A stretch of DNA of 64,000 bases. It comes from a candidate division WOR-3 bacterium. Lineage in GTDB: Bacteria; Hydrothermota; Tepidihabitantia; Tepidihabitantales; Tepidihabitantaceae. Both the position numbers and the translations under genes were made by a program. How positions within the stretch are numbered: the stretch's first letter is position 1; each line of letters starts with the position of its first letter. Of the stretch, positions 1-64,000 are shown piece after piece. The notes beneath the pieces were generated by a model, which was not told where the DNA came from, ran no database searches, and saw only the letters and a list, made by a program, of their open reading frames with translations. The stretch covers positions 186,001 through 250,000 of the forward strand of contig JABLXZ010000004.1 in NCBI GenBank assembly GCA_013177935.1. The letters run 5' to 3'.

Positions 1-77
1 TTGACCAGTGCGGCAAGTTCCGTCACGGTCAGGCTCTCAATTGTTGAGACCAACTGCTGGATTTTATCCTCTGCCAT
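1..77 (-). CDS. rplL: Ribosomal protein bL12 (L7/L12), N-terminal fragment
   Basis: Only the first 25 codons lie in the window; the gene runs off the left edge. The translation begins MAEDKIQQLVSTIESLTVTE, the helical N-terminal dimerisation segment of L7/L12, which anchors the stalk protein to L10. The ATG at 77 follows a good AGGAGGA Shine-Dalgarno at 81-88. It follows rplJ on the same strand, the usual order, after a 126-nt spacer containing a strong hairpin. The rest of the protein, including the factor-binding C-terminal domain, cannot be seen. Confidence 0.93.
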   Translation of the reverse strand, partial: MAEDKIQQLVSTIESLTVTELAALV

Positions 78-128
78 AAATCCTCCTGTTCTCCTTTCCT
101 TTGCCAAAAATAGGGTCCAGAACTGAGT

Positions 129-160
129 ATCGGTTATGACCTGTTTTCAGGTCAACCGAT
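129..160 (-). promoter_or_regulatory. Hairpin between rplJ and rplL
   Basis: An inverted repeat lies between the rplJ stop and the rplL start: ATCGGTT(A)TGACCTG, a TTTT loop, then CAGGTCAACCGAT, a 13-bp stem with one bulged base. No U-tract follows on the minus strand, so it does not look like a full terminator. L12 is needed in several copies per ribosome, so an RNA-processing site, attenuator or stabilising stem is plausible. That role is inference. Confidence 0.55.
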
Positions 161-203
161 AAAACCCGATGTTTTTTAACTACATTACTTAGAAGCAGCA
201 ATT

Positions 204-755
204 TTACTCTCCTGCTGGAACTTCCGATTTCGCCTCTGCTCGAGGGCGACGAGAAATCTCTTCCAATGCCCATACCAGCTCTCCTAACAATCCCTCTAAC
301 ACACCGACCAGTCCGGACAGCGGGGAGCTGAGCAATCCCACCAGCTGCGCCCGGACATCCTCTTTTGTGGGCAATGTTGCCAGCAACTCAAACTGCGATG
401 CTGGATAAATCGTCTTTTCGAGATAAGCACCCTTGAATTTGATCCCGGACACCAGTTCCTTCGCCTCTTTCAAAAGCCGGGCTGGTGCCACCGGGTCTTC
501 GGGTGCAAATATCAGCGAAGTCGGACCGCGCAGTATGTCGGCAATTGCTCTGGGCACACCGCACTCCTCGAGCGCCCGCAGCGCTAAGGTATTTTTCACA
601 ACCTTAACCGTTAAATTCTTCTCCCGGGCGCGGCGCCGCAACTCATTAAAATCGTTCGCCGCCACACCGGTAAAGTCCACAAAAAAAATCGACTGCGCCC
701 GTCCAATCTGTTCTCGTAACTCCTCAATAACCTTAGTCTTTTCTTCTTTTGCCAT
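204..755 (-). CDS. rplJ: Ribosomal protein uL10
   Basis: L10 is the base of the ribosomal stalk; its N-terminal domain binds 23S rRNA with L11 and its C-terminal helix carries L12 dimers. The 183-residue product has the family N-terminus (MAKEEKTKVIEELREQI), the IFFVDFTGV and VVKNTLALRAL segments of the RNA-binding domain and a long Glu/Ala-rich C-terminal helix. It starts one nucleotide after the rplA stop, so the separate L10-binding leader known from Escherichia coli has no room here. The hydrophilic C-terminal tail is slightly extended. Confidence 0.95.
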   Translation of the reverse strand: MAKEEKTKVIEELREQIGRAQSIFFVDFTGVAANDFNELRRRAREKNLTVKVVKNTLALRALEECGVPRAIADILRGPTSLIFAPEDPVAPARLLKEAKELVSGIKFKGAYLEKTIYPASQFELLATLPTKEDVRAQLVGLLSSPLSGLVGVLEGLLGELVWALEEISRRPRAEAKSEVPAGE

Positions 756-756
756 A

Positions 757-1467
757 TTACACCTCGCGTCTTACCGAATCGGTAAACTCTTTTGGGTCAA
801 CCCGTACCCCAACACCCATCGTCGAAGAAAGCACTACTTTTCGAATAAACTGCCCCTTGGCACTCGCGGGTTTACTCCTTATCAACTCCGCCATAAACGA
901 ACGAATATTTTCTATTAGCTGCTTTTCATCAAAAGAGACCTTTCCCACCGCCGCATGAACATTGCCCGTTTTATCCGTTCGATAACTAATCCGTCCCGCT
1001 TTAAGTGCCTTAATTGCCAGCCCGATGTCAAAAGTAACCGTCTGGGTTTTCGGGGACGGCATCAACCCTTTGGGTCCTAAAATTTTACCTAGCCGTCCGA
1101 CACCCGCCATCGTATCCGGAGTTGCAACCGCCACATCAAAATCGGTCCATCCCGAACTAATCTTTTCAATCAAATCCTCAAAGCCCACATAGTCAGCACC
1201 AGCCGCCTGGGCTTCATCCACCTTATCACCCTTCACAAATGCCAAAACTCGCACCTTTTTCCCCGTCCCATGCGGTAAACTTACTGTGCCGGAAACCATC
1301 TGGTCCTGCTTCTTCGGGTCAATTCCTAATTTCACCGCCACCTCAACCGACTCATCGAACTTCGCATTGGCATTTTCCTTTACCAAACGCACCGCTTCAT
1401 TCAGGGAATAAAGTCGATTCCGGTCCACCTTCTGGCGCAACTGTTCATATCGTTTGCTGTGCCTCAT
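757..1467 (-). CDS. rplA: Ribosomal protein uL1
   Basis: L1 binds 23S rRNA at the L1 stalk and helps E-site tRNA leave; in many bacteria it also represses its own operon. The 236-residue length is normal. Visible signatures are [20 protein letters not shown] at the start, [14 protein letters not shown], and [14 protein letters not shown] near the end, with the conserved [15 protein letters not shown] segment in the middle. It abuts rplK without a gap, implying translational coupling of L11 and L1. Confidence 0.96.
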
Positions 1468-1899
1468 TTAATCCTCCTCCACGGTCAGACCCATCGACTT
1501 TGCCGTACCCTCGATAATCCGCATCGCCGCCTCAATACTGGCAGCGTTCAAATCCTTCATCTTCCGCTGGGCGATATTTCGCAAAACCGACCGCTTAACC
1601 ACACCAACCTTTGCGCGATTAGGTTCGCCCGAACCCTTTGCCAGACCAACCGCCTGTTTTAACAGCACCGATGCTGGTGGGCTCTTTATTTCAAAGGTAA
1701 ACTTGCGGTCCGAGTATATTGTCACCACAACCGGAATAATCATTCCTGGTGGCTCCTTACGCGTCGCCTCGTTAACCGCCTTAATAAACTCTGCAATATT
1801 AACACCGTGCTGACCCAATGCCGGGCCCACCGGCGGTGCCGCTGTTGCCTGTCCCGCCGGTATCTGAAGTTTTACCACCGCCTGAACTTTCTTCGCCAT
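1468..1899 (-). CDS. rplK: Ribosomal protein uL11
   Basis: L11 binds the GTPase-associated region of 23S rRNA and is needed for factor-dependent GTP hydrolysis and the stringent response. The 143-residue product has the N-terminal motif [20 protein letters not shown] and the C-terminal rRNA-binding domain ([20 protein letters not shown]). It lies 11 nt downstream of nusG and directly upstream of rplA, the standard secE-nusG-rplK-rplA order. Length and motifs are fully typical. Confidence 0.96.
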
Positions 1900-1910
1900 A
1901 AACTTGCCTC

Positions 1911-2441
1911 CTAAATCGGCTGGACCTCAAGAAAATCGAGGTCGATTGGCGTCGGTCTGCCAAATATCGTCACAATAACTTTGACCCGCCGCCGCTCACT
2001 CATAATTTCTTCCACTGTACCGGTAAAACCGGCAAACGGACCCTTGGTCACCTTCACCGTCTCACCCTTCTCAAATGGCGCCTCGGGCTGCACCTTGTCC
2101 GCCCCTCGCTCCACCTGCTCCAGCATTGCCATTACTTCACCCTCGGTGAGTGCCAGTGGCTCCTTCTTCGTGCCCAGCATATGGGTCACGCCCGGAATCG
2201 AGGTAACCAGTTTCAGTGCTTCCTCGTTGGGTTCCATTTCAACAACGATGTAACCGGGATAAAGCCGCCTTTCCTCTGCAACAATCTTCGACTTGCGCAC
2301 TCGCGCCACCCGTTCCGAAGGAACCATTACTCGACCAAAAAACTCCTTTAAACCTTTCGCCTCAATCGCCTTCTCTAACAGCTCCTTCACCTTTTTCTCC
2401 CGACCGGTGTAGGTGTGTACAACAAAAAACTTCATCGCCAT
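1911..2441 (-). CDS. nusG: Transcription elongation/termination factor NusG
   Basis: NusG binds RNA polymerase and links it to Rho or the leading ribosome. The 176-residue product has the NGN domain ([20 protein letters not shown], then [11 protein letters not shown] and the PGVTHMLGT segment) and a C-terminal KOW domain ([20 protein letters not shown]). No extra inserted domain is present. Two in-frame ATGs (2441 and 2435) are possible starts because the protein begins MAMKFF; no strong Shine-Dalgarno decides between them. It sits between secE and rplK as in most bacteria. Confidence 0.96.
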
Positions 2442-2452
2442 GCTTTACTACG

Positions 2453-2644
2453 TCAACGGAGTATCAAAGCCAGAAGATGGGAAAAGATGAAATCACACAA
2501 CCCGATAAACGCCGCCAGTACCGCCGAAAACACAATGACAACCAATGTGGTTGTCCATAACTCGCGTGGTTTCGCCCAGGAAACCTTTTTCATCTCGGCA
2601 ACCACATCTTTGATATACTCTTTAAGTCGCTTTATTAAGTTCAT
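2453..2644 (-). CDS. secE: Protein translocase subunit SecE
   Basis: SecE is the small essential subunit that clamps SecY in the inner-membrane translocon. The 63-residue product is the short one-helix form: an amphipathic segment with the hallmark EMKKVSWAKPRELWTTT (residues 17-33), then one hydrophobic helix (about 34-60). The start lies only 10 nt after the predicted 3' end of tRNA-Trp, so tRNA processing would leave the mRNA with a very short leader. nusG follows 11 nt downstream. Confidence 0.94.
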   Translation of the reverse strand: MNLIKRLKEYIKDVVAEMKKVSWAKPRELWTTTLVVIVFSAVLAAFIGLCDFIFSHLLALILR

Positions 2645-2654
2645 CTTTCTTCTA

Positions 2655-2727
2655 CAGGCCAGGAGGGATTTGAACCCCCATCCTTCGGATTTGGAGTCCG
2701 CTGCTCTACCGTTAGAGCTACTGGCCT
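2655..2727 (-). tRNA. tRNA-Trp (anticodon CCA)
   Basis: It folds as a cloverleaf with acceptor AGGCCAG/CTGGCCT, D-arm GCTC/GAGC, anticodon stem GCGGA/TCCGA around loop CTCCAAA (anticodon CCA), and T-arm GGGGG-TTCAAAT-CCCTC. The discriminator is G, as usual for tRNA-Trp, and 3' CCA is not encoded. It lies between rpmG and secE, a recurrent bacterial arrangement. Its first two bases are also the last two bases of the rpmG stop codon. Confidence 0.96.
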
Positions 2728-2872
2728 ATTTAACCTCCTTGTGCACAGTGTGTTTCCGGCAGACCGGACAAAACTTTTTAATCTCCAGCCGCTCGGTCTT
2801 CTTCTTATTCTTGTTGGTATGATAATTCCGATTTTTACACTCGGTACAGGAAAGAGTAACAAATATCCGCAT
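2726..2872 (-). CDS. rpmG: Ribosomal protein bL33
   Basis: A 48-residue basic protein starting [19 protein letters not shown], the L33 signature. Two CxxC pairs (C9/C12 and C35/C38) make this the zinc-ribbon form. It begins 4 nt after the tuf stop, with any ribosome-binding site inside the end of tuf. The stop codon TAG (2726-2728) overlaps the 5' end of tRNA-Trp by two nucleotides, so RNase P cleavage at the tRNA 5' end would cut inside the stop codon. The tuf-rpmG-tRNA-Trp-secE order is common in bacteria; the overlap is unusual. Confidence 0.94.
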
Positions 2873-2876
2873 CGCA

Positions 2877-4079
2877 CTACTCGATAATCTCCACTACCGT
2901 GCCAGCACCAACGGTCCGACCACCCTCACGGATGGCGAACTTAGAATTCTGCTCCAGAGCCACGGGTGTAATCAACTCAATTTCCATTGTCACATGGTCT
3001 CCGGGCATAACCATCTCCACCCCGGGTGGCAGCTGCACTGTTCCGGTAACATCGGTCGTCCGGATGTAAAACTGCGGCCGATATCCCGGGAAAAACGGCG
3101 TGTGTCTGCCGCCCTCTTCCTTCGTAAGAACATAAACTTCCGCCTTAAACTTCTTGTAGGGCTTAATCGAGCCCGGAGCGGCAATCACCATCCCACGCTC
3201 CACCTCATCTTTCCCGACGCCCCGTAACAAAAGACCAACATTGTCTCCAGCCCGGGCATCATCCAGAATCTTGCGGAACATCTCGATACTGGTCACTACA
3301 ACCTTGTCGTGCTTACCGAATCCAACAATCTCGACCTCACTACCCGGTTTAAGAACGCCTCGCTCTACCCGGCCCGTAACTACGGTCCCTCGTCCAGTAA
3401 TCGAAAAGATGTCTTCAATCGGCATCAAGAATGGCTTGTCAATATCGCGTACCGGCTCCGGAATGAAGTCGTCCAGCGCCTTTATCAACTCCCAGATTGA
3501 ATCAACATTGGGTCCTGAATCCTCCTGCAACGCCTTCAACGCACTACCTTTAATAATCGGTGTCTTATCCCCGGGAAATTCGTACTTATTGAGAATGTCC
3601 CGAATCTCCTCAGAAACAAGTTCCACCAAATCCGGGTCATCCACTAAATCAACCTTATTCAGATAGACAACGATTGCCGGCACATTGACCTGCCGTGCCA
3701 GAAGGACATGTTCTGTTGTCTGAGGCATCGGACCATCTGCCGCCGACACCACAAGAATCGCGCCGTCCATCTGCGCCGCGCCGGTAATCATATTCTTGAT
3801 ATAGTCGGCGTGACCCGGACAGTCGATATGCGCATAGTGCCGTTTTTCACTCTCATACTCCACATGAGAAACGGCAATGGTCAAAATTTTGGTCTCGTCC
3901 CGGCGGCCATGGGCTTCACTTGCCTTTGCCACCTGGTCGTAGGTTGTGTAGGTGGCGAGACCTTTTGTTGCCAGCACCTTGGTGATGGCAGAAGTCAGTG
4001 TCGTCTTGCCGTGGTCCACGTGACCTATCGTCCCGACATTGACATGTGGCTTCTTACGTTCAAACTTTGCCTTAGCCAT
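2877..4079 (-). CDS. tuf: Elongation factor Tu
   Basis: EF-Tu delivers aminoacyl-tRNA to the ribosome as a GTP complex. The 400-residue product has G1 [10 protein letters not shown] (residues 19-28), DCPGHADY (G3), NKVD (G4), GSALKAL (G5 region) and the later beta-barrel domains ending with [12 protein letters not shown]. An AAGGAGGAT Shine-Dalgarno precedes the ATG. It follows four tRNA genes and precedes rpmG and tRNA-Trp. A strong promoter at 4271-4298 should drive tRNA-Thr(GGU) and tuf together, in addition to read-through from 4636-4664. Length and motifs are typical. Confidence 0.98.
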
Positions 4080-4178
4080 TTTCTTATCCTCCTTACTTGG
4101 CTATGTTCACTCCCACAACTTTAAACAAAACGTCCACTCCTTGGCGCTTCTGCCTGAGCGACGCAACTCTAACTCTTC

Positions 4179-4251
4179 AGCCCACGGCCGGAATTGAACC
4201 GGCGACCTCTTCCTTACCAAGGAAGTGCTCTGCCGACTGAGCTACATGGGC
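4179..4251 (-). tRNA. tRNA-Thr (anticodon GGU)
   Basis: Cloverleaf with acceptor GCCCATG/CGTGGGC (one G-U), D-arm GCTC/GAGC, anticodon stem CTTCC/GGAAG around loop TTGGTAA (anticodon GGT) and T-arm GCCGG-TTCAATT-CCGGC. CCA is not encoded. It directly precedes tuf and corresponds in position to thrT of the Escherichia coli thrU-tyrU-glyT-thrT-tufB operon. Confidence 0.96.
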
Positions 4252-4270
4252 AATTTTTCACAGTTCTGAA

Positions 4271-4298
4271 ATTATACGATTAAATTTTTATCTGTCAA
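4271..4298 (-). promoter_or_regulatory. Sigma-70-type promoter for tRNA-Thr(GGU)-tuf
   Basis: On the minus strand, TTGACA (4293-4298) and TATAAT (4271-4276) are both perfect consensus boxes, 16 bp apart in AT-rich DNA. The predicted start is about 12 nt before tRNA-Thr(GGU). This gives tuf and the downstream translation genes a promoter separate from that of the first three tRNAs. Confidence 0.85.
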
Positions 4299-4341
4299 CA
4301 ACTAACTGATTAAAAAATAATAGGTAAAAAACAACCCATCC

Positions 4342-4412
4342 AGCGGGCGATGGGAGTCGAACCCACGCAAACAGCTTGGAAGGCTGTTGTGCTACCATTA
4401 CACCACGCCCGC
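4342..4412 (-). tRNA. tRNA-Gly (anticodon UCC)
   Basis: Cloverleaf with acceptor GCGGGCG/CGCCCGC, anticodon stem ACAGC/GCTGT around loop CTTCCAA (anticodon TCC) and T-arm CGTGGG-TTCGACT-CCCATCG. The discriminator is U, as in bacterial tRNA-Gly; CCA is not encoded. Third gene of the tRNA cluster, in the glyT position. Confidence 0.96.
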
Positions 4413-4434
4413 ACCGTACGGGCAAAACCGATGA

Positions 4435-4517
4435 TGGACGGGGAAGGATTCGAACCTCCGTAGGCGTTCGCCAGCAGATTTACAGTCTGCCCCCTTTAAC
4501 CACTCGGGAACCCGTCC
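4435..4517 (-). tRNA. tRNA-Tyr (anticodon GUA)
   Basis: A class II tRNA of 83 nt with acceptor GGACGGG/CCCGTCC, anticodon stem GCAGA/TCTGC around loop CTGTAAA (anticodon GTA), a long variable arm (about 12-14 nt) and T-loop TTCGAAT. The discriminator is A; CCA is not encoded. Second gene of the cluster, in the tyrU position. Confidence 0.96.
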
Positions 4518-4527
4518 AAAATTTTCC

Positions 4528-4600
4528 AGCCGACAGAGGGAGTCGAACCCCCGACCTGAGGTTTACAAAACCTCTGCTCTACCGGCTGAGCTATGTCGGC
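4528..4600 (-). tRNA. tRNA-Thr (anticodon UGU)
   Basis: Cloverleaf with acceptor GCCGACA/TGTCGGC, D-arm GCTC/GAGC, anticodon stem GAGGT/ACCTC around loop TTTGTAA (anticodon TGT) and T-loop TTCGACT. CCA is not encoded. First gene of the cluster, in the thrU position, about 29 nt downstream of the predicted transcription start. Confidence 0.96.
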
Positions 4601-4609
4601 AAAACTGTC

Positions 4610-4627
4610 GGGCGGTCCAACCCGCCC
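4610..4627 (-). other. Hairpin in the leader of the tRNA cluster
   Basis: A GGGCGG / CCGCCC stem with a 6-nt loop lies between the promoter at 4636-4664 and the first tRNA. It starts a few nucleotides after the predicted transcription start, so it probably caps the 5' end of the primary transcript or guides processing; it lacks a U-tract, so it is not a terminator. The role is inferred. Confidence 0.45.
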
Positions 4628-4635
4628 TGTTTTTA

Positions 4636-4664
4636 ACTATAACCCAAAATGTACCAACGGTCAA
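4636..4664 (-). promoter_or_regulatory. Sigma-70-type promoter of the tRNA-tuf operon
   Basis: On the minus strand, TTGACC (4659-4664) and TATAGT (4636-4641) are separated by 17 bp. Transcription would start about 30 nt upstream of tRNA-Thr(UGU). It is the only strong promoter seen upstream of the four-tRNA cluster. Confidence 0.8.
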
Positions 4665-4741
4665 GTTTATTCTTCGGGTGACCCAAACATCTTAATCTGC
4701 CCCTACCACTGGCAATATATATCTCTAATTTATAAAGAAAA

Positions 4742-4772
4742 CCGGGGCTGAGACTTATTTGCCCAGCCCCGG
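4742..4772 (-). terminator. Rho-independent terminator after the subtilase gene
   Basis: Perfect 9-bp stem CCGGGGCTG / CAGCCCCGG with a 13-nt loop, followed on the minus strand by TTTTCTTTAT. It lies 15 nt past the stop of the secreted subtilase and isolates it from the tRNA operon promoter downstream. Confidence 0.85.
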
Positions 4773-4787
4773 TTGTTATCTTGTGCT

Positions 4788-7685
4788 CTATTTTGTCAGA
4801 ACCAGTTTACCCCAGGCTTCGTCGGTTGCGCTCTTAACCCGGTAGAAGTAAACACCGCGCGCCACTTCGCGACCTTCATCGTCTCTGCCATCCCAGACAA
4901 AGTCCGCCCCGGTCGTTACCGACTTCGCCCGCGCCACACTCTTTACCAGCCGTCCGGTGTTGTCGTACACCAGCAGGTCAACATTGGAAGGCTGATTGAG
5001 TGTAACCGAGAGCACCGTTCTACCGGTAAACGGATTGGGACGGGCAGCAACCGAGAGCGCTCGGTTCTCACCAGGCAGTTCAACCTTTTCCTCCTCGGTG
5101 CCGGTCGCACCCATATTGAAGCCAACCACCTTGAGAATCTGGTTGTTGTTACCGGAACTGTACTGCATAATCGTCACCCAGTAGGAGCCGTCGCGCGGGT
5201 CGTACTCAATCCCCCGCATATTCCATTCGGTGTTGGCGAACCGGAACCGATTGCGCAGTGTGCCCGTTACCCGGTCAATCTCCATCATCGCACAGGAGTC
5301 AAGGGTCGTACCGGAAGCGTCGAAGAAGGAGTACATATTCAAAAGTGAAGGGGCGTTGCTCGGCGCCCGGTAGTCAAGTGCCAGACAGCGTGTGCCATAA
5401 TACCAGGCAACCGGATGAACAATCGTGTCCTGTATGTTGCCCAGCGTATCGTAAACGAAAATCATCTGCTGGGTAGTGGTACGCCGGTCGCTCACATAAA
5501 CCTGATGGGTTGCCTCATACTCAACCACACCGCACGGGTATTCTGCCTGAGGAACGGTGAAGTACCTAATTACCGAACCGGTTGGTGTAATCTTGTACAC
5601 CCGCTTTGACGGATTGGCAACAACCCAGAAGGTGTTGTCGTAGGCGTTGTAGGCGATATCGGTGCAGGAGTCTTCAGGCAGAGTAATTGTGCCCCGTGCC
5701 TGAAGCAAAGAGTCCGATGTGTACTTGTAGAGTGTAGCGCTCATAAAGTAGATGCAGTAAATCAGGCTATCCCGGCTGTTGTAGGCAACACCGTAAAGAC
5801 CCCAATCGGTCGGCATACCCGGACACACTCTCGGTCCCCAGATGATGGTTCCAGGCTGAGGTGGTGGTTCACCAATACGCAGGGTAATCGGGATTCTGGT
5901 TGCATAGTCGGCACTGTCACCGGTTACATACAGAGTGCAGGCGACATTTGTCCCGGGTGGAATCGTTCCTGCCGCGGTAACCGCAATCGGGTCGGCGGTG
6001 TTCGTCGCCTCGCTGCCTGAAGGGATGTTGCCCCAGGTGCCAAGCGAATCGGTCACAGTCAAGCGGGCATCAAACGCCCTAAAAGTTCCTGCGGTGTTGT
6101 TACAGCCAGCACCACCGGAGTTGCGCAGTGTTATGCGCAAGCGCGCCGATTCGCCCGGGTCAACTCTGCCGTTGTTGTTACCACCCGGGGGCGAATCGTG
6201 AACCGCTACACCGCGCAACACAATCATCGGACCACCCGAGCCAGTGACATAGTTCACCGCCGCGAGGGCGTCGATTCTGCCGGCACCAAAGTCGTTGTCC
6301 TTGCCCGAAGGACCAAGGTCAACCGCGGTCACCTCAAGTATCGAATCCACCACCGCCGGCATCAAATTCGGATTCTTCGACAACATCAGGCAAACCGTAC
6401 CCGCCACATGGGGCGTCGCCATCGATGTCCCATCCATCAAAGTATAACCACCACCCCGCAGACAGGACTTCACCGCTACACCGGGCGCACTCACATCCGG
6501 CTTGGTCAATCCCGGCGGATACACATAGTCGTTGTAGGGCGCTACCGTCTGCCAGGTCACAGGTCCCGGACTGGAAAAGTAGGCAATCGCATCCAGCGAG
6601 TCGGTCGCACCAATCGATATTATCCCGGATAAACTACCACTGCCCGTGTTCTGCGGATTCCACCAGGGCGGCGGCACATTGCCCGGACAACGCAACGCAT
6701 TGGGCGGCGTGGCACTCTGCCGCTCATTGCCCGCCGCAACAATCTGAATCACTCCCGCCGCATTCACATTGTCCGCCACCTGACGCCAGGTCGCCTGATG
6801 CGGCGCCCACGCAATCATCCAGCCCAGTGACATCGTGTACAAATCCGCACCATTGCCCGGCGACAAGGGCGGCGCTACCACAAACTGCATCGCCTGCCAG
6901 CACTGACTCTCTGCCACCGAATCCGCCACCGTGCGCACCCGACAAACCATTATCCGCGCATCCGGCGCCACTCCACACTGACTGCCACTCGTCCCATCAC
7001 TCGCCACCGTGCCCGCCGTATGCGTACCATGACCCTGCACATCCATCGGGTCGTTGGTGTTGTTCTCAAAGTTCCAGCCATATCGAGGATAGTTGGGGTC
7101 TTCCCACATGTGGTCGGCAAGGTCCGGATGGGTGTAATCACAACCGGTGTCTATGTGACCACACACCACACCAGCACCGGTAAATCCCTGCGCCCACACC
7201 TCAGGCGCCCGTATCTTACGCACACCCCAGGCAATCTCATCACCTCCATCAACCTCAATCTGCGGGTCAAGCAAATCTGGACACTGCACCAGGTCGTAGT
7301 TCACATAGTGCACATCCGCACGCGCCGCAATCCGCCGAATCACCTCCGGCGTCGCCTCACAGTACACCGCATTCACTATCCACATCGGCCTGATGTCCGC
7401 CACCGCTCCCGACTCCACATAAGCGTTGAGTTCCTTCAGCAAATCCGCCTGCTCCCGCGCCGCAAAATCACTCAATATCCGCGCCACCTCCACCCGCCGC
7501 TCGCGCCGCGGCATACCATCAACCAAAGAGTACAGCAAATCACGGTCAAACTGCCGCTTCAACACAATCTGCACCGGCAGACGACCACCATCCGCCTCTG
7601 CCAAACGCCGCTCTAAGTCCGGACTGATTAGCCCGAAACTTGCGCCAAGCAAAAGCGCAAGCAGCACCAGGACAACTCTTCTCAT
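4788..7685 (-). CDS. Secreted subtilisin-like serine protease (S8) with C-terminal sorting domain
   Basis: A 965-residue exported endopeptidase. A signal peptide (residues 1-18) is followed by a propeptide-like region and an S8 catalytic domain (about 155-480) with Asp179 (GHIDTG), His219 (GHGTHTAG), oxyanion Asn320 (AAGN) and Ser421 (GTSMATPHVAG). Then come an Ig-like segment (about 490-610), a repeat-rich, propeller-like region (about 620-870) and a FlgD-like C-terminal domain with VYDNTGRLV, WDGRDDEG, GVYFYRV and final KLVLTK. Such endings are type IX secretion sorting signals in Bacteroidetes; use of that route here is inferred. AAGGAGG precedes the ATG. It is a single-gene unit with its own promoter and terminator. 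Confidence 0.93.
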   Translation of the reverse strand: MRRVVLVLLALLLGASFGLISPDLERRLAEADGGRLPVQIVLKRQFDRDLLYSLVDGMPRRERRVEVARILSDFAAREQADLLKELNAYVESGAVADIRPMWIVNAVYCEATPEVIRRIAARADVHYVNYDLVQCPDLLDPQIEVDGGDEIAWGVRKIRAPEVWAQGFTGAGVVCGHIDTGCDYTHPDLADHMWEDPNYPRYGWNFENNTNDPMDVQGHGTHTAGTVASDGTSGSQCGVAPDARIMVCRVRTVADSVAESQCWQAMQFVVAPPLSPGNGADLYTMSLGWMIAWAPHQATWRQVADNVNAAGVIQIVAAGNERQSATPPNALRCPGNVPPPWWNPQNTGSGSLSGIISIGATDSLDAIAYFSSPGPVTWQTVAPYNDYVYPPGLTKPDVSAPGVAVKSCLRGGGYTLMDGTSMATPHVAGTVCLMLSKNPNLMPAVVDSILEVTAVDLGPSGKDNDFGAGRIDALAAVNYVTGSGGPMIVLRGVAVHDSPPGGNNNGRVDPGESARLRITLRNSGGAGCNNTAGTFRAFDARLTVTDSLGTWGNIPSGSEATNTADPIAVTAAGTIPPGTNVACTLYVTGDSADYATRIPITLRIGEPPPQPGTIIWGPRVCPGMPTDWGLYGVAYNSRDSLIYCIYFMSATLYKYTSDSLLQARGTITLPEDSCTDIAYNAYDNTFWVVANPSKRVYKITPTGSVIRYFTVPQAEYPCGVVEYEATHQVYVSDRRTTTQQMIFVYDTLGNIQDTIVHPVAWYYGTRCLALDYRAPSNAPSLLNMYSFFDASGTTLDSCAMMEIDRVTGTLRNRFRFANTEWNMRGIEYDPRDGSYWVTIMQYSSGNNNQILKVVGFNMGATGTEEEKVELPGENRALSVAARPNPFTGRTVLSVTLNQPSNVDLLVYDNTGRLVKSVARAKSVTTGADFVWDGRDDEGREVARGVYFYRVKSATDEAWGKLVLTK

Positions 7686-7745
7686 AACGCCTCCTTTTGA
7701 GTTTTAAATTAACCAACCAGCGGCATAACACCTGCTGCTTGTTCA

Positions 7746-7773
7746 ATTATAAGTAGAATCCCATTCCGGTCAA
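7746..7773 (-). promoter_or_regulatory. Promoter of the secreted subtilase gene
   Basis: TTGACC (7768-7773), 16-bp spacer, TATAAT (7746-7751) on the minus strand. The predicted leader is about 55 nt and carries a strong Shine-Dalgarno, unlike the leaderless arrangement at many other operon heads in this window. Confidence 0.8.
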
Positions 7774-7934
7774 TATATGAAAGATATTAAGAGACGCTTA
7801 CCCCGCTTCGCTTTATTCACCAACTCGCGGCATCAGCAAAAAACTGTAAACAGTGGCAGACAAACTGCAATAGCAAGCCATTGTCCAGTTAAGGCGCAGT
7901 TGACTGAAAACCCGTTTACCCATCATTATGACTG

Positions 7935-8060
7935 TATACTTTAAAGTATAATCAGGCAAAATGGTGTTTTATGTGTAAGTTTTTATTATTCAAAGCGTTA
8001 ACAAACTGCACCCCATTTTCCATACCCAACCCCGGGGTAGTTTCAGGGATGGTATGGGAA
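7935..8060 (+). repeat. Bipartite dispersed repeat, copy A
   Basis: Left module: perfect palindrome TATACTTTAAAGTATA (7935-7950). Right module (8011-8060): ATTTTCCATACCCAACCCCG continuing into GGGTAGTTTCAGGGATGGTA and TGGGAA, with an imperfect outer stem (TTTCCATACC against GGTATGGGAAA, one bulge) around the 10-bp palindrome ACCCCGGGGT. The modules start 79 nt apart. The same pair, in the same orientation and with 80-nt spacing, recurs at 21170-21296 and 56369-56497, each time between genes. An open frame overlaps this copy but shows no protein similarity. Confidence 0.85.
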
Positions 8061-8265
8061 ATTCCTAACTTCAGGATTCTTCTCGCACCCTTTGCTCATC
8101 TCGCGAAACTAAAACCGAACCATCTTGTGCCCATCCCAAACCACCCCGTACCGGCCATCCAAGGGAATTGCGACCGGCTTTATCTAACAGTCTCAAGGGT
8201 GAAACCGCTGAACACCACCCATTCGCGAACGGTGAAATTGATACAGCAAACACTGCCATTACCTC
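8061..8265. other. Intergenic stretch upstream of cutA, no gene seen
   Basis: Together with 7774-7934 this makes a region of more than 500 nt between the divergent subtilase and cutA genes. An in-frame extension of cutA reaches back to 7971, but it would run through the repeat and gives a sequence with no recognisable homology, so I treat it as non-coding. I see no tRNA, strong terminator or clear operator here. Confidence 0.6.
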
Positions 8266-8294
8266 TTGACTACGAGGAAAACTGCCGGCACACT
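8266..8294 (+). promoter_or_regulatory. Possible promoter of cutA
   Basis: TTGACT (8266-8271), 17-bp spacer and a weak CACACT (8289-8294), ending 6 nt before the proposed GTG start. The geometry matches the leaderless promoters found elsewhere in the window, which supports the chosen start, but the -10 box matches the consensus poorly. Confidence 0.4.
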
Positions 8295-8300
8295 TTTAGG

Positions 8301-8648
8301 GTGAAAAGTCACTTTTCCTATCTCCAGGTGTTTATCACCGTTCCAGACCGGGCAACCGCCCGAAAAATTACCCGCACTTTACTTGAGAAAAAACTCGCCG
8401 CCTGTGTCCAAACAATTGGACCGATTACGAGCCGTTACTGGTGGCAGGGGAAAATTGCCTCCTCCCGCGAGTACCTATGTATTGCGAAAACGGACCGGTC
8501 TTCTTACTCGCTACTGGAAAAAACGGTTAAAGCCCTTCACCCCTACGAAGTTCCGGAAATTATCGCCCTGCCGATTGCCACCGGTTACCACAAGTACCTT
8601 GACTGGCTCAAAGTCGCGTTGAACCGACCAGACCCGCGCCGCAAGTAA
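8301..8648 (+). CDS. cutA: CutA family protein (divalent-cation tolerance)
   Basis: A 115-residue protein of the trimeric CutA1 family, linked in enterobacteria to divalent copper tolerance; its molecular role is uncertain. Signatures are VFITVPDRATARKITRTLL, EKKLAACVQTIGPITSRYWW, GKIASSREYLCIAKT and LHPYEVPEIIALPI. I chose the GTG at 8301 because it gives the usual short N-terminus before the first strand and sits 6 nt after a possible promoter; the frame is open to 7971, but the added residues are not CutA-like. The HEAT-repeat gene starts 1 nt after the stop, so the two are co-transcribed. Confidence 0.88.
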   Translation: MKSHFSYLQVFITVPDRATARKITRTLLEKKLAACVQTIGPITSRYWWQGKIASSREYLCIAKTDRSSYSLLEKTVKALHPYEVPEIIALPIATGYHKYLDWLKVALNRPDPRRK

Positions 8649-8649
8649 A

Positions 8650-10251
8650 ATGCCCTTACAAGCCCTGCTCGCACAACTCCAGCACCCGGACCCGGCGGTG
8701 CGCAGTCATGCGATTGACCAGTTACGCACCATTGAACCGGAAACCGCGGCAGGCGCTCTTGTATTTCTGCTTGACGACCCGGAACCAGCCATCCGGACCA
8801 AAACAATCGCCGTGTTAACATCCATGGGAAAGGCAGCCGCCGAACCGGTGATTCGCTATCTCGCTGGCAGTCGGGGACCTCTGGCAGTTGAGATTGTTGA
8901 ACTGCTTGGCAACCTGAACCATCCGGGCGCAGTTGACATCCTGCTCAACCATCTGAATGAACCAGACCCGGCACTGCGTAAAGCGATTGCCCGGGCGCTG
9001 AAAAAAATCAACACCGAACCGGCGGTCTTCGGCTTACTTGAACTGCTCCGCGACCTCAACCCGGAAGTTCAAATCACCGCTGCCCAGGCACTGGGCGAAA
9101 TCGGCACCCAAGAAGCGGTCAACCCGCTCATCGATGAACTGGCGGATAGCCATCCCGAGGTCCGCCAGGCAGCGGCTCAGGCGTTGGGTAAGATTGGCGA
9201 CCGTGCCGCTGCGACCGCACTGGCACGGCTTGCGGCTGAAGACCCGTCACCCGAAGTACGCAACACCGCGGTGCGGGCGCTTCAGGAACTTTCCGACCGC
9301 TCGGTTAAAAATATCCTTCACTCCCTTTCACCCGACGACCCCGGCGCCGTAAATCAGGTGTTAAATCGGCTGGTTGAACTGGGTGATGCCGCAATTCCGC
9401 CCCTTACCGAACTGCTCAACCACGACAACCAGTTTATCCGGGTCATCGCCGCCGAAGCACTGGGAACTCTGGGCAAACCGGTGACAATTGACCTCCTTGC
9501 CCGCTTACTACTTGACTCTGATGTCAATGTGCGCATCGTCGCGGTCCGCGCCCTCGGTAAAATCCGCCATCTCCGCGCTGCAGAAAAATTGAGCCATGCC
9601 CTGGAAGATGCCGACCCCAAGGTCGCCGGACTCGCGGCAAACCAGCTGGAACTGCTGGGCGAACTGGCGGTTGAACCAACCTTTGCCCTCTTAACCCATC
9701 CTTCGGCTGAAGTGCGTGCCCGGGCGATTGATGTCCTGGGCAGGTTGCGCTATCAGGGCGCCTGCGAACGGCTCTGCCTCGGCTTGACCGACAACAATGT
9801 CTGGGTGCGAATCGTCTCAGCCCAGGCACTGGGCGAAATCGGTGAACCGTCAGTTGCACCGGCGCTGCTTGCCGCCCTGGACGACACCAATCATATCGTC
9901 CGGGCGATGGCGGCGCAGGCACTGGGCAAACTGCGTGATTACCGCTCGAGTATCAAACTTATGGAGATGGCAAACGACCCCAGTGACCTGGTACGCAGTA
10001 ACACCTTCCGCGCCCTGGGAAAAATTGGCAACCCGGCCGCGGTCCCGTTACTCATCAAAGCCCTTGACGACCCTGAACCGGAGGTCCGCATCGCGGCGAT
10101 TGAAGCACTCACCGACCTGCGGGTGACCGATATCATTGGAAGACTGCAGCGGATTGCCCGTCCCTGGCCCCTCAGCCGCGAATTAGGAGCGGTAAAGGAT
10201 ATGGCACGCTGGGCAATTGAGACCCTTTCCCGAATAAAACCAAAGGATTAG
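8650..10251 (+). CDS. HEAT-repeat protein
   Basis: A 533-residue protein built almost wholly of 30-32-residue HEAT/PBS-lyase-type repeats, about sixteen, with the pattern D-P-x-x-x-V-R-x-x-A-x-x-A-L-G-x-I (for example PEVQITAAQALGEIGTQEAV and HIVRAMAAQALGKLRDY). There is no signal peptide, membrane segment or catalytic domain, so a cytoplasmic protein-binding scaffold is likely. Its partner is unknown; its tight linkage to cutA is the only context. Such repeats also occur in phycobilisome lyase-like and oriented-scaffold proteins, but nothing supports a lyase role here. Confidence 0.85.
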   Translation: MPLQALLAQLQHPDPAVRSHAIDQLRTIEPETAAGALVFLLDDPEPAIRTKTIAVLTSMGKAAAEPVIRYLAGSRGPLAVEIVELLGNLNHPGAVDILLNHLNEPDPALRKAIARALKKINTEPAVFGLLELLRDLNPEVQITAAQALGEIGTQEAVNPLIDELADSHPEVRQAAAQALGKIGDRAAATALARLAAEDPSPEVRNTAVRALQELSDRSVKNILHSLSPDDPGAVNQVLNRLVELGDAAIPPLTELLNHDNQFIRVIAAEALGTLGKPVTIDLLARLLLDSDVNVRIVAVRALGKIRHLRAAEKLSHALEDADPKVAGLAANQLELLGELAVEPTFALLTHPSAEVRARAIDVLGRLRYQGACERLCLGLTDNNVWVRIVSAQALGEIGEPSVAPALLAALDDTNHIVRAMAAQALGKLRDYRSSIKLMEMANDPSDLVRSNTFRALGKIGNPAAVPLLIKALDDPEPEVRIAAIEALTDLRVTDIIGRLQRIARPWPLSRELGAVKDMARWAIETLSRIKPKD

Positions 10252-10252
10252 T

Positions 10253-10274
10253 GCCGGCTCAGCGCCATGCCGGC
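10253..10274. terminator. Hairpin between convergent HEAT-repeat and ftsY genes
   Basis: GCCGGC / GCCGGC inverted repeat with a 10-nt loop in the 33-nt gap between convergent genes. No U-tract follows on either strand, so it is at best a weak bidirectional terminator. Confidence 0.3.
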
Positions 10275-10284
10275 GGCAAACTGT

Positions 10285-11133
10285 TTACCCTTCAAACAGC
10301 GCCTTAACATACTCCTCCGGCACAAAAGGCACCAGGTCCTCAACCCCTTCCCCGACACCGACAAACCGCACCGGTAACCCCAGTTCCAGTACCACCGGAA
10401 TCAAAACCCCGCCCTTTGCGGTGCCGTCCAGTTTCGCCATTATTATCCCGGTAAGCCCCAGTTCCTGATGAAAAGCCAGCGCCTGCTTGATGCCATTCTG
10501 GCCCACCGTGGCGTCAAGCACCAGCCAGATTTCTTCCGGGGCACCGGGCTTAACCTTGCCGCAGACCCGTTTTATCTTTACCGCCTCGGCCATCAAATCT
10601 TTACGGGTGTGCAGCCGACCCGCGGTGTCAATCAGCACCACATCCCGTTTCTCTCGCACCGCCTTTTGCAGGGTGTCAAACGCCACCGCCGCCGCATCCT
10701 GTCCCTTCTGCGAAAACACCAGTTCCACATCAGAACGGTTTGCCCAGATGCGCACCTGTTCTGCCGCCGCATCGCGATAGGTATCCGCTGCTGCGACCAA
10801 AACCCGCTTATTCTCACGGGCAAATCGGTAACACAACTTACCGATGGTGGTCGTCTTACCCGAGCCATTCACGCCGACAACCATAATAACCAGCGGCGGC
10901 TCAACATCCTTCAAAGGCGCCCGGTTCGCCGCCGCAAAAATCTTGACAATCTCCTTTTTCAGTACTTCCGCGGGCTCACCGTGACTGCGCCGCACCGCCT
11001 CAACCAGTTGCGTTGTCGCCTTAACCCCGACATCCGCCGCCAGCAACAACTCCTCCAGCTCCTCGGTATTAACCGACTTGACTAACCGGCGGAAAAACTC
11101 TCTGGTCTTTGCCAGCCCCTGCCAGATGCCCAT
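10285..11133 (-). CDS. ftsY: Signal recognition particle receptor FtsY (NG domain only)
   Basis: FtsY is the membrane-associated GTPase that docks SRP-ribosome complexes at the translocon. The 282-residue protein has the helical N domain (about 1-75) and the GTPase domain: G1 GVNGSGKTTT (about 87-96), DTYRDAAAEQ, DTAGRLHTRKDL, AKLDGTAKGG and the C-terminal GVGEGVEDLVPF. It lacks the acidic A domain found in Escherichia coli, as is common in other phyla. The G4 element reads AKLD rather than the frequent TKLD. The gene starts directly after the smc stop, implying coupled translation; smc-ftsY pairing is conserved widely. Confidence 0.96.
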   Translation of the reverse strand: MGIWQGLAKTREFFRRLVKSVNTEELEELLLAADVGVKATTQLVEAVRRSHGEPAEVLKKEIVKIFAAANRAPLKDVEPPLVIMVVGVNGSGKTTTIGKLCYRFARENKRVLVAAADTYRDAAAEQVRIWANRSDVELVFSQKGQDAAAVAFDTLQKAVREKRDVVLIDTAGRLHTRKDLMAEAVKIKRVCGKVKPGAPEEIWLVLDATVGQNGIKQALAFHQELGLTGIIMAKLDGTAKGGVLIPVVLELGLPVRFVGVGEGVEDLVPFVPEEYVKALFEG

Positions 11134-14100
11134 TCAGTTTGACGCCCTTTCTTCTGCTGTACCTTGCTCCTTTGCCCGATACTCGGCAAGACTCACCGAA
11201 ACCACCTTGGAAACGCCCGGCTCCTCCGCGGTCACGCCGAGCAGGACATCGGCTCGTTCTACGGTAGAACGGTTGTGGGTAATGATAATAACCTGAGTTC
11301 GCTCGGAAAGCCGTTTCAGGTAATCGGCAAACCTACCAACATTGACATCGTCCAGCGGCGCATCAACCTCGTCAAGAAAACAGAACGGCGCCGGCTTCAC
11401 CTGATAAAAGGCGAAAAGCAACGAGACCGCGAGCAGTGCCTTTTCGCCATCGGAAAGTTGCTCGAGCCGTTTCGGATTCTTGCCTCGCGGCTTGGCGATT
11501 ATCGCCACTTCCGACTCTAACGGATTGGCGTCGTTGACCAGCACCAGGTCCGCTTCACCTTCCAGAAACAACTCCTTAAAAATCTTCTGAAACTCGGCAC
11601 GGACCCCCTGGTAGGTGGCAAGGAACTGCTCGCGGGCGTGGCGGTCAATCTCAAGCAGCGACTGCTGCAGATTCTCCTGCGCCTGCCGCACATCGTCCCG
11701 TTGAAACAGAAGCCGCTCCAGGTCCTTGCGCTCCTCCTCATACTCGGTCGCGGCAAGCGGATTGACCTGTCCCAGCGCCTCAATCCGGTGCCGGACCTTC
11801 TGTAATCGCTCTTCAAAACCCTCAACCGTTTCCGGCACAAAGGTCGCAATATCGGTCTGATAACTGGACTGCGCCTCCTCCACCACCGCTTTTATCTTCG
11901 TCTCCAGTTCCGCAATTCGCAGCCGCCTTTCGAACAGCACCTTCTGTCCCTGTTCCTGACTCTGGCGCCGCTCGGCAATGTTCTTCTCCAGTACCTCCTG
12001 TGCCCGGGCAATCTCCTGAGTACTGAAACGCTCCAGTTCACGCTCCAGCGCCTTCAGTTCCGCCTGTAAACTCGCCAGCGCGCCCTGCCGCTCCTGTGCC
12101 TTCACCACCGCACCGCTCTGCTTTTCCTCGGCACGGGCAATTACCTGTTGCGCGGCGTTAATCTCGCGCCGCTTCTCCTCAATCTCCTGACGGATGTGCT
12201 CACTCTCCACCTCGAGCCGCTCAATATGGCGCCGTTCTTCGCTCACCGCCGCAAGCAGTTGGGTCGCCTCCTCCAGCCCCTTCTTCACAACTGCCGCCTC
12301 CTCGTTTGCCGCACTTTCCACCCGCGCCAGTTCGCCTTTTGCCGCACTTATCAATTGGGAAACATTTGCCCGCTGCTCGTTGATTTCCTCCATCTTCGCC
12401 TCAAGCCGTTTTTGGACCCCTTCCAGTCGCACCGCCTCTCCCCTTAATCGCTCCATTTCCCGTTGCAGTTCCGCCCGCAGCGTTTGCGCCATCGCTGACC
12501 TTGACTCGGCTCGTACCTGCTCCTTTTCCGAAACGACCGATTCACTTTCTACTCCCTCCAGTTCTTTGATGAGTGCCTCTTTTCTTTGCTCGTCTTCGGC
12601 CTCCTCATCGTTGAGCCGTTCAATTTCCCCTCTTATCTCTCTAAGCCGCTGCTCCTTCTCCGCAATTTCCCGACCCAGTGCCAAACGGCTTGCCCCTGAG
12701 CCCACAAACACCAGCCTGCCATCACCAAACCAGGCAACCCCATCCGCGCTGACGAAAAAACGTTCCGGAAACCTCTCCTTCAACTCGGCAAGGGCTTGCC
12801 GGTCCCGGACCACAAGAAAATTCTGCGCGATTTGAGAAAGTAGCACCGGCGCCTCTAATTTGACCTTTACAAAATCGGCAAGTGTCCCAAGCACCCGTTC
12901 ATCCTGTATTAAATTATCCGCACCGCTGGTTATCCTGGACCGCGCTGTGTCAACAAGAAATCCAATACGCAACTTTCCTCCGTCCTGCTCCAGTTGTGTC
13001 AAACTTTCAGTGCTAAAATCGGAACAGGTGATAAAATCAAGTAAAGGGAAAAACGCCGCTTCACACGCTCGTTCCCAGCCCGGCATCGGCTCAAGAAATT
13101 TCCCGGCTTCAACCGCACCCTGTGCCCCCAAAACACCTTTCGCCACCCTTGTCTCCTCCCGGGCAAACCGCGCCGCAAGTCCGGCAAGCGCCTGCTCCAG
13201 CAACCCCTTCTCTTCCTGCAGCGCCCGCCGTTTTCGCCTCCTTTCCTCCATCCTCTCCTCAATTGATTTTATCTCGGATTGGAGCGCTGCCACCCGGTCC
13301 TGCAATGTCCTCTTTACCGTCTGCGCCTTCTCCACCCCGCTGCTCAACTCCTTCAACTCCATCTCAACCTGCTTAATCCGTTCCGTTATAACTGTCCATT
13401 CCTGTCTCACCCGCTCCTGGGCACCAATCGTGTTCTCCAGCTCGGCTTCAGTTTTTGACCGCGCATTGAGTAGCTGTTGCTCCTCTTCAAGGAGATTCTG
13501 CAACCGCTCCCGGACCTCCTTCACCTCCTGTTGTCGTCGATACAACTCCTCCTCGTGCGCTTTTGTCTGCTCTCGGGTCTTTTCCAGTTGCCTCAGTACC
13601 GCCTCGAGTCGGTGATTCCTTTGGGCTAACTGCTGAACTGTCTGGTCAAAAAGCTGCTCGAGCCGCGCCACCTCCTCTTTCAACCTTGACTGGATTGATT
13701 TTGCCTCTTCGGCACGCTGTTTGAGAAACAGCAACTCCTGCCCTTCCATTGCCGCCTGCTTCTCAATTTCGGCAATAAGCTTCCGGCGCCGTTCCACCTC
13801 AGCCAGCACCTTTTCCCGTTCGCCTTCAACATCAAGCAACCGGGAGTGAAGCTGTCGCAACTCCGCCTCGAGCCGCTTTATCTCGGTAAGCCGTTCCGCC
13901 TCAGACCGCTCTAATGCCTCGACCTCAGCCTTCACCTGTTCCTGTTCCGCAACAAGCCCCTCATAAATCCGTTTCAGTTCAATTAACCTAAGCCCCTTTT
14001 CCTCTTCTTTCAGCCGTTGAAACGCCCGCAATTTTCCTGCCTGACGCTGCAGACTGCGCACAATCCGTTCCCTTTCGGCAATAATGTCCTCAAGCCGGGT

Positions 14101-14676
14101 TAAATCAGCCTGGGTCAACTCCAGTTTGCGCTGACACTCCTCCTTGGCATCCCGGAACTTTGCCAGTGATGCCGCCTCCTCAAACATCTTTCGGATGTTC
14201 CCGGCGATTATCTCCCTCATCTGGCGCAGGTCAAATATCGAGTACGCCTTGGTACCAATCCCCTGGGAAAGAAACAGGTCCTGAATATCACGCAACCGGC
14301 AGGGCTGGCGATTCAGATAGTACTCGCTTTCCCCGGAACGGAAAAACCGCCTCCGGATTTCCACTTCTGAAACGCCCTCACCCTGGAACCAGGCACTGCT
14401 CAATTCCGGACGGTCTTCGGTTGAAAGTAAAAGTTTAACCTCTGCGTAATTCACGGGCGGTGCGGTTGCGGTTCCGGCAAAAATCAAATCCTCGGTTTTG
14501 GCACAGCGTAATACCGAGAACGACTGTTCGCCCAGGACCCAACGCAGGGCATCAAGGATATTGGACTTGCCGCATCCGTTGGGTCCCACAATACAGTTCA
14601 GCCCAGGCGAAAACCGGACCGTTGTCTTCTCCTGAAAAGACTTGAAACCAAATATCTGTAACTCTTTTATGTACAC
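11134..14676 (-). CDS. smc: Chromosome segregation ATPase SMC
   Basis: SMC is the long coiled-coil ATPase of bacterial condensin. The 1180-residue protein has Walker A GPNGCGKSN (31-39), two long coiled coils (about 165-500 and 680-1000) flanking a hinge (about 510-660, with GVLGAQGAVEAGKFLEPMPG), and a C-terminal half with signature and Walker B FCFLDEVDAPLDD. The ABC signature reads LSDGEK where the family normally has LSGGEK. The start is GTG (14676), 10 nt after a promoter -10 box, so the mRNA is probably leaderless. ftsY follows with no gap. scpA/scpB are not in the window. Confidence 0.96.
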   Translation of the reverse strand: MYIKELQIFGFKSFQEKTTVRFSPGLNCIVGPNGCGKSNILDALRWVLGEQSFSVLRCAKTEDLIFAGTATAPPVNYAEVKLLLSTEDRPELSSAWFQGEGVSEVEIRRRFFRSGESEYYLNRQPCRLRDIQDLFLSQGIGTKAYSIFDLRQMREIIAGNIRKMFEEAASLAKFRDAKEECQRKLELTQADLTRLEDIIAERERIVRSLQRQAGKLRAFQRLKEEEKGLRLIELKRIYEGLVAEQEQVKAEVEALERSEAERLTEIKRLEAELRQLHSRLLDVEGEREKVLAEVERRRKLIAEIEKQAAMEGQELLFLKQRAEEAKSIQSRLKEEVARLEQLFDQTVQQLAQRNHRLEAVLRQLEKTREQTKAHEEELYRRQQEVKEVRERLQNLLEEEQQLLNARSKTEAELENTIGAQERVRQEWTVITERIKQVEMELKELSSGVEKAQTVKRTLQDRVAALQSEIKSIEERMEERRRKRRALQEEKGLLEQALAGLAARFAREETRVAKGVLGAQGAVEAGKFLEPMPGWERACEAAFFPLLDFITCSDFSTESLTQLEQDGGKLRIGFLVDTARSRITSGADNLIQDERVLGTLADFVKVKLEAPVLLSQIAQNFLVVRDRQALAELKERFPERFFVSADGVAWFGDGRLVFVGSGASRLALGREIAEKEQRLREIRGEIERLNDEEAEDEQRKEALIKELEGVESESVVSEKEQVRAESRSAMAQTLRAELQREMERLRGEAVRLEGVQKRLEAKMEEINEQRANVSQLISAAKGELARVESAANEEAAVVKKGLEEATQLLAAVSEERRHIERLEVESEHIRQEIEEKRREINAAQQVIARAEEKQSGAVVKAQERQGALASLQAELKALERELERFSTQEIARAQEVLEKNIAERRQSQEQGQKVLFERRLRIAELETKIKAVVEEAQSSYQTDIATFVPETVEGFEERLQKVRHRIEALGQVNPLAATEYEEERKDLERLLFQRDDVRQAQENLQQSLLEIDRHAREQFLATYQGVRAEFQKIFKELFLEGEADLVLVNDANPLESEVAIIAKPRGKNPKRLEQLSDGEKALLAVSLLFAFYQVKPAPFCFLDEVDAPLDDVNVGRFADYLKRLSERTQVIIITHNRSTVERADVLLGVTAEEPGVSKVVSVSLAEYRAKEQGTAEERASN

Positions 14677-14686
14677 TTAACTGTAA

Positions 14687-14714
14687 AATATATGCTCCCT
14701 CACCAATTAGTCAA
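14687..14714 (-). promoter_or_regulatory. Promoter of smc-ftsY (leaderless type)
   Basis: TTGACT (14709-14714), 16-bp spacer, TATATT (14687-14692) on the minus strand. The -10 box ends 10 nt before the GTG start, so transcription would begin about 3-5 nt before the codon. No Shine-Dalgarno fits in that space. Confidence 0.75.
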
Positions 14715-14720
14715 CATAAA

Positions 14721-14751
14721 AAAACCGGGAGCCCAAAAGGAACTCCCGGTT
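14721..14751 (-). terminator. Rho-independent terminator of the ECF/Spy operon
   Basis: 9-bp stem AACCGGGAG / CTCCCGGTT with an 11-nt loop, followed on the minus strand by seven T residues. It lies 22 nt after the last gene of the sigma-factor operon and directly upstream of the smc promoter. Confidence 0.9.
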
Positions 14752-14773
14752 AGACCGAGCCGAAAGGAGGCGT

Positions 14774-15334
14774 TTAGCGCTGCGGACAGCAGGGCATCGC
14801 GCCCGGTCCATCCAGCCCTTCGCCAAAATGGCACTGTCGAGCGCGGCGGCCCATTCCACCCCTACCGCGCATCATACCACGCCCCATACCCATACCAGGC
14901 CGAAATGCCTTACGTTGTTCTGGTGTCAACAGGTTGTAAATCTCAATCTGATGATTCACCCGCGCCAGTTCCAGTTTATTCCTCAGTTCGTTAATCTCCT
15001 TGACCTTTGCGATAATCTGCTTCGCATCAAACTTCTCCGCCTGCCAGAGCATCGCCAGTTCCAGGTCCTTAATCTTCAATTCTGTCTCCATGGGCATAAC
15101 CTCTTTTAGATGTTTTATCCGCAGGTTCTGAATTTGCTCACGCTGGGCATCGGTCAGTTCGGGCATATTCATCTTACCCATTCCGGGCATTCCCATCTCA
15201 TGGCACGGTGGCGCCATCGGTTGCTCAACTGGTGCCGGTGTCTGCTCTGGTTTCGGCGACTGGGCAATTGCCCATCCGGTGACAACCAAAAGTGCCAGTA
15301 CCGCGATCGTGGTTATTTTAGTTACTCTCTTCAT
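14774..15334 (-). CDS. Spy/CpxP-like periplasmic protein rich in Met, His and Cys
   Basis: A 186-residue exported protein. A signal peptide (about 1-24, ending WAIAQ) precedes a His/Met/Cys-rich stretch (CHEMGMPGMGKMNMPE, about 44-59), then an LTxxQ-type helical hairpin with LTDAQREQIQNLR and LLTPEQRKAFRPG, and a Met/Arg/Gly tail with more Cys and His (CHFGEG, AMPCC). Spy and CpxP are periplasmic chaperones or stress sensors, and ZraP-like relatives bind metal. The ligands visible here suggest copper, nickel or zinc binding; that is inference. It is the last gene of an ECF sigma operon and probably its stress-buffering output. Confidence 0.78.
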   Translation of the reverse strand: MKRVTKITTIAVLALLVVTGWAIAQSPKPEQTPAPVEQPMAPPCHEMGMPGMGKMNMPELTDAQREQIQNLRIKHLKEVMPMETELKIKDLELAMLWQAEKFDAKQIIAKVKEINELRNKLELARVNHQIEIYNLLTPEQRKAFRPGMGMGRGMMRGRGGMGRRARQCHFGEGLDGPGAMPCCPQR

Positions 15335-15351
15335 ATTATCCTCCTGTTTAG

Positions 15352-15831
15352 TTAAAATCTTCGCCTGCCCCGTTTATCATCGGGAGGGGGAAACCTTCGT
15401 GGTCCGAACGGTGGAGGCGGACCTTCAATCACCTCGCAACACCGTCGCCGCATCATCTCCCGATAAGGTGGTGGCAAGAGTGTTTCACTCTGTCTTCCCA
15501 TTTCAAACACCTGGCGGTGCATCTCCTGATGCAGCACCCCGATTCGTGTTAGCGTCTGTTCAACCCTTGCCGGGTCCGGGTTCTCCGCAAACCCCAATCG
15601 TGCCAGCTCCTGCCGTGCCTTCCAGTACTCAAGGCGCAGCGAATCCATCTTGAAACGATGCTCATCAAGTACGGGCTGCAATTGTGGCCTTAACCTTCGG
15701 ACAAGATAACGAAAATCTCCTTTTTGCCGCTGCCACCTTCGGTAACGGTAATAAGTGAAGGTCCCAACCGCGGCAAGATTCAGCGCCAGCGAAACCGCAA
15801 GTATAAGATAAACCCAGCGTCCTTTCATCAC
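15352..15831 (-). CDS. Membrane-anchored Spy/CnrX-like periplasmic sensor
   Basis: A 159-residue protein with one N-terminal membrane helix (about 6-26) and a periplasmic helical domain with the pattern of Spy/CnrX heavy-metal sensors (LRLEYWKARQELARLG, IGVLHQEMHRQVFEMGRQSE). A Cys-Cys pair (RRRCCEVIEG) and a Pro/Arg-rich tail follow. In Cupriavidus metallidurans, CnrX-type proteins sense metal and free an ECF sigma from its anti-sigma. Its start overlaps the anti-sigma stop by 4 nt (ATGA), and the Spy-like gene lies 17 nt downstream. It could instead be a plain envelope chaperone. Confidence 0.7.
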   Translation of the reverse strand: MMKGRWVYLILAVSLALNLAAVGTFTYYRYRRWQRQKGDFRYLVRRLRPQLQPVLDEHRFKMDSLRLEYWKARQELARLGFAENPDPARVEQTLTRIGVLHQEMHRQVFEMGRQSETLLPPPYREMMRRRCCEVIEGPPPPFGPRRFPPPDDKRGRRRF

Positions 15832-16280
15832 CTACCTCCGCCCCAGAATTCCTCAAGCGTCGGCTCGGCGTTGAGCGTTGCTATCTCGTCACCGGTACCA
15901 CCGTTACCCGCCAGACCCTGACCAATAACAACCCCGAGCCCAAGACCAATCGCAATCAAGAGCGCCGCGGCAATGCGCCACAGTACCGGGATGAATCGGG
16001 GATGAAAAACCTTTTTTTCCTGCAACCGTGCGAGTACCCGCGCCGTCAGATAAGAAGGCATCTCCGGGCTCGGCATTGATTGCAATAGCGCCTTTATCTC
16101 CTTTAGCTCCTGAAACTCTTTGCGGCATCCTGCACACCGTTCAAGATGGTCTTCAACCGCGGCGCGCAACTCTGCCGGTGCTTCCCCATCCAGCACCAGA
16201 GATAGCATCCTTTTCACCTTGGCACAATTCATCTTCATACTATTAGACCCCTTTCCCTGTGCTTTTCCTGCGGTGTTCAT
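15828..16280 (-). CDS. Anti-sigma factor with zinc-finger (ZAS) domain
   Basis: A predicted inner-membrane anti-sigma factor holding the adjacent ECF sigma. The cytoplasmic ZAS motif is visible: an early Cys in MNCAKVKRML and HLERCAGC (His-x3-Cys-x2-Cys). A single membrane helix follows (about 105-127, IAAALLIAIGLGLGVVIGQG) with a short periplasmic tail. The ATG at 16280 overlaps the sigma stop (ATGA). A second ATG at 16238 (MKMNC...) has an AAGGGG Shine-Dalgarno and would start closer to the zinc motif; both are possible. The CnrX-like gene overlaps its end, consistent with a sigma/anti-sigma/sensor unit. Confidence 0.88.
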   Translation of the reverse strand: MNTAGKAQGKGSNSMKMNCAKVKRMLSLVLDGEAPAELRAAVEDHLERCAGCRKEFQELKEIKALLQSMPSPEMPSYLTARVLARLQEKKVFHPRFIPVLWRIAAALLIAIGLGLGVVIGQGLAGNGGTGDEIATLNAEPTLEEFWGGGR

Positions 16281-16828
16281 ACAATACCTTTCCTTCGCGC
16301 CGGAATGAGAATCTGGCGCAGATTTGCCTTTGCCCGAAACAAAAGGGCATCGACTGCGCGCACCGAGCGCCCCATAACCTCAGCAACCTCCCGATAACTC
16401 ATCCCCTCATAGATGTTCAGAACCAGCGCGGTCCGCTGGTCAGGTGGCAACTGTGCCAGAGCCGCTTTTACCACCTCTTCCCGGCGCTTCTGTTCAAAAA
16501 CCGTAACCGGCTCATTATTGCTTGAACCGGGCAAAAGTTCAGTCAACTCCTCAACCGGCTTCCTTCTCTTTTTCCAATTAAATGTTAGATTCATTCCAAT
16601 CCTGAAAAGCCAGGTTTTGAACTCGCTTTTGCCCTTGAAACCACTAAGCGACCGCCACGCCTTGACCCAGGTTTCCTGGGTTAACTCATCAGCATCGGTT
16701 GGGTCGCCAACAAGACGGTAGATAAATGCGTATAGTGCTGGACCGTGCTGCCGGACCAGCGTCTCAAATGCGGCTAAATCACCGTTCTGGGCCGAAAGAA
16801 CCAGTTCCTGGTCGTTGTACTTGTCCAA
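16277..16828 (-). CDS. ECF-family RNA polymerase sigma factor
   Basis: A 183-residue group IV sigma factor with region 2 (FETLVRQHGPALYAFIYRLV, then DADELTQETWVKAWRSL) and region 4 (LPPDQRTALVLNIYEGMSYR, EVAEVMGRSVRAVDALLFRA). It lacks regions 1 and 3. The start codon is TTG at 16828; a TATAAT box lies 7 nt upstream but no -35 consensus is seen, so the promoter may use another sigma, possibly this one. It heads a four-gene operon with its zinc anti-sigma and two Spy-like periplasmic proteins, so envelope or metal stress is the likely stimulus. Confidence 0.94.
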   Translation of the reverse strand: MDKYNDQELVLSAQNGDLAAFETLVRQHGPALYAFIYRLVGDPTDADELTQETWVKAWRSLSGFKGKSEFKTWLFRIGMNLTFNWKKRRKPVEELTELLPGSSNNEPVTVFEQKRREEVVKAALAQLPPDQRTALVLNIYEGMSYREVAEVMGRSVRAVDALLFRAKANLRQILIPARRKGIV

Positions 16829-16835
16829 TTATTTA

Positions 16836-16841
16836 ATTATA
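16836..16841 (-). promoter_or_regulatory. Possible -10 box of the ECF sigma operon
   Basis: A TATAAT hexamer on the minus strand ends 7 nt before the TTG start codon. No TTGACA-like box lies 15-19 bp upstream. Either an activator or an ECF-type promoter is used, or the gene is read from the upstream disulfide oxidoreductase gene 33 nt away. Confidence 0.4.
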
Positions 16842-16860
16842 ATAGACAAATTGCTCAGCC

Positions 16861-17514
16861 CTATCCTGCGCCCGCATCAACCGCCTTCATAACCTCCTGC
16901 AGGAACCGCTCCTCTGGTAATGCACCCTCAAACTGATGACGCTGATTGAGCACGGTCTTGGGCACCGCCATCACCTCATAGTAGTTTGCCAGAACCGGAA
17001 ACTCCTGGGCATCAATGGCGCTTGCGGTAATATTATCACTCTCCATTGCAAAACGATGGGCTAAAGAGACCATCATTGGACAGTATGGGCAGGTCAGAGT
17101 AACAAACACATCAATCTTAACCGGCTGGGTAATCTGGCTCAACCTCTCTCTGGTTTCGGGTTTTAACCCGGACTCTCTTTTTCCGACCAGCTGAATCGCA
17201 TTGACCAGTGAGGTAAACTCATAACCCGCGGGAACGCCATAAAACCTTATCCCGTAATCCTTCTCGCCCGCCACCACCAGTGCCGGCACCCTTTCCACCT
17301 TGAACTCCTCCACCTTCTCTTTGTCAAGCAAAAAGTTGTAAACCTCCAGTTTGACCTTATCCGAAAGCGCCGCAATCTCCTCTGCCAGTTGCCGGTTTTC
17401 CCGACAGAACTGACACTCCATCTCCTGCGTGAAAACCACCAGCCGCACCGGATTGGGCAAATTTTTGAGAACCGGCTCAAGCTGCCTTTTTACCGATTCC
17501 TGAACCAAACTCAT
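16861..17514 (-). CDS. Protein disulfide oxidoreductase (two glutaredoxin/thioredoxin folds)
   Basis: A 217-residue cytoplasmic protein of the PDO/glutaredoxin-like family found mainly in thermophiles. It contains two thioredoxin folds, each with a CxxC: C34-Q-F-C37 in the first and C142-P-Y-C145 in the second, with cis-proline segments ERVPALV and MAVPKTV. Such proteins make, reduce or isomerise disulfides. A clear AGGAGG precedes the ATG. It lies 35 nt after the CapA-like gene and just upstream of the ECF operon, so a link with envelope thiol balance is possible but unproven. Confidence 0.9.
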   Translation of the reverse strand: MSLVQESVKRQLEPVLKNLPNPVRLVVFTQEMECQFCRENRQLAEEIAALSDKVKLEVYNFLLDKEKVEEFKVERVPALVVAGEKDYGIRFYGVPAGYEFTSLVNAIQLVGKRESGLKPETRERLSQITQPVKIDVFVTLTCPYCPMMVSLAHRFAMESDNITASAIDAQEFPVLANYYEVMAVPKTVLNQRHQFEGALPEERFLQEVMKAVDAGAG

Positions 17515-17549
17515 TAATCCTCCTTTTTTATCAATTAGACCCCGGGCAA

Positions 17550-20477
17550 TCAGAAATCGGTGCTCAACACCACCACCCGCGCCCGGCTTTTTGTGCCCTC
17601 CGTCTCCAATCGGAAGAAGTAGGTTCCGCTCGGAACCCGCCTGCCCTGCTCATCTTTCAAATCCCAGTTGACAACTCGTAAACCCCTTGCCCTACCTTCA
17701 TCGTTCCATTGACGCACCATTTGACCAAGGCTGTTGTAAACCCTTAAAAGCGCGTGCTCACCATCCCTCAGATGGTAATTGACCAGAACCCTGCCGCGGG
17801 TCGGACTGGGCTTGACCGTCAAGCCGTCTGGAGGGTAACCAACCGGGCGCGGTGTCGCTACGCCGGTCATTGTTTGAAATACCGTATTTTCATAGGTAAC
17901 AATCGCCTCGGGCACTGAATCACCAGTTTGCACCTGAAGCCAGGTGTAGTCGTTTGGTGTCGCAACCGTCAATGGTCCAGAACACTCCTCCCATTCTTCC
18001 CACTCAATTACCCGGATGTCATCAAACCAAACCTGACCTATGCCCGAATCCGGTCCTGTGCTCATTAGCAGGACATCAAAGTATCCGCCTGACACCGGTG
18101 CCGGTACTTCAGCATAAAACTCCTGCCACTCATTTGTTCCGTTAATTACCGGTAGACTGCAAACCGCAATCCGCATGCCGCCAATCCGGCTGTTGTAAAC
18201 ATTTAACACCACCACCGCACTGCCGCAATTCTCCGTCTTCATCCAGCCGTAAACACCCAGCCGGTGCGAATCTGCCGAGCACACCATCCGCTCCTCAAGA
18301 TTGGTCACAATCGTCCCGGTCCCAGCGCTCCGGCGCTGGCATAACGACCTTGCACCACGGTGTGCCAGTGAGTCGTAAAACTCATCCGCCTGATTCAACA
18401 GCCAGAAACTCGCCCCTTCATCTTCCATATTACCCATCCAGAGCAAATCTCTGCCCAGTCGGATTTGCCACGCCCCAGCCGGAGTAATACTCACAACCGT
18501 TGACAGGTCTCCGGTATCATTCAAACTGTGCGGCGCCGACCGATAACCTCCAGAATCGGGCAGCAGTGCCAACACCACACCATACCGCCTCGTCAGACGG
18601 TTCATCCTCGTACTGTCCAGCACTATCTCGGCGATCACACTTTCCCGGTCCACGACAAGGTAACTGTTTAACTCGCGGGAACGCCGCGCCAGATAGCGCA
18701 GGATTCTTGTTCCCAATTCGCCTCTTGCCCGGTGCGGGATGTAGTCGTCAATGTAAACCGGCACTAACCAGTAGCGGTAAAAACCCCTTTCATCCAAAAG
18801 TCCATTGAGAATCACTGAGGGATAGGTTTCCGGATACTCCTGGTCAAACGCAAAATTGCCCAGCGAATGGGCGATCAACTTGCCCTGATAAACCTCAAAC
18901 CCCTGCAGAATATGGGGATGGTGACAGACCACAAGTTCCGCACCCTGGTCAACAATTCGGCGGCGCAACGCAATCTGACTTGCGGTGGGCTGGAGCGCAC
19001 CGGGTCTAAACCACTCCTCATCAGCCGGTTCTGGCTGGTACTCTTCGCCTGAATGCAGTTCCACCACCAGAAAGTCCGCAACCCTTTTTGCCCGCTGCAG
19101 CGCCTGAAACACCCGAAAGGTGTCAAGGTCGGCAAATCCCGGTTTGTTCTCCCCGGCATTGAGATAAGGTTGATAATTGTCGTACTGACCGGTTCGGTCG
19201 CTATAAGCAAGAAACCCGAGCGCGGTTCCGTGCTTCACAAGAAAGACCGGTTGATACGCCTCATAAGCATCTTCACCCGCACCTGAGTACACTATCCCGA
19301 GTGTGTCCAGCACCACCTGGGTTTGCCGCAACCCTTCCAGCCCGTAATCAATTATGTGGTTGTTGGCAAGCGAAACCACATCTATTCCGGCAAACTTCAA
19401 CCCCTGCCCATTAGCCGGCCGGCCCCGGAAAACAATCGGCTTGGTCGGATGCGGCGTACCGCGGTCGGTCAAAGGACACTCAAGATTCGCCACGGTGACA
19501 TCCGCAACATCACCTAAATAGGGTTTTACCTCCCGAAAAATCGCCTCAACCCCTAAACTGTCAATCAGCGGCTCGTACCGTCTTGCCAGCATCACATCAC
19601 CGACAAAATTCAATCGCAAAGGATAAGAGCCCGGTCCGGGCTCCAAGTTCACCCGGCACGAGTCCCTGCCCACCCGGCCGCTTTCATCCCTCACCTGAAC
19701 CAGAACGGTATAGGTGTGATTGTCCCGCACAATATAGGTGTGAATCGGGCAGGAGTCACTACTTGTTGAGTCGTCGCCAAACTCCCAGTGATAAAAATGG
19801 GTTCGGCTGTCCGGATCCTGCACCCGGCTGTAAAAGTGTACAGTCAGACTCCAGGTACCATCCTGATTGTCAATCAACCCTGCGGGCACAAACCACGCCT
19901 CAACCTCGGGCGCCTGCGGCTGGTCAAGGGTGACATCGGAAATGTCGTCAAAATAGACCTTGCCCCTTGCACCCTGGTCCGCATCGTTGATAAACACCAT
20001 CCCGTTCAAAGTCGTCAGATGCCCGAACCGGCTCAGCCAATCTGCGCCCACGGGCAAAAGATACCGATTCCAGTTTCGCACCGGAAATGCGCCCTGATAA
20101 ACGGTCACCCAGCGTGCCGGGTCAACTCGCTCCCGACCAGCAAATGCGTACAAAAGCGTCTCCGTTTCCGACACCAGACCAAACCCCTGGATTGCACCGA
20201 CACTCTCCACATAAGCCCACACCTCCCACACCTTTGCAGAGTCCAGCGCCATTGGTGGAATCGGTTCAACCTTCCAGGTGTTGCCGAACAGTTTCAAAGC
20301 GTAGCGGGAACTGTTATGGGTTAGCGCTGAATCCAGAACCCAGGAGTCGGGCTGAACATCCTCTCCGGGAAATGAGAACAGATTAACATTTCCGGACTCA
20401 AAATTCTCAACCGTATCCGCGAAAAATGGCGTCCCAACCGCGCCCAGCGTGAACATCAGCGCTGCGAAAAAACTCAC
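17550..20477 (-). CDS. Secreted CapA-family phosphoesterase-like protein with PKD and sorting domains
   Basis: A 975-residue exported multidomain protein. A short signal peptide (about 1-21) precedes a jelly-roll-like domain (about 22-185, with VYFDDIS), a PKD-type domain (about 195-285, YHWEFGDDS), and a CapA/PgsA metallophosphoesterase-like domain (about 288-560; LNFVGDVMLARR, TVANLECPLT, SLANNHIIDYG, VCHHPHILQGFEVY, HSLGNFAFDQ). A second jelly-roll-like region (about 665-830) and a FlgD-like C-terminal domain (NYHLRDGEHALLRVYNSLGQ, SGTYFFRLET) follow. CapA proteins act in poly-gamma-glutamate or surface polymer export; the substrate here is unknown. It overlaps the macro-domain gene by 4 nt and precedes the disulfide oxidoreductase gene. 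Confidence 0.88.
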   Translation of the reverse strand: MSFFAALMFTLGAVGTPFFADTVENFESGNVNLFSFPGEDVQPDSWVLDSALTHNSSRYALKLFGNTWKVEPIPPMALDSAKVWEVWAYVESVGAIQGFGLVSETETLLYAFAGRERVDPARWVTVYQGAFPVRNWNRYLLPVGADWLSRFGHLTTLNGMVFINDADQGARGKVYFDDISDVTLDQPQAPEVEAWFVPAGLIDNQDGTWSLTVHFYSRVQDPDSRTHFYHWEFGDDSTSSDSCPIHTYIVRDNHTYTVLVQVRDESGRVGRDSCRVNLEPGPGSYPLRLNFVGDVMLARRYEPLIDSLGVEAIFREVKPYLGDVADVTVANLECPLTDRGTPHPTKPIVFRGRPANGQGLKFAGIDVVSLANNHIIDYGLEGLRQTQVVLDTLGIVYSGAGEDAYEAYQPVFLVKHGTALGFLAYSDRTGQYDNYQPYLNAGENKPGFADLDTFRVFQALQRAKRVADFLVVELHSGEEYQPEPADEEWFRPGALQPTASQIALRRRIVDQGAELVVCHHPHILQGFEVYQGKLIAHSLGNFAFDQEYPETYPSVILNGLLDERGFYRYWLVPVYIDDYIPHRARGELGTRILRYLARRSRELNSYLVVDRESVIAEIVLDSTRMNRLTRRYGVVLALLPDSGGYRSAPHSLNDTGDLSTVVSITPAGAWQIRLGRDLLWMGNMEDEGASFWLLNQADEFYDSLAHRGARSLCQRRSAGTGTIVTNLEERMVCSADSHRLGVYGWMKTENCGSAVVVLNVYNSRIGGMRIAVCSLPVINGTNEWQEFYAEVPAPVSGGYFDVLLMSTGPDSGIGQVWFDDIRVIEWEEWEECSGPLTVATPNDYTWLQVQTGDSVPEAIVTYENTVFQTMTGVATPRPVGYPPDGLTVKPSPTRGRVLVNYHLRDGEHALLRVYNSLGQMVRQWNDEGRARGLRVVNWDLKDEQGRRVPSGTYFFRLETEGTKSRARVVVLSTDF

Positions 20478-21016
20478 TCCAACCTCTTTGCCATCCGGGT
20501 CAGAACAGTCTGGTAAACATCAAGGTCTGCCTCACTATACAAAACAAACCTTATCCGCCGGACAGACTTCAAATCTGGCATCATCTTAAGAACCGTCCTG
20601 AGCGCCACCTCTGCCGCCTCTTCAACTGGATAACCAAAGTATCCAGTAGAAATTGATGGAAAGGCGATTGACTTAATCTGGCGCTCCTCGGCAATCTTCA
20701 GGGCGTTCTCATAACAGCGGGCAAGAAACTCCTCTTCAGGTTTATCAACCCTGTAAACCGGTCCGAGACAGTGAATCACATATTTATTGGGCAAATTGTG
20801 CCCACCGGTAATCACCGCATCACCAGGTTTAATCGGCGCCAGCGGCTTACACTCCTCGTAAAGTCCCGGACCTGCTGCCCGATGAATCGCGCCGGCAACA
20901 CCGCCACCCGGTGCCAGTCGAGCATTCGCCGCATTCACCACCGCTTCAAACCCCTCCTGCTTTGTAATATCCCCCCGCACACACTCCAGTTCCACATTGC
21001 CAATCTTAATTTGCAT
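20474..21016 (-). CDS. Macro-domain ADP-ribose-binding protein
   Basis: A 180-residue single macro domain of the O-acetyl-ADP-ribose deacetylase/YmdB type. Signatures are RGDITKQEGFEAVVNAANAR, LAPGGGVAGAIHRAAG, AVITGGHNLPNKYVIHCLGP and IAFPSISTGYFGYPVEEAAE. Such proteins remove ADP-ribose from proteins or deacetylate O-acetyl-ADP-ribose in the cytoplasm. It has its own promoter (21057-21086) and an AAGGGTTG ribosome-binding site. Its stop overlaps the start of the secreted CapA-like gene (ATGA), an odd pairing of cytosolic and exported proteins. Confidence 0.93.
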   Translation of the reverse strand: MQIKIGNVELECVRGDITKQEGFEAVVNAANARLAPGGGVAGAIHRAAGPGLYEECKPLAPIKPGDAVITGGHNLPNKYVIHCLGPVYRVDKPEEEFLARCYENALKIAEERQIKSIAFPSISTGYFGYPVEEAAEVALRTVLKMMPDLKSVRRIRFVLYSEADLDVYQTVLTRMAKRLE

Positions 21017-21056
21017 AACAACCCTTTTTTAATCCAAGCAAAAATTAGACAGTTCT

Positions 21057-21086
21057 ATTATAAAATGGAACTGTACCCGCTGTCAA
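21057..21086 (-). promoter_or_regulatory. Promoter of the macro-capA-PDO unit
   Basis: TTGACA (21081-21086), 18-bp spacer and TATAAT (21057-21062) on the minus strand, both perfect boxes. The leader is about 35 nt with a Shine-Dalgarno. Confidence 0.78.
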
Positions 21087-21169
21087 TAAACCGGCATTTC
21101 CCCAATACCGGCTTCTGACCACTTTACCGGCAAACTCCTTGGTGTCCAATTGAAACACACCTGGAAAAT

Positions 21170-21296
21170 TATACTTTAAAGTATACAGCAAAATTTGGGG
21201 TGTGATGGGATAAGTTTCTGTAATTTAGTGTGTTAAATTGTTTTGACCGCATTTTCCATACCCAACCCCGGGGTAGTTTCAGGGATGGTATGGGAT
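21170..21296 (+). repeat. Bipartite dispersed repeat, copy B
   Basis: Palindrome TATACTTTAAAGTATA at 21170-21185 and, 80 nt further, the CATTTTCCATACCCAACCCC / GGGGTAGTTTCAGGGATGGT module (21250-21296), identical to copy A over nearly 45 bases. The linker is less conserved but retains a TAAGTTT...GTTAA pattern. It lies in the divergent gap between the macro-domain gene and yjbQ. Confidence 0.85.
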
Positions 21297-21496
21297 TTTG
21301 ATGGATTTTCGGTTTAGCCGTGGGTTTTTCCACCATTTTTGACCTGATGCCCGATTTTATCTCTGTTTTGGTGCCGATGTTAGACTGTTCTGTTGTTCCG
21401 GAAAAACTCGCAATCGTGCCCGCAAAAGTTCTCCGGCAACCGCTCCTATACGCACCCTATCTTTTGTTCCATCCCATCAAGGGAAGGAAAATTAAG
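21297..21496. other. Intergenic stretch upstream of yjbQ, no gene seen
   Basis: About 200 nt between repeat copy B and the yjbQ promoter. A 63-codon frame (21320-21511) lacks any family likeness and overlaps the promoter. I find no clear hairpin terminator or RNA gene. Confidence 0.55.
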
Positions 21497-21524
21497 TTGA
21501 CTGAAACTTAATCTCGGATAATAT
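21497..21524 (+). promoter_or_regulatory. Promoter of the yjbQ operon (leaderless type)
   Basis: TTGACT (21497-21502), 16-bp spacer, TAATAT (21519-21524). The box ends 10 nt before the ATG at 21535, giving a predicted leader of only a few nucleotides. A GGG just upstream of ATG is too close to act as a Shine-Dalgarno. Confidence 0.72.
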
Positions 21525-21534
21525 AAGTAAGGGT

Positions 21535-21951
21535 ATGATTTCCTTTACGGTTAAGACCCAGCGCCGCACCGAACTTGTTGACATTACCGGTCAGGTCCAG
21601 GATGCGGTTGCCCAAACCGGAGTTTCAAACGGGGTCTGCTTTATCTATGTGCCCCACACCACCGCCGGCGTCTGCGTAAATGAAAGTTATGACCCGGATG
21701 TTGCCGAAGACATTACCCGCACCCTGTCCAAACTTGTGCCGGCTGATGCCCATTACCAGCACACCGAAGGCAATGCCGATGCCCATATCAAATCGGTTCT
21801 GGTCGGTACCAGTCAGGCGATTCCGGTGGAAAACGGCAAACTGCGTCTGGGTCGGTGGCAGGGGATTTTTTTTTGTGAGTTTGATGGTCCGCGTCAGCGG
21901 AGCTGTTTTGTTCAGGTCGTAAGCAACTCAACTTTTAAGGAGGATAAATGA
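21535..21951 (+). CDS. yjbQ: YjbQ/UPF0047 family protein
   Basis: A 138-residue member of the YjbQ (UPF0047) family; some members have weak thiamine phosphate synthase activity, but the main role is unsettled. The hallmark segments are present: CFIYVPHTTAGVCVNESYDP (His and Asn of the putative active site), DAHYQHTEGNADAHIKSVLV and LGRWQGIFFCEFDGPR. Length is normal. Its stop overlaps the start of the aminotransferase gene (ATGA), which carries its own AAGGAGG inside the yjbQ end. Confidence 0.92.
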   Translation: MISFTVKTQRRTELVDITGQVQDAVAQTGVSNGVCFIYVPHTTAGVCVNESYDPDVAEDITRTLSKLVPADAHYQHTEGNADAHIKSVLVGTSQAIPVENGKLRLGRWQGIFFCEFDGPRQRSCFVQVVSNSTFKEDK

Positions 21952-23021
21952 GCCATAAGAAACTTTTTGTCCCCGGTCCAACCGAAGTCCGGGAAGAGGT
22001 GCTTAAAGCACAGGCAAAATGGATGATTGGTCACCGTTCTAAGGAGTTTGGTGACCTGAACGCCCGGTGCATTGAAAAAACCCAGAAAATCTTGAAGACC
22101 AAGAACTATGTGTTCTGGTGGACCGCATCCGGCACCGGCTTGATGGAAGGCACCATCCGGAATGTGGTGCGGCGCAAGGTGCTGCACTGCGTCAATGGCG
22201 CCTTCTCGGACCGCTGGTTCAAAATCTCCCAGGCTTGCGGTAAAGAGCCCGAGGCGCTGCGTGTGGAGTGGGGCAAGGCGATAAAACCGGAGATGGTTGA
22301 CCAGGCGCTTGCCAAAGGCGGTTTTGAGGCGGTCACGATTACCCAGAACGAAACCTCAACCGGGGTTCGTTCACCGCTTGAGGATATCGCCCGGATGGTA
22401 CGCAGCAAGTATCCGGATGTTCTGATTCTGGTTGATGCGGTTTCCAGTTTGATGGGCGACTGGTTTGACATCGACGAACTGGGCCTGGATGTGGTTGTCG
22501 CCTCGAGCCAGAAGTGTGTTGCCCTGCCGCCGGGTCTGGCGGTTGCCATCATCTCAGCCCGGGCGATGGAGAAGTGCCGGAACAATCCGGACCGCGGTTA
22601 CTACTTTGATTTTGAGGCGATGCTCAAGCGGTACGAAAAGGACAAGCAGACCCCGACCACGCCGGCGATTTCGCTTTTCTGGGCGCTTGATGTTCAGTTA
22701 GACGCCATCCTTGCCGAAGGGATGGAAAATCGGTATCAGCGCCACCAGAAGATGGCGCAGTTCACCCGGGAGTGGGCAAAGAAGTACTTTGCTGTATTTC
22801 CCGAACCGGGTTATGAGTCGGTGACATTGACCACCGTGACCAACACCCGGGGCATCAGCGTCAAGGATTTGAACAGCGCGCTTGGTGAGCGGGGAATGCA
22901 AATCTCCAACGGTTATGGCGACCTGAAGGAGAAAACCTTCCGCATCGCCCATATGGGTGACCTGACAATGAAAGATATGGAGGCGGTGACCGCGGCGATT
23001 GTCGAAATCCTTAAATTGTGA
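21948..23021 (+). CDS. Class V (serine-pyruvate/alanine-glyoxylate type) aminotransferase
   Basis: A 357-residue PLP enzyme of the AGAT/SPT branch of class V aminotransferases. It begins with KLFVPGPTEV, has the substrate-binding MIGHRSKEF, cofactor Asp163 (LVDAVSS) and the Schiff-base Lys189 (VASSQKCVALPPGL), and ends with an FRIAHMGDL segment. Likely reactions are serine:pyruvate, alanine:glyoxylate or phosphoserine-type transamination; sequence alone does not settle the substrate. It is coupled to yjbQ upstream and overlaps the subtilase gene downstream by 4 nt (GTGA), an unusual link between a cytosolic enzyme and a secreted protease. Confidence 0.92.
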   Translation: MSHKKLFVPGPTEVREEVLKAQAKWMIGHRSKEFGDLNARCIEKTQKILKTKNYVFWWTASGTGLMEGTIRNVVRRKVLHCVNGAFSDRWFKISQACGKEPEALRVEWGKAIKPEMVDQALAKGGFEAVTITQNETSTGVRSPLEDIARMVRSKYPDVLILVDAVSSLMGDWFDIDELGLDVVVASSQKCVALPPGLAVAIISARAMEKCRNNPDRGYYFDFEAMLKRYEKDKQTPTTPAISLFWALDVQLDAILAEGMENRYQRHQKMAQFTREWAKKYFAVFPEPGYESVTLTTVTNTRGISVKDLNSALGERGMQISNGYGDLKEKTFRIAHMGDLTMKDMEAVTAAIVEILKL

Positions 23022-25300
23022 GTCTCTTTCTTTGGCTCGGCTGGGCGCTCTTTTTATATGCTGGGCCAGGAATAACTAAAACTCAGAGCGCCGCCCATTT
23101 TACACCGGAGCCTTATGCGGGCGCAAATGAGATTCGTTTTGCCAATGGCATAGTTTTAACACTGCCAGCGGAACCGGTTGACAATAAGCCGCTTTCCACA
23201 CGCTACTGGCTTGTCCACTTTTCTCAACCGGTCCGGCAGGAGTTTCTCTGCCATTTGCGCCGCATTGGTCTGGAGCCGGTCTGTTACATCGCATATCAAA
23301 CGGTTGTGGTCCGGAACTTGAGCAGCCGTTCACCTGACGAACTCCTGCCTCAACTTTTGGACATTTCCGTTGACTGGATTGGACCTTTTCTGCCCGAATA
23401 CAAGTTAAGCCGCGGTGTCGAACCATCAACCCGGGTTGACAATTTGTCATTTGCCCTCTGGCCCGGAGAGAAAAAGCCCTTACATCTTTCCCGCCGGAAT
23501 GCGCGCCAGTTAACCGAACTTGATGCGGTCTATTATGTTGAACGCCGGCACCGGTTCGAACCGTTCAACCGCGATGTGCAATGGGTGGTACAGACCGGCT
23601 GGGACTCAATCGGACCGATAGAACCAGGTCAAAACTTTCGCCGGTTCTGGAACGCCGGACTGCGCGGGCAGGGTATGGTTGTCGGGCTGTTTGATTCGGG
23701 GATAATCATTGAGCACGATATGTTCCGTGACCCCTGGGTGCCACTGGAAAGCCCGGGCATCTATCTCAATCACCGCAAAATTGTTGCCTACAAACTGTTC
23801 CGCAATGCCGATTTTGGTGACCCGAGCGCGGTTGTCTATCACGGGTCCGCAGTTGCCGGAACCCTTGCCGGTAACGACTCCATCTGCGGCAATTTAAGCG
23901 ACCTGGACGGTGTTGCACCCGATGCCCGCATCTACTTTCTTGACATCGCCACCGCCAGTGGCCAGTACCTGTTTGATGACAATATGACCGAAATGCTCGA
24001 CTCAATCCGGCTCAGTTATGGGATGCCCGAACCGGTACGCCAGGTGTCCGGTTCGTTTGGCTCAATGGACCAGACCGGATATTACACCCTGCCCGATGCC
24101 ACCCTTGATGCGGTTACCTGGCAGGATAAGAAGTTTCTTGTGGTCTGGGCAGCAGGTAATGGCGCCGGCACCCAGTATCGGATTGGCCATCCCGCCTGTG
24201 CGAAAAACTGCCTGACCGTTGGCGGTACCGGCAACGGCACAATGAGCAATCTGGTCTACTCCCTTTCCTCTGCCGGTCCAACCCGGGACTTAAGAATCAA
24301 ACCCAACATTGTGGCACCTGCCGACAGCATCTTCACCGTTTACGGTGCCGGCATCAACACCTATCGCGCCCGCGAAGGCACCAGTTTTGCCGCACCTGCG
24401 GTCAGCGGTGCCCTGACTTTGCTCCGCCAGTATCTCAAAGAGGGCTGGTATCCAGATGGCAGACCCAACCCGGAAAGGGGTATTGATGCGCCCAGTGCGG
24501 CACTGATGCGCGCCTTTGCCATCTGCGCCACCGACACCAATGTCGGCAGTGGCACGATTCCGGACAACCGCATCGGCTGGGGCAGACTCAACCTGTCCCG
24601 GATTATGCATCTACCTGACGACTCACTGGCATTAACCTTTGTTGACGACTCGTTCGGATTGGAAACCGGGCAGTTTGATGAGTACGAAATTGTCCTGGAC
24701 CGGCGCGAGCCGCTCTCTATCACCCTTGCCTGGACCGACACCGCGGCACTGCCTAACGCTGAAATCGCTCTGGTTAACGACCTGAACTTAGAGGCGATAA
24801 GCCCGGATGGAAACCGGTATCGGGGAAATCAACTTTACCTCAGCCAGTCTATTGCCAACCCTACCGCCTGGGACGAAAGAAATGTTGAAGAGGTGATTCG
24901 CATCGCGCGGCCCCTTGCTGGCGTCTGGAAAATCCGCATCTATGGCAGAAATGTCTATACCCCGCGTCAGCCTTACGCGCTGGTAATTCGGGGGGGAATC
25001 CAGGGATTGCCCATCTGCATCGCCGAAGAGCACGAACAAATAAAGACAAGGGAAAAGCGCAACCCCTATCCCGGTTTACACAACAGCCGGTTTTCCTTTT
25101 TGATGGTACCGCCCCAGAGTGTAATGGATATCTGGACACCAGATGGCAGACAGGTTACCCGCATCGAATCTCACAACCGGCAGTTCTACTGGTACTACAC
25201 CGACAACTCCGGGAAAAAACTGCCCAGTGGAGTTTATCTGTATCAAATTAAAAGGCTGAACACGACGCCCCAATGGGGAAAGATTGTCTTAATCAGGTAA
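23018..25300 (+). CDS. Secreted subtilisin-like serine protease (S8), second copy
   Basis: A 760-residue exported protease starting at a GTG that overlaps the aminotransferase stop. The signal peptide is about residues 1-18. The catalytic domain (about 205-540) has Asp226 (GLFDSG), His275 (YHGSAVAGT; HGS replaces the usual HGT), Asn381 (AAGN) and Ser456 (GTSFAAPAVSG). A beta-sandwich P-domain-like region (about 550-670) and a degenerate FlgD-like C-terminal segment follow (LPSGVYLYQIKR, final GKIVLIR), so export may follow the same route as the other large secreted proteins here. It ends tail to tail with the next gene, overlapping by 8 nt. Confidence 0.9.
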   Translation: MSLFLWLGWALFLYAGPGITKTQSAAHFTPEPYAGANEIRFANGIVLTLPAEPVDNKPLSTRYWLVHFSQPVRQEFLCHLRRIGLEPVCYIAYQTVVVRNLSSRSPDELLPQLLDISVDWIGPFLPEYKLSRGVEPSTRVDNLSFALWPGEKKPLHLSRRNARQLTELDAVYYVERRHRFEPFNRDVQWVVQTGWDSIGPIEPGQNFRRFWNAGLRGQGMVVGLFDSGIIIEHDMFRDPWVPLESPGIYLNHRKIVAYKLFRNADFGDPSAVVYHGSAVAGTLAGNDSICGNLSDLDGVAPDARIYFLDIATASGQYLFDDNMTEMLDSIRLSYGMPEPVRQVSGSFGSMDQTGYYTLPDATLDAVTWQDKKFLVVWAAGNGAGTQYRIGHPACAKNCLTVGGTGNGTMSNLVYSLSSAGPTRDLRIKPNIVAPADSIFTVYGAGINTYRAREGTSFAAPAVSGALTLLRQYLKEGWYPDGRPNPERGIDAPSAALMRAFAICATDTNVGSGTIPDNRIGWGRLNLSRIMHLPDDSLALTFVDDSFGLETGQFDEYEIVLDRREPLSITLAWTDTAALPNAEIALVNDLNLEAISPDGNRYRGNQLYLSQSIANPTAWDERNVEEVIRIARPLAGVWKIRIYGRNVYTPRQPYALVIRGGIQGLPICIAEEHEQIKTREKRNPYPGLHNSRFSFLMVPPQSVMDIWTPDGRQVTRIESHNRQFYWYYTDNSGKKLPSGVYLYQIKRLNTTPQWGKIVLIR

Positions 25301-26210
25301 GGGAAACGATATTTTTTACCCACCGGTCGTTAATGATTATCTCCTGATTGTGAACAACTCCCGCGACCCGTACGCCGTTAATTTTGTCAAGAAACGACAC
25401 CCGTGCCAACAGGTCGGCAACACCCCAGACATCAGACTCAACCTCAATATAACGACGATTGACCACCCTGCCACCAAGCACCAGTTCAAAGCCGTTGTCC
25501 TCAATCAGTTTTTTTAGCACCTCAGGCCGATGTCCGGTCTCAAGCAGAAAATGAAAATGGCCAAAGTTGGCACAACCGGTCCAGTCAACACTCGGTTGAA
25601 TTCGTAAGATACCTGCAGGGTTGTTTGCCGACCAGAACAGACGGGACAGTTTCGCCTTTATCCAGTTTTCACTTTGACCAAACGCCCGGGCAATCTCTGT
25701 TCGGGGCAGCGCCGGGTTCTGATAGAGAAACTGCACAAACGCCCGCTCCTCGCGGGTCAGCGGCATCGAGACCGGAAATGTGTACTCCTGGACCCGAAAA
25801 ACCTCGACCTCGGAACTGGCACTAAAGGTCTGGATAAATCGGGTCTCATTCTCAAAATCACGCGAGTAGAAAACGAGCGCCAGATTATGTCCAACACCCG
25901 AAGGCAATGCGGCGTTGATAAAAATCTCGGTAACAAATGGCAACCGGCTGATGATACTCTCAGCAAGCGTCCGCGGCTCATCACTCTTAATCTGCAGGGC
26001 ACCCATCACCCAGTTACCGCCCAACAAAGGTGGCACCACGAGCGTGAGATGGAATGAGCGGATAAGACCATCTTTCACCAGCCGCTCCAGCCGGCGCCGA
26101 TACTCATCTTCGTTTAATCCTGCCGGCTTTAAATCAGCCTCATCCGGAAACAAGCCCCTGACCTCGGCAATTCTCAGCGCCGCAAGGTCTGCCGGCTCAA
26201 GAACAATCAT
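25293..26210 (-). CDS. Lrp/AsnC-like protein with two winged-helix units
   Basis: A 305-residue probable transcription regulator. Residues about 1-55 (LAALRIAEVRGLFPDEAD, RRLERLVKDGLIRSFHLTL) and about 150-205 (LTREERAFVQFLYQNPALPR, TEIARAFGQSENWIKAKLSR) both resemble Lrp/AsnC-type winged helices, each followed by an alpha-beta segment like the ligand-sensing RAM fold. This would be two fused AsnC-like halves in one chain. AAGGAGG precedes the ATG. It follows the sugar transferase gene after 60 nt. The ligand and targets are unknown. Confidence 0.6.
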   Translation of the reverse strand: MIVLEPADLAALRIAEVRGLFPDEADLKPAGLNEDEYRRRLERLVKDGLIRSFHLTLVVPPLLGGNWVMGALQIKSDEPRTLAESIISRLPFVTEIFINAALPSGVGHNLALVFYSRDFENETRFIQTFSASSEVEVFRVQEYTFPVSMPLTREERAFVQFLYQNPALPRTEIARAFGQSENWIKAKLSRLFWSANNPAGILRIQPSVDWTGCANFGHFHFLLETGHRPEVLKKLIEDNGFELVLGGRVVNRRYIEVESDVWGVADLLARVSFLDKINGVRVAGVVHNQEIIINDRWVKNIVSLT

Positions 26211-26270
26211 CTTGCCTCCTTTTCTTCTTTTCCCAACCTTTCGGAACGGGCAACACCCCTTTCCCTCAAA

Positions 26271-27566
26271 TCAGTAGGCACCACGCCGGGAAAGAACCGC
26301 CGGCACCGTTTTCAGAATTATCATCAGGTCGCCGGTAAGCGTCCACTCCCGCACATAGCGGGTGTCCAGTTTCACCCGCTCCTCATAAGCGGTGTCGGTT
26401 CTGCCCGAAACCTGCCAGAGCCCGGTTAAGCCGGGCGGAACCCGAAACAACAGCAGTGAATAGTCTTTGTAGTAGCCGACCTCTTTCTCGACAATGGGCC
26501 TGGGTCCCACCAGACTCATCTGACCAATTAGGACATTGAGCAACTGGGGAAGTTCATCGATGCTGAATTTACGCAACCAGCGGCCCAGCGGTGTTACCCT
26601 CGGGTCGTCCTTCAACTTGAATGTCTGCTCAAACTCCGCCCGCTTCACCGGGTCGTTTTTTAAAATCTCCTCAAGCCGCTGTTCGGCATCTTTATACATC
26701 GTCCGGAATTTCAGCAAGTAAAACTCTCGCATATTTCTGCCTAACCGGCGATGTTTATAGAAAACCGGACCCGGGCTGGTCAGTTTGACGAGCAGGGCAA
26801 CCAGGAGCATCGGCAGCCCGAGAATCAACAGAACAAGTAATGAGATTACCAGGTCAACAATCCGCTTCAAACGGCGACCGATGCTGTAGGGTACAAATGG
26901 GCCAATGGGCCGGGGATGAGGACCGAGAAAATAGGCGGACATCCGAAACGAAGGGATACCAACAAAGTCCACAAAGTAACGCGGTGCCACCAGGCTAACG
27001 AGGTATTCGGTTTTCGGGTCGGTAATGTCAACAACAATCAAATCAACCCGGTCGATTCTACCAATCTTATCACTATTTGCCTTCATCCACCGCTCTAAAT
27101 CCTCAATCAGGACCGTCTCGACACAGTGAAAACCCCACCACCGTAAAAGGTTGACCTTATCCCGGTTAAAGTCGGTAACATAAAGCACCCTTTGGGGCGC
27201 AAGCCGCCGGAGTACAACCCCGATTAACGGCGCCAGAAAAGTTAAATAACACCACAACAACAACCAGAACTTTACCGTGAGCGGTTCACACCAGGACCAG
27301 ACCGAATGGACAACACTGTAAGAGACATAAGTTAGGGCAAATGCCGCCTGGGTTCGGATTGTTAGCCCGTAATTGGCACGCGCGGTGGACTCAAACTCAC
27401 CAACCAGATAACTGGCAAGCGCCAAAAGAAACCAGACAACTACAACCGTAGTTACGCCGATGGAAAAGGGAACAAAAAAAAGCCGCAGCAGGGAAACGAC
27501 GATAAAAAGCAAAAGCAGTTCAAGAAAGATTAAAACCGCATTACTTCGCCCGCTGGCAAGGTTCAT
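26271..27566 (-). CDS. Polyprenyl glycosylphosphotransferase (WcaJ/WbaP-type sugar transferase)
   Basis: A 431-residue membrane enzyme that would attach the first sugar-1-phosphate to undecaprenyl phosphate for exopolysaccharide or O-antigen synthesis. There are four hydrophobic N-terminal helices (about 10-125), a degenerate nucleotide-binding-like domain, a further membrane segment (LVISLLVLLILGLPMLLVAL) and the catalytic domain with SPGPVFYKHRRLGRN, FYLLKFRTMY, FSIDELPQLLNVLIGQMSLV and GPRP. No other polysaccharide gene is adjacent. It lies downstream of HU and a small ribosomal-like gene and could be read from their promoter. Confidence 0.93.
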   Translation of the reverse strand: MNLASGRSNAVLIFLELLLLFIVVSLLRLFFVPFSIGVTTVVVVWFLLALASYLVGEFESTARANYGLTIRTQAAFALTYVSYSVVHSVWSWCEPLTVKFWLLLWCYLTFLAPLIGVVLRRLAPQRVLYVTDFNRDKVNLLRWWGFHCVETVLIEDLERWMKANSDKIGRIDRVDLIVVDITDPKTEYLVSLVAPRYFVDFVGIPSFRMSAYFLGPHPRPIGPFVPYSIGRRLKRIVDLVISLLVLLILGLPMLLVALLVKLTSPGPVFYKHRRLGRNMREFYLLKFRTMYKDAEQRLEEILKNDPVKRAEFEQTFKLKDDPRVTPLGRWLRKFSIDELPQLLNVLIGQMSLVGPRPIVEKEVGYYKDYSLLLFRVPPGLTGLWQVSGRTDTAYEERVKLDTRYVREWTLTGDLMIILKTVPAVLSRRGAY

Positions 27567-27599
27567 ACAATTTAATTCCGCGCGCTGCCGCGTAAAGCC

Positions 27600-27619
27600 C
27601 GGCTGAAGGGTTTCAGCCG
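27600..27619. other. Hairpin upstream of the sugar transferase gene
   Basis: Stem CGGCTGAA / TTCAGCCG with a 4-nt loop. A T5 run follows on the plus strand, where no gene ends; on the minus strand, in the direction of the neighbouring genes, no U-tract follows. It may mark an mRNA processing or attenuation point between the 31-residue gene and the sugar transferase. Confidence 0.35.
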
Positions 27620-27622
27620 TTT

Positions 27623-27718
27623 TTAACGAATTTTCTTTTTGTGGCGCAGTGCCTTACGACGCTTCTTGAATTTGTGCCTTTTGATTTTCCGTAATTTACG
27701 CTTCCGACCGCAGGGCAT
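27623..27718 (-). CDS. 31-residue basic protein (COX24/bS22-like, putative ribosomal)
   Basis: A 31-residue protein made almost wholly of Lys, Arg and His: MPCGRKRKLRKIKRHKFKKR and an 11-residue basic tail. The pattern resembles the AURKAIP1/COX24-domain small proteins annotated in Bacteroidetes and is probably bound to ribosomal RNA; the assignment is by resemblance only. AAGGAG precedes the ATG. It lies 20 nt after HU and before the sugar transferase, in the operon headed by the zinc-ribbon gene. Confidence 0.75.
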   Translation of the reverse strand: MPCGRKRKLRKIKRHKFKKRRKALRHKKKIR

Positions 27719-27738
27719 TAACGCTCCTTTTTATCATT

Positions 27739-28038
27739 TTACGACACGCCACCCTTCATCAAATTTGCCTTCAAAAGACGCGACGCTTTGAATACCGGCA
27801 CCCTTCGGGGTGGAATGTTTACCGTCGCCTTTGTTCTCGGATTTCGGGCAACCTTGGGCTTGCGTAGTTTGGTTGACAGAACACCAAACCCTCTGATTTC
27901 AACCCGGTTACCCTCCTGGAGTGCGCGACACAACTCCTCAATAAACAACTGGACAATTCTACCGACATCGCGCTTGGTAATATTCGGTGCCATCTGACGG
28001 GAGATGTTCTCAACAATATCGGCTTTAGTGATGGTCAT
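27739..28038 (-). CDS. HU/IHF-family DNA-binding protein
   Basis: A 99-residue histone-like protein that bends DNA as a dimer. It has the N-terminal helices (TKADIVENISRQM, VQLFIEELCRALQEGNRVEI), RGFGVLSTK and the DNA-contacting arm VARNPRTKATVNIPPRRVPV, in place of the usual GRNPxTG arm, then FKASRLLK. GGAGGGA precedes the ATG. HU versus IHF subunit cannot be decided by eye. It lies between the FmdB-like gene and the small basic protein gene. Confidence 0.93.
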   Translation of the reverse strand: MTITKADIVENISRQMAPNITKRDVGRIVQLFIEELCRALQEGNRVEIRGFGVLSTKLRKPKVARNPRTKATVNIPPRRVPVFKASRLLKANLMKGGVS

Positions 28039-28050
28039 ATTCGCTCCCTC

Positions 28051-28272
28051 CTATGAGCAACTACTACACTTATGAGAACTACAACTACTGCAGCCCTTAC
28101 TGCTGGACTGCACCTTCTTTTCCGCTCCGGCAACACCGAATACGGAAAAAACCCTTGAAATCTGTCTACTCCCGCAATCGGGGCAGACTAATCCCTTTTC
28201 CTCTTCCTCATTCCATAACAGCTCCTCAAACACTTTGCCACAGGAGCTGCAACAAAACTCTCTGATTGGCAT
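28051..28272 (-). CDS. FmdB-like zinc-ribbon protein
   Basis: A 73-residue protein with the FmdB/CxxC zinc-ribbon pattern: MPIREFCCSSCGKVFEELL, then LVCPDCGS, and a Ser/Cys-rich tail (KGCSSCSSHKCSSCS). The family is often annotated as a regulator, without a firm function. The tail adds five Cys and a His and may bind another metal. The ATG is 5 nt after a perfect TATAAT box, so the transcript is predicted to be leaderless. It heads a unit with HU. Confidence 0.85.
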   Translation of the reverse strand: MPIREFCCSSCGKVFEELLWNEEEEKGLVCPDCGSRQISRVFSVFGVAGAEKKVQSSSKGCSSCSSHKCSSCS

Positions 28273-28277
28273 AACTA

Positions 28278-28306
28278 ATTATAAAAATGAGACTTCAAAA
28301 TGTCAA
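28278..28306 (-). promoter_or_regulatory. Promoter of the fmdB-HU unit (leaderless type)
   Basis: TTGACA (28301-28306) and TATAAT (28278-28283), both perfect, with a 17-bp spacer on the minus strand. Only TAGTT separates the -10 box from the ATG. The -35 box overlaps the end of folC, so the upstream operon reads into it. Confidence 0.82.
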
Positions 28307-29613
28307 GCATTCCGTTTTTGTACCCTGGTCGAACTTAAAAGCGCCAGTACCGCGCCGGCAAGGTAAAACGACCCGGCAACAACAATCGGCAACCGGCCCG
28401 CCGATAGCTCCTCGGCTCGTTTCAGCGCCGCCTTCAGATCTGGTGCCGTTTCGGCAAGAACCCCAAGCCGCCGGAACACCCCTTTAAGTATCGATGGGTT
28501 CATCGCCCGCGGTGAATCGGGTGCAACAACAATTGCGGTATCGGTATAAGGTGCGAGCGGCGCTATCGTTTTTTTAACCAGTTTACCCCGTAGTGAACCG
28601 TAGATTAAAACCACCTTATCCTTTAAGTACTCCCGAATCACATTGGCAAGCGCCTGTCCGGACTCGGGATTGTGACAGGAGTCAACTATCAACAGCGGAT
28701 TTGAGCGCACAATCTGGCAGCGCGCCGGAATCACAACCTTAGACAACCCTTGAACCGCCGGTTCAAACCTAATCCGTACATCGCTTTTTGCCAGAACCCC
28801 AAGCACCGTTAATGCGGTCCGGCAGTTCTCAATCTGGTGCCGGCCCAGAAGGTTGAGATTTACCCTGCCGCCGCCCAACTCAGTCCAGCAGGAAAAACCA
28901 ATCCCGCCCTCGCCCACACTCTCATCCCAGACCCGTGACCGCTCTTCGACCCAGAATGGAATCGCGCCAATTTTACGGGCTTGAACCTCCAGCTCCTGTC
29001 TTGCCTCAGCAAATTGCGCCCCAATCACAACCGGTTTTCCGGCACGCATGATACCCGCTTTTTCCCTTGCGATTTTTCGCAGCGTGCCACCAAGTACCTT
29101 TATATGGTCATAACCGATTCTCGTAATCACCGACACCATTGGCTCGGACAGATTGGTCGCATCCAGCCTGCCACCCATCCCGACCTCAATAACCGCATAA
29201 TCAACCCGGGCACGGGCAAAAAAGTCAAACGCCATTGCGGTGAGTAGCTCAAAGTAACTTACCCTCTGACGCTTGACCAGGGGCACGAACCTTTCTACCA
29301 AACGGGCAAAATCCCTTTTTGTTATCATGTTTCCGGCAAGTTGAATCCGCTCCCGAACCGAAATCACATGGGGTGAAACAAAAAGTCCGGTCCGAAGTCC
29401 GCACCCTCGCAAACCGGCTTCAACCATATAAGCCACCGAACCTTTACCCTTGGTCCCGGCAATCAGAACCACATTGTTGAGCTGTTTCTGCGGGTTACCG
29501 GCAAGTTCCAGCAGACGCCTGATGTTATCAAGTTTAAACTCGTTCCGAACCACCGCCTTCTTTTCGTAATTTACCAGTGAGTCAAGAAACGCTCGCGCTG
29601 TCTTATAGGTCAC
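28303..29613 (-). CDS. folC: Bifunctional folylpolyglutamate/dihydrofolate synthase
   Basis: A 436-residue Mur-ligase-family enzyme that adds glutamate to dihydropteroate and tetrahydrofolates with ATP. The ATP-binding loop GTKGKGSVAYMVEAGL is near residue 53, followed by TGLFVSPHVISVRERI, YFELLTAMAFDFFA and VIEVGMGGRLDATN; the C-terminal ligase domain contains LLIVDSCHNPESGQAL. Length is normal. It overlaps the end of lpxA by 11 nt and is the last gene of the long operon that begins at 39621. Confidence 0.95.
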   Translation of the reverse strand: MTYKTARAFLDSLVNYEKKAVVRNEFKLDNIRRLLELAGNPQKQLNNVVLIAGTKGKGSVAYMVEAGLRGCGLRTGLFVSPHVISVRERIQLAGNMITKRDFARLVERFVPLVKRQRVSYFELLTAMAFDFFARARVDYAVIEVGMGGRLDATNLSEPMVSVITRIGYDHIKVLGGTLRKIAREKAGIMRAGKPVVIGAQFAEARQELEVQARKIGAIPFWVEERSRVWDESVGEGGIGFSCWTELGGGRVNLNLLGRHQIENCRTALTVLGVLAKSDVRIRFEPAVQGLSKVVIPARCQIVRSNPLLIVDSCHNPESGQALANVIREYLKDKVVLIYGSLRGKLVKKTIAPLAPYTDTAIVVAPDSPRAMNPSILKGVFRRLGVLAETAPDLKAALKRAEELSAGRLPIVVAGSFYLAGAVLALLSSTRVQKRNA

Positions 29614-30355
29614 AGGTCACTTCCTCAGGACCGGTGCGTAACTCAATACCCCGTTTCGAACTGGCACAGAACTCAATAAACTCTTTGACCTCGTCACCCG
29701 CACAACTCCTCTGCAGCTCCTGCTCAATCCTTTTCAGTGCCTGACTCAAATTAAGCCCGGACCGGTACACAATCCGAAATAACTCGCTTAGGATTTCAAT
29801 CTTTTCCTGTGCCATTCCGGCACGGCGCAAACCAACCATATTTAACCCGCGCACCCGACAGGGTTTGCCTGCGGCAAGCACAAACGGCGGGATATCACGA
29901 TTGACATAAGAGTGGGCACCGACCATTGCCAGTTTGCCAATCCGGCAAAACTGATGAACCCCGGTCAATCCGCCAAGATTGGCACCGTCGTTTACCTCGC
30001 TGTAACCGCCTAACTGTACCCCATTGGTCAAAACGCAGTTGTTGCCGAGCCGGCAGTTATGGGCGATGTGGACATAGTTCATTATGTAATTGCCGTCGCC
30101 AATCAAGGTTGCCTTTCCTGCTCCACAGGCACGGTGCACCGTAACATATTCAAAAAAAACATTGTTACTACCAATCACCACTCCACTCTCTTCGCCCTGA
30201 TAAGAACGGTCCATCGGCTCGGTGCCCACAACTACGCCGGTGCCAAACCGGCAACCATCACCGACCGTCACCTTGCCTTCGAAACGGCAGAATGGTCCAA
30301 TTTCGCACCCCGGGCCCAGCACCACTTCGGCACCAACAAGGGCACTCGGGTGCAC
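29603..30355 (-). CDS. lpxA: UDP-N-acetylglucosamine acyltransferase LpxA
   Basis: LpxA transfers the first 3-hydroxyacyl chain to UDP-GlcNAc in lipid A synthesis. The left-handed beta-helix hexapeptides are clear (VHPSALVGAEVVLGPGCEIG), as is the catalytic His segment HIAHNCRLGNNCVLTNGVQL and the C-terminal helical part (PCRVRGLNMVGLRRAGM). I start at the GTG at 30355, where TAGTG overlaps the fabZ stop, because this gives the normal beginning at the first hexapeptide; an ATG at 30388 would add 11 unconserved residues. The product is 250 residues. Confidence 0.94.
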   Translation of the reverse strand: MHPSALVGAEVVLGPGCEIGPFCRFEGKVTVGDGCRFGTGVVVGTEPMDRSYQGEESGVVIGSNNVFFEYVTVHRACGAGKATLIGDGNYIMNYVHIAHNCRLGNNCVLTNGVQLGGYSEVNDGANLGGLTGVHQFCRIGKLAMVGAHSYVNRDIPPFVLAAGKPCRVRGLNMVGLRRAGMAQEKIEILSELFRIVYRSGLNLSQALKRIEQELQRSCAGDEVKEFIEFCASSKRGIELRTGPEEVTCDL

Positions 30356-30780
30356 TAACGGACTGCGCCCATCACCACCGCCTCGCACGCCAGCTCTCCT
30401 CCCACGAAAACGCTGCCTTCAAACTTGTACACACCGGCTTTCGCCGTAACCAGCCTTACCAAAATGCGCAACCGTTCTCCGGGCCGAACCACGCGTCGAA
30501 ACCGGACCCGTTCTATCCCGGCAAAAAGGGTCGTCCCGCCTTTCTTTTCCGGCTCTTTTACCAGCGCCAGCACAATGCCCGCCTGAGCAATCGCCTCAAC
30601 CATCAAAACACCGGGTAGAATCGGGTTTCCCGGAAAGTGTCCGGCAAAGTAAAACTCATCGGCGCGGACATCGCGCCACGCCTCAATCTCATCACCCTCA
30701 AGCCGTGCCACACCATCGATAAACAAAAACGGCTCACGATGGGGCAGATACTCCTTGACATTGATGTCAACTGCCATCAA
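30355..30780 (-). CDS. fabZ: 3-hydroxyacyl-ACP dehydratase FabZ
   Basis: A 141-residue hotdog-fold dehydratase of fatty-acid elongation. It has LPHREPFLFIDGV, the catalytic His in FAGHFPGNPILPGV and Glu in MVEAIAQAG. FabZ competes with LpxC for 3-hydroxyacyl-ACP, and the gene sits between lpxC and lpxA, overlapping both by 4 nt and 1 nt. In Bacteroidetes lpxC and fabZ are fused; here they are separate but coupled. Confidence 0.96.
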   Translation of the reverse strand: MMAVDINVKEYLPHREPFLFIDGVARLEGDEIEAWRDVRADEFYFAGHFPGNPILPGVLMVEAIAQAGIVLALVKEPEKKGGTTLFAGIERVRFRRVVRPGERLRILVRLVTAKAGVYKFEGSVFVGGELACEAVVMGAVR

Positions 30781-31610
30781 CCCTCCTTTGTATGGACAAA
30801 ATATCCCATACCTATCCTTGACTCGCCAAACTTTAACAACTCTCCTAACTTCTGGACCAGACCCAGGTTTAATCTGTGCCCGGGGTTAAATGCGATAAGC
30901 TCCGCCTCAAGTTGACACCCCAGAAGCGCCAGGTCACCGACCAAATCGAGCACCTTGTGCCGGCAGGGCTCGTTCACAAACCGCCAGCGTGCTGGAAAAA
31001 GCCAGCCGTTTACCTGCCGTAACTTGAAACCGACCAACTTTTCCACTCGTCTGCCAGCAGTTGTCTTTCCAAATGTCCGCGCCGGCGCAATCTCCCGGAT
31101 AAAAAAACCGGGTGTAATCCGGCAGGAAAAAAATTGCATCGGGACAACACCCTTAATCTCAAAAAAAATGTGAACTTTTAAACCGGCACCAGGCAGGGCA
31201 ATGATAAACCGCTCTCCCGAATTTACACCTACTGGCTGGTTAACTCTTAAAACTTTGATACTGTTATTCTGACGGCGCAAACCCGCCCGCTGTAAAAGCC
31301 GGACAAATTGCCGGGCGCTGCCATCGCCAAATGGTAACTCCTCACCTTCAACCTCAACCTCAATGTCAGTAACCCCAAGGCAGTAACAGGTGGCGAGAAA
31401 ATGCTCCACCATCAAGAGCCGGCACTTTCCTTCGGTAAGATAGGTGTAACCATTACCGGCACCGGCGTTTGTCCAATCGGCTTTAATGACCCGATTAAAA
31501 ACTATTCCCGAACCCGGAACTCCGGGTCGAACTTTCATTTTTACCCTTTTATTGGTTTTCACCCCCCAACCTGCAATCTCTACCTCTCGCCTGATGATAA
31601 ATCGGCTCAC
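30777..31610 (-). CDS. lpxC: UDP-3-O-acyl-N-acetylglucosamine deacetylase LpxC
   Basis: LpxC is the zinc deacetylase that commits precursor to lipid A. The 277-residue protein has the zinc-binding VEHFLATCYCLGV, the ELPFGDGSARQFV segment and the second zinc site in CRHKVLDLVGDLALLG. A tail ending around GHRLNLGLVQKLGELL carries the conserved His region. It overlaps lpxD by 4 nt and fabZ by 4 nt. Length is slightly below the roughly 300 residues of proteobacterial enzymes. Confidence 0.95.
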   Translation of the reverse strand: MSRFIIRREVEIAGWGVKTNKRVKMKVRPGVPGSGIVFNRVIKADWTNAGAGNGYTYLTEGKCRLLMVEHFLATCYCLGVTDIEVEVEGEELPFGDGSARQFVRLLQRAGLRRQNNSIKVLRVNQPVGVNSGERFIIALPGAGLKVHIFFEIKGVVPMQFFSCRITPGFFIREIAPARTFGKTTAGRRVEKLVGFKLRQVNGWLFPARWRFVNEPCRHKVLDLVGDLALLGCQLEAELIAFNPGHRLNLGLVQKLGELLKFGESRIGMGYFVHTKEG

Positions 31611-32299
31611 TTATCCCTGCCAAATGCTTGCCACAACTTTGCCCAGAACCTGACCATCTCCTCGTAAGGACGAGCCGGTATTCCCCAGTATTTTGCTCCG
31701 GCAGGAACCGACCGGAACACCGCCGACTTCGCATAAATCACACTGTTGGCACCGATTGCAATATGGTCCTTTATCCCGCTCTGACCTGCAATCATCACCC
31801 CATCGCCAACTGTTGTGCTCCCTGCGATACCGCTCTGGGCAACAATAATACAGTTCTTCCCAATTTTCACATTGTGAGCGATGTGTACCTGGGCATCAAT
31901 TTTTGTTCCCTGTCCGATTATCGTCTTTCTTCCGGTCTTTGCCTGTGCCACCGTAACATTAGGACCAATTTCAACATCGTCCTCGACAATCACCCAGCCG
32001 TCGTGCTCCAGCCTCCGGAAAACTGCCCCATCCTTCTCATAGCCAAAACCATCCCAGCCAATCACCGTGCCAGGACCAATCCTGACCCGGCAGCCAATTT
32101 TAACCCTTCGCCAGATAATTACCCCGGCACCCAGCACCGTCTCAGCACCAATCTCCACCTCTGGACCAATATAAACAAACGGTGCCAGTTGCACCTTATC
32201 CGCGACCTTTGCTCCGGGTTCAATCCATACAAAAGAACCGGACCCGAACTTTATCTGACTCTCGGCTCTTTGCGAATCCGGTTTTTCCGGTTCGTTCAC
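31607..32299 (-). CDS. lpxD: LpxD-type acyltransferase lacking the N-terminal domain
   Basis: A 230-residue left-handed beta-helix acyltransferase; LpxD adds the second 3-hydroxyacyl chain to UDP-acyl-GlcN. It has LpxD-like IGPGTVIGWDGFGYEKDG, the catalytic His in IDAQVHIAHNVKIGKNCIIV and GIAGSTTVGDGVMIAGQSGI. Typical LpxD is about 340 residues, with an N-terminal uridine-binding domain of about 100 residues. That part is missing here, and the chain begins with a short polar stretch before the first hexapeptide. It lies in the normal LpxD position between ompH and lpxC. Confidence 0.88.
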   Translation of the reverse strand: MNEPEKPDSQRAESQIKFGSGSFVWIEPGAKVADKVQLAPFVYIGPEVEIGAETVLGAGVIIWRRVKIGCRVRIGPGTVIGWDGFGYEKDGAVFRRLEHDGWVIVEDDVEIGPNVTVAQAKTGRKTIIGQGTKIDAQVHIAHNVKIGKNCIIVAQSGIAGSTTVGDGVMIAGQSGIKDHIAIGANSVIYAKSAVFRSVPAGAKYWGIPARPYEEMVRFWAKLWQAFGRDK

Positions 32300-32310
32300 T
32301 ATTAACCTGT

Positions 32311-33318
32311 TTAAGGATTAATGCTTGAATAAAGCGTCTGGACAACGCTGCTCACCCGCTCACGCAGCACCTCTTTGCGCTCCGCCGTGCCATCCTGCGA
32401 TTTGATCAGCACTCCGGTTCGTACATCAACCACCGACAGCTGAAATGTTATCTGGCGCTCCCGCTTGGAACATTCGCCGAAAATGCAGTAGTCGGCATCA
32501 AGGGCGCGTGCGACATCAAGCGCCTGCTCCATTTGAATCTGCTGGCTGCCATAGCCGCGCGCCTGCACCACCTCATCCACCTTTCGGTCCGGCACCACCT
32601 CGACATTTGCCTTGGAACCAAGCAGGGCATTGACAAACCCTCTAATCTGCGCTCCAATTCGCTCCCGCTGTGCTTCATCGTTGGCATCGTAAATCGGCAT
32701 AATTGCATATATCTTCTTAATCGGACCGGTTGTCGGTACCGGGGCATAGCGCCGGTTCAACTCTTCAAGCACCAGTTCGGTCAAATCCAGCCCCACCTCA
32801 CCGAAAATAATCCCCGCTTTTTCCGCATCAACCACTAAGGCAAACCCCTCCTGTTGTGCTACCGTGCGCACCGCCGAGTCAATCTGCTCAACAATTGGTG
32901 CCAGGAGCTCCTGATTCTTTTGCTCAATCTTCCCATTTTTGCCGTAAACCTGGACGAGATAACTGTCGTAGCGGCGCTTCCGGCTTTCCACCTCTGCCAT
33001 TTTTGCCCGTTTTCCCTCCTCAGAAAGGGAAAGCTGCTGTGACTCATACTCCTCTTTTGCCTGTTCATACTCCTGTCGCAGCGACTCTGCCTTTGCCTCG
33101 TAAGCCGCAATCTCTTTATCCAGCTCCTTTTTTGCCGCCCTTGCACCCTCGTACTGAGCGATAATCCGCTCCGAATTCACATAACCAACCTTGAACTCTT
33201 TACCATCAGCCCGCGCACCGAGAACTAAAATCAGCAGCCATCCAATTGAGCCGAATAACGCCGCCGCTAAAAAGCGCGGCAGCCCCACTTCTGTTCTTCT
33301 CTGCTTCTGCGCTTTCAT
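32311..33318 (-). CDS. OmpH/Skp-like chaperone fused to a CsgG/TolB-like domain
   Basis: A 335-residue exported or membrane-anchored protein. A hydrophobic helix (about 16-36) precedes the OmpH/Skp domain (about 42-195; VGYVNSERIIAQYEGARAAK, a long coiled coil, then GFALVVDAEKAGIIF), which guides outer-membrane proteins. The C-terminal half (about 205-335; IKKIYAIMPIYDANDEAQRE, ALDADYCIFGECSKRERQIT, FQLSVVDVRTGVLIKS) resembles the periplasmic alpha/beta fold of CsgG/TolB-N/FlgT-like proteins. I know of no standard OmpH with this extension. It precedes lpxD and overlaps mtaB by 4 nt. Confidence 0.75.
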   Translation of the reverse strand: MKAQKQRRTEVGLPRFLAAALFGSIGWLLILVLGARADGKEFKVGYVNSERIIAQYEGARAAKKELDKEIAAYEAKAESLRQEYEQAKEEYESQQLSLSEEGKRAKMAEVESRKRRYDSYLVQVYGKNGKIEQKNQELLAPIVEQIDSAVRTVAQQEGFALVVDAEKAGIIFGEVGLDLTELVLEELNRRYAPVPTTGPIKKIYAIMPIYDANDEAQRERIGAQIRGFVNALLGSKANVEVVPDRKVDEVVQARGYGSQQIQMEQALDVARALDADYCIFGECSKRERQITFQLSVVDVRTGVLIKSQDGTAERKEVLRERVSSVVQTLYSSINP

Positions 33319-34535
33319 TGCGCCTCCTTTTCTGCAGTATCAAGCAACTGGCCCGATATCAGCCGGCCATCTGCTTCGACCCGCAATTTAATCTGGGCAA
33401 GTTGCCCGCATCGGTAATTTTTCCCGGTTGGCACGATAGCCACCCTCATATAGTTATCGGTTAATGCCTTGCCACCCGGTTCCAGCACCGCCTCGCGTAC
33501 TGTTTCGTCAAATTGCCGGTAATAAACCATGCGATTTTTTTCCGAAAAGTCCCGCAATCGCTGCACCCGCTCCTGCTTTATCGACCTGTCCACAACATCA
33601 CCCCAGATCGCCGCCCGCGTTCCAGGACGCAGCGCATAAGGAAAGACATGGAGATATTTGACCGGTACCGTACGCAGGAAATCTTCCGTGCGGACAAACG
33701 ACGCTTCGTCTTCACCGGGAAAGCCTACTATCACATCGGCGCCGATGTTCGCTCCCGGCTTCACCGCCTCCAGTCGTTCGATTACCTGTCGATAATATGC
33801 ACCGGTATAGCGCCGACCCATCGCCGCCAAAATTCGGTCATCGCCACTCTGCAACGGAATGTGAAAATGAGCACACACCCTTGAATCCTGGATAACTTCC
33901 AGGAACTCTTCGTCAAAACAGTCCGGTTCAACCGATGCCAGCCTGATTCGGAACCGCCCCGGAATTTTCAGCAGCATAGCAAGCAAACCTGCCAGTTTAT
34001 AACCCTCACTCTGATACTTCCCGAGGTTCAAGCCCGTAAGCACCACCTCTTGAAAACCCTGTTTCAGAAGCTCGAGGAACTGCTCCCGAACCATCGCCGC
34101 CGGTAAAGAAACCGGCTTGCCTCTTACCTGTGCCACCACACAGTAACTACACCCATTGTCGCAGCCATCCTGGACCTTAAGTAGCGCTCGACTGCGCAAC
34201 GCCATCGGCACAACACCCGCAATCTCCTTTTGCTTCCGCTGGTTGTTCCATACTTCGTCCACACCGGGAATTGAGGTCAACTGAGCGCCGACCCGTTCAG
34301 CGTAACAACCAAGGACCACAATCCGTGGCTTGGGCTGTAATCGGCTTAGTCGCCGAATTAGCGCCAGCGAATTCCGGTCGGCATTGCCGGTAACGGTGCA
34401 GGTATTGACATACACCGCATCCGCCTCCCGGGGATTGGTTACCAGTTTTACACCCTGCTGCTGAAGCCGCGCCCGCAAGCAGTCACTCTCGGCTTGATTC
34501 AGCCGACAGCCAACGGTTATAACCGCTGCGGTCAT
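33315..34535 (-). CDS. mtaB: tRNA (N6-threonylcarbamoyladenosine37-C2)-methylthiotransferase MtaB
   Basis: A 406-residue radical-SAM methylthiotransferase that converts t6A37 to ms2t6A in ANN-reading tRNAs. The N-terminal UPF0004 cysteines are in TVGCRLNQAES, YVNTCTVTGNADRNS and VVLGCYAERVG; the radical-SAM cluster is CDNGCSYC (Cys-x3-Cys-x2-Cys); a C-terminal TRAM-like stretch follows. The wording of the first motif fits MtaB better than MiaB or RimO. It lies between rpsA and ompH in the long operon. Confidence 0.93.
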   Translation of the reverse strand: MTAAVITVGCRLNQAESDCLRARLQQQGVKLVTNPREADAVYVNTCTVTGNADRNSLALIRRLSRLQPKPRIVVLGCYAERVGAQLTSIPGVDEVWNNQRKQKEIAGVVPMALRSRALLKVQDGCDNGCSYCVVAQVRGKPVSLPAAMVREQFLELLKQGFQEVVLTGLNLGKYQSEGYKLAGLLAMLLKIPGRFRIRLASVEPDCFDEEFLEVIQDSRVCAHFHIPLQSGDDRILAAMGRRYTGAYYRQVIERLEAVKPGANIGADVIVGFPGEDEASFVRTEDFLRTVPVKYLHVFPYALRPGTRAAIWGDVVDRSIKQERVQRLRDFSEKNRMVYYRQFDETVREAVLEPGGKALTDNYMRVAIVPTGKNYRCGQLAQIKLRVEADGRLISGQLLDTAEKEAQ

Positions 34536-34538
34536 TAA

Positions 34539-36227
34539 TTAAAGACCCTCGATATCGCGCAGATGGTCTTCAAGGGTAAATTTGTCCGGTGGCAACTCTT
34601 CTTCGATAATCTCTTCGGTTTCCTCTTCCTGTTTAAAGCGGGGCTGCAGCGCCTTCTCACTTAAAATCACCCGCCGATTATTCACATCGACCCGCAGCAC
34701 CTTCAACTCCAGTTCCTGACCAATCTGATAACTTTCCTTAACCTTCTTACCCGCACCTTGCGCCAACTGGCTCAACGGCACAAACCCCTCAATTCCGTAG
34801 TTCAACCCAACCACGATTCCGGGTTTGGGAATGTCAAGAATCCGTGCCTTGACGATATCACCCTCTTTCATCTCCTGGGTCAGTCGGTAAAACGGGTCCT
34901 CCTGCGTCTGCTTCAAACCGAGGGATATGCGGCGGTTCTCCTTGTCGATCTCCAGGATTATCGTTTCCACCGTCTGCCCCTTCTTCACCACCTCGCGCGG
35001 ATGCTTAACCTTTTTCGTCCAGGACAGGTCGCCATTATGGATTAAACCTTCAATACCCTCCTCCAGTTCCACAAATGCTCCAAAATCCTTGAGCGCCTTC
35101 ACCTTACCGGTAACCCGCTGCCCCACCTTGTAGCGTTCATCAATTAGCGACCAGGGGTCGGGCATCGTCTGTTTCAAACCAAGGGAAATCCGGCGGTTCT
35201 CTTTGTCGATGTTCAACACAACCGCCTCCACCTCCTGGTCAACTGAAAGTATCTGGGCGGGATGGTGAATCGTCTTCGTCCAGGACATTTCGGAAATGTG
35301 GATTAGCCCCTCGATACCTTTTTCTAATTCTACAAAAGCCCCATACTCTGCGAGCGTTGTCACCCGGCCTCTTACCCGCGAACCAATCTGATACTTCTCC
35401 TCCACCTTCTCCCAGGGATGCGGCGTCAACTGCTTCAACCCCACCGTAATCCGACCCGTACTCATATCGGCGGAAAGTACCTTCACTTTCAACTTCTCGC
35501 CCACCTGAACCACTTCGCTGGGATGAACCACTTTTACCCATGCCAAATCTGAAATGTGCAGCAAGGCATCAACACCGCCAATATCAATAAACGCACCAAA
35601 CTCGGTTATCGTTTTGACCGTTCCTTCGATGACATCGCCGACCTGCAACTTCGACAACAACTCCTGGCGCAACGCCTCCTGTCGTTCCTCAAGCAACGCC
35701 CGCCGGGATACGACGATGTTTTTCTTATGCCAGTTCACCGACAGAATTTTCACCTCAAACACCTTACCTACCAGAGCATCGAGATTTGCTACTGGCCTCA
35801 TATCAACCTGTGAACCGGGCAAAAAAGCATCCAGCCCCAAAACATCAACTGCCAGTCCCCCTTTAACCCGGCGCAACACTACCGCATTTACCGGCTCACC
35901 CTGTTCGGACTTCTGCTTAATCGTCTCCCACGCCAGCTGAAAATCAGCCTTCTTCTTGGAGATGACCGGAAAGCCCTCTTTGTCTTCGAGCGCATCGATA
36001 TACACCTGGACCTGCTGTCCCTCAACCGCCTCTTCGGGATTGCGGAACTCATCCAGTGGCAGAATACCTTCTGCTTTCAACCCAATATCGACCAGTACCG
36101 CATTGGGCAACTTCTTAATAATCGTACCGGTAACGATCTCACCCTCCCGATATGATGGGAAGGATTCGGTGTAGATATCTGAGGACTCTACCCGGATTTG
36201 ACTGTTGTTATTAATACCTTCACTCAT
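34539..36227 (-). CDS. rpsA: Ribosomal protein bS1 (six S1 domains)
   Basis: S1 binds and unfolds mRNA on the 30S subunit. The 562-residue protein has six S1 (OB-fold) repeats, with repeated elements such as GSRVRGRVTTLAEYGAFVEL, EEGIEGLIHNGDLSWT and IDKENRRISLGLKQT, and an acidic C-terminal tail ending in a TLEDHLRDIEGL segment. Its start overlaps the end of ispH by 8 nt; an ispH-rpsA link, sometimes a fusion, is known in other bacteria. S1-dependent initiation is relevant to the leaderless transcripts inferred here. Confidence 0.97.
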   Translation of the reverse strand: MSEGINNNSQIRVESSDIYTESFPSYREGEIVTGTIIKKLPNAVLVDIGLKAEGILPLDEFRNPEEAVEGQQVQVYIDALEDKEGFPVISKKKADFQLAWETIKQKSEQGEPVNAVVLRRVKGGLAVDVLGLDAFLPGSQVDMRPVANLDALVGKVFEVKILSVNWHKKNIVVSRRALLEERQEALRQELLSKLQVGDVIEGTVKTITEFGAFIDIGGVDALLHISDLAWVKVVHPSEVVQVGEKLKVKVLSADMSTGRITVGLKQLTPHPWEKVEEKYQIGSRVRGRVTTLAEYGAFVELEKGIEGLIHISEMSWTKTIHHPAQILSVDQEVEAVVLNIDKENRRISLGLKQTMPDPWSLIDERYKVGQRVTGKVKALKDFGAFVELEEGIEGLIHNGDLSWTKKVKHPREVVKKGQTVETIILEIDKENRRISLGLKQTQEDPFYRLTQEMKEGDIVKARILDIPKPGIVVGLNYGIEGFVPLSQLAQGAGKKVKESYQIGQELELKVLRVDVNNRRVILSEKALQPRFKQEEETEEIIEEELPPDKFTLEDHLRDIEGL

Positions 36228-37086
36228 TACTGACAGACCTCCTTAAACTTGGTTGTTTATCACAACCAGAATCTCTAAGTATTCGGGCAATTTCTTCCAC
36301 CGCCTTGGCCGGAGTTGAAGCACCAGCAACAATCCCGATTTTTTTAAAGCGCGCCCAGCGTCTCAAATTAAATCCAGCCGCCCCAGTCAGATGAACCACC
36401 GGTTTACCGCTGGACCGGACAATCTCTGCCAGCCGTCGGGTATTGGCGCTGTTCTTACCTCCTACCACCACAATCGCATCAACACGCTTTGCCAGCCGCA
36501 GCGCCGCTTCCTGTCGCGCCACTACCTCGGCACAGACGGTGTCGAAAACCCGGATTTCAGTATAGCGAAAATTAAGCAGATTGGCAACTGCTTCCTTAAG
36601 CCGCTCCCGCCCGATTGTCGTCTGCGCCACAATCCCAACCCGGCCTGAGATTTTCATTCTCGGTACGAACACCCTTGCCCCATTGCCGGCAGCAGCAAGA
36701 ATCGCTTTAACCTCGGGATGGTTCTTTTCCCCAACAACAACAACCTGATAACCTTCTGCTGCCAGCCGCCGGGCAACCTGCTGAACCCGCCGCACATAAG
36801 GGCAGGTCGCATCAATCACCTCAATCCCTTTTCGTTCACATTCAACAAAAACCTCGGGTGGGCATCCATGAGCCCTTATCACCAACGCCCCACCCTGCAC
36901 TTCATCCAGGCTTCGTATTGCCCTTATTCCCGCGCTTGCGAGTTCGTCGAGCACTTGCGGATTATGCACCAGTTGCCCGAATGTATAAACCCTCCCAAAT
37001 CGTTTTAATCCCCCTTTTGCCAGTTTGATTGCCCTTTCCACCCCGAAACAAAATCCATTAGGTTTAGCAACAATCACCCTCGACAT
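36220..37086 (-). CDS. ispH: 4-hydroxy-3-methylbut-2-enyl diphosphate reductase
   Basis: IspH (LytB) makes isopentenyl and dimethylallyl diphosphate in the last step of the MEP pathway, using a [4Fe-4S] cluster. The 288-residue protein shows the three conserved cluster cysteines in PNGFCFGVERAI, DATCPYVRRV and DTVCAEVVARQEA, and the substrate-binding histidines in LVHNPQV and GEKNHPEV. It is tightly placed between plsC and rpsA. Confidence 0.96.
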   Translation of the reverse strand: MSRVIVAKPNGFCFGVERAIKLAKGGLKRFGRVYTFGQLVHNPQVLDELASAGIRAIRSLDEVQGGALVIRAHGCPPEVFVECERKGIEVIDATCPYVRRVQQVARRLAAEGYQVVVVGEKNHPEVKAILAAAGNGARVFVPRMKISGRVGIVAQTTIGRERLKEAVANLLNFRYTEIRVFDTVCAEVVARQEAALRLAKRVDAIVVVGGKNSANTRRLAEIVRSSGKPVVHLTGAAGFNLRRWARFKKIGIVAGASTPAKAVEEIARILRDSGCDKQPSLRRSVSNE

Positions 37087-37088
37087 AT

Positions 37089-37748
37089 CTACTTTACTTC
37101 CGTGCCTCTGCTCTTCTGCGCCTCTGCCTGAACCCGCTTAAAAACCTCGGCGGTTAACCGTTCGTAACCGGCCCGACTCGCCTCATAATCATCTGGGTAC
37201 ACCGGCAAACCAAACCGCACCTCGATTGCTCCTCGCCACTTGGGTTTATGGCGCAACCCCAGCCTCACGAAATCCCGGTCAACCCAGTAAGAAATAATCG
37301 ACTGCGCCACACCAGATATATACGTGGGAACAACCGGCACCCGATTAAGAACCGCCAGCATCCCGACACCGGGTTTAAACTCATGGATTTCACCGTTTCT
37401 GCTCCTTGTTCCTTCAGGAAACAACACCAGCGTCTGATTCCGCCGCAAAACCGCTCCACAGCGCTTTATTGCGCCCAGGTCAATTCCTTTTCTCCCCACG
37501 GGCAGCGCATTCCATCTCTTGATTAACCAGGCAAAAGGACGATACCGAAAAAGCTCCTCTTTCGCAAGGAAGTAAACCTCTCTTGCCGCTGCCCATCCCA
37601 CAATTAAAGGGTCAAAATTGGAAGTATGATTCGCTGCGATTATCTGTCCACCGGCAACAAGATGCTCCCGTCCCACAACCCGTAGTCCCAATAACAACTT
37701 TGCCAGCGGATAGGTCCCGATCCAGGCAATCCGCCACCGTAACCTCAT
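37089..37748 (-). CDS. plsC: 1-acyl-sn-glycerol-3-phosphate acyltransferase
   Basis: A 219-residue membrane-associated acyltransferase that makes phosphatidic acid. It has the catalytic AANHTSNFDPLIVG (HxxxxD), GRKGIDLGAIKRC, the LFPEGTRSR glycerol-phosphate-binding motif and VPVVPTYISG. I use the ATG at 37748, which overlaps the cmk stop (ATGA) and gives the usual N-terminus MRLRWRIAWIG; an upstream ATG at 37784 would add 12 residues inside cmk. Confidence 0.94.
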   Translation of the reverse strand: MRLRWRIAWIGTYPLAKLLLGLRVVGREHLVAGGQIIAANHTSNFDPLIVGWAAAREVYFLAKEELFRYRPFAWLIKRWNALPVGRKGIDLGAIKRCGAVLRRNQTLVLFPEGTRSRNGEIHEFKPGVGMLAVLNRVPVVPTYISGVAQSIISYWVDRDFVRLGLRHKPKWRGAIEVRFGLPVYPDDYEASRAGYERLTAEVFKRVQAEAQKSRGTEVK

Positions 37749-38434
37749 CGTCTTCCTGCAAGGCGTTGCCGTGCCAGAGCACAAACCACCGCCACCTGTT
37801 CCTCAATTGTCAAATCGGTTGTATCAATCAAAACCGCATCGGGTACCCGGCGCAAGGGTGAAATCCTCCGCTGGGAATCAATTCGGTCCCGCTTCAAAAG
37901 ATTTCTCCTTACCGCTTCTTTTCCTACTTTGGTCCGCCCGCTACTATTCAATTCCTGTTCTCGGCGCTTCACCCTTTCCCAAAGTGCGCAATCAAGAAAA
38001 ACCTTCAACTGTGCCTTAGGAAAAACAACGCTGCCGATATCCCGACCTTCGCATACCACATTTTTACCTCTTGCCAGGCGACGCTGTTCCCGGACCATTT
38101 TTGCTCGTACCGCAGCAATAGCACTAACTTCCGAAACTAACCCGCTAACCTCTGGACTTCTTATTGCCGCGGTCACATCCTTGCCGTCTAACAATACCTG
38201 CAATTTACCTCGATGCCAGACAACATCGACCTTGGTTGAATCAAGTAACCGTTTTAGGGCATCTTCATCTCCGATATCAATCCCACTCCTCAGCACCTTC
38301 AAAGTTATCGCCCGGTACATCGCGCCGGTATCAAGATAACAAAAACCTAACTTTTGGGCACACAACCGTGCGGTCGTGGATTTACCGGACCCAGCAGGTC
38401 CATCAATCGCGATGACGAATCCCGTTTTCTTCAC
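37745..38434 (-). CDS. cmk: Cytidylate kinase
   Basis: Cmk phosphorylates CMP and dCMP. The 229-residue protein has the P-loop in AIDGPAGSGKSTTARLCAQK, YLDTGAMYRAITL and VCEGRDIGSVVFPKAQLKVF, and the CMP-binding TTDLTIEEQVAVV near the end. The cmk-plsC-ispH-rpsA neighbourhood is conserved in many bacteria. It overlaps the upstream cNMP-binding gene by 4 nt. Confidence 0.96.
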   Translation of the reverse strand: MKKTGFVIAIDGPAGSGKSTTARLCAQKLGFCYLDTGAMYRAITLKVLRSGIDIGDEDALKRLLDSTKVDVVWHRGKLQVLLDGKDVTAAIRSPEVSGLVSEVSAIAAVRAKMVREQRRLARGKNVVCEGRDIGSVVFPKAQLKVFLDCALWERVKRREQELNSSGRTKVGKEAVRRNLLKRDRIDSQRRISPLRRVPDAVLIDTTDLTIEEQVAVVCALARQRLAGRR

Positions 38435-38916
38435 TCCGCTGACTCCCGCAGGGCGTACTGCTGCGCCAGTTGCAACTGCATCTGCCGTAACCTTGACGCA
38501 ATCGTTCGGGCAACAAGCCGCATCATCACATAGCCCAGTCGAGGGTCTTCGTCAAACAATCGCTCCAATTCTTTAACATCAAACTCCAGATAACTACAAT
38601 CGGTAATCGCCCGACTGCCCGCGGTGTAGTGAGGGTTACCGACCAATCCTGACCAGGCAAACATCTGCCCAGGACCAAGAGTCAGCACTTGATAGGTCTG
38701 ATGCGCCACACCGAAATCCAGTGTCAGGATAACCGCCAGCCGGCCTGAAACCAGAATGTAAAACTTAGTCGCCGGCTCACCCTGCACATCAATTAACTCT
38801 CCTGCCTTTACCGAATTTAACCGGGCAATACGGGCAATTCGCTCCAGTTCCTCTTCATCCAGCCGTTCAAAACCCTCGATGCCCCTAAGAAAATTTTTCA
38901 AGCCATTGAGGTCCAT
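38431..38916 (-). CDS. Cyclic-nucleotide-binding-domain protein without HTH
   Basis: A 161-residue protein consisting of a Crp/cNMP-binding beta-roll (SVKAGELIDVQGEPATKFYI, LVSGRLAVILTLDFG, LGPGQMFAWSGLVGN) and a C-terminal helix (YVMMRLVARTIASRLRQMQL). It has no DNA-binding wing, so it is not a complete Crp-type regulator; it may act through a partner. The phosphate-binding cassette lacks the canonical GExALL sequence, so nucleotide binding is uncertain. It is the second gene of the long envelope/translation operon. Confidence 0.88.
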   Translation of the reverse strand: MDLNGLKNFLRGIEGFERLDEEELERIARIARLNSVKAGELIDVQGEPATKFYILVSGRLAVILTLDFGVAHQTYQVLTLGPGQMFAWSGLVGNPHYTAGSRAITDCSYLEFDVKELERLFDEDPRLGYVMMRLVARTIASRLRQMQLQLAQQYALRESAE

Positions 38917-38925
38917 AGTTCCTCC

Positions 38926-39621
38926 TTAAAAATGCTCCTGAATCGAAACCCAGAAAACCCGGTTCATTCGGGTTTGCTCGTTATTCCCGAAAATATCCCG
39001 CAAGGCAAAACCAAGCCGGACCCGTTCCTGAAAAGTCCAGGCAATACCGGTGTTTAGCCAACCACCCCGCCAACGATTCTCGGCGGGCAGGTCATTCAAC
39101 GCCGGGTCGTATTCTACCACAAGTTCCACATCTCCGGGTAGCAACTGATTGACAACCAAAAAGCCGTTAAACCCCTGCCACCAGTTCACGCCCAATTCGC
39201 AATAGGTCCGGCTTACCTCAATCGTCTTCCCTAACGCCAGATACACCCCTTTTTCTTTTACCGTAAACCGCTCGCCATCACAATAGTCATAACCCTGACT
39301 CTCAAATCCGAGTGCCAAGTCAGGCACATAGCCCATTTCCTTCAGAATTGCAACCCTTGCCATTAGTTCCGGCCTTGGTCTTGACATTTCCGGGACACCG
39401 CTGCCGATCAATCGATTCACGCTGTAAGACATCCCCATCGTTAGCCGGTCAAAGAGCCCAACGCTGAACCGCGCCAGGACTCCACCTTCGCCCCACATCC
39501 GTATCCCGCCATAGTACTCGCCGTGGGCTAACGAAATCGGCACCGGCTGGTCGATATGGTAAATCACCCCAGCCGCAGGTAAAGCGAAAACCGCCCATAA
39601 GAACACAGCAAAAGTCCTCAT
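38926..39621 (-). CDS. Predicted outer-membrane or periplasmic beta-barrel-like protein
   Basis: A 231-residue protein with an N-terminal signal peptide (about 1-17, ending PAAGV). It has alternating beta-strand segments such as MWGEGGVLARFSVGLFDRLT, GVYLALGKTIEVSRTYCELG and GIAWTFQERVRLGFALRDIF, and a C-terminal aromatic residue (IQEHF), as expected for a small barrel. I recognise no named family; YjbH-like proteins are a possible match. Its ATG is 8 nt after a TATGCT -10 box, so it heads the operon as a leaderless gene. Confidence 0.65.
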   Translation of the reverse strand: MRTFAVFLWAVFALPAAGVIYHIDQPVPISLAHGEYYGGIRMWGEGGVLARFSVGLFDRLTMGMSYSVNRLIGSGVPEMSRPRPELMARVAILKEMGYVPDLALGFESQGYDYCDGERFTVKEKGVYLALGKTIEVSRTYCELGVNWWQGFNGFLVVNQLLPGDVELVVEYDPALNDLPAENRWRGGWLNTGIAWTFQERVRLGFALRDIFGNNEQTRMNRVFWVSIQEHF

Positions 39622-39629
39622 ATTGGTTC

Positions 39630-39657
39630 AGCATAAAGTAAAACCCGCTTAAGTCAA
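39630..39657 (-). promoter_or_regulatory. Promoter of the long cmk-rpsA-lpx operon (leaderless type)
   Basis: TTGACT (39652-39657), 16-bp spacer, TATGCT (39630-39635) on the minus strand; the box ends 8 nt before the ATG. It faces away from the uvrB promoter about 85 bp to the right. Confidence 0.7.
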
Positions 39658-39739
39658 GAGTAGTAAATCCCGTCAGGCCCTATCTGTTATCGCGGCTTCG
39701 GCTAAACTGTATAGACCCTGAGGTATTAACCAAATCGGC

Positions 39740-39767
39740 TTGACCTACCACTGCCGGCAAATAGAAT
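39740..39767 (+). promoter_or_regulatory. Promoter of uvrB (leaderless type)
   Basis: TTGACC (39740-39745), 16-bp spacer, TAGAAT (39762-39767). Only six nucleotides (TTAGCT) separate the -10 box from the ATG, so transcription should start at or next to the start codon. I see no LexA-type operator. Confidence 0.72.
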
Positions 39768-39773
39768 TTAGCT

Positions 39774-41804
39774 ATGAGCGGGAGGTTCAAACTCCGTGCC
39801 CCATTTAAGCCTGCCGGTGACCAGCCTGAGGCGATTGCCCGACTCGTTGAGTTCATCGAGTCCGGCGCCCGCTTTTCCACCCTGTTAGGGGTCACCGGCT
39901 CCGGCAAAACCTTTGTTATGGCAAATGTCATCGCCCGCCTTAACCGGCCCACAATCGTTCTTTCCCATAACAAAACCCTTGCGGCACAACTCTACGGCGA
40001 GTTCAAGCAGTTCTTCCCCGAGAATGCCGTTGAATACTTCATCTCCTATTACGACTACTATCAACCTGAGGCTTATGTCCCGGAGCGCGACCTTTACATC
40101 GAAAAGGATGCGTCGATCAACGAAGAGATTGAAAGATTGCGGTTGCGTGCCACTTCCAGCTTGATCGAGCGCCGCGATGTGATTGTTGTCGCCTCAGTCT
40201 CCTGCATCTACAACCTCGGTGAACCCTGGGAGTTTAAAGAATCACTCTTCCCCATTGAACTGAACAAGGAGTTAAACCGCGACCAGCTCCTCGACCAACT
40301 GGTGAAACTCCAGTACACCCGAAACGACTTTGAGTTGAAAAGGTCAACTTTCCGGGTCCGGGGTGATGTCGTCGAAATCCACCCCTCCCATCGTGACTAC
40401 GGTGTCCGGTGCGAATTCGACGGCGACCGCGTCGTACGATTGAGCATCTTCGACATCCTTACCGGTGATTTAATTGAACGCCGGGAACGGGCTGTAATCT
40501 ACCCGGCAAGGCACTTTGTCACCGGAGAAGAACGGGTTGAACGGGCACTAAAATCCATTGAACACGAGCTGCGGCAGCGGGTGGCAGAACTGGAGGCACA
40601 GGGTAAACTACTCGAAGCGCAGCGGTTGAAGACGCGTACCAAGTTCGACCTGGAAATGATAAGAGAATTTGGCTACTGCCCGGGAATTGAAAACTACTCC
40701 CGCCACTTTCTGGGCAAAGCACCGGGCGAAAGACCCTACTGTCTCCTTGACTACTTCCCGGCAGACTATCTAATGTTTATCGACGAATCCCATGTGACTG
40801 TTCCCCAGATTCAGGGTATGTACAATGGCGACCGAGCCCGTAAACAGGTTTTGGTCGATTACGGCTTCCGTCTTCCTTCCTGCCTTGACAACCGGCCCCT
40901 AAGATTTGACGAGTTTGAACGCTTAATCAATCAGGCAATTTTCACCTCAGCAACTCCGGGCGACTACGAACTCACTGTAAGCCAGGGCCGGGTCGCAGAA
41001 CTTATCGTCCGTCCAACCGGACTGGTAGACCCGAAGATGACGGTCAAGCCGACTAAAAATCAGGTTGATGACCTAATCAATGAAATCCGCACGCGGGTTG
41101 CACAGCAGGAACGGGTGCTGGTCACAACCCTGACCAAACGGATGGCTGAAGACCTGGCAGAGTATCTAACCGAAATGGGTATCCGGGTCCGTTATCTCCA
41201 CTCCGAAATTGAACCCCTGGAGCGGGTGCAGATTCTGCGCGGGCTGCGCCTCGGTGAGTTTGATGTCCTGGTGGGCATTAATCTGTTACGCGAAGGGCTG
41301 GATTTGCCGGAAGTGTCTCTTGTCGCGGTGCTTGATGCCGACAAAGAGGGTTTTCTCCGCGACGCCCGTTCGCTGATTCAGACCGCGGGCCGCGCCGCAA
41401 GAAATGTTCAGGGTGAGGTGATTCTCTACGCCGACAATCTCACCCGCTCAATCCGTAATGCCCTTGCTGAGACCGAAAGGCGTCGTCAGAAGCAACTTGA
41501 GTTCAATAAACGGCACGGCATTGTCCCGCGCTCAATTGAAAAGACCGCGCAAGAGGTCCTTGAGACTACGGCGGTTGCCGATGCTAACCAGGAAAGGAAA
41601 CTGGATGAAGAAAAGTGGCTGGTCGCCGAAGGAACAAACCCGCTGGAACTGCTTGAGCGCTTGGAAAAGGAAATGAAAGCCGCTGCCCTTGCCCTTGAGT
41701 TTGAGAAGGCAGCACAACTGCGCGACCGAATTCGGCAGATTAGACAGGGGATTGAAGACGAAGAGTGGAAAAAGGCGCGGCAAAAAAGAGTAAAAAAGCG
41801 CTGA
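39774..41804 (+). CDS. uvrB: Excinuclease ABC subunit B
   Basis: UvrB verifies DNA lesions and recruits UvrC in nucleotide excision repair. The 676-residue protein has Walker [10 protein letters not shown] (39-47), the beta-hairpin segment [28 protein letters not shown] (Walker B region), the helicase motifs in [20 protein letters not shown] and [16 protein letters not shown], and the C-terminal UVR helical hairpin ([17 protein letters not shown]). Length and motifs are normal. It stands alone, convergent with the DUF362 gene. Confidence 0.98.
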
Positions 41805-41814
41805 TACTCGCCGC

Positions 41815-41852
41815 AAACGCTGTGTTCCCAGAACGGGACAAAGAAAGCGTTT
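41815..41852. terminator. Possible bidirectional hairpin between uvrB and the DUF362 gene
   Basis: AAACGCT / AGCGTTT arms enclose a smaller GTTCCC...GGGAC stem in the 53-nt gap between convergent genes. No long U-tract follows on either strand, so termination efficiency is uncertain. Confidence 0.4.
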
Positions 41853-41857
41853 ATAAG

Positions 41858-42955
41858 TTAACTTTTCACCATTCGTAAAAACAGACTTTTGGCCAAAGAG
41901 GCGATGGTCATTGCCCGTGCCGGACAGATTTCCGCACAGCAAAAACAGGCGATACATCTCTTACAATTTATCACCGGATAAGGGTTGAGGTTAATCGCCT
42001 GAACCGGACAGTTTTGGACACATTCACCGCATTGAGTACAAAAACGACGGTTTAGTTGCGGGGTGCGGCGCAAAAGAGGATAAATAAGGGTTGACACCTT
42101 ACTAACAGCCGCTGCAAGCCCTACGGGTGGTAAGCGAAACCCTTTTATCGGCTGAAAATCACCGTGAATCTCTATTTTCTCCCGCAGTATCGGACCCAGG
42201 TTACGCGCCGCAGCAGTCCGGCAGATTGGAATCTTCTCCGGCTTGCCGCCGGCAAGAAGTACCATCACCGCATCAAGGGCAACCGCGTTAGTACTCGCAA
42301 TCAGCAGTTTAAGATTCAGGACCCGACCGCCACTTGGCCCGTTCGGACCATCCATTCCCCGAATCCCATCCATAATATTGACAATCGGAATCGGCACCGC
42401 CTGATAGATGTCAACCAGTAGTTCAGCAAACTCCAGACCGCTCTTCGCTACGGCATGAAGATAGGTTTTGTGTCCCCCAGGGATGATACCAAAGATGTTT
42501 TTGACCGCGCCGGTAATTATCGTTAACCCGTGCGTTTTGAACACCGGCAGGTTGAGAATCACATCCGCTTCCCGAAGCAGACCCGAGACCGGTACCGTGG
42601 CAACGAAGCGCGACTTAAGGGGCAGATTAAAGACCTCCAGCCCGGGATTAACAAAATACTCCCCTGCTGCCTCCACCACGCCGGTTGGTTTTAGGTACTC
42701 TTCAAGCGGAATTTTGCGCACACCCGCCGGATTGTCACCCACCCAGATCCGGCTTGCCCCGCGCCGTTTCAGCTCCTGTACCGCGAGCCGAACAAGTTCT
42801 GGATTAGTGGTTACGCTCCGCTCGGGCGGGTGCGGTGCAAGGAGATTGGGTTTAACCCAGACCCTTTTCCCGGTAAAGTCAAACCCAAGAAAGTCAAATA
42901 CCTCCTCAACCGCCGATTCTAAATCATCAACCTTTCGGACAAGGACACGGTCCAA
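41858..42955 (-). CDS. DUF362 protein with two [4Fe-4S] ferredoxin motifs
   Basis: A 365-residue iron-sulfur protein. An N-terminal DUF362 domain (about 1-285; VWVKPNLLAPHPPERSVTTN, ASRIWVGDNPAG, NLPVFKTHGLTIITGAVKNI, NIMDGIRGMDGPNGPSGG) is followed by a 2[4Fe-4S] domain with CTQCGECVQNCP and CKRCIACFCCAEICP, the second having an extra Cys. DUF362-ferredoxins are linked to redox metabolism in anaerobes without a firm function. Its position after the oxoacid oxidoreductase and acyl-CoA dehydrogenase suggests an electron-transfer partner; that is inference. Confidence 0.85.
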   Translation of the reverse strand: MDRVLVRKVDDLESAVEEVFDFLGFDFTGKRVWVKPNLLAPHPPERSVTTNPELVRLAVQELKRRGASRIWVGDNPAGVRKIPLEEYLKPTGVVEAAGEYFVNPGLEVFNLPLKSRFVATVPVSGLLREADVILNLPVFKTHGLTIITGAVKNIFGIIPGGHKTYLHAVAKSGLEFAELLVDIYQAVPIPIVNIMDGIRGMDGPNGPSGGRVLNLKLLIASTNAVALDAVMVLLAGGKPEKIPICRTAAARNLGPILREKIEIHGDFQPIKGFRLPPVGLAAAVSKVSTLIYPLLRRTPQLNRRFCTQCGECVQNCPVQAINLNPYPVINCKRCIACFCCAEICPARAMTIASLAKSLFLRMVKS

Positions 42956-42967
42956 GCGGTGCTGCGG

Positions 42968-43150
42968 TTATTGCCCGGGGATTATGTAAAGCACATTGGC
43001 GAGCGACACAATCGCCTCAGGCTGTTTCTCTTTGCCCTCAGGTACACCCGCATCTTTAAAGGTCACATCGACCATCTTCACGACACCTTCTTTAATCGTG
43101 TATCCGCCACAGACCGCACTTCCCCCCGATTTAAGAAACACGACCGGCAT
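42968..43150 (-). CDS. 60-residue protein of unknown function
   Basis: A small protein starting MPVVFLKSGGSAVCGGYTIK and continuing EGVVKMVDVTFKDAG, with no signal peptide or membrane segment. A strong GGAGGTG precedes the ATG, and it fits the 200-nt gap between the acyl-CoA dehydrogenase and DUF362 genes on the same strand, so it is probably expressed. I recognise no family; predicted beta-strand content and one Cys are the only visible features. Confidence 0.6.
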   Translation of the reverse strand: MPVVFLKSGGSAVCGGYTIKEGVVKMVDVTFKDAGVPEGKEKQPEAIVSLANVLYIIPGQ

Positions 43151-43163
43151 TTACACCTCCGTT

Positions 43164-44366
43164 TTACACCTCGGGCTTCGGCAACGGACAGCGCAAGGGT
43201 TTGTCAACCCGCAATCCCAGCACATAGTCTGCTTGAAGCAGTTTGTGAATCTCGCGCGTCCCTTCGTAAATCTGGGCACCTTTGGCGTTACGATAGAACC
43301 GCTCCACTGGATACTCGTCCGAAAATCCATAGGCACCGAAAATCTGTACGGCATTACTTGCCGCCTTTTCTGAGGCGGCGCAGGCATAAAACTTTGCCGC
43401 TGAGGTTTCCCGGGTTCCGGGCCTTCCCTGATTCTTCACCCAGCCCGCTTTGAGGTAAAGAAGCCGGGCAATTTCGTAATCCATTGCCATCTCAGCAATC
43501 ATCTCCTTCACCAGCTGGTGCTCGGCAATCGGTTTGCCAAATGTGTACCGGGTCTTGGCATACTCAACCGAAGCATCAAGACAGGCACGGATTAAACCGG
43601 TTGCACCAGCACCAACGGTGTAGCGTCCCTGGTCCAAGGAAAACATTGCAATTTTGAACCCTTCATTTGGCAGGCCGAGCATATTTTCCTCAGGCACCGC
43701 AACATCCATCATTGCAATTGAACCGGTATTGCCGGCGCGGACGCCCAGTTTTCCTTTAATTGTCGAGGTTGTTAGCCCTGGCATCCCCCGTTCGAGAATA
43801 AAGCACGATATTCCCGAGTGGTCCCGGCGTTTCTGCTTTTCGAGGTCGGTCCAGGCAAAAATGAGAAATGTATCAGCAACATCGGCGAGCGAAATCCAGG
43901 TTTTCTCGCCATTGATGATGTAGCGGTTCCCGTCTTTACGCGCCCAGGTCTTCAACCCGACCACATCCGAACCCGCACCCGGCTCGGTGAGACCGAACGC
44001 CCCTAATCGCTCCCCCTTTGCCAGCGGAACAAGGAACCGCTGCTTCTGTTCCTCACTACCCCAGGTAAGAAGTGTCAGCGAGGTAAGACCGATGTGCACC
44101 GAAAGAATTACCCGTAAAGATGTGTCAACATACTCCAGTTCTTCACAGGCAAGCCCCAGCGCAATATAGTCCTGTCCGGTACCACCGTAACGAGATGGTA
44201 TTGTCAGACCTAAGAGCCCCAGTTCCGCCATCTGGCGGCGGATGTCCCGGTTAAACTCATGTCGGGCATCCCATTCCTTTATATTGGGCTTTACCTCCTT
44301 TTGCGCCCAGTTGCGGGCGAGTGTAGCAACCGCCTGCTGTTCTTCCGTAATTGTGAAATCTATCAT
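43164..44366 (-). CDS. Acyl-CoA dehydrogenase
   Basis: A 400-residue flavin (FAD) dehydrogenase that forms an alpha,beta double bond in acyl-CoA. It has [12 protein letters not shown], the FAD-binding [17 protein letters not shown] segment, [20 protein letters not shown], and the C-terminal [12 protein letters not shown], where the Glu of YEGT is the probable catalytic base. Some features suggest the glutaryl/short-chain branch but the substrate is open. It sits after an oxoacid oxidoreductase, as in pathways that turn amino-acid-derived oxoacids into acyl-CoA. Confidence 0.93.
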
Positions 44367-45682
44367 TATACCTCCTTATGCTCTTCTGCGCTTCTGTGCT
44401 CTTCTTCCTTGGTAAGTTCACTTAATTGAACTTCCAGCCGGGATGCAACTTCTGCTCCGCCCCGGCTCGCATTTTTAATTTGGTTCAAAAGCGCCTCAAC
44501 CGGAAAGGTACCCGTGCTTTTTAAAAAGTAAAGCAGCGCGAGCAGTGTTGCATTTTTTGCCCCAGCCATCTTAACAAAGGGCTGAGTTATCACCTTTGCT
44601 CCGCTCGGCGGCAAGGTCAACGACTCATCGATTATCAACAACCCCTGGCTCATTTTGCTCAACAACTTTTCTGTATAGGAAAGTCCATCCTGAGAAACAA
44701 CGACCACCACATCGGGAGTTTGAATACCGGTATACAGTATCGGCTGCCGGTCAATCACAACCTCGGCTACTGAGTAACCGGTGCCAACAGTTACCGGATA
44801 GGTACCCTTTTTGGTACTGTAAAGACCACTGACAATCGCTGCTCTTGCCAGCAACTCAGCGGCTTGTTGCACCCCACCGCCTGCCGAACCACCAAGTAAG
44901 ATGCCCAGCCGATTCTCAACTTTTGCCGTCCATTGCCGGGTAATTGGCTCCTCGTCTAAAAGCGAAGCCCGGTTGGTGTCCAATGTTAACCGTAGGACCG
45001 GTTTTGCCGGATTGCGCCAGACACCAAACTCCAGCCCGGCATTTTGCGCAAGCGCCTCTGTTTTCTGCCCGGGATTGTACCTCAAACCGTAACTCGTGCA
45101 GATTTCCACAACCTCCACCAGAGAAAAACCCGGTACTGAAAAAGCCTCGACCAGACCGTCAGAAAAATCACCTGTTCCATTGAGGCGGCTTACATATTCC
45201 GCACCCGCGCTATGAACAATTCGGCACAGGTCATAATGAGGTTCCAGTTTCCCCTCCGGGCGCAAAGGGGTCTTAAAACCGCAGGGTGTAAGAGAGCTTG
45301 GTTGACCGCCGGTCATTCCGTAAAGCATATTGTTCAACACCAGAACCGTGAGCGGGAAGTTCATCCGGGCACATTCAATCAAATGCTGAATGCCGATTGA
45401 AGCCCCGCCATCTCCCATATAAACGACCACCTTACCCTTTTTTAGTCCCGCAGCAATTCCCGCGCCCAGCGCTGAAGAACGGCCATGGAGCCCGTGAACC
45501 GTGTGGGTGCGGAAAAACGGGTCAACGATGCCATGACAGCCGATGTCGGTGACCAGAACCACCTCCAGTGGCTTCAGCCCGAGCCGGGTGAGCGCCTTGG
45601 CGGTTTGCCGAACTACCAAATGGTGCGAACAGCCCGGACAAAACGGCAGTGGTTCAGGAGATAAAAAAGGCGACTCGACCAT
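44366..45682 (-). CDS. 2-oxoacid:ferredoxin oxidoreductase, fused beta (TPP) and gamma domains
   Basis: A 438-residue protein that combines the TPP-binding beta subunit and the gamma subunit of a 2-oxoacid (2-ketoisovalerate or 2-oxoglutarate type) oxidoreductase. The TPP part (about 1-240) has FCPGCSHHLVVR, TDIGCHG, GDGGASIGIQHLIECARMN and LVLNNMLYGMTGGQ. The gamma part (about 255-400) has ILLGGSAGGGVQQAAELLAR and YSVAEVVIDRQPI. Such enzymes decarboxylate oxoacids to acyl-CoA and reduce ferredoxin. It overlaps the alpha gene by 29 nt. No delta (ferredoxin) subunit is seen; the DUF362 ferredoxin could serve. Confidence 0.9.
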   Translation of the reverse strand: MVESPFLSPEPLPFCPGCSHHLVVRQTAKALTRLGLKPLEVVLVTDIGCHGIVDPFFRTHTVHGLHGRSSALGAGIAAGLKKGKVVVYMGDGGASIGIQHLIECARMNFPLTVLVLNNMLYGMTGGQPSSLTPCGFKTPLRPEGKLEPHYDLCRIVHSAGAEYVSRLNGTGDFSDGLVEAFSVPGFSLVEVVEICTSYGLRYNPGQKTEALAQNAGLEFGVWRNPAKPVLRLTLDTNRASLLDEEPITRQWTAKVENRLGILLGGSAGGGVQQAAELLARAAIVSGLYSTKKGTYPVTVGTGYSVAEVVIDRQPILYTGIQTPDVVVVVSQDGLSYTEKLLSKMSQGLLIIDESLTLPPSGAKVITQPFVKMAGAKNATLLALLYFLKSTGTFPVEALLNQIKNASRGGAEVASRLEVQLSELTKEEEHRSAEEHKEV

Positions 45683-46778
45683 TTTCCATCACCCTATCGA
45701 CAATCTCTTCGGGTGCAATCATCTTCCCCAGCGAGTTCACGCCAACAACACCGTCCCGTCCCTGCACACCGAACAGAACGGTCCGGAAATGACCCGATAG
45801 ATTCTCCTCGGCAACAACAACTCGGGGATAACGGGAAATGATGTCAAGATACTCAGGCGGCACCGGCAGCAAAGTGTTAGGTAAAAGCAGCGAGACCTTT
45901 TTCCCTTTACTGCGAAGCAACTTAACCGCCTCACGTGCTGCCAGCGCCGCATTCCCCCAGGCAACAATCAAGGTGTCAGCACCCGTTTCCTCATCAAGGC
46001 TGTATCTTGTGTAACGGCTCAGGTTGGCGTACATCTTCTTTTCCAGCCGGGCGGTATTTTCCAGCCCCGGAGCAGAAAGATGCTGAATGATGCCCTGCTG
46101 GTTGTGGGTTGAAGCGTTCAACCGAACCTGGTGAAGAGTATTACCAACCGGCAGAAAATGCGGAACAAGGTCTGCTCCTGGTGCATAAGGTTCATAATGT
46201 TCCACATCAGGACACCCGGGACGTGATATCGGCTGCACTTCCGGCAGTTTTTTGAGGTCAAAACTGCATTGGGTCATCACAATCTCTTTGGTGGTCAAAA
46301 GCACAACCGGCGTTCGCAGACTGGCTGCAGTTGCCAGCGCCAGCGGCGGAACCGTCCAGCAATCCTCCAGACTGTTGATACAAATCACCGGTAACGGATG
46401 CCCCCCGGAAATCGTTCCACGTAAAAGCAACAGGTCACCATCAGCGCCCGCAGTTGCTGAACCGGTTGCCGGACCAAGCCGCTGTGCCAGAACTACAACA
46501 ACCGGTAACTCCATCATATACGCCATATTGATTGACTCGAGCATCAAGGCAAAACCGGGGAATGATGTCGCGGTAACAGGTAAAAGCCCGGTGGCAGAAA
46601 AACCACAGAGCCACTGCATCGTGGTAATTTCATCAGGCGCGCTGAGCGCCGCCGGAAACCTCATAATCGCATATCGGTAAAGGAGATTTGCCGGGGTTAT
46701 GGGATAACCGACAAAAACATCAGCACCAGCCCGGGCAAGTGACTCTATTATCAGACGCGAGCCGTCAGTTAAAACCAT
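45654..46778 (-). CDS. 2-oxoacid:ferredoxin oxidoreductase alpha subunit
   Basis: A 374-residue alpha subunit (KorA/VorA type). It has the pyrimidine-binding domain I motif GADVFVGYPITPANLLYRYA, MQWLCGFSATGLLPVTATSF, MMELPVVVVLAQRLGPATGS, and a C-terminal domain II with TLIVAWGNAALAAREAVKLL. Together with the beta-gamma fusion it would form the complete catalytic complex. It overlaps purB by 14 nt. The substrate may be 2-oxoglutarate, a branched-chain oxoacid or indolepyruvate-like; sequence does not settle it. Confidence 0.92.
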   Translation of the reverse strand: MVLTDGSRLIIESLARAGADVFVGYPITPANLLYRYAIMRFPAALSAPDEITTMQWLCGFSATGLLPVTATSFPGFALMLESINMAYMMELPVVVVLAQRLGPATGSATAGADGDLLLLRGTISGGHPLPVICINSLEDCWTVPPLALATAASLRTPVVLLTTKEIVMTQCSFDLKKLPEVQPISRPGCPDVEHYEPYAPGADLVPHFLPVGNTLHQVRLNASTHNQQGIIQHLSAPGLENTARLEKKMYANLSRYTRYSLDEETGADTLIVAWGNAALAAREAVKLLRSKGKKVSLLLPNTLLPVPPEYLDIISRYPRVVVAEENLSGHFRTVLFGVQGRDGVVGVNSLGKMIAPEEIVDRVMENGRVAFFIS

Positions 46779-48132
46779 ACCGCAGACCGCCTGCCCTGCC
46801 CAATTTTAACTTTGACCGTTTCTTCTCCCCTATTTTGTCCGGCAAAAGCCCGAGTCGCCGGTATACCGCCTTAACATTTTTCAAAAGCTCCCTGATGTCA
46901 AACACCCGGTCTAACTCTTTCGGAGTCAAGAACCTCTGCACCTGTTTATTCGCGCGCGCCCGGTCGGTGAACCGTTCTCCCTGCTCTGTTGCTTCAAAGG
47001 CAAGGCGCTGAACCAACCGATATGCCCGGGTGCGACTCAATCCTTTCTCAACCAGCGCCGAGAGCAATGACTGGGAGAAAAATGTCTCGCCGGAAAGAAG
47101 CAAATTCCTTTTCATCTTTTCTTTGTTTACCACCAGCCCGGCAAGCACCTTATTCATCTGCCGCAAACAGTAATGAACCAGAGTAAAACCTTCGGGGATG
47201 GTTATTCGCTCCGCTGCTGAATTGGTCAAATCCCGCTCATGCCACAAAGCGATATTCTCCAGCGCCACCAGGGCGTAGCCCCGAATAATCCGCGCCAGAG
47301 AACAGACACGCTCGCAGATAATCGGATTTTTCTTGTGGGGCATCGCTGAGGACCCTGCCTGGGTTTTCCCAAACGGTTCTCCTAGTTCGCCAATCTCGGT
47401 ACGCTGCAGGTTTCTAATTTCGGTGGCGATACGCTCCAGCCCTGCCGCAATCAGCGTTAGGGCAAGGATGGTTGATGCGTGCCGGTCCCGGGGTATAACC
47501 TGTGTTGAAACCGGCTCAACCTTCAAACCAAGACGCTTCAGCACCCTTTTCTCTACTTCCGGCGGCAGTATCGTATAGGCTCCAACAACACCGGAAATCT
47601 TACCGTAACTTATCTCTTCCCTTTCCCGGCGCGCCCGCTCAATACCCCGCTCAATTTCTGCCAGCCAGGAAAGACACTTCAAACCGAAGGTAATCGGCTC
47701 GGCATGAACCCCGTGCGTTCTGCCCATCATTGGCGTGTCCTGATGCTCCAGTGCCAGATGGGCAACGGTTCTTCTTAACTCATCAAGCGCCGCCAGCACA
47801 ATCTCCCAGGCACGACGGCACCGCAACGCCAGTCCCGTATCAACAACATCATAGGAGGTGAGTCCATAATGGACATACCGCCCCCACTCGCCAATGCTCT
47901 TGGCAACGCTCCGGGTAAAGGCAATTACATCGTGATTGGTGATTTTTTCAAACCGCTCAATCTCCCTGACCTTAAAACTGGCACGCTGGATTTCTTTTGC
48001 TGCGCGCTTCGGAATAATCCCCATCTCTCCCTGAACTATCGCAACCGCCTTCTCAACCTCAAGCCAGGAGGCAAACTTTGCCTCTTCGCTCCACAGTTCT
48101 GCCATTTCTGGGGTTGAATATCTCGTACTCAT
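46765..48132 (-). CDS. purB: Adenylosuccinate lyase
   Basis: PurB cleaves SAICAR and adenylosuccinate in purine synthesis. The 455-residue protein starts RYSTPEMAELWSEEAKFASW, has ITNHDVIAFTRSVAKSIG, the catalytic His region MMGRTHGVHAEPITFGLK, and the fumarase-superfamily signature GSSAMPHKKNPIICE, plus the catalytic Ser loop there. It overlaps the degP stop by 4 nt and is followed by the oxoacid oxidoreductase genes. Confidence 0.97.
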   Translation of the reverse strand: MSTRYSTPEMAELWSEEAKFASWLEVEKAVAIVQGEMGIIPKRAAKEIQRASFKVREIERFEKITNHDVIAFTRSVAKSIGEWGRYVHYGLTSYDVVDTGLALRCRRAWEIVLAALDELRRTVAHLALEHQDTPMMGRTHGVHAEPITFGLKCLSWLAEIERGIERARREREEISYGKISGVVGAYTILPPEVEKRVLKRLGLKVEPVSTQVIPRDRHASTILALTLIAAGLERIATEIRNLQRTEIGELGEPFGKTQAGSSAMPHKKNPIICERVCSLARIIRGYALVALENIALWHERDLTNSAAERITIPEGFTLVHYCLRQMNKVLAGLVVNKEKMKRNLLLSGETFFSQSLLSALVEKGLSRTRAYRLVQRLAFEATEQGERFTDRARANKQVQRFLTPKELDRVFDIRELLKNVKAVYRRLGLLPDKIGEKKRSKLKLGRAGGLRYGFN

Positions 48133-49265
48133 TGTAACTGGTACAGAACCCTTAACTGTTCACCCTTGCGGTCAATCACCAGGTCGATAAAATTCAACCG
48201 CCGTTCCAGCCGCTCCTTAAAAGTGCGCGCCCCATCCACCACCTTCCCATTACTCAAAAGAATCACATCTCCCGGCATCAAACCAATCTTCTCGGCGATA
48301 CTGTTACCCTTCACCTCAACCACCACCACCCCTTTCTTATGGGCGATACCAAACCGGGTTCGCAGTGCGGGATTGATATCCGCAACCACCGCCCCAATCT
48401 TTGTGGAAAACTTCTCATAATCGGCTGATGCCTGACCCAGCGCCTCATTGATAAACCGCTTCACCTCATTTATCGGTCGGGCAAAACCCACCCCTTCTGA
48501 ACCACCGGCATGAGAGAAGATAAAAGTATTAATCCCGATTACCTCGCCCAGGGCATTGACCAGCGGACCTCCAGAATTTCCCGGATTGATTGCCGCATCG
48601 GTCTGAATCATATCGGTATAAACCGCATCACCCCTTCCCGACTTAATGTCCCGATGCAAAGCAGAAATCACCCCAACCGTAACCGTGGGCTGGGCATCTT
48701 CAATCAGAAAACCGAACGGGTTGCCAATCGCGATCGCCCATTCACCAGTCATCAGCTCATCAGAATTGCCGAGCGTCGCAACCGGCAAATTTTCTCCGGG
48801 TATTTTCAAAAGTGCCAGGTCCCGGTCCGGGTCCAGTGCCACCAGTTCCGCGTCAAAACTGCGGTTGTCGGGCAGCGTCACCTTAATCCGGGTGGCATTG
48901 GTCACAACATGGGCATTGGTGACAATATAACCTTTCTGGTCAACAATCACACCCGAACCCATCGACTTAATCTCCTGACGGAATGTGTGGCGGGGGAAAA
49001 AGTCTCGAAAGAAGTCGTCAAACCCAAAGATGTCAAATGGCTCATAACTCACCACCCGGGTCTGGGTAACAACAACCGAAACCACCGCTGGACTTACATT
49101 CCGGGCAGCAACAACAATCGCATTCACCCGGGAACGGGTAACATCCTCCTGAACCGTTGCCGGAGAAACCTTTTGGTTACCGGTAGGTGCCTGTGGTAAC
49201 GCCCCGCAGGAAACTGGGAAAATCAAACCGACCAGTAAAACTATTCTGAAAGCCAAACTTTTCAC
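48129..49265 (-). CDS. DegP/HtrA-family serine protease, predicted lipoprotein
   Basis: A 378-residue envelope protease. A lipoprotein signal with lipobox PVSC (Cys20) anchors it to a membrane. The trypsin-like domain has His119 (TNAHVV), Asp149 (DPDRDLALLKI) and Ser231 (NPGNSGGPLV); one PDZ domain follows (about 280-375; GVVVVEVKGNSIAEKIGLMP). HtrA proteins degrade or refold damaged envelope proteins. The start is a GTG 7 nt after the -10 box, so the mRNA is probably leaderless. It heads an operon with purB and the oxoacid oxidoreductase genes. Confidence 0.95.
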   Translation of the reverse strand: MKSLAFRIVLLVGLIFPVSCGALPQAPTGNQKVSPATVQEDVTRSRVNAIVVAARNVSPAVVSVVVTQTRVVSYEPFDIFGFDDFFRDFFPRHTFRQEIKSMGSGVIVDQKGYIVTNAHVVTNATRIKVTLPDNRSFDAELVALDPDRDLALLKIPGENLPVATLGNSDELMTGEWAIAIGNPFGFLIEDAQPTVTVGVISALHRDIKSGRGDAVYTDMIQTDAAINPGNSGGPLVNALGEVIGINTFIFSHAGGSEGVGFARPINEVKRFINEALGQASADYEKFSTKIGAVVADINPALRTRFGIAHKKGVVVVEVKGNSIAEKIGLMPGDVILLSNGKVVDGARTFKERLERRLNFIDLVIDRKGEQLRVLYQLQ

Positions 49266-49272
49266 AAAAATG

Positions 49273-49300
49273 AGTTTACCGATTGAAATTCCATCGTCAA
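49273..49300 (-). promoter_or_regulatory. Promoter of the degP-purB operon (leaderless type)
   Basis: TTGACG (49295-49300), 16-bp spacer, TAAACT (49273-49278) on the minus strand, 7 nt before the GTG start. It diverges from the rpmH promoter 58 bp away. Confidence 0.65.
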
Positions 49301-49357
49301 GAATAGAAGTTTGGACATCACTTTGTCTATCGCCGGTTAAAAACCACCCTTTTTAAC

Positions 49358-49385
49358 TTGACTCAGATGAAAAGTTTCCTATAAT
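49358..49385 (+). promoter_or_regulatory. Promoter of the rpmH-rnpA-yidC operon
   Basis: TTGACT (49358-49363), 16-bp spacer, TATAAT (49380-49385). The start would be about 12 nt before the ATG at 49404; AGGA at 49393-49396 fits a short Shine-Dalgarno. Confidence 0.8.
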
Positions 49386-49403
49386 CGGCTATAGGATAAA
49401 ATT

Positions 49404-49541
49404 ATGCCTAAAAGAACTTATCAACCGTCAAAGATTCGTCGCAAGCGCACGCACGGCTTTCGCGCCCGGATGAAAAAGGTCGGTGGCAGACGGGTGCTCA
49501 GCAATCGCCGGCGTAAGGGTCGTCATCGTCTGACCGTATGA
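49404..49541 (+). CDS. rpmH: Ribosomal protein bL34
   Basis: A 45-residue basic protein beginning [20 protein letters not shown] and ending GRHRLTV, a textbook L34. It heads the rpmH-rnpA-yidD-yidC-jag-mnmE series found near replication origins in many bacteria, but dnaA is absent here: the divergent neighbour is degP, and I see no DnaA-box cluster. Confidence 0.96.
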
Positions 49542-49574
49542 ATCGACCGGTGCCCGCAAGGCACATCTTGATTT

Positions 49575-50081
49575 ATGCGCGAGAGCCTGAAGCGAGAGGA
49601 GATTGTCCGGGGTCGCCGCTTGATTGCGGCAATTTTGCGCTCGGACAAAAGGGTAGCCGGTGTTACCCTTACCCTCCGCTTCCGGCATCAACCATCAAAT
49701 AACCAGGCAACTCTTCCTCCCCGCCGCGTTGCCATTCATTTAAGTTCTCGAATCAAAGGTGCGGTGGTCCGCAATCGGCTCAAACGCTGGCTCCGGGAAA
49801 TCTACCGCCGTAACAAAGACTGGTTTGCTCCGGGGTTTGACTATCTAATTCAGGTAAAGCCCGATGCGGCTCGGCTCAACTTTCACCAGTTAAAACAGGA
49901 ACTGCAGAACCTTGCCCGCGCCACTTACACTCCTTCCTCTACCTTGACCGAATCCCGCACCTCTTCTTCTCCCTTGACAGGAGGGAACAAAGGGGAGGGT
50001 GTCACCTTGCCGGACACCACCTACCAAACAAAACCGTTTGTTCCTAAACCGAGGAGCGGTAATGCTCAAAACGCTGCTTAA
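49575..50081 (+). CDS. rnpA: Ribonuclease P protein component, with a low-complexity C-terminal extension
   Basis: RnpA assists the RNase P RNA in 5' maturation of tRNAs. The 168-residue protein has the C5 core: SLKREEIVRGRRLIAAILRS, RRVAIHLSSRIKGAVVRNRL and the RNR motif KRWLREIYRRNKDWF, ending about residue 115. Residues about 115-168 are a Ser/Thr/Pro-rich tail (TPSSTLTESRTSSSPLTGG) encoded by DNA with an inverted repeat at 49970-49986; it overlaps the yidD start. The ATG is 34 nt after rpmH. The tail is probably not needed for function. Confidence 0.93.
   Translation: MRESLKREEIVRGRRLIAAILRSDKRVAGVTLTLRFRHQPSNNQATLPPRRVAIHLSSRIKGAVVRNRLKRWLREIYRRNKDWFAPGFDYLIQVKPDAARLNFHQLKQELQNLARATYTPSSTLTESRTSSSPLTGGNKGEGVTLPDTTYQTKPFVPKPRSGNAQNAA
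49970..49986 (+). repeat. Short inverted repeat inside the rnpA 3' end
   Basis: TCCCT-tgacagg-AGGGA, followed closely by AAAGGGGAGGGTG. Runs of this kind (CCCTTGAC...GGAGGG) resemble short palindromic repeats that spread into the 3' ends of genes in some bacteria and give Ser/Gly/Pro-rich tails. Only one copy is in the window, so the repeat nature is unproven. Confidence 0.3.
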
Positions 50082-50304
50082 ACTCCTTATTCGGCTCTAT
50101 CAGTGGACGCTCGGCACCGTTTTACCTAACTCCTGCCGGTTTTATCCGACCTGTTCCCATTATGCGCTGGAGGCGCTGGAAAAACACGGCGCCGGTATAG
50201 GTATCGTGCTTGCTGTCCGTCGGGTCTTACGCTGCCACCCCTTTTCACCTGGTGGCTATGACCCGGTACCCGAGAAAAAAGAAATAAAAGGAGTTAAAAA
50301 GTGA
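50062..50304 (+). CDS. yidD: Membrane protein insertion efficiency factor YidD
   Basis: An 80-residue protein with the YidD motif set: LIRLYQWTLGTVLPNSCRFY, PTCSHYALEALEKHGA and RRVLRCHPFSPGGYDPVP. I start at the ATG at 50062, which has GAGGAG just upstream; the frame is open further left, but those residues are not conserved. YidD aids Sec/YidC insertion of membrane proteins, and the gene overlaps yidC by 4 nt. Confidence 0.95.
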   Translation: MLKTLLKLLIRLYQWTLGTVLPNSCRFYPTCSHYALEALEKHGAGIGIVLAVRRVLRCHPFSPGGYDPVPEKKEIKGVKK

Positions 50305-51854
50305 ACGACAACCTACGAATGCTAATCGGCTTTGTAATCATCGTCTTAATCCTCATCTTCTACCCGATGATTCTGCCCAAAAGACCGAGACCCGCACCTG
50401 TACCCGATACAGTTCAAACCCAGCCCGCGGTCCAACCTGCACCCCGGGAAACGGTTGCCCTCGCGCCCGCACCGCCTGTTGATACCCCGGTTGCCGAAAC
50501 CACCGCTCTTCTTGAAAACAAGTTTTTGCAGGTCGAATTCACCAGCCGGGGCGGTGCGCTCAAATCTTGCTATCTTAAACGCTACCAGGTGCAACTGGTT
50601 CCGGAAAACAGCACCCTGCTCGCTAACACCCAACTGCTTAACCTGCCCGCAACCCTCATTCAGACCGAATCCACGGTAACCTTCACCTACAATCTGCCTC
50701 AGGGGCAGTTGAAAAAGACCTTGGTACTGGGAAAAGATTACACCATCCTTGTTCACTTTGAGGGCTTGCCGCCTGAAGGCACCCTGACCTTTGATGCCCG
50801 GGCTGGCATTCCAACAACCGAGAAGGAGGTCAAAGAAGACCTTGCCAACTTCCATTTCTACGCCCGCACCGCCGGCAAAATCAGTCAAATCTCCTCGGGG
50901 CAACTACGCAAAAAACCGTTTTTTACCACCGCGGACTGGGTTGGCTTAAAGTCCAAATACTTCTTCCTTGCCATAGTAAACCAGACCGGTAATTTCGACT
51001 CGGTTCGGGCTGAACCGCTTGCCGACAACCGGATTGGCTTTATCGCGCCGGTAAAATCCGCAAACGGTGCCCGCTTCCTTGTCTATGCCGGACCGATTGA
51101 ATACAACCGGTTGCGCTCCTTCCATCTCGGATTTGAGAATGTTGTCAGTCTGGGCTGGCTCAAACCAATCGCTTTGGGCATCCTTTATCTCTTACGGCTC
51201 TTCTATCAACTGGTGCGCAACTGGGGCTGGGCAATCGTCATATTCTCAATCCTGATGAAAGCGATTTTCTATCCCCTGTCCCGCACCCAGTTAAAACAGA
51301 TGCGTAACTTACAGCTCCTCCAGCCCAAGATTGAGGAACTGAAAAAGAAGTATAAGGACGACCCCCAGATGCTCAATCAGGAGACGATGCGCCTGTACCA
51401 GCTCTACAAAGTCAACCCGCTTTCGGGTTGCCTGCCCCTACTTGTCCAGATGCCGGTCTTCTTTGCCCTTTACGCGGTGTTGCGCAACTTCATCGAACTG
51501 CGCGGTGCCGGCTTTTTGCTCTGGCTTAAAGACCTGTCCCAGCCCGACACCCTTTTCGGTCACATACCCCATGGGGTGCCGCTCATCGGTGGGTTTGCCA
51601 TTGGTCTTTTGCCCATCCTGATGGGAATATCATTCATCGCCCAGAACCTTCTGACCTCAACCGATAAACGGAACTGGGCGATGACTATCATCTTTCCGGT
51701 CTTCATCACCGCTATCTTCTTAAACCTTTCGAGCGGTCTGCAGTTGTACTGGTTTATCTATAATATCCTCTCGATTCTGGAGAGTGTAATCGCAACCAAA
51801 GGAGGTAATATATGGCAGAAAATCAGAAAGTCCCCGAATCTGGGGGTGAAGTAA
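50301..51854 (+). CDS. yidC: Membrane protein insertase YidC
   Basis: A 517-residue inner-membrane insertase of the Gram-negative type: an N-terminal membrane anchor (about 8-24), a Pro/Ala linker, a large periplasmic beta-sandwich domain (about 60-290) and the conserved core of five helices (about 300-505) with GWAIVIFSILMKAIFYPLSR, MRLYQLYKVNPLSGCLPLLV and LYWFIYNILSILES. The conserved hydrophilic-groove Arg is in YPLSRTQ. The jag start lies within its last 43 nt. Confidence 0.96.
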   Translation: MNDNLRMLIGFVIIVLILIFYPMILPKRPRPAPVPDTVQTQPAVQPAPRETVALAPAPPVDTPVAETTALLENKFLQVEFTSRGGALKSCYLKRYQVQLVPENSTLLANTQLLNLPATLIQTESTVTFTYNLPQGQLKKTLVLGKDYTILVHFEGLPPEGTLTFDARAGIPTTEKEVKEDLANFHFYARTAGKISQISSGQLRKKPFFTTADWVGLKSKYFFLAIVNQTGNFDSVRAEPLADNRIGFIAPVKSANGARFLVYAGPIEYNRLRSFHLGFENVVSLGWLKPIALGILYLLRLFYQLVRNWGWAIVIFSILMKAIFYPLSRTQLKQMRNLQLLQPKIEELKKKYKDDPQMLNQETMRLYQLYKVNPLSGCLPLLVQMPVFFALYAVLRNFIELRGAGFLLWLKDLSQPDTLFGHIPHGVPLIGGFAIGLLPILMGISFIAQNLLTSTDKRNWAMTIIFPVFITAIFLNLSSGLQLYWFIYNILSILESVIATKGGNIWQKIRKSPNLGVK

Positions 51855-52354
51855 AAGACACCGAAAAGACAAACTCCGCTGAAATGGAGCGGATTACTCG
51901 AGTCGTGCAGACACTTATCGGTTACCTTGGAGTTCGTGCCGGCGTCGAAGTGACCCGGGACGAGCAGGGCTATCTCGCAAACATCAAAACCAAACGTGCC
52001 AGCGCAATACTCATTGGCCGCCGGGGCTCAACCCTGAAGGCACTGCAGCACCTGGTTCGTACCATTGTCCGCCGGGAGTTTCCTGATGTCGCGCCAATTC
52101 TCGTTGATGTTGCCGGTTATCGCCAGCGCCGGGACAACTTCCTGCGCAAAAAGGCGCTCGCCGTTGCCAAGATTGTTATGGAAACCGGACGCGAGATGGC
52201 ACTGGACTTCCTTACCGAGAAAGAGCAGAATGTTGTCCAGGAAGCGTTAAAAGATATGCCCAGAGTGCGGGTTTATGCGGTCGGTACCGGACCGCGGCGT
52301 AACGTCGTGATTGCACCGGTTGAAACCGGACCGCAAAAACTGAATGCGGTCTGA
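51812..52354 (+). CDS. jag: KH/R3H RNA-binding protein Jag (KhpB), shortened
   Basis: A 180-residue RNA-binding protein with a KH domain (about 50-115, IGRRGSTLKALQHLV) and an R3H-like domain (about 115-175, ALDFLTEKEQNVVQEALKDM). The N-terminal Jag_N domain is missing. In the R3H part the diagnostic Arg and His (ERRxxH in relatives) are replaced by EQNVVQ, so single-strand nucleic-acid binding by this part may be reduced. AAAGGAGGT precedes the ATG inside yidC. The neighbours yidC and mnmE are standard. Confidence 0.92.
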   Translation: MAENQKVPESGGEVKDTEKTNSAEMERITRVVQTLIGYLGVRAGVEVTRDEQGYLANIKTKRASAILIGRRGSTLKALQHLVRTIVRREFPDVAPILVDVAGYRQRRDNFLRKKALAVAKIVMETGREMALDFLTEKEQNVVQEALKDMPRVRVYAVGTGPRRNVVIAPVETGPQKLNAV

Positions 52355-53678
52355 CACAATTGTCGCCCCGGCAACTCCGCCTGGGGTCAGCGCCCTGGCG
52401 GTAATTCGGCTTTCCGGACCAGACACCTGGTCTGTCCTGCGCCGGCTTGTGCCCGATTTTCCATTAGAAAAAAGGCGCGGTCCGACCTTAAAACTGGTCT
52501 GGCTCAAAGATGAAAAAGGCCAACCGGTGGACCATGTGATGATAACCCTTTACCCCAAACCCCGCTCCTACACCGGCGAAGACCTTGCGGAAATCTCCTG
52601 CCATGGCAGCCCCTTGATTATTGACCTGATTACCAGCCTTTGCCAGCGTTATGGCTGTCGTATTGCCGAACCCGGTGAGTTTACCCGTAGGGCGGTGCTC
52701 AACGGCAAACTCACCCTTTCTCAGGCTGAGGCGCTGGGCGCGCTCGTCTATGCCCAGACCCTGCCCGCGCACCGTTCTCTTATCGCCGCATATCAGGGCG
52801 CGACCAGCCGGCTGGTCAACGAACTCGGAGAAAAGATACGCGAACTCTACACCCTAACCGAATACCTCCTCGGTTTTGATGAAGAAGAAAAGACCGACGA
52901 AACCGGGCTCAATAAAAAATCCAAAGAAATCATCGCGCAACTTAACCAGGCAATCTCTCAGGCAGAACGCAACCGCTTTTTACTGGAACCGGCGCGGGTA
53001 ACAATCATTGGCCGTCCCAATGTCGGCAAATCCAGTCTGTTTAACCGCCTTCTGGGTGAAGAACGGGCAATCATCAGCCCATTCCCGGGCACGACCCGTG
53101 ACTATCTTGACGCCACAACCACCATCAACGGTATTTTGGTCCGGCTTATTGACACTTGCGGCTTTGACCCGAAAACCCGAAACCCATTAACCCGACTCGG
53201 CACCCGCAAAACCGAAGTCGCCCTTAAAAACAGCGACCTCCTCCTTGTCGTATTTGACGGCTCTCAGCCGGCACAACCTCAGGACCGGTCAATTCTTGCC
53301 TTGACCGAAAATTTCCCTAAAATTTATATTATCAACAAGAGTGACCTCAACCGTCATCTTGATAACCATTTCCTGCCCGCTCCCGCAATTACCCTATCCT
53401 GCAAAACCGGCACCGGCATCAACCGATTGCGCAGGGCGCTCGTCCGCCATCTTTCCGCCTCTCCTATCCGCACAACCTGTCCGGTCATCACCCGGCGTCA
53501 AATTGAGGCGCTTATTACCTGCCGGGACCGGCTTTGCGCCAGCCTTTTGAGTTCCAACCTCGAAACCCGTAGCGTTGAAATCGGTTTTGCGCTTGACGCC
53601 TTGAACCAGATTGACCGACCGCTCACCAGCGAAGAACTCCTGAACCGAATTTTTGAAAACTTCTGTGTTGGCAAATGA
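52344..53678 (+). CDS. mnmE: tRNA modification GTPase MnmE
   Basis: MnmE, with MnmG, adds the carboxymethylaminomethyl group to the wobble U34 of certain tRNAs. The 444-residue protein has the folate-binding N-terminal domain (AISC HGSP-like and GEFTRRAVLNGKLTLSQAEA), the G domain with GRPNVGKSSLFNRLLGEER, FPGTTRDYLDA, DTCGF (the usual motif is DTAG) and NKSD, and the C-terminal Cys motif in FENFCVGK. It starts 11 nt before the jag stop. Confidence 0.96.
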   Translation: MRSDTIVAPATPPGVSALAVIRLSGPDTWSVLRRLVPDFPLEKRRGPTLKLVWLKDEKGQPVDHVMITLYPKPRSYTGEDLAEISCHGSPLIIDLITSLCQRYGCRIAEPGEFTRRAVLNGKLTLSQAEALGALVYAQTLPAHRSLIAAYQGATSRLVNELGEKIRELYTLTEYLLGFDEEEKTDETGLNKKSKEIIAQLNQAISQAERNRFLLEPARVTIIGRPNVGKSSLFNRLLGEERAIISPFPGTTRDYLDATTTINGILVRLIDTCGFDPKTRNPLTRLGTRKTEVALKNSDLLLVVFDGSQPAQPQDRSILALTENFPKIYIINKSDLNRHLDNHFLPAPAITLSCKTGTGINRLRRALVRHLSASPIRTTCPVITRRQIEALITCRDRLCASLLSSNLETRSVEIGFALDALNQIDRPLTSEELLNRIFENFCVGK

Positions 53679-54106
53679 TGGAAAAGATTCTTCTCTGGCT
53701 TGACCACACCCCGGCGGCACGCGCTGCCGCCACCTGGACGATAAACCTTGCCCAGCGCCTATCGGCTCGGGTCTATGCCCTCTATGTCCTGCCCCCGGAA
53801 GGAAAACCGGCAACTCCCCGAACCCGGGCACAGAAAACAGACACCAAAAAAGAGGAAGAAGCCTGGGAACTCCTCTATGAGGTTGAGGACGAGGCGTTTG
53901 CCCAGGATGTCCGGATATCGTTGCTCTTTGAACCGGGCGAACCGCTTGAGCGATTTCGTGAAATCCTCGCCAGTTACAACCCGGACCTGGTCGTGGTCGG
54001 CGCCGATGGTCCGTTTTCTCCCGTTGAAATCATCAAACAGTCACCCCAGCCAGTAGTGTTTGTAAAAAAAATCCCCGCCCTTGCGGGAAATAGTAAGGAG
54101 GATTGA
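53675..54106 (+). CDS. Universal stress protein-like (UspA fold)
   Basis: A 143-residue protein with the UspA alpha/beta fold: LLWLDHTPAARAAATWTINL, ARVYALYVLPPEGK and a C-terminal ILASYNPDLVVVGADGP with VVFVKK. The ATP-binding Gly-rich loop (G-x2-G-x9-G-S/T) is not evident, so it may not bind ATP. It overlaps mnmE by 4 nt and the EIIA-like gene by 4 nt. Confidence 0.8.
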   Translation: MMEKILLWLDHTPAARAAATWTINLAQRLSARVYALYVLPPEGKPATPRTRAQKTDTKKEEEAWELLYEVEDEAFAQDVRISLLFEPGEPLERFREILASYNPDLVVVGADGPFSPVEIIKQSPQPVVFVKKIPALAGNSKED

Positions 54107-54570
54107 TGCTGAAAAAGGTTTCAGAACTTCTTCCCCGTTCGGCTATTATTCTCGAACTAAACGCCAAAGAAAAAGAGGCGGCAATTAAAGAACTCGCCGC
54201 CCCGCTTGTGCAAGCCGGGTTTGTCACCGATGAGGCGCAATTTGTCAGCGCCATCCTGCGCCGGGAAAACTTAGAGAGTACCGGCATCGGCTTTGGTGTT
54301 GCCATTCCCCATGCCCGCACCAACGCCGCGGTCAGCACCGTCCTTGCCTTTGGCCGTTCCAGCACCGGTGTTGACTTTTCCAGCCTGGACGGTAAGCCTT
54401 CCCATCTCATCTTTCTCATCGCCTCACCAGAGACGATGAAACGGGAATACATCTGGACCCTTGCCAAACTGTCCAGTTTGTTGCGCCGCGACGAGGTACG
54501 GAACGGGCTCACCAAAGCCCAAACCGTGGATGAGGTTTATTCAATAATCGAGCGTTACGAACGGTATTAA
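54103..54570 (+). CDS. PTS EIIA (PtsN/nitrogen-type) domain protein
   Basis: A 155-residue single EIIA domain of the fructose/nitrogen family. The phosphorylatable His lies in GFGVAIPHARTNAAVST, and the fold also shows RRENLESTGIG and VDEVYSIIERY. No sugar permease, HPr or EI is adjacent, so a regulatory role like that of EIIA-Ntr is more likely than sugar transport. An AAGGAGG precedes the ATG. It lies between the Usp-like gene and argS. Confidence 0.88.
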   Translation: MMLKKVSELLPRSAIILELNAKEKEAAIKELAAPLVQAGFVTDEAQFVSAILRRENLESTGIGFGVAIPHARTNAAVSTVLAFGRSSTGVDFSSLDGKPSHLIFLIASPETMKREYIWTLAKLSSLLRRDEVRNGLTKAQTVDEVYSIIERYERY

Positions 54571-54583
54571 ACCCGCCGCTGCG

Positions 54584-56341
54584 ATGGAAATTACCTACAC
54601 GCTCTTCCGCGCCCGCCAACTTTTGATAGAAAAGTTCAATCAACTGGGCTACACCATCGCGCCGGACGAAATCCGCGCCCCGGTCCCGGGTGTCCAAGCC
54701 GACCTCGCCATCCCGGTTTTCCGGCTGGCAAAAACCCTCGGCAAAAACCCGAACGAACTGGCAACCGCAATCAGCCCGCGCCTTGACCTCAGCGCCACGC
54801 TGTTTGCCTCGGCAAAACCGCTCAATGGCTACATCAACTTAAAATTTCATCCCGAGCGGTTCGCCTGTGCCGTTTTTGCCGACTACTGTGCCGCACCGGA
54901 TAAGTACGGCAGTTTTACCCTGGGCAAAGGCAAAACCGTCGTAATCGACTACTCCTCACCCAACATCGCCAAACCGTTCTCGGTGGGCCATCTCCGCTCC
55001 ACCGTTATCGGTCAGGCGTTAAAAAACATCCTCTCCTATCTCGGCTATCAGGTTATTGGTGACAACCACCTTGGTGACTGGGGAACCCAGTTTGGCAAAC
55101 TCCTTGCCGCCTACGGACTGTGGGGAAACGAAACCCAGCTAAACCAGAACCCGACCCTGCACCTCCTTGACCTCTATGTCCAGTTCCACCAGAAGGCAAA
55201 ACAGGACCCGGCACTTGAAATCAAGGCAAGGGATTGGTTCCGCCGGCTGGAACAGGGCGACCCGGAAGCACGTAACCGCTGGCAGCAGTTTGTCCTTCTC
55301 AGCCTCAAGGAGTTTGAAAAAATCTATCAGCTCCTCGGCATCACCTTTGATGTCACCCTGGGCGAAAGTTTTTACGCCCCTTTTCTGCAGGATGTGATTG
55401 ACCGGGCATTGCAAATGGGTGTTGCCCGGAAACAGACGCCGCCCCGGGACGAAAAAAATATCGATGACGAGGTCAACCCGGAAGAACCGGTTGTCCTTAT
55501 TCCCCTTGACCAGATGGGCATTACGGTCCCTCTTATCCTCCAGAAGTCGGACGGCACCAGCCTGTACGCGACCCGGGAAATTGCGACCGTTGAGTACCGT
55601 ATCAAAACCTGGCACCCGGAAAAAATCCTCTATGTCGTCGGCAACGAACAGGAACTTTACTTCAAACAGTTCAACGCCGCCCTCAAACTCTTAGGCATCA
55701 CCACCCCCTGCATCCACATCGGCTTTGGCTTAATTCGCCTGCCCCAGGGCAAACTTTCCACCCGGGAAGGTCGGGTCATCCTTCTTGAAGATGTCATTAA
55801 AGAGGCGATAGAGCGGGCAAAAAAGGTTGTGATGAGCCGGGACCTGCCCGAAAACGAAAAAGCGGATATCGCCCGCAAGGTGGGCATCGGCGCGATAAAG
55901 TACGCCGACCTCTCCCAGAACCGGCGCAAAGATGTGGTGTTTGACTGGGACCGGATGCTCTCCCTTGATGGTGACTCAGCGCCCTACCTCCAGTACGCCT
56001 ACACCCGCACCCGCTCGATTCTGCGCAAAGCCTCCCCAACCAACCTATCAAGCGCCAACCCCAGCCTGCTCATCGCCCCGGAAGAACAGGCCCTGCTTCT
56101 TGACATCGCCCGCTTTCCTGATGCCATCCTTTCTGCCGCGGAAAACTATGAACCCCACCGTATCGCCAACCACCTTTATAACCTTGCCCGGGACTTCTCC
56201 ACCTTTTACGACCGCATCCCGGTGCTTAACGCCGATACCGGGGAACTGCAACTCGCCCGGCTCGCCCTGGTTGAAATGACCGGCACCATCCTTAAAACCG
56301 GCCTTGGCTTACTGGGCATCGAAGTGATGGAGCGGATGTAA
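54584..56341 (+). CDS. argS: Arginyl-tRNA synthetase
   Basis: A 585-residue class I synthetase. The N-terminal additional domain recognises the tRNA elbow; the catalytic core has SSPNIAKPFSVGHLRSTVIG (HIGH motif), DNHLGDWGTQFGKL, a KLSTREG segment in the KMSKS position, and a C-terminal helical anticodon-binding domain with NLARDFSTFYDRIPVL. There is no clear Shine-Dalgarno in the 13 nt after the EIIA-like gene. It is the last gene of the rpmH operon; repeat copy C follows. Confidence 0.97.
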   Translation: MEITYTLFRARQLLIEKFNQLGYTIAPDEIRAPVPGVQADLAIPVFRLAKTLGKNPNELATAISPRLDLSATLFASAKPLNGYINLKFHPERFACAVFADYCAAPDKYGSFTLGKGKTVVIDYSSPNIAKPFSVGHLRSTVIGQALKNILSYLGYQVIGDNHLGDWGTQFGKLLAAYGLWGNETQLNQNPTLHLLDLYVQFHQKAKQDPALEIKARDWFRRLEQGDPEARNRWQQFVLLSLKEFEKIYQLLGITFDVTLGESFYAPFLQDVIDRALQMGVARKQTPPRDEKNIDDEVNPEEPVVLIPLDQMGITVPLILQKSDGTSLYATREIATVEYRIKTWHPEKILYVVGNEQELYFKQFNAALKLLGITTPCIHIGFGLIRLPQGKLSTREGRVILLEDVIKEAIERAKKVVMSRDLPENEKADIARKVGIGAIKYADLSQNRRKDVVFDWDRMLSLDGDSAPYLQYAYTRTRSILRKASPTNLSSANPSLLIAPEEQALLLDIARFPDAILSAAENYEPHRIANHLYNLARDFSTFYDRIPVLNADTGELQLARLALVEMTGTILKTGLGLLGIEVMERM

Positions 56342-56368
56342 ATCCGCCCGAAAACCCAGCCGGGAAAA

Positions 56369-56497
56369 GTATACTTTAAAGTATACAACTTAGAACAGGC
56401 TGATTTCTTATAACAATTTGTAATTTAAAAACTTAACTCAACTTCACCCCATTTTCCCTACCCAACCCCGGGGTAGTCTCGGGAATGGTATGGGAAA
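56369..56497 (+). repeat. Bipartite dispersed repeat, copy C
   Basis: GTATACTTTAAAGTATAC (56369-56386) and, 80 nt after the palindrome start, CATTTTCCCTACCCAACCCC / GGGGTAGTCTCGGGAATGGT continuing to 56497. Four substitutions separate the right module from copy A; the outer stem survives as TTTCCC-TACC against GGTA-T-GGGAAA, with the bulge moved from G to T. It lies between argS and a secreted-protein gene. Confidence 0.83.
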
Positions 56498-56764
56498 TTG
56501 TTGGTCTTACCGTTTTTCAGGCACATTTTGGGCTAACTTCTCAACCCCCAATCTCTTAAGTTACCGCATCAAAAACCCCTGCCCAACCGCTCGCCGCTCT
56601 GACACCACCCGCGAACTCAAACTTTAACACCAACCGCAACTCATCTGCTAAACCCAAAACTCTGCTCAACCGCCCGGCTAAAGCTTAGTCTCCTATTACC
56701 GAATACGACAGGTTTATAATTTCAGAGTGGGTTAGCATTAGATGGGCTAAAGCGTGCCCGTCTC
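56498..56764. other. Intergenic stretch before the secreted-protein promoter, no gene seen
   Basis: About 270 nt of pyrimidine- and A-rich plus-strand sequence without a plausible frame, RNA gene or terminator. Short words shared with the stretch after copy A (such as ACACCACCC) are too few to show that the repeat extends here. Confidence 0.55.
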
Positions 56765-56792
56765 TTGACAATACCTTTTTTGTCGGTATAGT
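56765..56792 (+). promoter_or_regulatory. Promoter of the secreted-protein gene
   Basis: TTGACA (56765-56770), 16-bp spacer, TATAGT (56787-56792). The predicted leader is about 95 nt with two possible stems (CCAGAA/TTCTGG and GAGAGAA/TTCTCTC) and a strong AAAGGAGGT before the GTG start, in contrast to the leaderless genes. Confidence 0.75.
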
Positions 56793-56891
56793 TATCTTGA
56801 CCAGAAAAAAGGCTAAAAGGGTTCTGGCCCCGGATTGTTCCATCGAGAGAAGGGCTTTCCGGACGGTTAATTTCTCTCAAAAGGAGGTATC

Positions 56892-59030
56892 GTGTTCTAC
56901 AAAAAAGTAGTAAAAGTGGGCGTCCTGCTCGGGATAGTTGCGGTTACAACGCTCTTCGCCGCAGAAGCTGGCGCCCTGTTCGCCTCCGGTGAAGTTAACC
57001 GGTCAAGAATCTCCCCGCTAATTACCGGCGCCTCAATGCACAAAACCATACCGATTCCACCCACGGACGACTCATCCTGGATAAAAGTCGACTCAATCCC
57101 TCTGGCACCGATTGGTGGTTCTGATGCTCTGTGCGGCTTAAAGGTTTATGGCGACACCATCTTTCTCGTCTGGAACCGGGCAGATTTACCCTATATCGTC
57201 CGAATACTCAACAGGCAGACCGGTGCGGTCATTGATTCCCTGATTGGTCATACAGTTGAATACAAGATGTCGCCGGTCAAGGTTGGTGACACCCTGTATG
57301 TGTCCGGGTTCTACCCTTCGGAGCACATCGATGTCTATTATCTGCCCACAAAAACTTACATCCGCCAGATTGGTCCTATCGGTTCTAATCGTACCCGCGG
57401 TATGGATTGGGATGGTAGCCGGCTCTGGGTCGGCGACAATTCAACTACTCCGCCACGGATTAACCTTATTGACCGGTCTGGGACAGTGCTAAAAACCTTA
57501 ACCAACACCGGTGCACCGCTGGTGGGCTGGATAATGGATTTAACCCTGGACCGGATGATTCCGAATCGGCTCTGGCTCAATGACAATATCAGCGATGTTG
57601 CCTGTTACTGCGCCTTTGATACCGTTGCCAACACATTTCAGGTTCTTGCTACATTCACACCGCCCGCCGGCGTGGGTAGTACTGCAGAAGGCATCGGGTT
57701 CTATGGTCCGGACAACGGTTATGGCTACTGCTACACGAACTCGGCTTATGTCCTCTGGGCTTACAAGATGCTTGTCCATAGCCCGTCCGGAACAAACGAC
57801 ATTGGTGTCAGTTCCATAAAATCTCCCACTTCCATAGTTGACCCGAATACCACCATCACCCCAATCGCCCGCATCACCAACTTTGGCACCGCACCGCAGA
57901 GTAACTTCCCGGTCACCTGCTGGATTGATTCGGCTGGAACCCGCATCTACACCGCAAACTACACCTACACTCAAATTCTTGCTCCTGGTGCCACCGATTC
58001 GGTCTCCTTTTCTCCTAACTGGACCGCAGGTCCGGCAGGAACAAACTACTCCATAAAAATGTTCACCAACCTTTCAAACGACGAAAACCGTATCAATGAC
58101 ACCGCCCGTCTCACCTCAACAACCTTCTTAATCCGGGACACGCTGGTTGCTCCCTTTGCCATTGTTACCCCGACGCTCGACGGCAATATCCAGAATGCCG
58201 AATGGTCTGACGCCCTGAAGTGGGACATCTCCGATGTATTGAATATGCAGGGCAGCGGTGCGCGCCCCGCCGGTAGTTGCTATCTATATGTGAAACACGA
58301 TTCCAGCAAAGTTTACTGGGCGCTTGACCTTAAAGCCAAAACCACGATTGAAGACTACGACCAGTTTGGCTGTTACCTTGACGAAAACCTGTCCCGAACC
58401 TGGGCAGTTGACTCATCTGAAGGCAACCACTGGTTTGTCTGGATAACCGGTGACACCGTCATCTACCGTGCCTTGATTGGACCGGGAAACCTTCCCAGCA
58501 ACTACTGGCAGCGCTGGCAAAGCGGAAACGGCATATCCCGGGCAGGCACCGCTTCTGGCAACCTGCAGTTCGAGGCGGCGGTCCAAAAAGGAACTCTGAA
58601 ATGGAACTACAACATAAATCAGACCTGTGACACCGTCGGGTTCTATGTTTACGCTGCTGCCGCTGGCAGCATCTACTGGGCAACCTGGCCCACCCGCATG
58701 CCCGGCGCCGAATGGAACAATGCCGCAAGATATGGCACCCTGATATTCAGCCCGGACCAAGTTGGTGTTGCCGAAGAGAAGCGTATGCCAATAAGTGATT
58801 TGCGGTTCGCAAATCCGTTGCGGCTCCCGCTTGTTATCCATACCGGACAGCGTCTTGAGGTTTACGACATCTCGGGCAAACTGGTAAAAGATATAACCCA
58901 AGCCAGGGGTGGCAGCATAACCTGGGATGGTAGAGATAAAACCGGCAAGCCGGTTTCCTCTGGGATCTACTTTATTAAACTGTTCCGCAACAATAACACC
59001 ACCCAGACCAAAGCGGTTATACTGCGCTAA
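56892..59030 (+). CDS. Secreted multidomain protein with CARDB-, CBM9-like and C-terminal sorting domains
   Basis: A 712-residue exported protein starting at GTG after AAAGGAGGT. A signal peptide (about 1-25, LLGIVAVTTLFAAEAGA) precedes a propeller-like region (about 55-300; FLVWNRADLPYIVRIL, GMDWDGSRLWVGDN), a CARDB-like domain (about 300-405; IARITNFGTAPQSNFPVTCW), a carbohydrate-binding (CBM9-like) domain (about 415-615; PTLDGNIQNAEWSDALKWDI) and a FlgD-like C-terminal domain (LEVYDISGKLVK, WDGRDKTGKPVSSGIYFIKL, KAVILR). No catalytic residues are evident; a surface adhesin or polymer-binding role is plausible. Confidence 0.85.
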   Translation: MFYKKVVKVGVLLGIVAVTTLFAAEAGALFASGEVNRSRISPLITGASMHKTIPIPPTDDSSWIKVDSIPLAPIGGSDALCGLKVYGDTIFLVWNRADLPYIVRILNRQTGAVIDSLIGHTVEYKMSPVKVGDTLYVSGFYPSEHIDVYYLPTKTYIRQIGPIGSNRTRGMDWDGSRLWVGDNSTTPPRINLIDRSGTVLKTLTNTGAPLVGWIMDLTLDRMIPNRLWLNDNISDVACYCAFDTVANTFQVLATFTPPAGVGSTAEGIGFYGPDNGYGYCYTNSAYVLWAYKMLVHSPSGTNDIGVSSIKSPTSIVDPNTTITPIARITNFGTAPQSNFPVTCWIDSAGTRIYTANYTYTQILAPGATDSVSFSPNWTAGPAGTNYSIKMFTNLSNDENRINDTARLTSTTFLIRDTLVAPFAIVTPTLDGNIQNAEWSDALKWDISDVLNMQGSGARPAGSCYLYVKHDSSKVYWALDLKAKTTIEDYDQFGCYLDENLSRTWAVDSSEGNHWFVWITGDTVIYRALIGPGNLPSNYWQRWQSGNGISRAGTASGNLQFEAAVQKGTLKWNYNINQTCDTVGFYVYAAAAGSIYWATWPTRMPGAEWNNAARYGTLIFSPDQVGVAEEKRMPISDLRFANPLRLPLVIHTGQRLEVYDISGKLVKDITQARGGSITWDGRDKTGKPVSSGIYFIKLFRNNNTTQTKAVILR

Positions 59031-59046
59031 GTTAAAGAGAAAGGAT

Positions 59047-59076
59047 GGGCGGGGAGTTATTCTCCCCGCCCCTTTT
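59047..59076 (+). terminator. Rho-independent terminator of the secreted-protein gene
   Basis: Perfect 10-bp stem GGGCGGGGAG / CTCCCCGCCC, 5-nt loop, then CTTTT. It separates the secreted protein from the iron-sulfur operon. Confidence 0.9.
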
Positions 59077-59110
59077 GCACCCGGAATCGTTAATTCAAGG
59101 TCTAACAGTT

Positions 59111-60367
59111 ATGAAACAGGTTTATTTTGACCACGCCTCAGCGAGCCCGGTTTTGCCTGAAGCGCTGGAAGCGATGCTCCCCTTCCTGAAAGAGGAGTTT
59201 GGTAATCCCCAGAGTTTTCATCAGTATAGCAAAAAGTCAAAGGAGGCGGTTGAACACGCCCGGCAGCAGGTTGCCCGCCTGATTAACGCACCACCCGAAT
59301 CCATCATCTTTACCGCCAGCGCCTCCGAGAGTAACAATCTTGCAATCAAAGGTTTTGCCCTTGCCAACAAATCCCGGGGCAATCACATTGTGATATCGGC
59401 GATTGAACACTTCTCGGTTCTTGAGCCGGTGAAGACCCTGAAGCGGCTCGGGTTTGACTATACAATTCTACCGGTTGACCGGTTCGGAATGGTTGATATC
59501 GATGCACTGAAGAAGGCGCTCCGCAAGGAAACCATCCTTGTCACAATAATGCACGCCAACAACGAAATCGGCACCATTGAACCGCTCAAAGAGATTGTTG
59601 CGCTATGCCACGAGCAAAACATATTGGTCCATTCGGACGGCACTGCGCTGCTGGGCAGACTGCCGGTTGATGTAACCGACCTCGGGGTTGATGCCTATTC
59701 GTTTTCGGCTCAGTCGTTTTACGGTCCGAAAGGTGCTGCCGCGCTCTATTTGAAACCGGGTAAAAGGCTTGTGCCTTTGATTGAAGGCGGGATTCAGGAA
59801 AAAGGACGCCGGGCAGGAACTGAGAATGTTCCGGCAATTGTTGGTATGGGAAAAGCAGCCGAAATCTGCCAGCACCAGGTCAACCAGTGGTCGCAAAAGA
59901 TGCAGGCGCTTGCCCGTCGCATTGTCACCGAACTGCCCCAAAAGGTTGAGCGGATTGTTTTTACGGGTCATCCGGAAAAAAGGCTACCGGGCCATATCAG
60001 CCTCTGTGTTGAGTTTGTTGAGGGTGAAGCGATGCTTTTATCTCTTGATGACCAGGGCATCGCTGCCGCATCCGGCTCTGCTTGCACCGCCCGCACCCTG
60101 AAGGCATCCCATGTCCTTTTAGCGATTGGCTTGCCCCATGCTATCGCCCAGTCTTCGCTCGTGCTCACACTGGGTAAAGACAACACCGATGATGATGTTG
60201 ATTACTTTTTAGCAAAATTCCCGCCGATTGTTGAGCGGTTGCGTTCCTTTTCACCCCTTTACGCCCGTTATCTTAAAGGCGAAGACCCGTACCAGTTTGG
60301 CACCGTTGATGAAGAACACCAAACTGGACACGAGCCCGAACATAGGGAAAATATAGAAGAAGGATAA
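59111..60367 (+). CDS. Cysteine desulfurase (IscS) homologue lacking the PLP lysine
   Basis: A 418-residue member of the IscS/NifS family. It keeps His100 (IEHF), Asn in NNEIG, Asp176 (HSDG) and the sulfur-accepting Cys325 (GSACTARTL). The PLP Schiff-base segment, normally SGHKIYGPKG, here reads SAQSFYGPKG, so Lys becomes Ser202 (codon TCG, 59714-59716) and the preceding His becomes Gln201; the PLP-contacting Gln is Ala179. Normal cysteine desulfuration is therefore not expected. A lysine-less IscS is known from Archaeoglobus fulgidus. The ATG at 59111 is used because a longer frame runs through the terminator. iscU follows 2 nt after the stop. Confidence 0.9.
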   Translation: MKQVYFDHASASPVLPEALEAMLPFLKEEFGNPQSFHQYSKKSKEAVEHARQQVARLINAPPESIIFTASASESNNLAIKGFALANKSRGNHIVISAIEHFSVLEPVKTLKRLGFDYTILPVDRFGMVDIDALKKALRKETILVTIMHANNEIGTIEPLKEIVALCHEQNILVHSDGTALLGRLPVDVTDLGVDAYSFSAQSFYGPKGAAALYLKPGKRLVPLIEGGIQEKGRRAGTENVPAIVGMGKAAEICQHQVNQWSQKMQALARRIVTELPQKVERIVFTGHPEKRLPGHISLCVEFVEGEAMLLSLDDQGIAAASGSACTARTLKASHVLLAIGLPHAIAQSSLVLTLGKDNTDDDVDYFLAKFPPIVERLRSFSPLYARYLKGEDPYQFGTVDEEHQTGHEPEHRENIEEG

Positions 60368-60369
60368 TT

Positions 60370-60774
60370 ATGTATTCAGAAAAGGTAATGGACCACTTTC
60401 GTAACCCCCGCAATGTCGGGGAGATTGAAAATCCCGATGGCGTTGGAGAAGTTGGCAACCCGGTATGCGGTGATATGATGACCTTTTACATCAAGGTTGA
60501 AAACGGGATTCTTACCGATGTGAAATTCAAAACCTTTGGCTGTGGTGCCGCTATTGCGGTCTCGTCAATGGTCAGCGAAATGGCGAAGGGTAAGACAATT
60601 GAGGAGGCGCTGAAGATTACCAACGAGGCGGTTGCTGCCGAACTGGGCGGTTTGCCACCCAATAAACTCCACTGCTCCAACCTCGGTGCTGATGCGCTCC
60701 ACGCCGCAATCCAGGACTACCTGCGCAAGTCCAGATGTAGTCCCGAATCCGAAAAACCAAAGGGGGAAAAATGA
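60370..60774 (+). CDS. iscU: Iron-sulfur cluster scaffold IscU
   Basis: A 134-residue IscU-type scaffold on which [2Fe-2S] clusters are built. It has the three cluster cysteines in GNPVCGDM, FKTFGCGAAIAVSS and NKLHCSNLG, and the co-chaperone loop LPPNK (usual form LPPVK). It is complete, with a short Lys/Glu tail, and overlaps the next gene's start by 4 nt. It follows the lysine-less IscS; no hscA, hscB or ferredoxin gene is adjacent. Confidence 0.95.
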   Translation: MYSEKVMDHFRNPRNVGEIENPDGVGEVGNPVCGDMMTFYIKVENGILTDVKFKTFGCGAAIAVSSMVSEMAKGKTIEEALKITNEAVAAELGGLPPNKLHCSNLGADALHAAIQDYLRKSRCSPESEKPKGEK

Positions 60775-60965
60775 AAGCCAGGCGCACAACGGGCTGTCGC
60801 TGCCCCTATTGCGACCAGCCGCTTCTTGAAGAAGAAAATTTCTGTAAACCGTGCGGCGCACAGATTGTTTACTGCCCGGACTGCAATCAACCATTGCCGC
60901 AGGGTGCTCGCACCTGCCCGGAATGCGGCAAAGAGATAAAAGAAAATCAAGGGAGGAAAAGATGA
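60771..60965 (+). CDS. Double zinc-ribbon protein
   Basis: A 64-residue protein with four CxxC pairs: CPYC, CKPC, CPDC and CPEC, forming two zinc ribbons (CPYCDQPLLEEENFCKPC and CPDCNQPLPQGARTCPEC). No catalytic domain is present. The family is unassigned; such modules often bind partner proteins. It is coupled to iscU and to the glutaredoxin gene by 4-nt overlaps, suggesting a stable complex or shared thiol/metal role. Confidence 0.75.
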   Translation: MKARRTTGCRCPYCDQPLLEEENFCKPCGAQIVYCPDCNQPLPQGARTCPECGKEIKENQGRKR

Positions 60966-61246
60966 ACCTGACTCGGGTCGCCGGAACCAACAAAAAACAC
61001 CGGGTAACGCTATTTGCCCTTTCCACCTGCGGCTGGTGCCGCCGTGCCAAAGATTTGTTAAACAGCCACAACATTGAATACGAGTACATTGATGTTGACC
61101 TCTGTGTCGGAAAGGAACGGGAGGAGGTGGTAAATCATGTTCAGCAAATCAACCCCCGGGTCTCATTTCCGACGATTCAGATTGACGACGCGGTCGTGGT
61201 CGGTTTTGACGAAGAAAGGATAAAAGAACTTCTTGAAATAAAATGA
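60962..61246 (+). CDS. Glutaredoxin-like (NrdH-type) protein
   Basis: A 94-residue thioredoxin-fold protein with active site CGWC (LFALSTCGWCRRAKDLL), DVDLCVG and the cis-Pro segment SFPTIQIDD, then VVGFDEERIKELL. The spacing fits NrdH/glutaredoxin-like proteins that take electrons from a reductase other than glutathione. Its neighbour, a ferredoxin:thioredoxin reductase-like protein, is the obvious electron source; this link is inferred from the 4-nt overlap. Confidence 0.88.
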   Translation: MNLTRVAGTNKKHRVTLFALSTCGWCRRAKDLLNSHNIEYEYIDVDLCVGKEREEVVNHVQQINPRVSFPTIQIDDAVVVGFDEERIKELLEIK

Positions 61247-61761
61247 GCGGTGAACATTTTCCACCGGAAGTAATACAGGTCTACGAACAACTGAACAAGG
61301 AAGCCGAAGAAGGTGGCTATCACCTCAATCCCGACAAACAGTTCACTTTGAGACTGATTCAAGGGTTATTGACCAACGAAAAGCGGTTTGGCTATCGCGC
61401 CTGCCCGTGCCGCATCGCTTTCGGTGAAAAGTCCAAAGACATTGATATCATCTGCCCCTGCTATTATCGTGACTCCGACCTAGAAGAGTTTGGCGCCTGC
61501 TACTGCGCCCTTTATGTCAGCGAGGAATGGATTAATGGTAAAATACCGCACAAGTCAATTCCGGAACGTCGACCTGCGAAATTTATGATTGAAGGCTACT
61601 CAGAACCAACATCTTCAGAACAATCTGAAAAACCCTTGAACCGCCTTCCCTATCCGGTCTGGCGTTGCAAAGTTTGCGGCTACCTTTGCGCTCGACCAGA
61701 ACCACCTGGCAAATGCCCGGTTTGCAAGGCAACAAAGGACCGGTTTGAACGGTTTATGTAA
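61243..61761 (+). CDS. Ferredoxin:thioredoxin reductase catalytic subunit fused to a rubredoxin domain
   Basis: A 172-residue redox protein. The N-terminal FTR-beta part has CPC (54-56), CPC (71-73) and CYC (86-88); the family form is CPC-x16-CPC-x8-CHC, whereas here spacers are 14 and 12 and His becomes Tyr. By analogy, Cys54, 71, 73 and 86 hold the [4Fe-4S] cluster and Cys56/88 form the redox disulfide. The C-terminal rubredoxin-like domain has CKVC and CPVC (142-161). It would pass one-electron carrier reduction to the adjacent glutaredoxin. No FTR variable subunit is seen. Confidence 0.9.
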   Translation: MSGEHFPPEVIQVYEQLNKEAEEGGYHLNPDKQFTLRLIQGLLTNEKRFGYRACPCRIAFGEKSKDIDIICPCYYRDSDLEEFGACYCALYVSEEWINGKIPHKSIPERRPAKFMIEGYSEPTSSEQSEKPLNRLPYPVWRCKVCGYLCARPEPPGKCPVCKATKDRFERFM

Positions 61762-61771
61762 ATTAAGAGTT

Positions 61772-62062
61772 ATGCCGATTGTTGAAATTAGCGTTGTGCC
61801 GGTCGGAACTGGTTCCACGAGCGTCAGCCAGTATGTCCGGACCGCGCTCGAGGTTATAAAAAAGAGCGGACTCAACTACGAACTCAACCCGATGGGAACC
61901 TGTATTGAAGGCGACTGGGACAAAATCTTTGCTGTGATAAAAGAGATTCACGAAACACTCGCCGCGTTGGGCTGCACCCGTTTAGTTACCACGATTAAAA
62001 TTGACGATCGGCGCGACAAATCGGTTACGATGAAAGAAAAGGTGGCCAGGGTTAAAGATTAA
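61772..62062 (+). CDS. MTH1187/YqgV-family thiamine-binding protein
   Basis: A 96-residue protein of the DUF77/MTH1187 family (ferredoxin-like fold), whose members bind thiamine or related ligands. It has MPIVEISVVPVGTGSTSVSQ, YELNPMGTCIEGDWDKIFAV and TRLVTTIKIDDRRDK. I start at the ATG at 61772; an upstream in-frame ATG (61745) adds nine unconserved residues. It lies 10 nt after the FTR gene and ends the operon, with a hairpin over its stop codon. Confidence 0.9.
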   Translation: MPIVEISVVPVGTGSTSVSQYVRTALEVIKKSGLNYELNPMGTCIEGDWDKIFAVIKEIHETLAALGCTRLVTTIKIDDRRDKSVTMKEKVARVKD

Positions 62063-62073
62063 CCCCAGCCACC
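62041..62073 (+). terminator. Hairpin over the stop codon of the thiamine-binding gene
   Basis: Outer 6-bp stem GGTGGC / GCCACC and inner 7-bp stem GGGTTAA / TTAACCC with a 3-nt loop. It includes the TAA stop; only TTCGCCTTC follows, so this is a weak or Rho-assisted terminator. Confidence 0.5.
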
Positions 62074-62192
62074 TTCGCCTTCACATCTCAACCACTCTAA
62101 GCCATCCCATAATGACCCGGCAATAAACGCCACCCAATCTTCATTCGCCCTGGTTTGGTCGTATACCCAAAATGATGGCAACATCTTTACCT

Positions 62193-62396
62193 CTATTTAC
62201 CACCCAGGCCCGACATAATAATCCTGGTCTGCTCCACACGCTCCTGATAAACCTCACTCATCGCCTCGTTATCAAACTGCACCACCTCATCTCTTTTTCC
62301 ATCACTCCGATGCGACCGAAAAAGCATCACCGCGGTTACGAGCAGCCCTATTCCCACCAAGAAACCTATCAACCGACCAAATCTTGTATCCAGCAT
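62193..62396 (-). CDS. Small single-pass membrane protein
   Basis: A 67-residue protein starting at the ATG at 62396, which follows a strong AGGAGGTAAG; an upstream ATG at 62411 lies before that site and is less likely. Residues about 7-27 (FGRLIGFLVGIGLLVTAVML) form one membrane helix, followed by a polar segment with an Asp/Glu/Arg-rich region. I recognise no family. It diverges from the XRE regulator gene across an AT-rich region and may be its target. Confidence 0.6.
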   Translation of the reverse strand: MLDTRFGRLIGFLVGIGLLVTAVMLFRSHRSDGKRDEVVQFDNEAMSEVYQERVEQTRIIMSGLGGK

Positions 62397-62444
62397 CTTA
62401 CCTCCTCTCATTCGAAAAAATGTGCAGCATCTGTGCCATAATTA

Positions 62445-62472
62445 ATAATATTAGCAAGTAATTATTTTACAA
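62445..62472 (-). promoter_or_regulatory. Possible promoter of the small membrane protein gene
   Basis: TTGTAA (62467-62472), 16-bp spacer and TATTAT (62445-62450) on the minus strand, a moderate match to sigma-70-type boxes, about 45-50 nt before the ATG. Confidence 0.45.
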
Positions 62473-62660
62473 TGAGTTACGAATTCAATTCCCAAAACTT
62501 GAACCAGAACTGTCTCATCTGGCGATACACTCAGAATTATGATACACATCGAATAACAACTTTAACGCTTTGAAAATATTTAACTTATATCATTGTTAAC
62601 GATAATGAGACACTAATTTTCTGTAATGAAACACATTTTCGTAACAACTTCAGGCAAAAC
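62473..62660. other. AT-rich divergent control region
   Basis: Part of a roughly 300-nt gap between the small membrane protein gene and xre, visibly richer in A and T than the rest of the window. It contains an imperfect inverted repeat TCATTGTTAACGATAATGA (62590-62608) around GTTAAC, a plausible operator for the XRE-type regulator. No gene is seen. Confidence 0.5.
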
Positions 62661-62689
62661 TTGACAAATGGTTAATTAATATCTATTCT
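62661..62689 (+). promoter_or_regulatory. Promoter of the xre gene (leaderless type)
   Basis: TTGACA (62661-62666), 17-bp spacer, TATTCT (62684-62689). Ten nucleotides separate the -10 box from the ATG at 62700, so the mRNA is predicted to have almost no leader. Confidence 0.7.
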
Positions 62690-62699
62690 TAAATAGATA

Positions 62700-63362
62700 A
62701 TGAGCGGTTCAAAAAAGTATGCGCTTCAGGGGTTGGTTGCCCTTGGCTCTCGGCTCAGAGAGATTCGGATAAACGCTGGCATTTCTCAGATGAAGCTAGC
62801 AGAACTGCTGGGCTTAAACCCTACCCACGGTTATAAGTACATCCTCAGATTAGAAAAGGGGCTGGTACCCAATCCAACATTACGGACCATTACCGGATTC
62901 CTTGTCGCTTGTGGTGCCACCTGGAAAGACATCGCTGATGTTCTTCCCTCAATTGGAATAAATCCAGCAGCGGAGAGCAAACCCACCCCTTCCGAACCTG
63001 TGATAATTCCACCCACAAAATCTACAATAGAAGCCATTTCCTGGGGTGGGTCGCTACCCGAAGAAAGTGAGGAAAAGAAACTGTTTTCCGAACAGTTCTG
63101 GCGCCAGGTTAAAATTGCGCAGGACCATCTCTGGGACCTGCTTCGTATATCACACCAGACCGGCATCAAACGCCGGTACTACTTCACCTTTGTCCGCTCG
63201 GTCTGTGCCCTGATTACTCGATTCCGCACCGACAAGAAATCGCTGAACAGCGCGCTTGAGAAAATTTTTCTGCGGGCAACCAAACAAGGACTTGACCCTC
63301 AAATCCTCGAACAGATCAAACAGGTCTGCCTGAAAATCTTCGGCGCAGAAACCCCCGCCTGA
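62700..63362 (+). CDS. XRE-family transcription regulator
   Basis: A 220-residue regulator. An N-terminal helix-turn-helix (about 15-75; LGSRLREIRINAGISQMKLA, ELLGLN, then LRLEKGLVPNPTLRTITGFL) is followed by a Pro-rich linker and a C-terminal helical region (about 120-215) without a known ligand-binding fold. The stop overlaps the next ATG (TGATG), so the M1-type peptidase is translationally coupled. Autoregulation through the AT-rich region upstream is plausible but not shown. Confidence 0.85.
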   Translation: MSGSKKYALQGLVALGSRLREIRINAGISQMKLAELLGLNPTHGYKYILRLEKGLVPNPTLRTITGFLVACGATWKDIADVLPSIGINPAAESKPTPSEPVIIPPTKSTIEAISWGGSLPEESEEKKLFSEQFWRQVKIAQDHLWDLLRISHQTGIKRRYYFTFVRSVCALITRFRTDKKSLNSALEKIFLRATKQGLDPQILEQIKQVCLKIFGAETPA

Positions 63363-64000
63363 TGTTTTTTCTTTTACTCGTAATCGCAGTTAACCCTCCG
63401 GTATCTTACAACATTGATGCCCATTTCCTTCCGCGCCATTCTATGTTATCCGGCAGTGCTACGATAACCTTCCGTAATATCTCCTCTGTACCCCAGCAAT
63501 CGCTTTACCTTTACCTCTACCCTAACGCCTTCCAACACCGCAAAACCCGAATGGCAACTGAACTGATTCAACAGGGCTCTTTTGAATGGGCAAGGCAACC
63601 AAAAAGGAGTCATGGTGCGCTTATCATCAAAGATGTCCGTTACAAAGATACACCGTTAAAGTTCCAAATCGACGAAACATTTATGGAAATCTTTCTGCCT
63701 TCCGCCCTTGCCCCTGAAGAGTCAATAACCTTGACGCTGTCTTTCACAATCCAAATCCCCGACTTAATACTCAATTTCGGCAGAAAGGGCGCTTTTTTTA
63801 TCTTAACTCGCTGGTACCCCCAGGTCGTTGCATTTGACCGGTTCGGCTGGCACCGTGGCGACTTTCACCCGCAAGGCGCACCGCCTGGTGCCTTTGCCGA
63901 CTACGAAGTCAAACTACACCTCCCGGAAAAGTGTGTTGTCGCCACAAATGGAGAGGTCTTAAATCTTTCTGACACCCTCTACTGTTTCCGGGCAGGAAAC
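63362..64000 (+). CDS. M1-type metallopeptidase (aminopeptidase N-like), N-terminal part
   Basis: The first 213 codons of a gene that runs off the right edge. After a short hydrophobic start (MFFLLLVIAV, possibly a cleaved signal) come M1-family N-terminal beta-domain features: YNIDAHFLPRHSMLSGSATI, SLYLYLYPNAFQ, and ILTRWYPQVVAFDRFGWHRG, followed by a short strand (DYEVKLHLPEKCVVATNGEV). The catalytic HExxH region is expected downstream and cannot be seen. It is coupled to the XRE gene by a TGATG overlap. Confidence 0.75.
   Translation, partial: MFFLLLVIAVNPPVSYNIDAHFLPRHSMLSGSATITFRNISSVPQQSLYLYLYPNAFQHRKTRMATELIQQGSFEWARQPKRSHGALIIKDVRYKDTPLKFQIDETFMEIFLPSALAPEESITLTLSFTIQIPDLILNFGRKGAFFILTRWYPQVVAFDRFGWHRGDFHPQGAPPGAFADYEVKLHLPEKCVVATNGEVLNLSDTLYCFRAGN

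Follow-up and report, generated by a model that had tools for sequence, protein, structure and literature searches.

We report that a conserved clade spread over several phyla couples the scaffold protein IscU to an IscS homologue that has neither the catalytic PLP lysine nor the arginine that positions the substrate. The member studied here, iscS*, adjoins iscU in a 64,000-nucleotide stretch of DNA from a candidate division WOR-3 bacterium (the window, to which positions below refer), and it is a maintained protein whose catalytic residues have been lost as a set. We suggest, with a probability of roughly 0.5, that its product is a non-desulfurase partner of IscU, which accepts sulfur made elsewhere on Cys325 and hands it to IscU.

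A cysteine desulfurase is usually taken as obligatory in ISC-type assembly. Lysine-less IscS proteins are already known from Archaeoglobus fulgidus and Methanosarcina acetivorans (IscS1); what is new, within the reach of our searches, is an independent and broader clade, the accompanying loss of the arginine, the pairing with what is the only scaffold throughout a family, and a linkage to TusA in both clades. The sulfur source of IscU in anaerobes can hereby be approached by experiments on small soluble proteins, and for the archaeal lysine-less IscS proteins, too, the linkage to TusA points to a candidate donor.

The iscS* gene, its operon and its genome

The genes of the conserved cluster and the residues discussed below are as follows (type B denotes the clade of the window protein).

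59111..60367, + strand: iscS*, lysine-less IscS/NifS homologue, 418 aa (open reading frame, profile matches, solved relatives, fold model)
59645..59647, + strand: Ala179, at the position of E. coli Gln183 (alignment)
59711..59713, + strand: Gln201, at the position of E. coli His205 (alignment)
59714..59716, + strand: Ser202 (TCG), at the position of the PLP lysine, E. coli Lys206 (codon reading, alignment)
60083..60085, + strand: Cys325 (TGC), loop cysteine that accepts persulfide, E. coli Cys328 (found in 98/98 relatives)
60101..60103, + strand: Lys331, a Cys-loop residue acquired by the type B clade (alignment)
60161..60163, + strand: Val351 (GTG), at the site of the substrate-positioning arginine, E. 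coli Arg354 (codon reading, alignment)
60370..60774, + strand: iscU, scaffold, 134 aa (the only NifU_N/IscU gene found in the genome)
60771..60965, + strand: double zinc ribbon protein, 64 aa (profile match)
60962..61246, + strand: glutaredoxin-like protein (Grx) with a CxxC motif, CGWC (profile match; start taken as the first ATG)
61243..61761, + strand: protein like the ferredoxin:thioredoxin reductase (FTR) catalytic chain with a fused rubredoxin domain, FtrB (profile match)
61772..62062, + strand: MTH1187-family thiamine-binding protein, last gene of the conserved cluster (start taken as the first ATG)

The iscS* reading frame has no internal stop and is open upstream to 59045. An initial annotation of the locus had read a serine codon (TCG) in place of the PLP lysine, which codon reading and alignment bear out, and it had further described the replacements at Gln201 and Ala179, the intact His100, Asp176 and Cys325, and a clean frame, all of which agree with our reading of the open reading frame. 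Set against the class I cysteine desulfurases, the protein thus has no PLP lysine (Ser202) and no substrate arginine (Val351) and does have the loop cysteine (Cys325); in E. coli, Arg354 positions the cysteine substrate (PMC9978102). The change from Gln183 to Ala was discarded as a sign of inactivity, being unspecific: the lysine-bearing stand-alone paralogues have Ala, Ser or Cys there.

By fold and homology the product is an aminotransferase class V protein (PF00266, E=1.5e-74), and it scores below the NCBIfam equivalog cut-offs both for NifS (457.1 of 530.75 bits) and for IscS (367.9 of 643.2 bits). The nearest solved structures are 9wep and 4eb5 (A. fulgidus), and the fold model (pLDDT 89.9) matches IscS, NFS1 and A. 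fulgidus IscS, with a TM-score of 0.97 to 4eb5 (normalised by target). According to the alignment, the helix that contacts IscU (E. coli Glu309-Gly310-Glu311) is retained. The E. coli IscS variants K206A, H104Q and Q183E are inactive as desulfurases (PMC9978102), and on this ground the residues of iscS* make it very likely that its product has lost this activity; the label 'cysteine desulfurase' is therefore probably wrong for lysine-less proteins of this kind.

The adjoining IscU carries Cys33, Asp35, Cys58, His101 and Cys102, with Cys33, Asp35, Cys58 and Cys102 as the cluster ligands. The order iscS*-iscU was seen in 12/12 family loci examined, mostly followed by the Grx, FtrB-rubredoxin and MTH1187 thiamine-binding genes, while the double zinc ribbon is a separate gene in some family loci and in at least one (L048) forms a C-terminal extension of IscU. 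In the survey of named loci described below, the DZR profile also hit IscU, and its counts were disregarded. As judged from its translation, the FTR-like protein retains the motifs CPC, CPC and CYC. Glutaredoxin and FTR form a pair for disulfide or persulfide reduction, and Grx and FtrB-rubredoxin in the window operon are probably a redox arm that reduces persulfide. Upstream, the window genome and one further genome (G001) have a gene for a secreted-looking protein of 712 residues with a C-terminal sorting-type domain (56892-59030) between argS and iscS*, whereas argS immediately precedes iscS* in several other members of the family. Runs of rubrerythrin/ferritin-like genes, one member of which was confirmed with Pfam, are located directly upstream of the lysine-less IscS gene at three loci of order-level relatives (L057, L061, L064).

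The window genome is 98.6% complete and has one IscU gene, adjoining iscS*. No SufB/D was found in it, and SufB/D is absent in 39 of the 41 genomes searched; the iscS*-iscU pair is the only recognised scaffold system in the lineage of the window. Searches of the window genome for TusA, DsrE and rhodanese also found none. The initial annotation had proposed a search for a second, normal IscS, and such a gene exists: a stand-alone IscS (G000:C2:360611-361771) in which the lysine (SGHK), the arginine and the cysteine are all present, and the same division between a lysine-less and a stand-alone lysine-bearing IscS was seen in the family genomes examined. The neighbours of the stand-alone gene are archease, signal peptidase II and a gene that we take to be HdrA-like. 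An MnmA-family gene is present elsewhere in the window genome, and its product may be a client of the stand-alone lysine-bearing IscS.

Conservation and two separate losses of the lysine

Among 98 aligned IscS proteins the lysine and the arginine are kept together (60/60) or lost together (38/38), and the equivalents of the loop cysteine, His100 and Asp176 are present in all 98. Serine occupies the lysine position in the same-genus orthologue (84% identical) and in the other sampled members of the lysine-less group of the family. In the 41 related genomes searched, the orthologues of the same genus, family, order and class are without the lysine and have Ser, Thr, Gln or Ala instead, and in other orders and phyla Thr, Gln, Ala or Arg is found. 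A scan of named genomes revealed more lysine-less IscS proteins in Acidobacteria, Nitrospirota/Thermodesulfovibrionales, Saganbacteria, 'Deltaproteobacteria', Dehalococcoidia and a euryarchaeal MAG, while a scan of viral_contigs gave only two IscS matches, both E. coli-like and lysine-bearing. The lysine loss that the initial annotation described as a feature of the window protein is hence confirmed, but it is not confined to this genome and belongs to an old multi-phylum clade.

The dN/dS value of iscS* against the same-genus orthologue is 0.126 (0.148 for the nearby argS), and this purifying selection indicates that iscS* is not a decaying gene. A read error at the TCG codon (59714), which had been named as a possible source of Ser202, is excluded because the orthologues in genus and family also carry Ser and wider relatives carry other residues than Lys. 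Sequencing error or decay as an explanation can practically be dismissed: it is refuted by the orthologues, and conservation over genera, families and phyla, the dN/dS value and the clean frame all stand against it.

To place the window protein relative to A. fulgidus IscS, a tree was built without the trait columns, and in this tree well supported branches separate the A. fulgidus clade (type A) from the window clade (type B). The five members sampled of type A (A. fulgidus, Bathyarchaeota, ANME-2, Nitrospinota and one class-level relative) carry Asp in place of the lysine. A constraint that unites every lysine-less protein in one clade was rejected (AU p=0.018), whereas type B as one clade was not (p=0.557); the lysine-bearing 9wep protein was placed inside type B with weak support. 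The lysine was thus lost separately in the two types, and a single origin shared with A. fulgidus IscS is rejected. Since A. fulgidus IscS is also without the substrate arginine, types A and B have converged on the same losses. Within type B the position of Lys331 is Lys in 32/33 sequences, and in lysine-bearing IscS it is mostly Glu/Asp.

The initial annotation had offered A. fulgidus IscS (PDB 4eb5, 4eb7, 4hvk; D199K mutant 4r5f) as a lysine-less counterpart. The likeness holds for the fold, the missing lysine (Asp) and arginine (Leu), the Ala at the Gln183 equivalent, the retained loop cysteine, and IscU, with which the A. fulgidus protein forms a complex and which neighbours iscS*. It does not extend to common descent of the loss: the A. 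fulgidus protein belongs to the other clade, where Asp was found in the five members sampled versus Ser/Thr/Gln/Ala/Arg in type B, and the loop reads LEP/LQP there and LK in type B.

Sulfur supply to IscU

We surveyed TusA linkage among the best 80 matches of one scan of named genomes, with near-duplicates removed. Counting genes of the TusA family that are encoded on the same strand no more than 3 kb away, we found one at 9/13 loci of type B and 3/3 of type A in this sample but at 0/52 loci with a lysine-bearing IscS, although 35 of these 52 have IscU nearby; a motif search likewise found no TusA near lysine-bearing IscS. For type B alone the association is significant (Fisher p=2e-8), but this value is inflated by relatedness and, because the data hold only two independent losses, the phylogenetically independent test comprises two pairs, which limits the support from TusA. 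The linked TusA proteins that were read retain the catalytic cysteine in CPxP or, in a Nitrospirota group and one archaeon, in CPMH. One type A genome (G028) has TusA, DsrE, IscS* and IscU genes consecutively, and order-level relatives of the window (loci L057, L063, L029) have DsrE and TusA beside lysine-less IscS. In the open-access literature we found no publication that links TusA with lysine-less IscS.

CPMH in place of CPxP characterises the TusA-like neighbours of lysine-less IscS at four loci (L070, L071, L076, L077) from Nitrospirota and BMS3Bbin08. Upstream of one of these (L070) is an Rrf2-family regulator gene, confirmed with Pfam, and similar-looking genes are present upstream at the other three.

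Without the lysine (202) and the substrate arginine (351), the iscS* product would form no PLP internal aldimine and would not position cysteine in the usual way; its IscS fold, the region that binds IscU and the mobile loop with Cys325 are retained. An outside donor could then form a persulfide on Cys325, which would be presented to IscU. In many lysine-less relatives this donor is probably TusA, with or without DsrE, which would reverse the flow from IscS to TusA known from E. coli. On E. coli IscS, TusA docks beside the Cys328 loop and IscU at a separate site (PMC2854127), which would allow a single IscS dimer to receive sulfur from the one and deliver it to the other. TusA as donor is rejected for the window genome, in which no TusA was found; there the source might be the stand-alone lysine-bearing IscS, or else sulfide, with Grx and FTR-rubredoxin as the putative redox arm. 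That the lysine is lost throughout the lineage suggests that sulfur for iron-sulfur clusters probably comes from elsewhere, and a transfer over Cys325 accounts for both the retained Cys loop and the TusA link. Further points stand against it: the window genome has no TusA, DsrE or rhodanese; the residues that contact TusA in E. coli (Trp45, Glu49, Arg220, Arg237) are not specially kept in the TusA-linked members and show no clear pattern; and A. fulgidus IscS is reported to be without desulfurase activity and to give a ligand to the [2Fe-2S] cluster on IscU rather than sulfur (PMC7585200).

The last point leads to an alternative in which free sulfide feeds iron-loaded IscU, and the IscS* dimer shapes IscU and offers Cys325 as a cluster ligand, with no persulfide involved. 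This is a possible if somewhat doubtful explanation of the window locus, which shares with A. fulgidus IscS both the active-site losses and the pairing of iscS with iscU, in a genome where no persulfide-carrier family was found; moreover, H2S can feed IscU in an anaerobic E. coli iscS mutant (PMC13015791). It also agrees with a genome of the same order (G021; L064, L197; 96% complete) that has a lysine-less IscS and IscU and in which no lysine-bearing IscS, TusA, DsrE, rhodanese or SufB/D was recognised, the other strong class V match having no loop cysteine in translation; this genome is a lead only, because draft assemblies can miss genes. A sulfide-fed scaffold leaves unexplained, however, why TusA stands beside lysine-less IscS in two clades and never, in our sample, beside lysine-bearing IscS, and the adjoining Grx/FtrB pair has no evident purpose if Cys325 acts as a ligand only. 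For the family of the window, whose operon is without TusA, sequence does not separate sulfide plus a Cys ligand from sulfur transfer over Cys325. The suggestion in the initial annotation that a lysine-less IscS beside a normal IscU depends on another sulfur donor is supported, the protein being probably no desulfurase; the arginine loss has to be added to it, and its choice between relay and scaffold stays a matter of inference.

That the protein is still a PLP enzyme, with non-covalent PLP or another lysine such as Lys331 sustaining residual desulfurase activity or some other PLP reaction, appears unlikely. In its favour, no member has lost His100 (ring stacking) or Asp176 (pyridine nitrogen), Lys331 hardly varies in type B, and some PLP is still bound by E. 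coli IscS K206A (PMC9978102), but the same variant is inactive, and the positions of the substrate arginine, Gln183, His205 and often Asn155 have changed as well. Moreover, the lysine position varies (S, T, Q, A, R), which suggests relaxed constraint and not a new catalytic residue. Mixed dimers, with the iscS* protein as regulatory or adaptor subunit of lysine-bearing IscS, are even harder to credit: both kinds are present in the family genomes where both were read, but the two proteins are ~44% identical, their genes are far apart, and G021 appears to have only the lysine-less kind. Extending our preferred reading, sulfur acceptance on Cys325, beyond the window, we tentatively propose, at somewhat short of an even chance, that IscS has turned at least two times independently into a sulfur-accepting adaptor, in which a PLP-free IscS receives sulfur on its loop cysteine from TusA (with or without DsrE) and transfers it to IscU, and that whole bacterial families depend for iron-sulfur assembly on such an IscS-IscU pair without desulfurase, no other system being recognised in them.

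Related systems

M. acetivorans IscS1 (MA0808) resembles the window protein in that it is reported (PMC7585200) to have no PLP lysine, its gene standing together with an iscU and four others of unknown function. M. acetivorans differs in having also lysine-bearing IscS2 and IscS3 with IscUs of their own, whereas the window genome has one IscU. The minimal ISC system (MIS, IscS plus IscU) is like the window locus in its core of two genes, which has neither HscA/HscB nor A-type carrier genes next to it, and in being the sole scaffold with no SUF; but MIS is described with a cysteine desulfurase (PMC12192291) and the window IscS is lysine-less by sequence, and the window locus adds the zinc ribbon, Grx, FtrB-rubredoxin and MTH1187 genes. 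The E. coli IscS-TusA system has in common with our proposal the two homologues and a Cys-to-Cys persulfide handover at the loop cysteine; there, however, IscS makes the persulfide and TusA accepts it, while the proposed direction is the reverse, and the window genome is without TusA.

Finally, in one genome of the same family (G008) the lysine-less IscS was not found; at its locus (L032) IscU is preceded by an IscS that has both lysine and arginine, and the genome has a SufB/D-like gene. This genome is possibly a case of natural replacement of the lysine-less partner.
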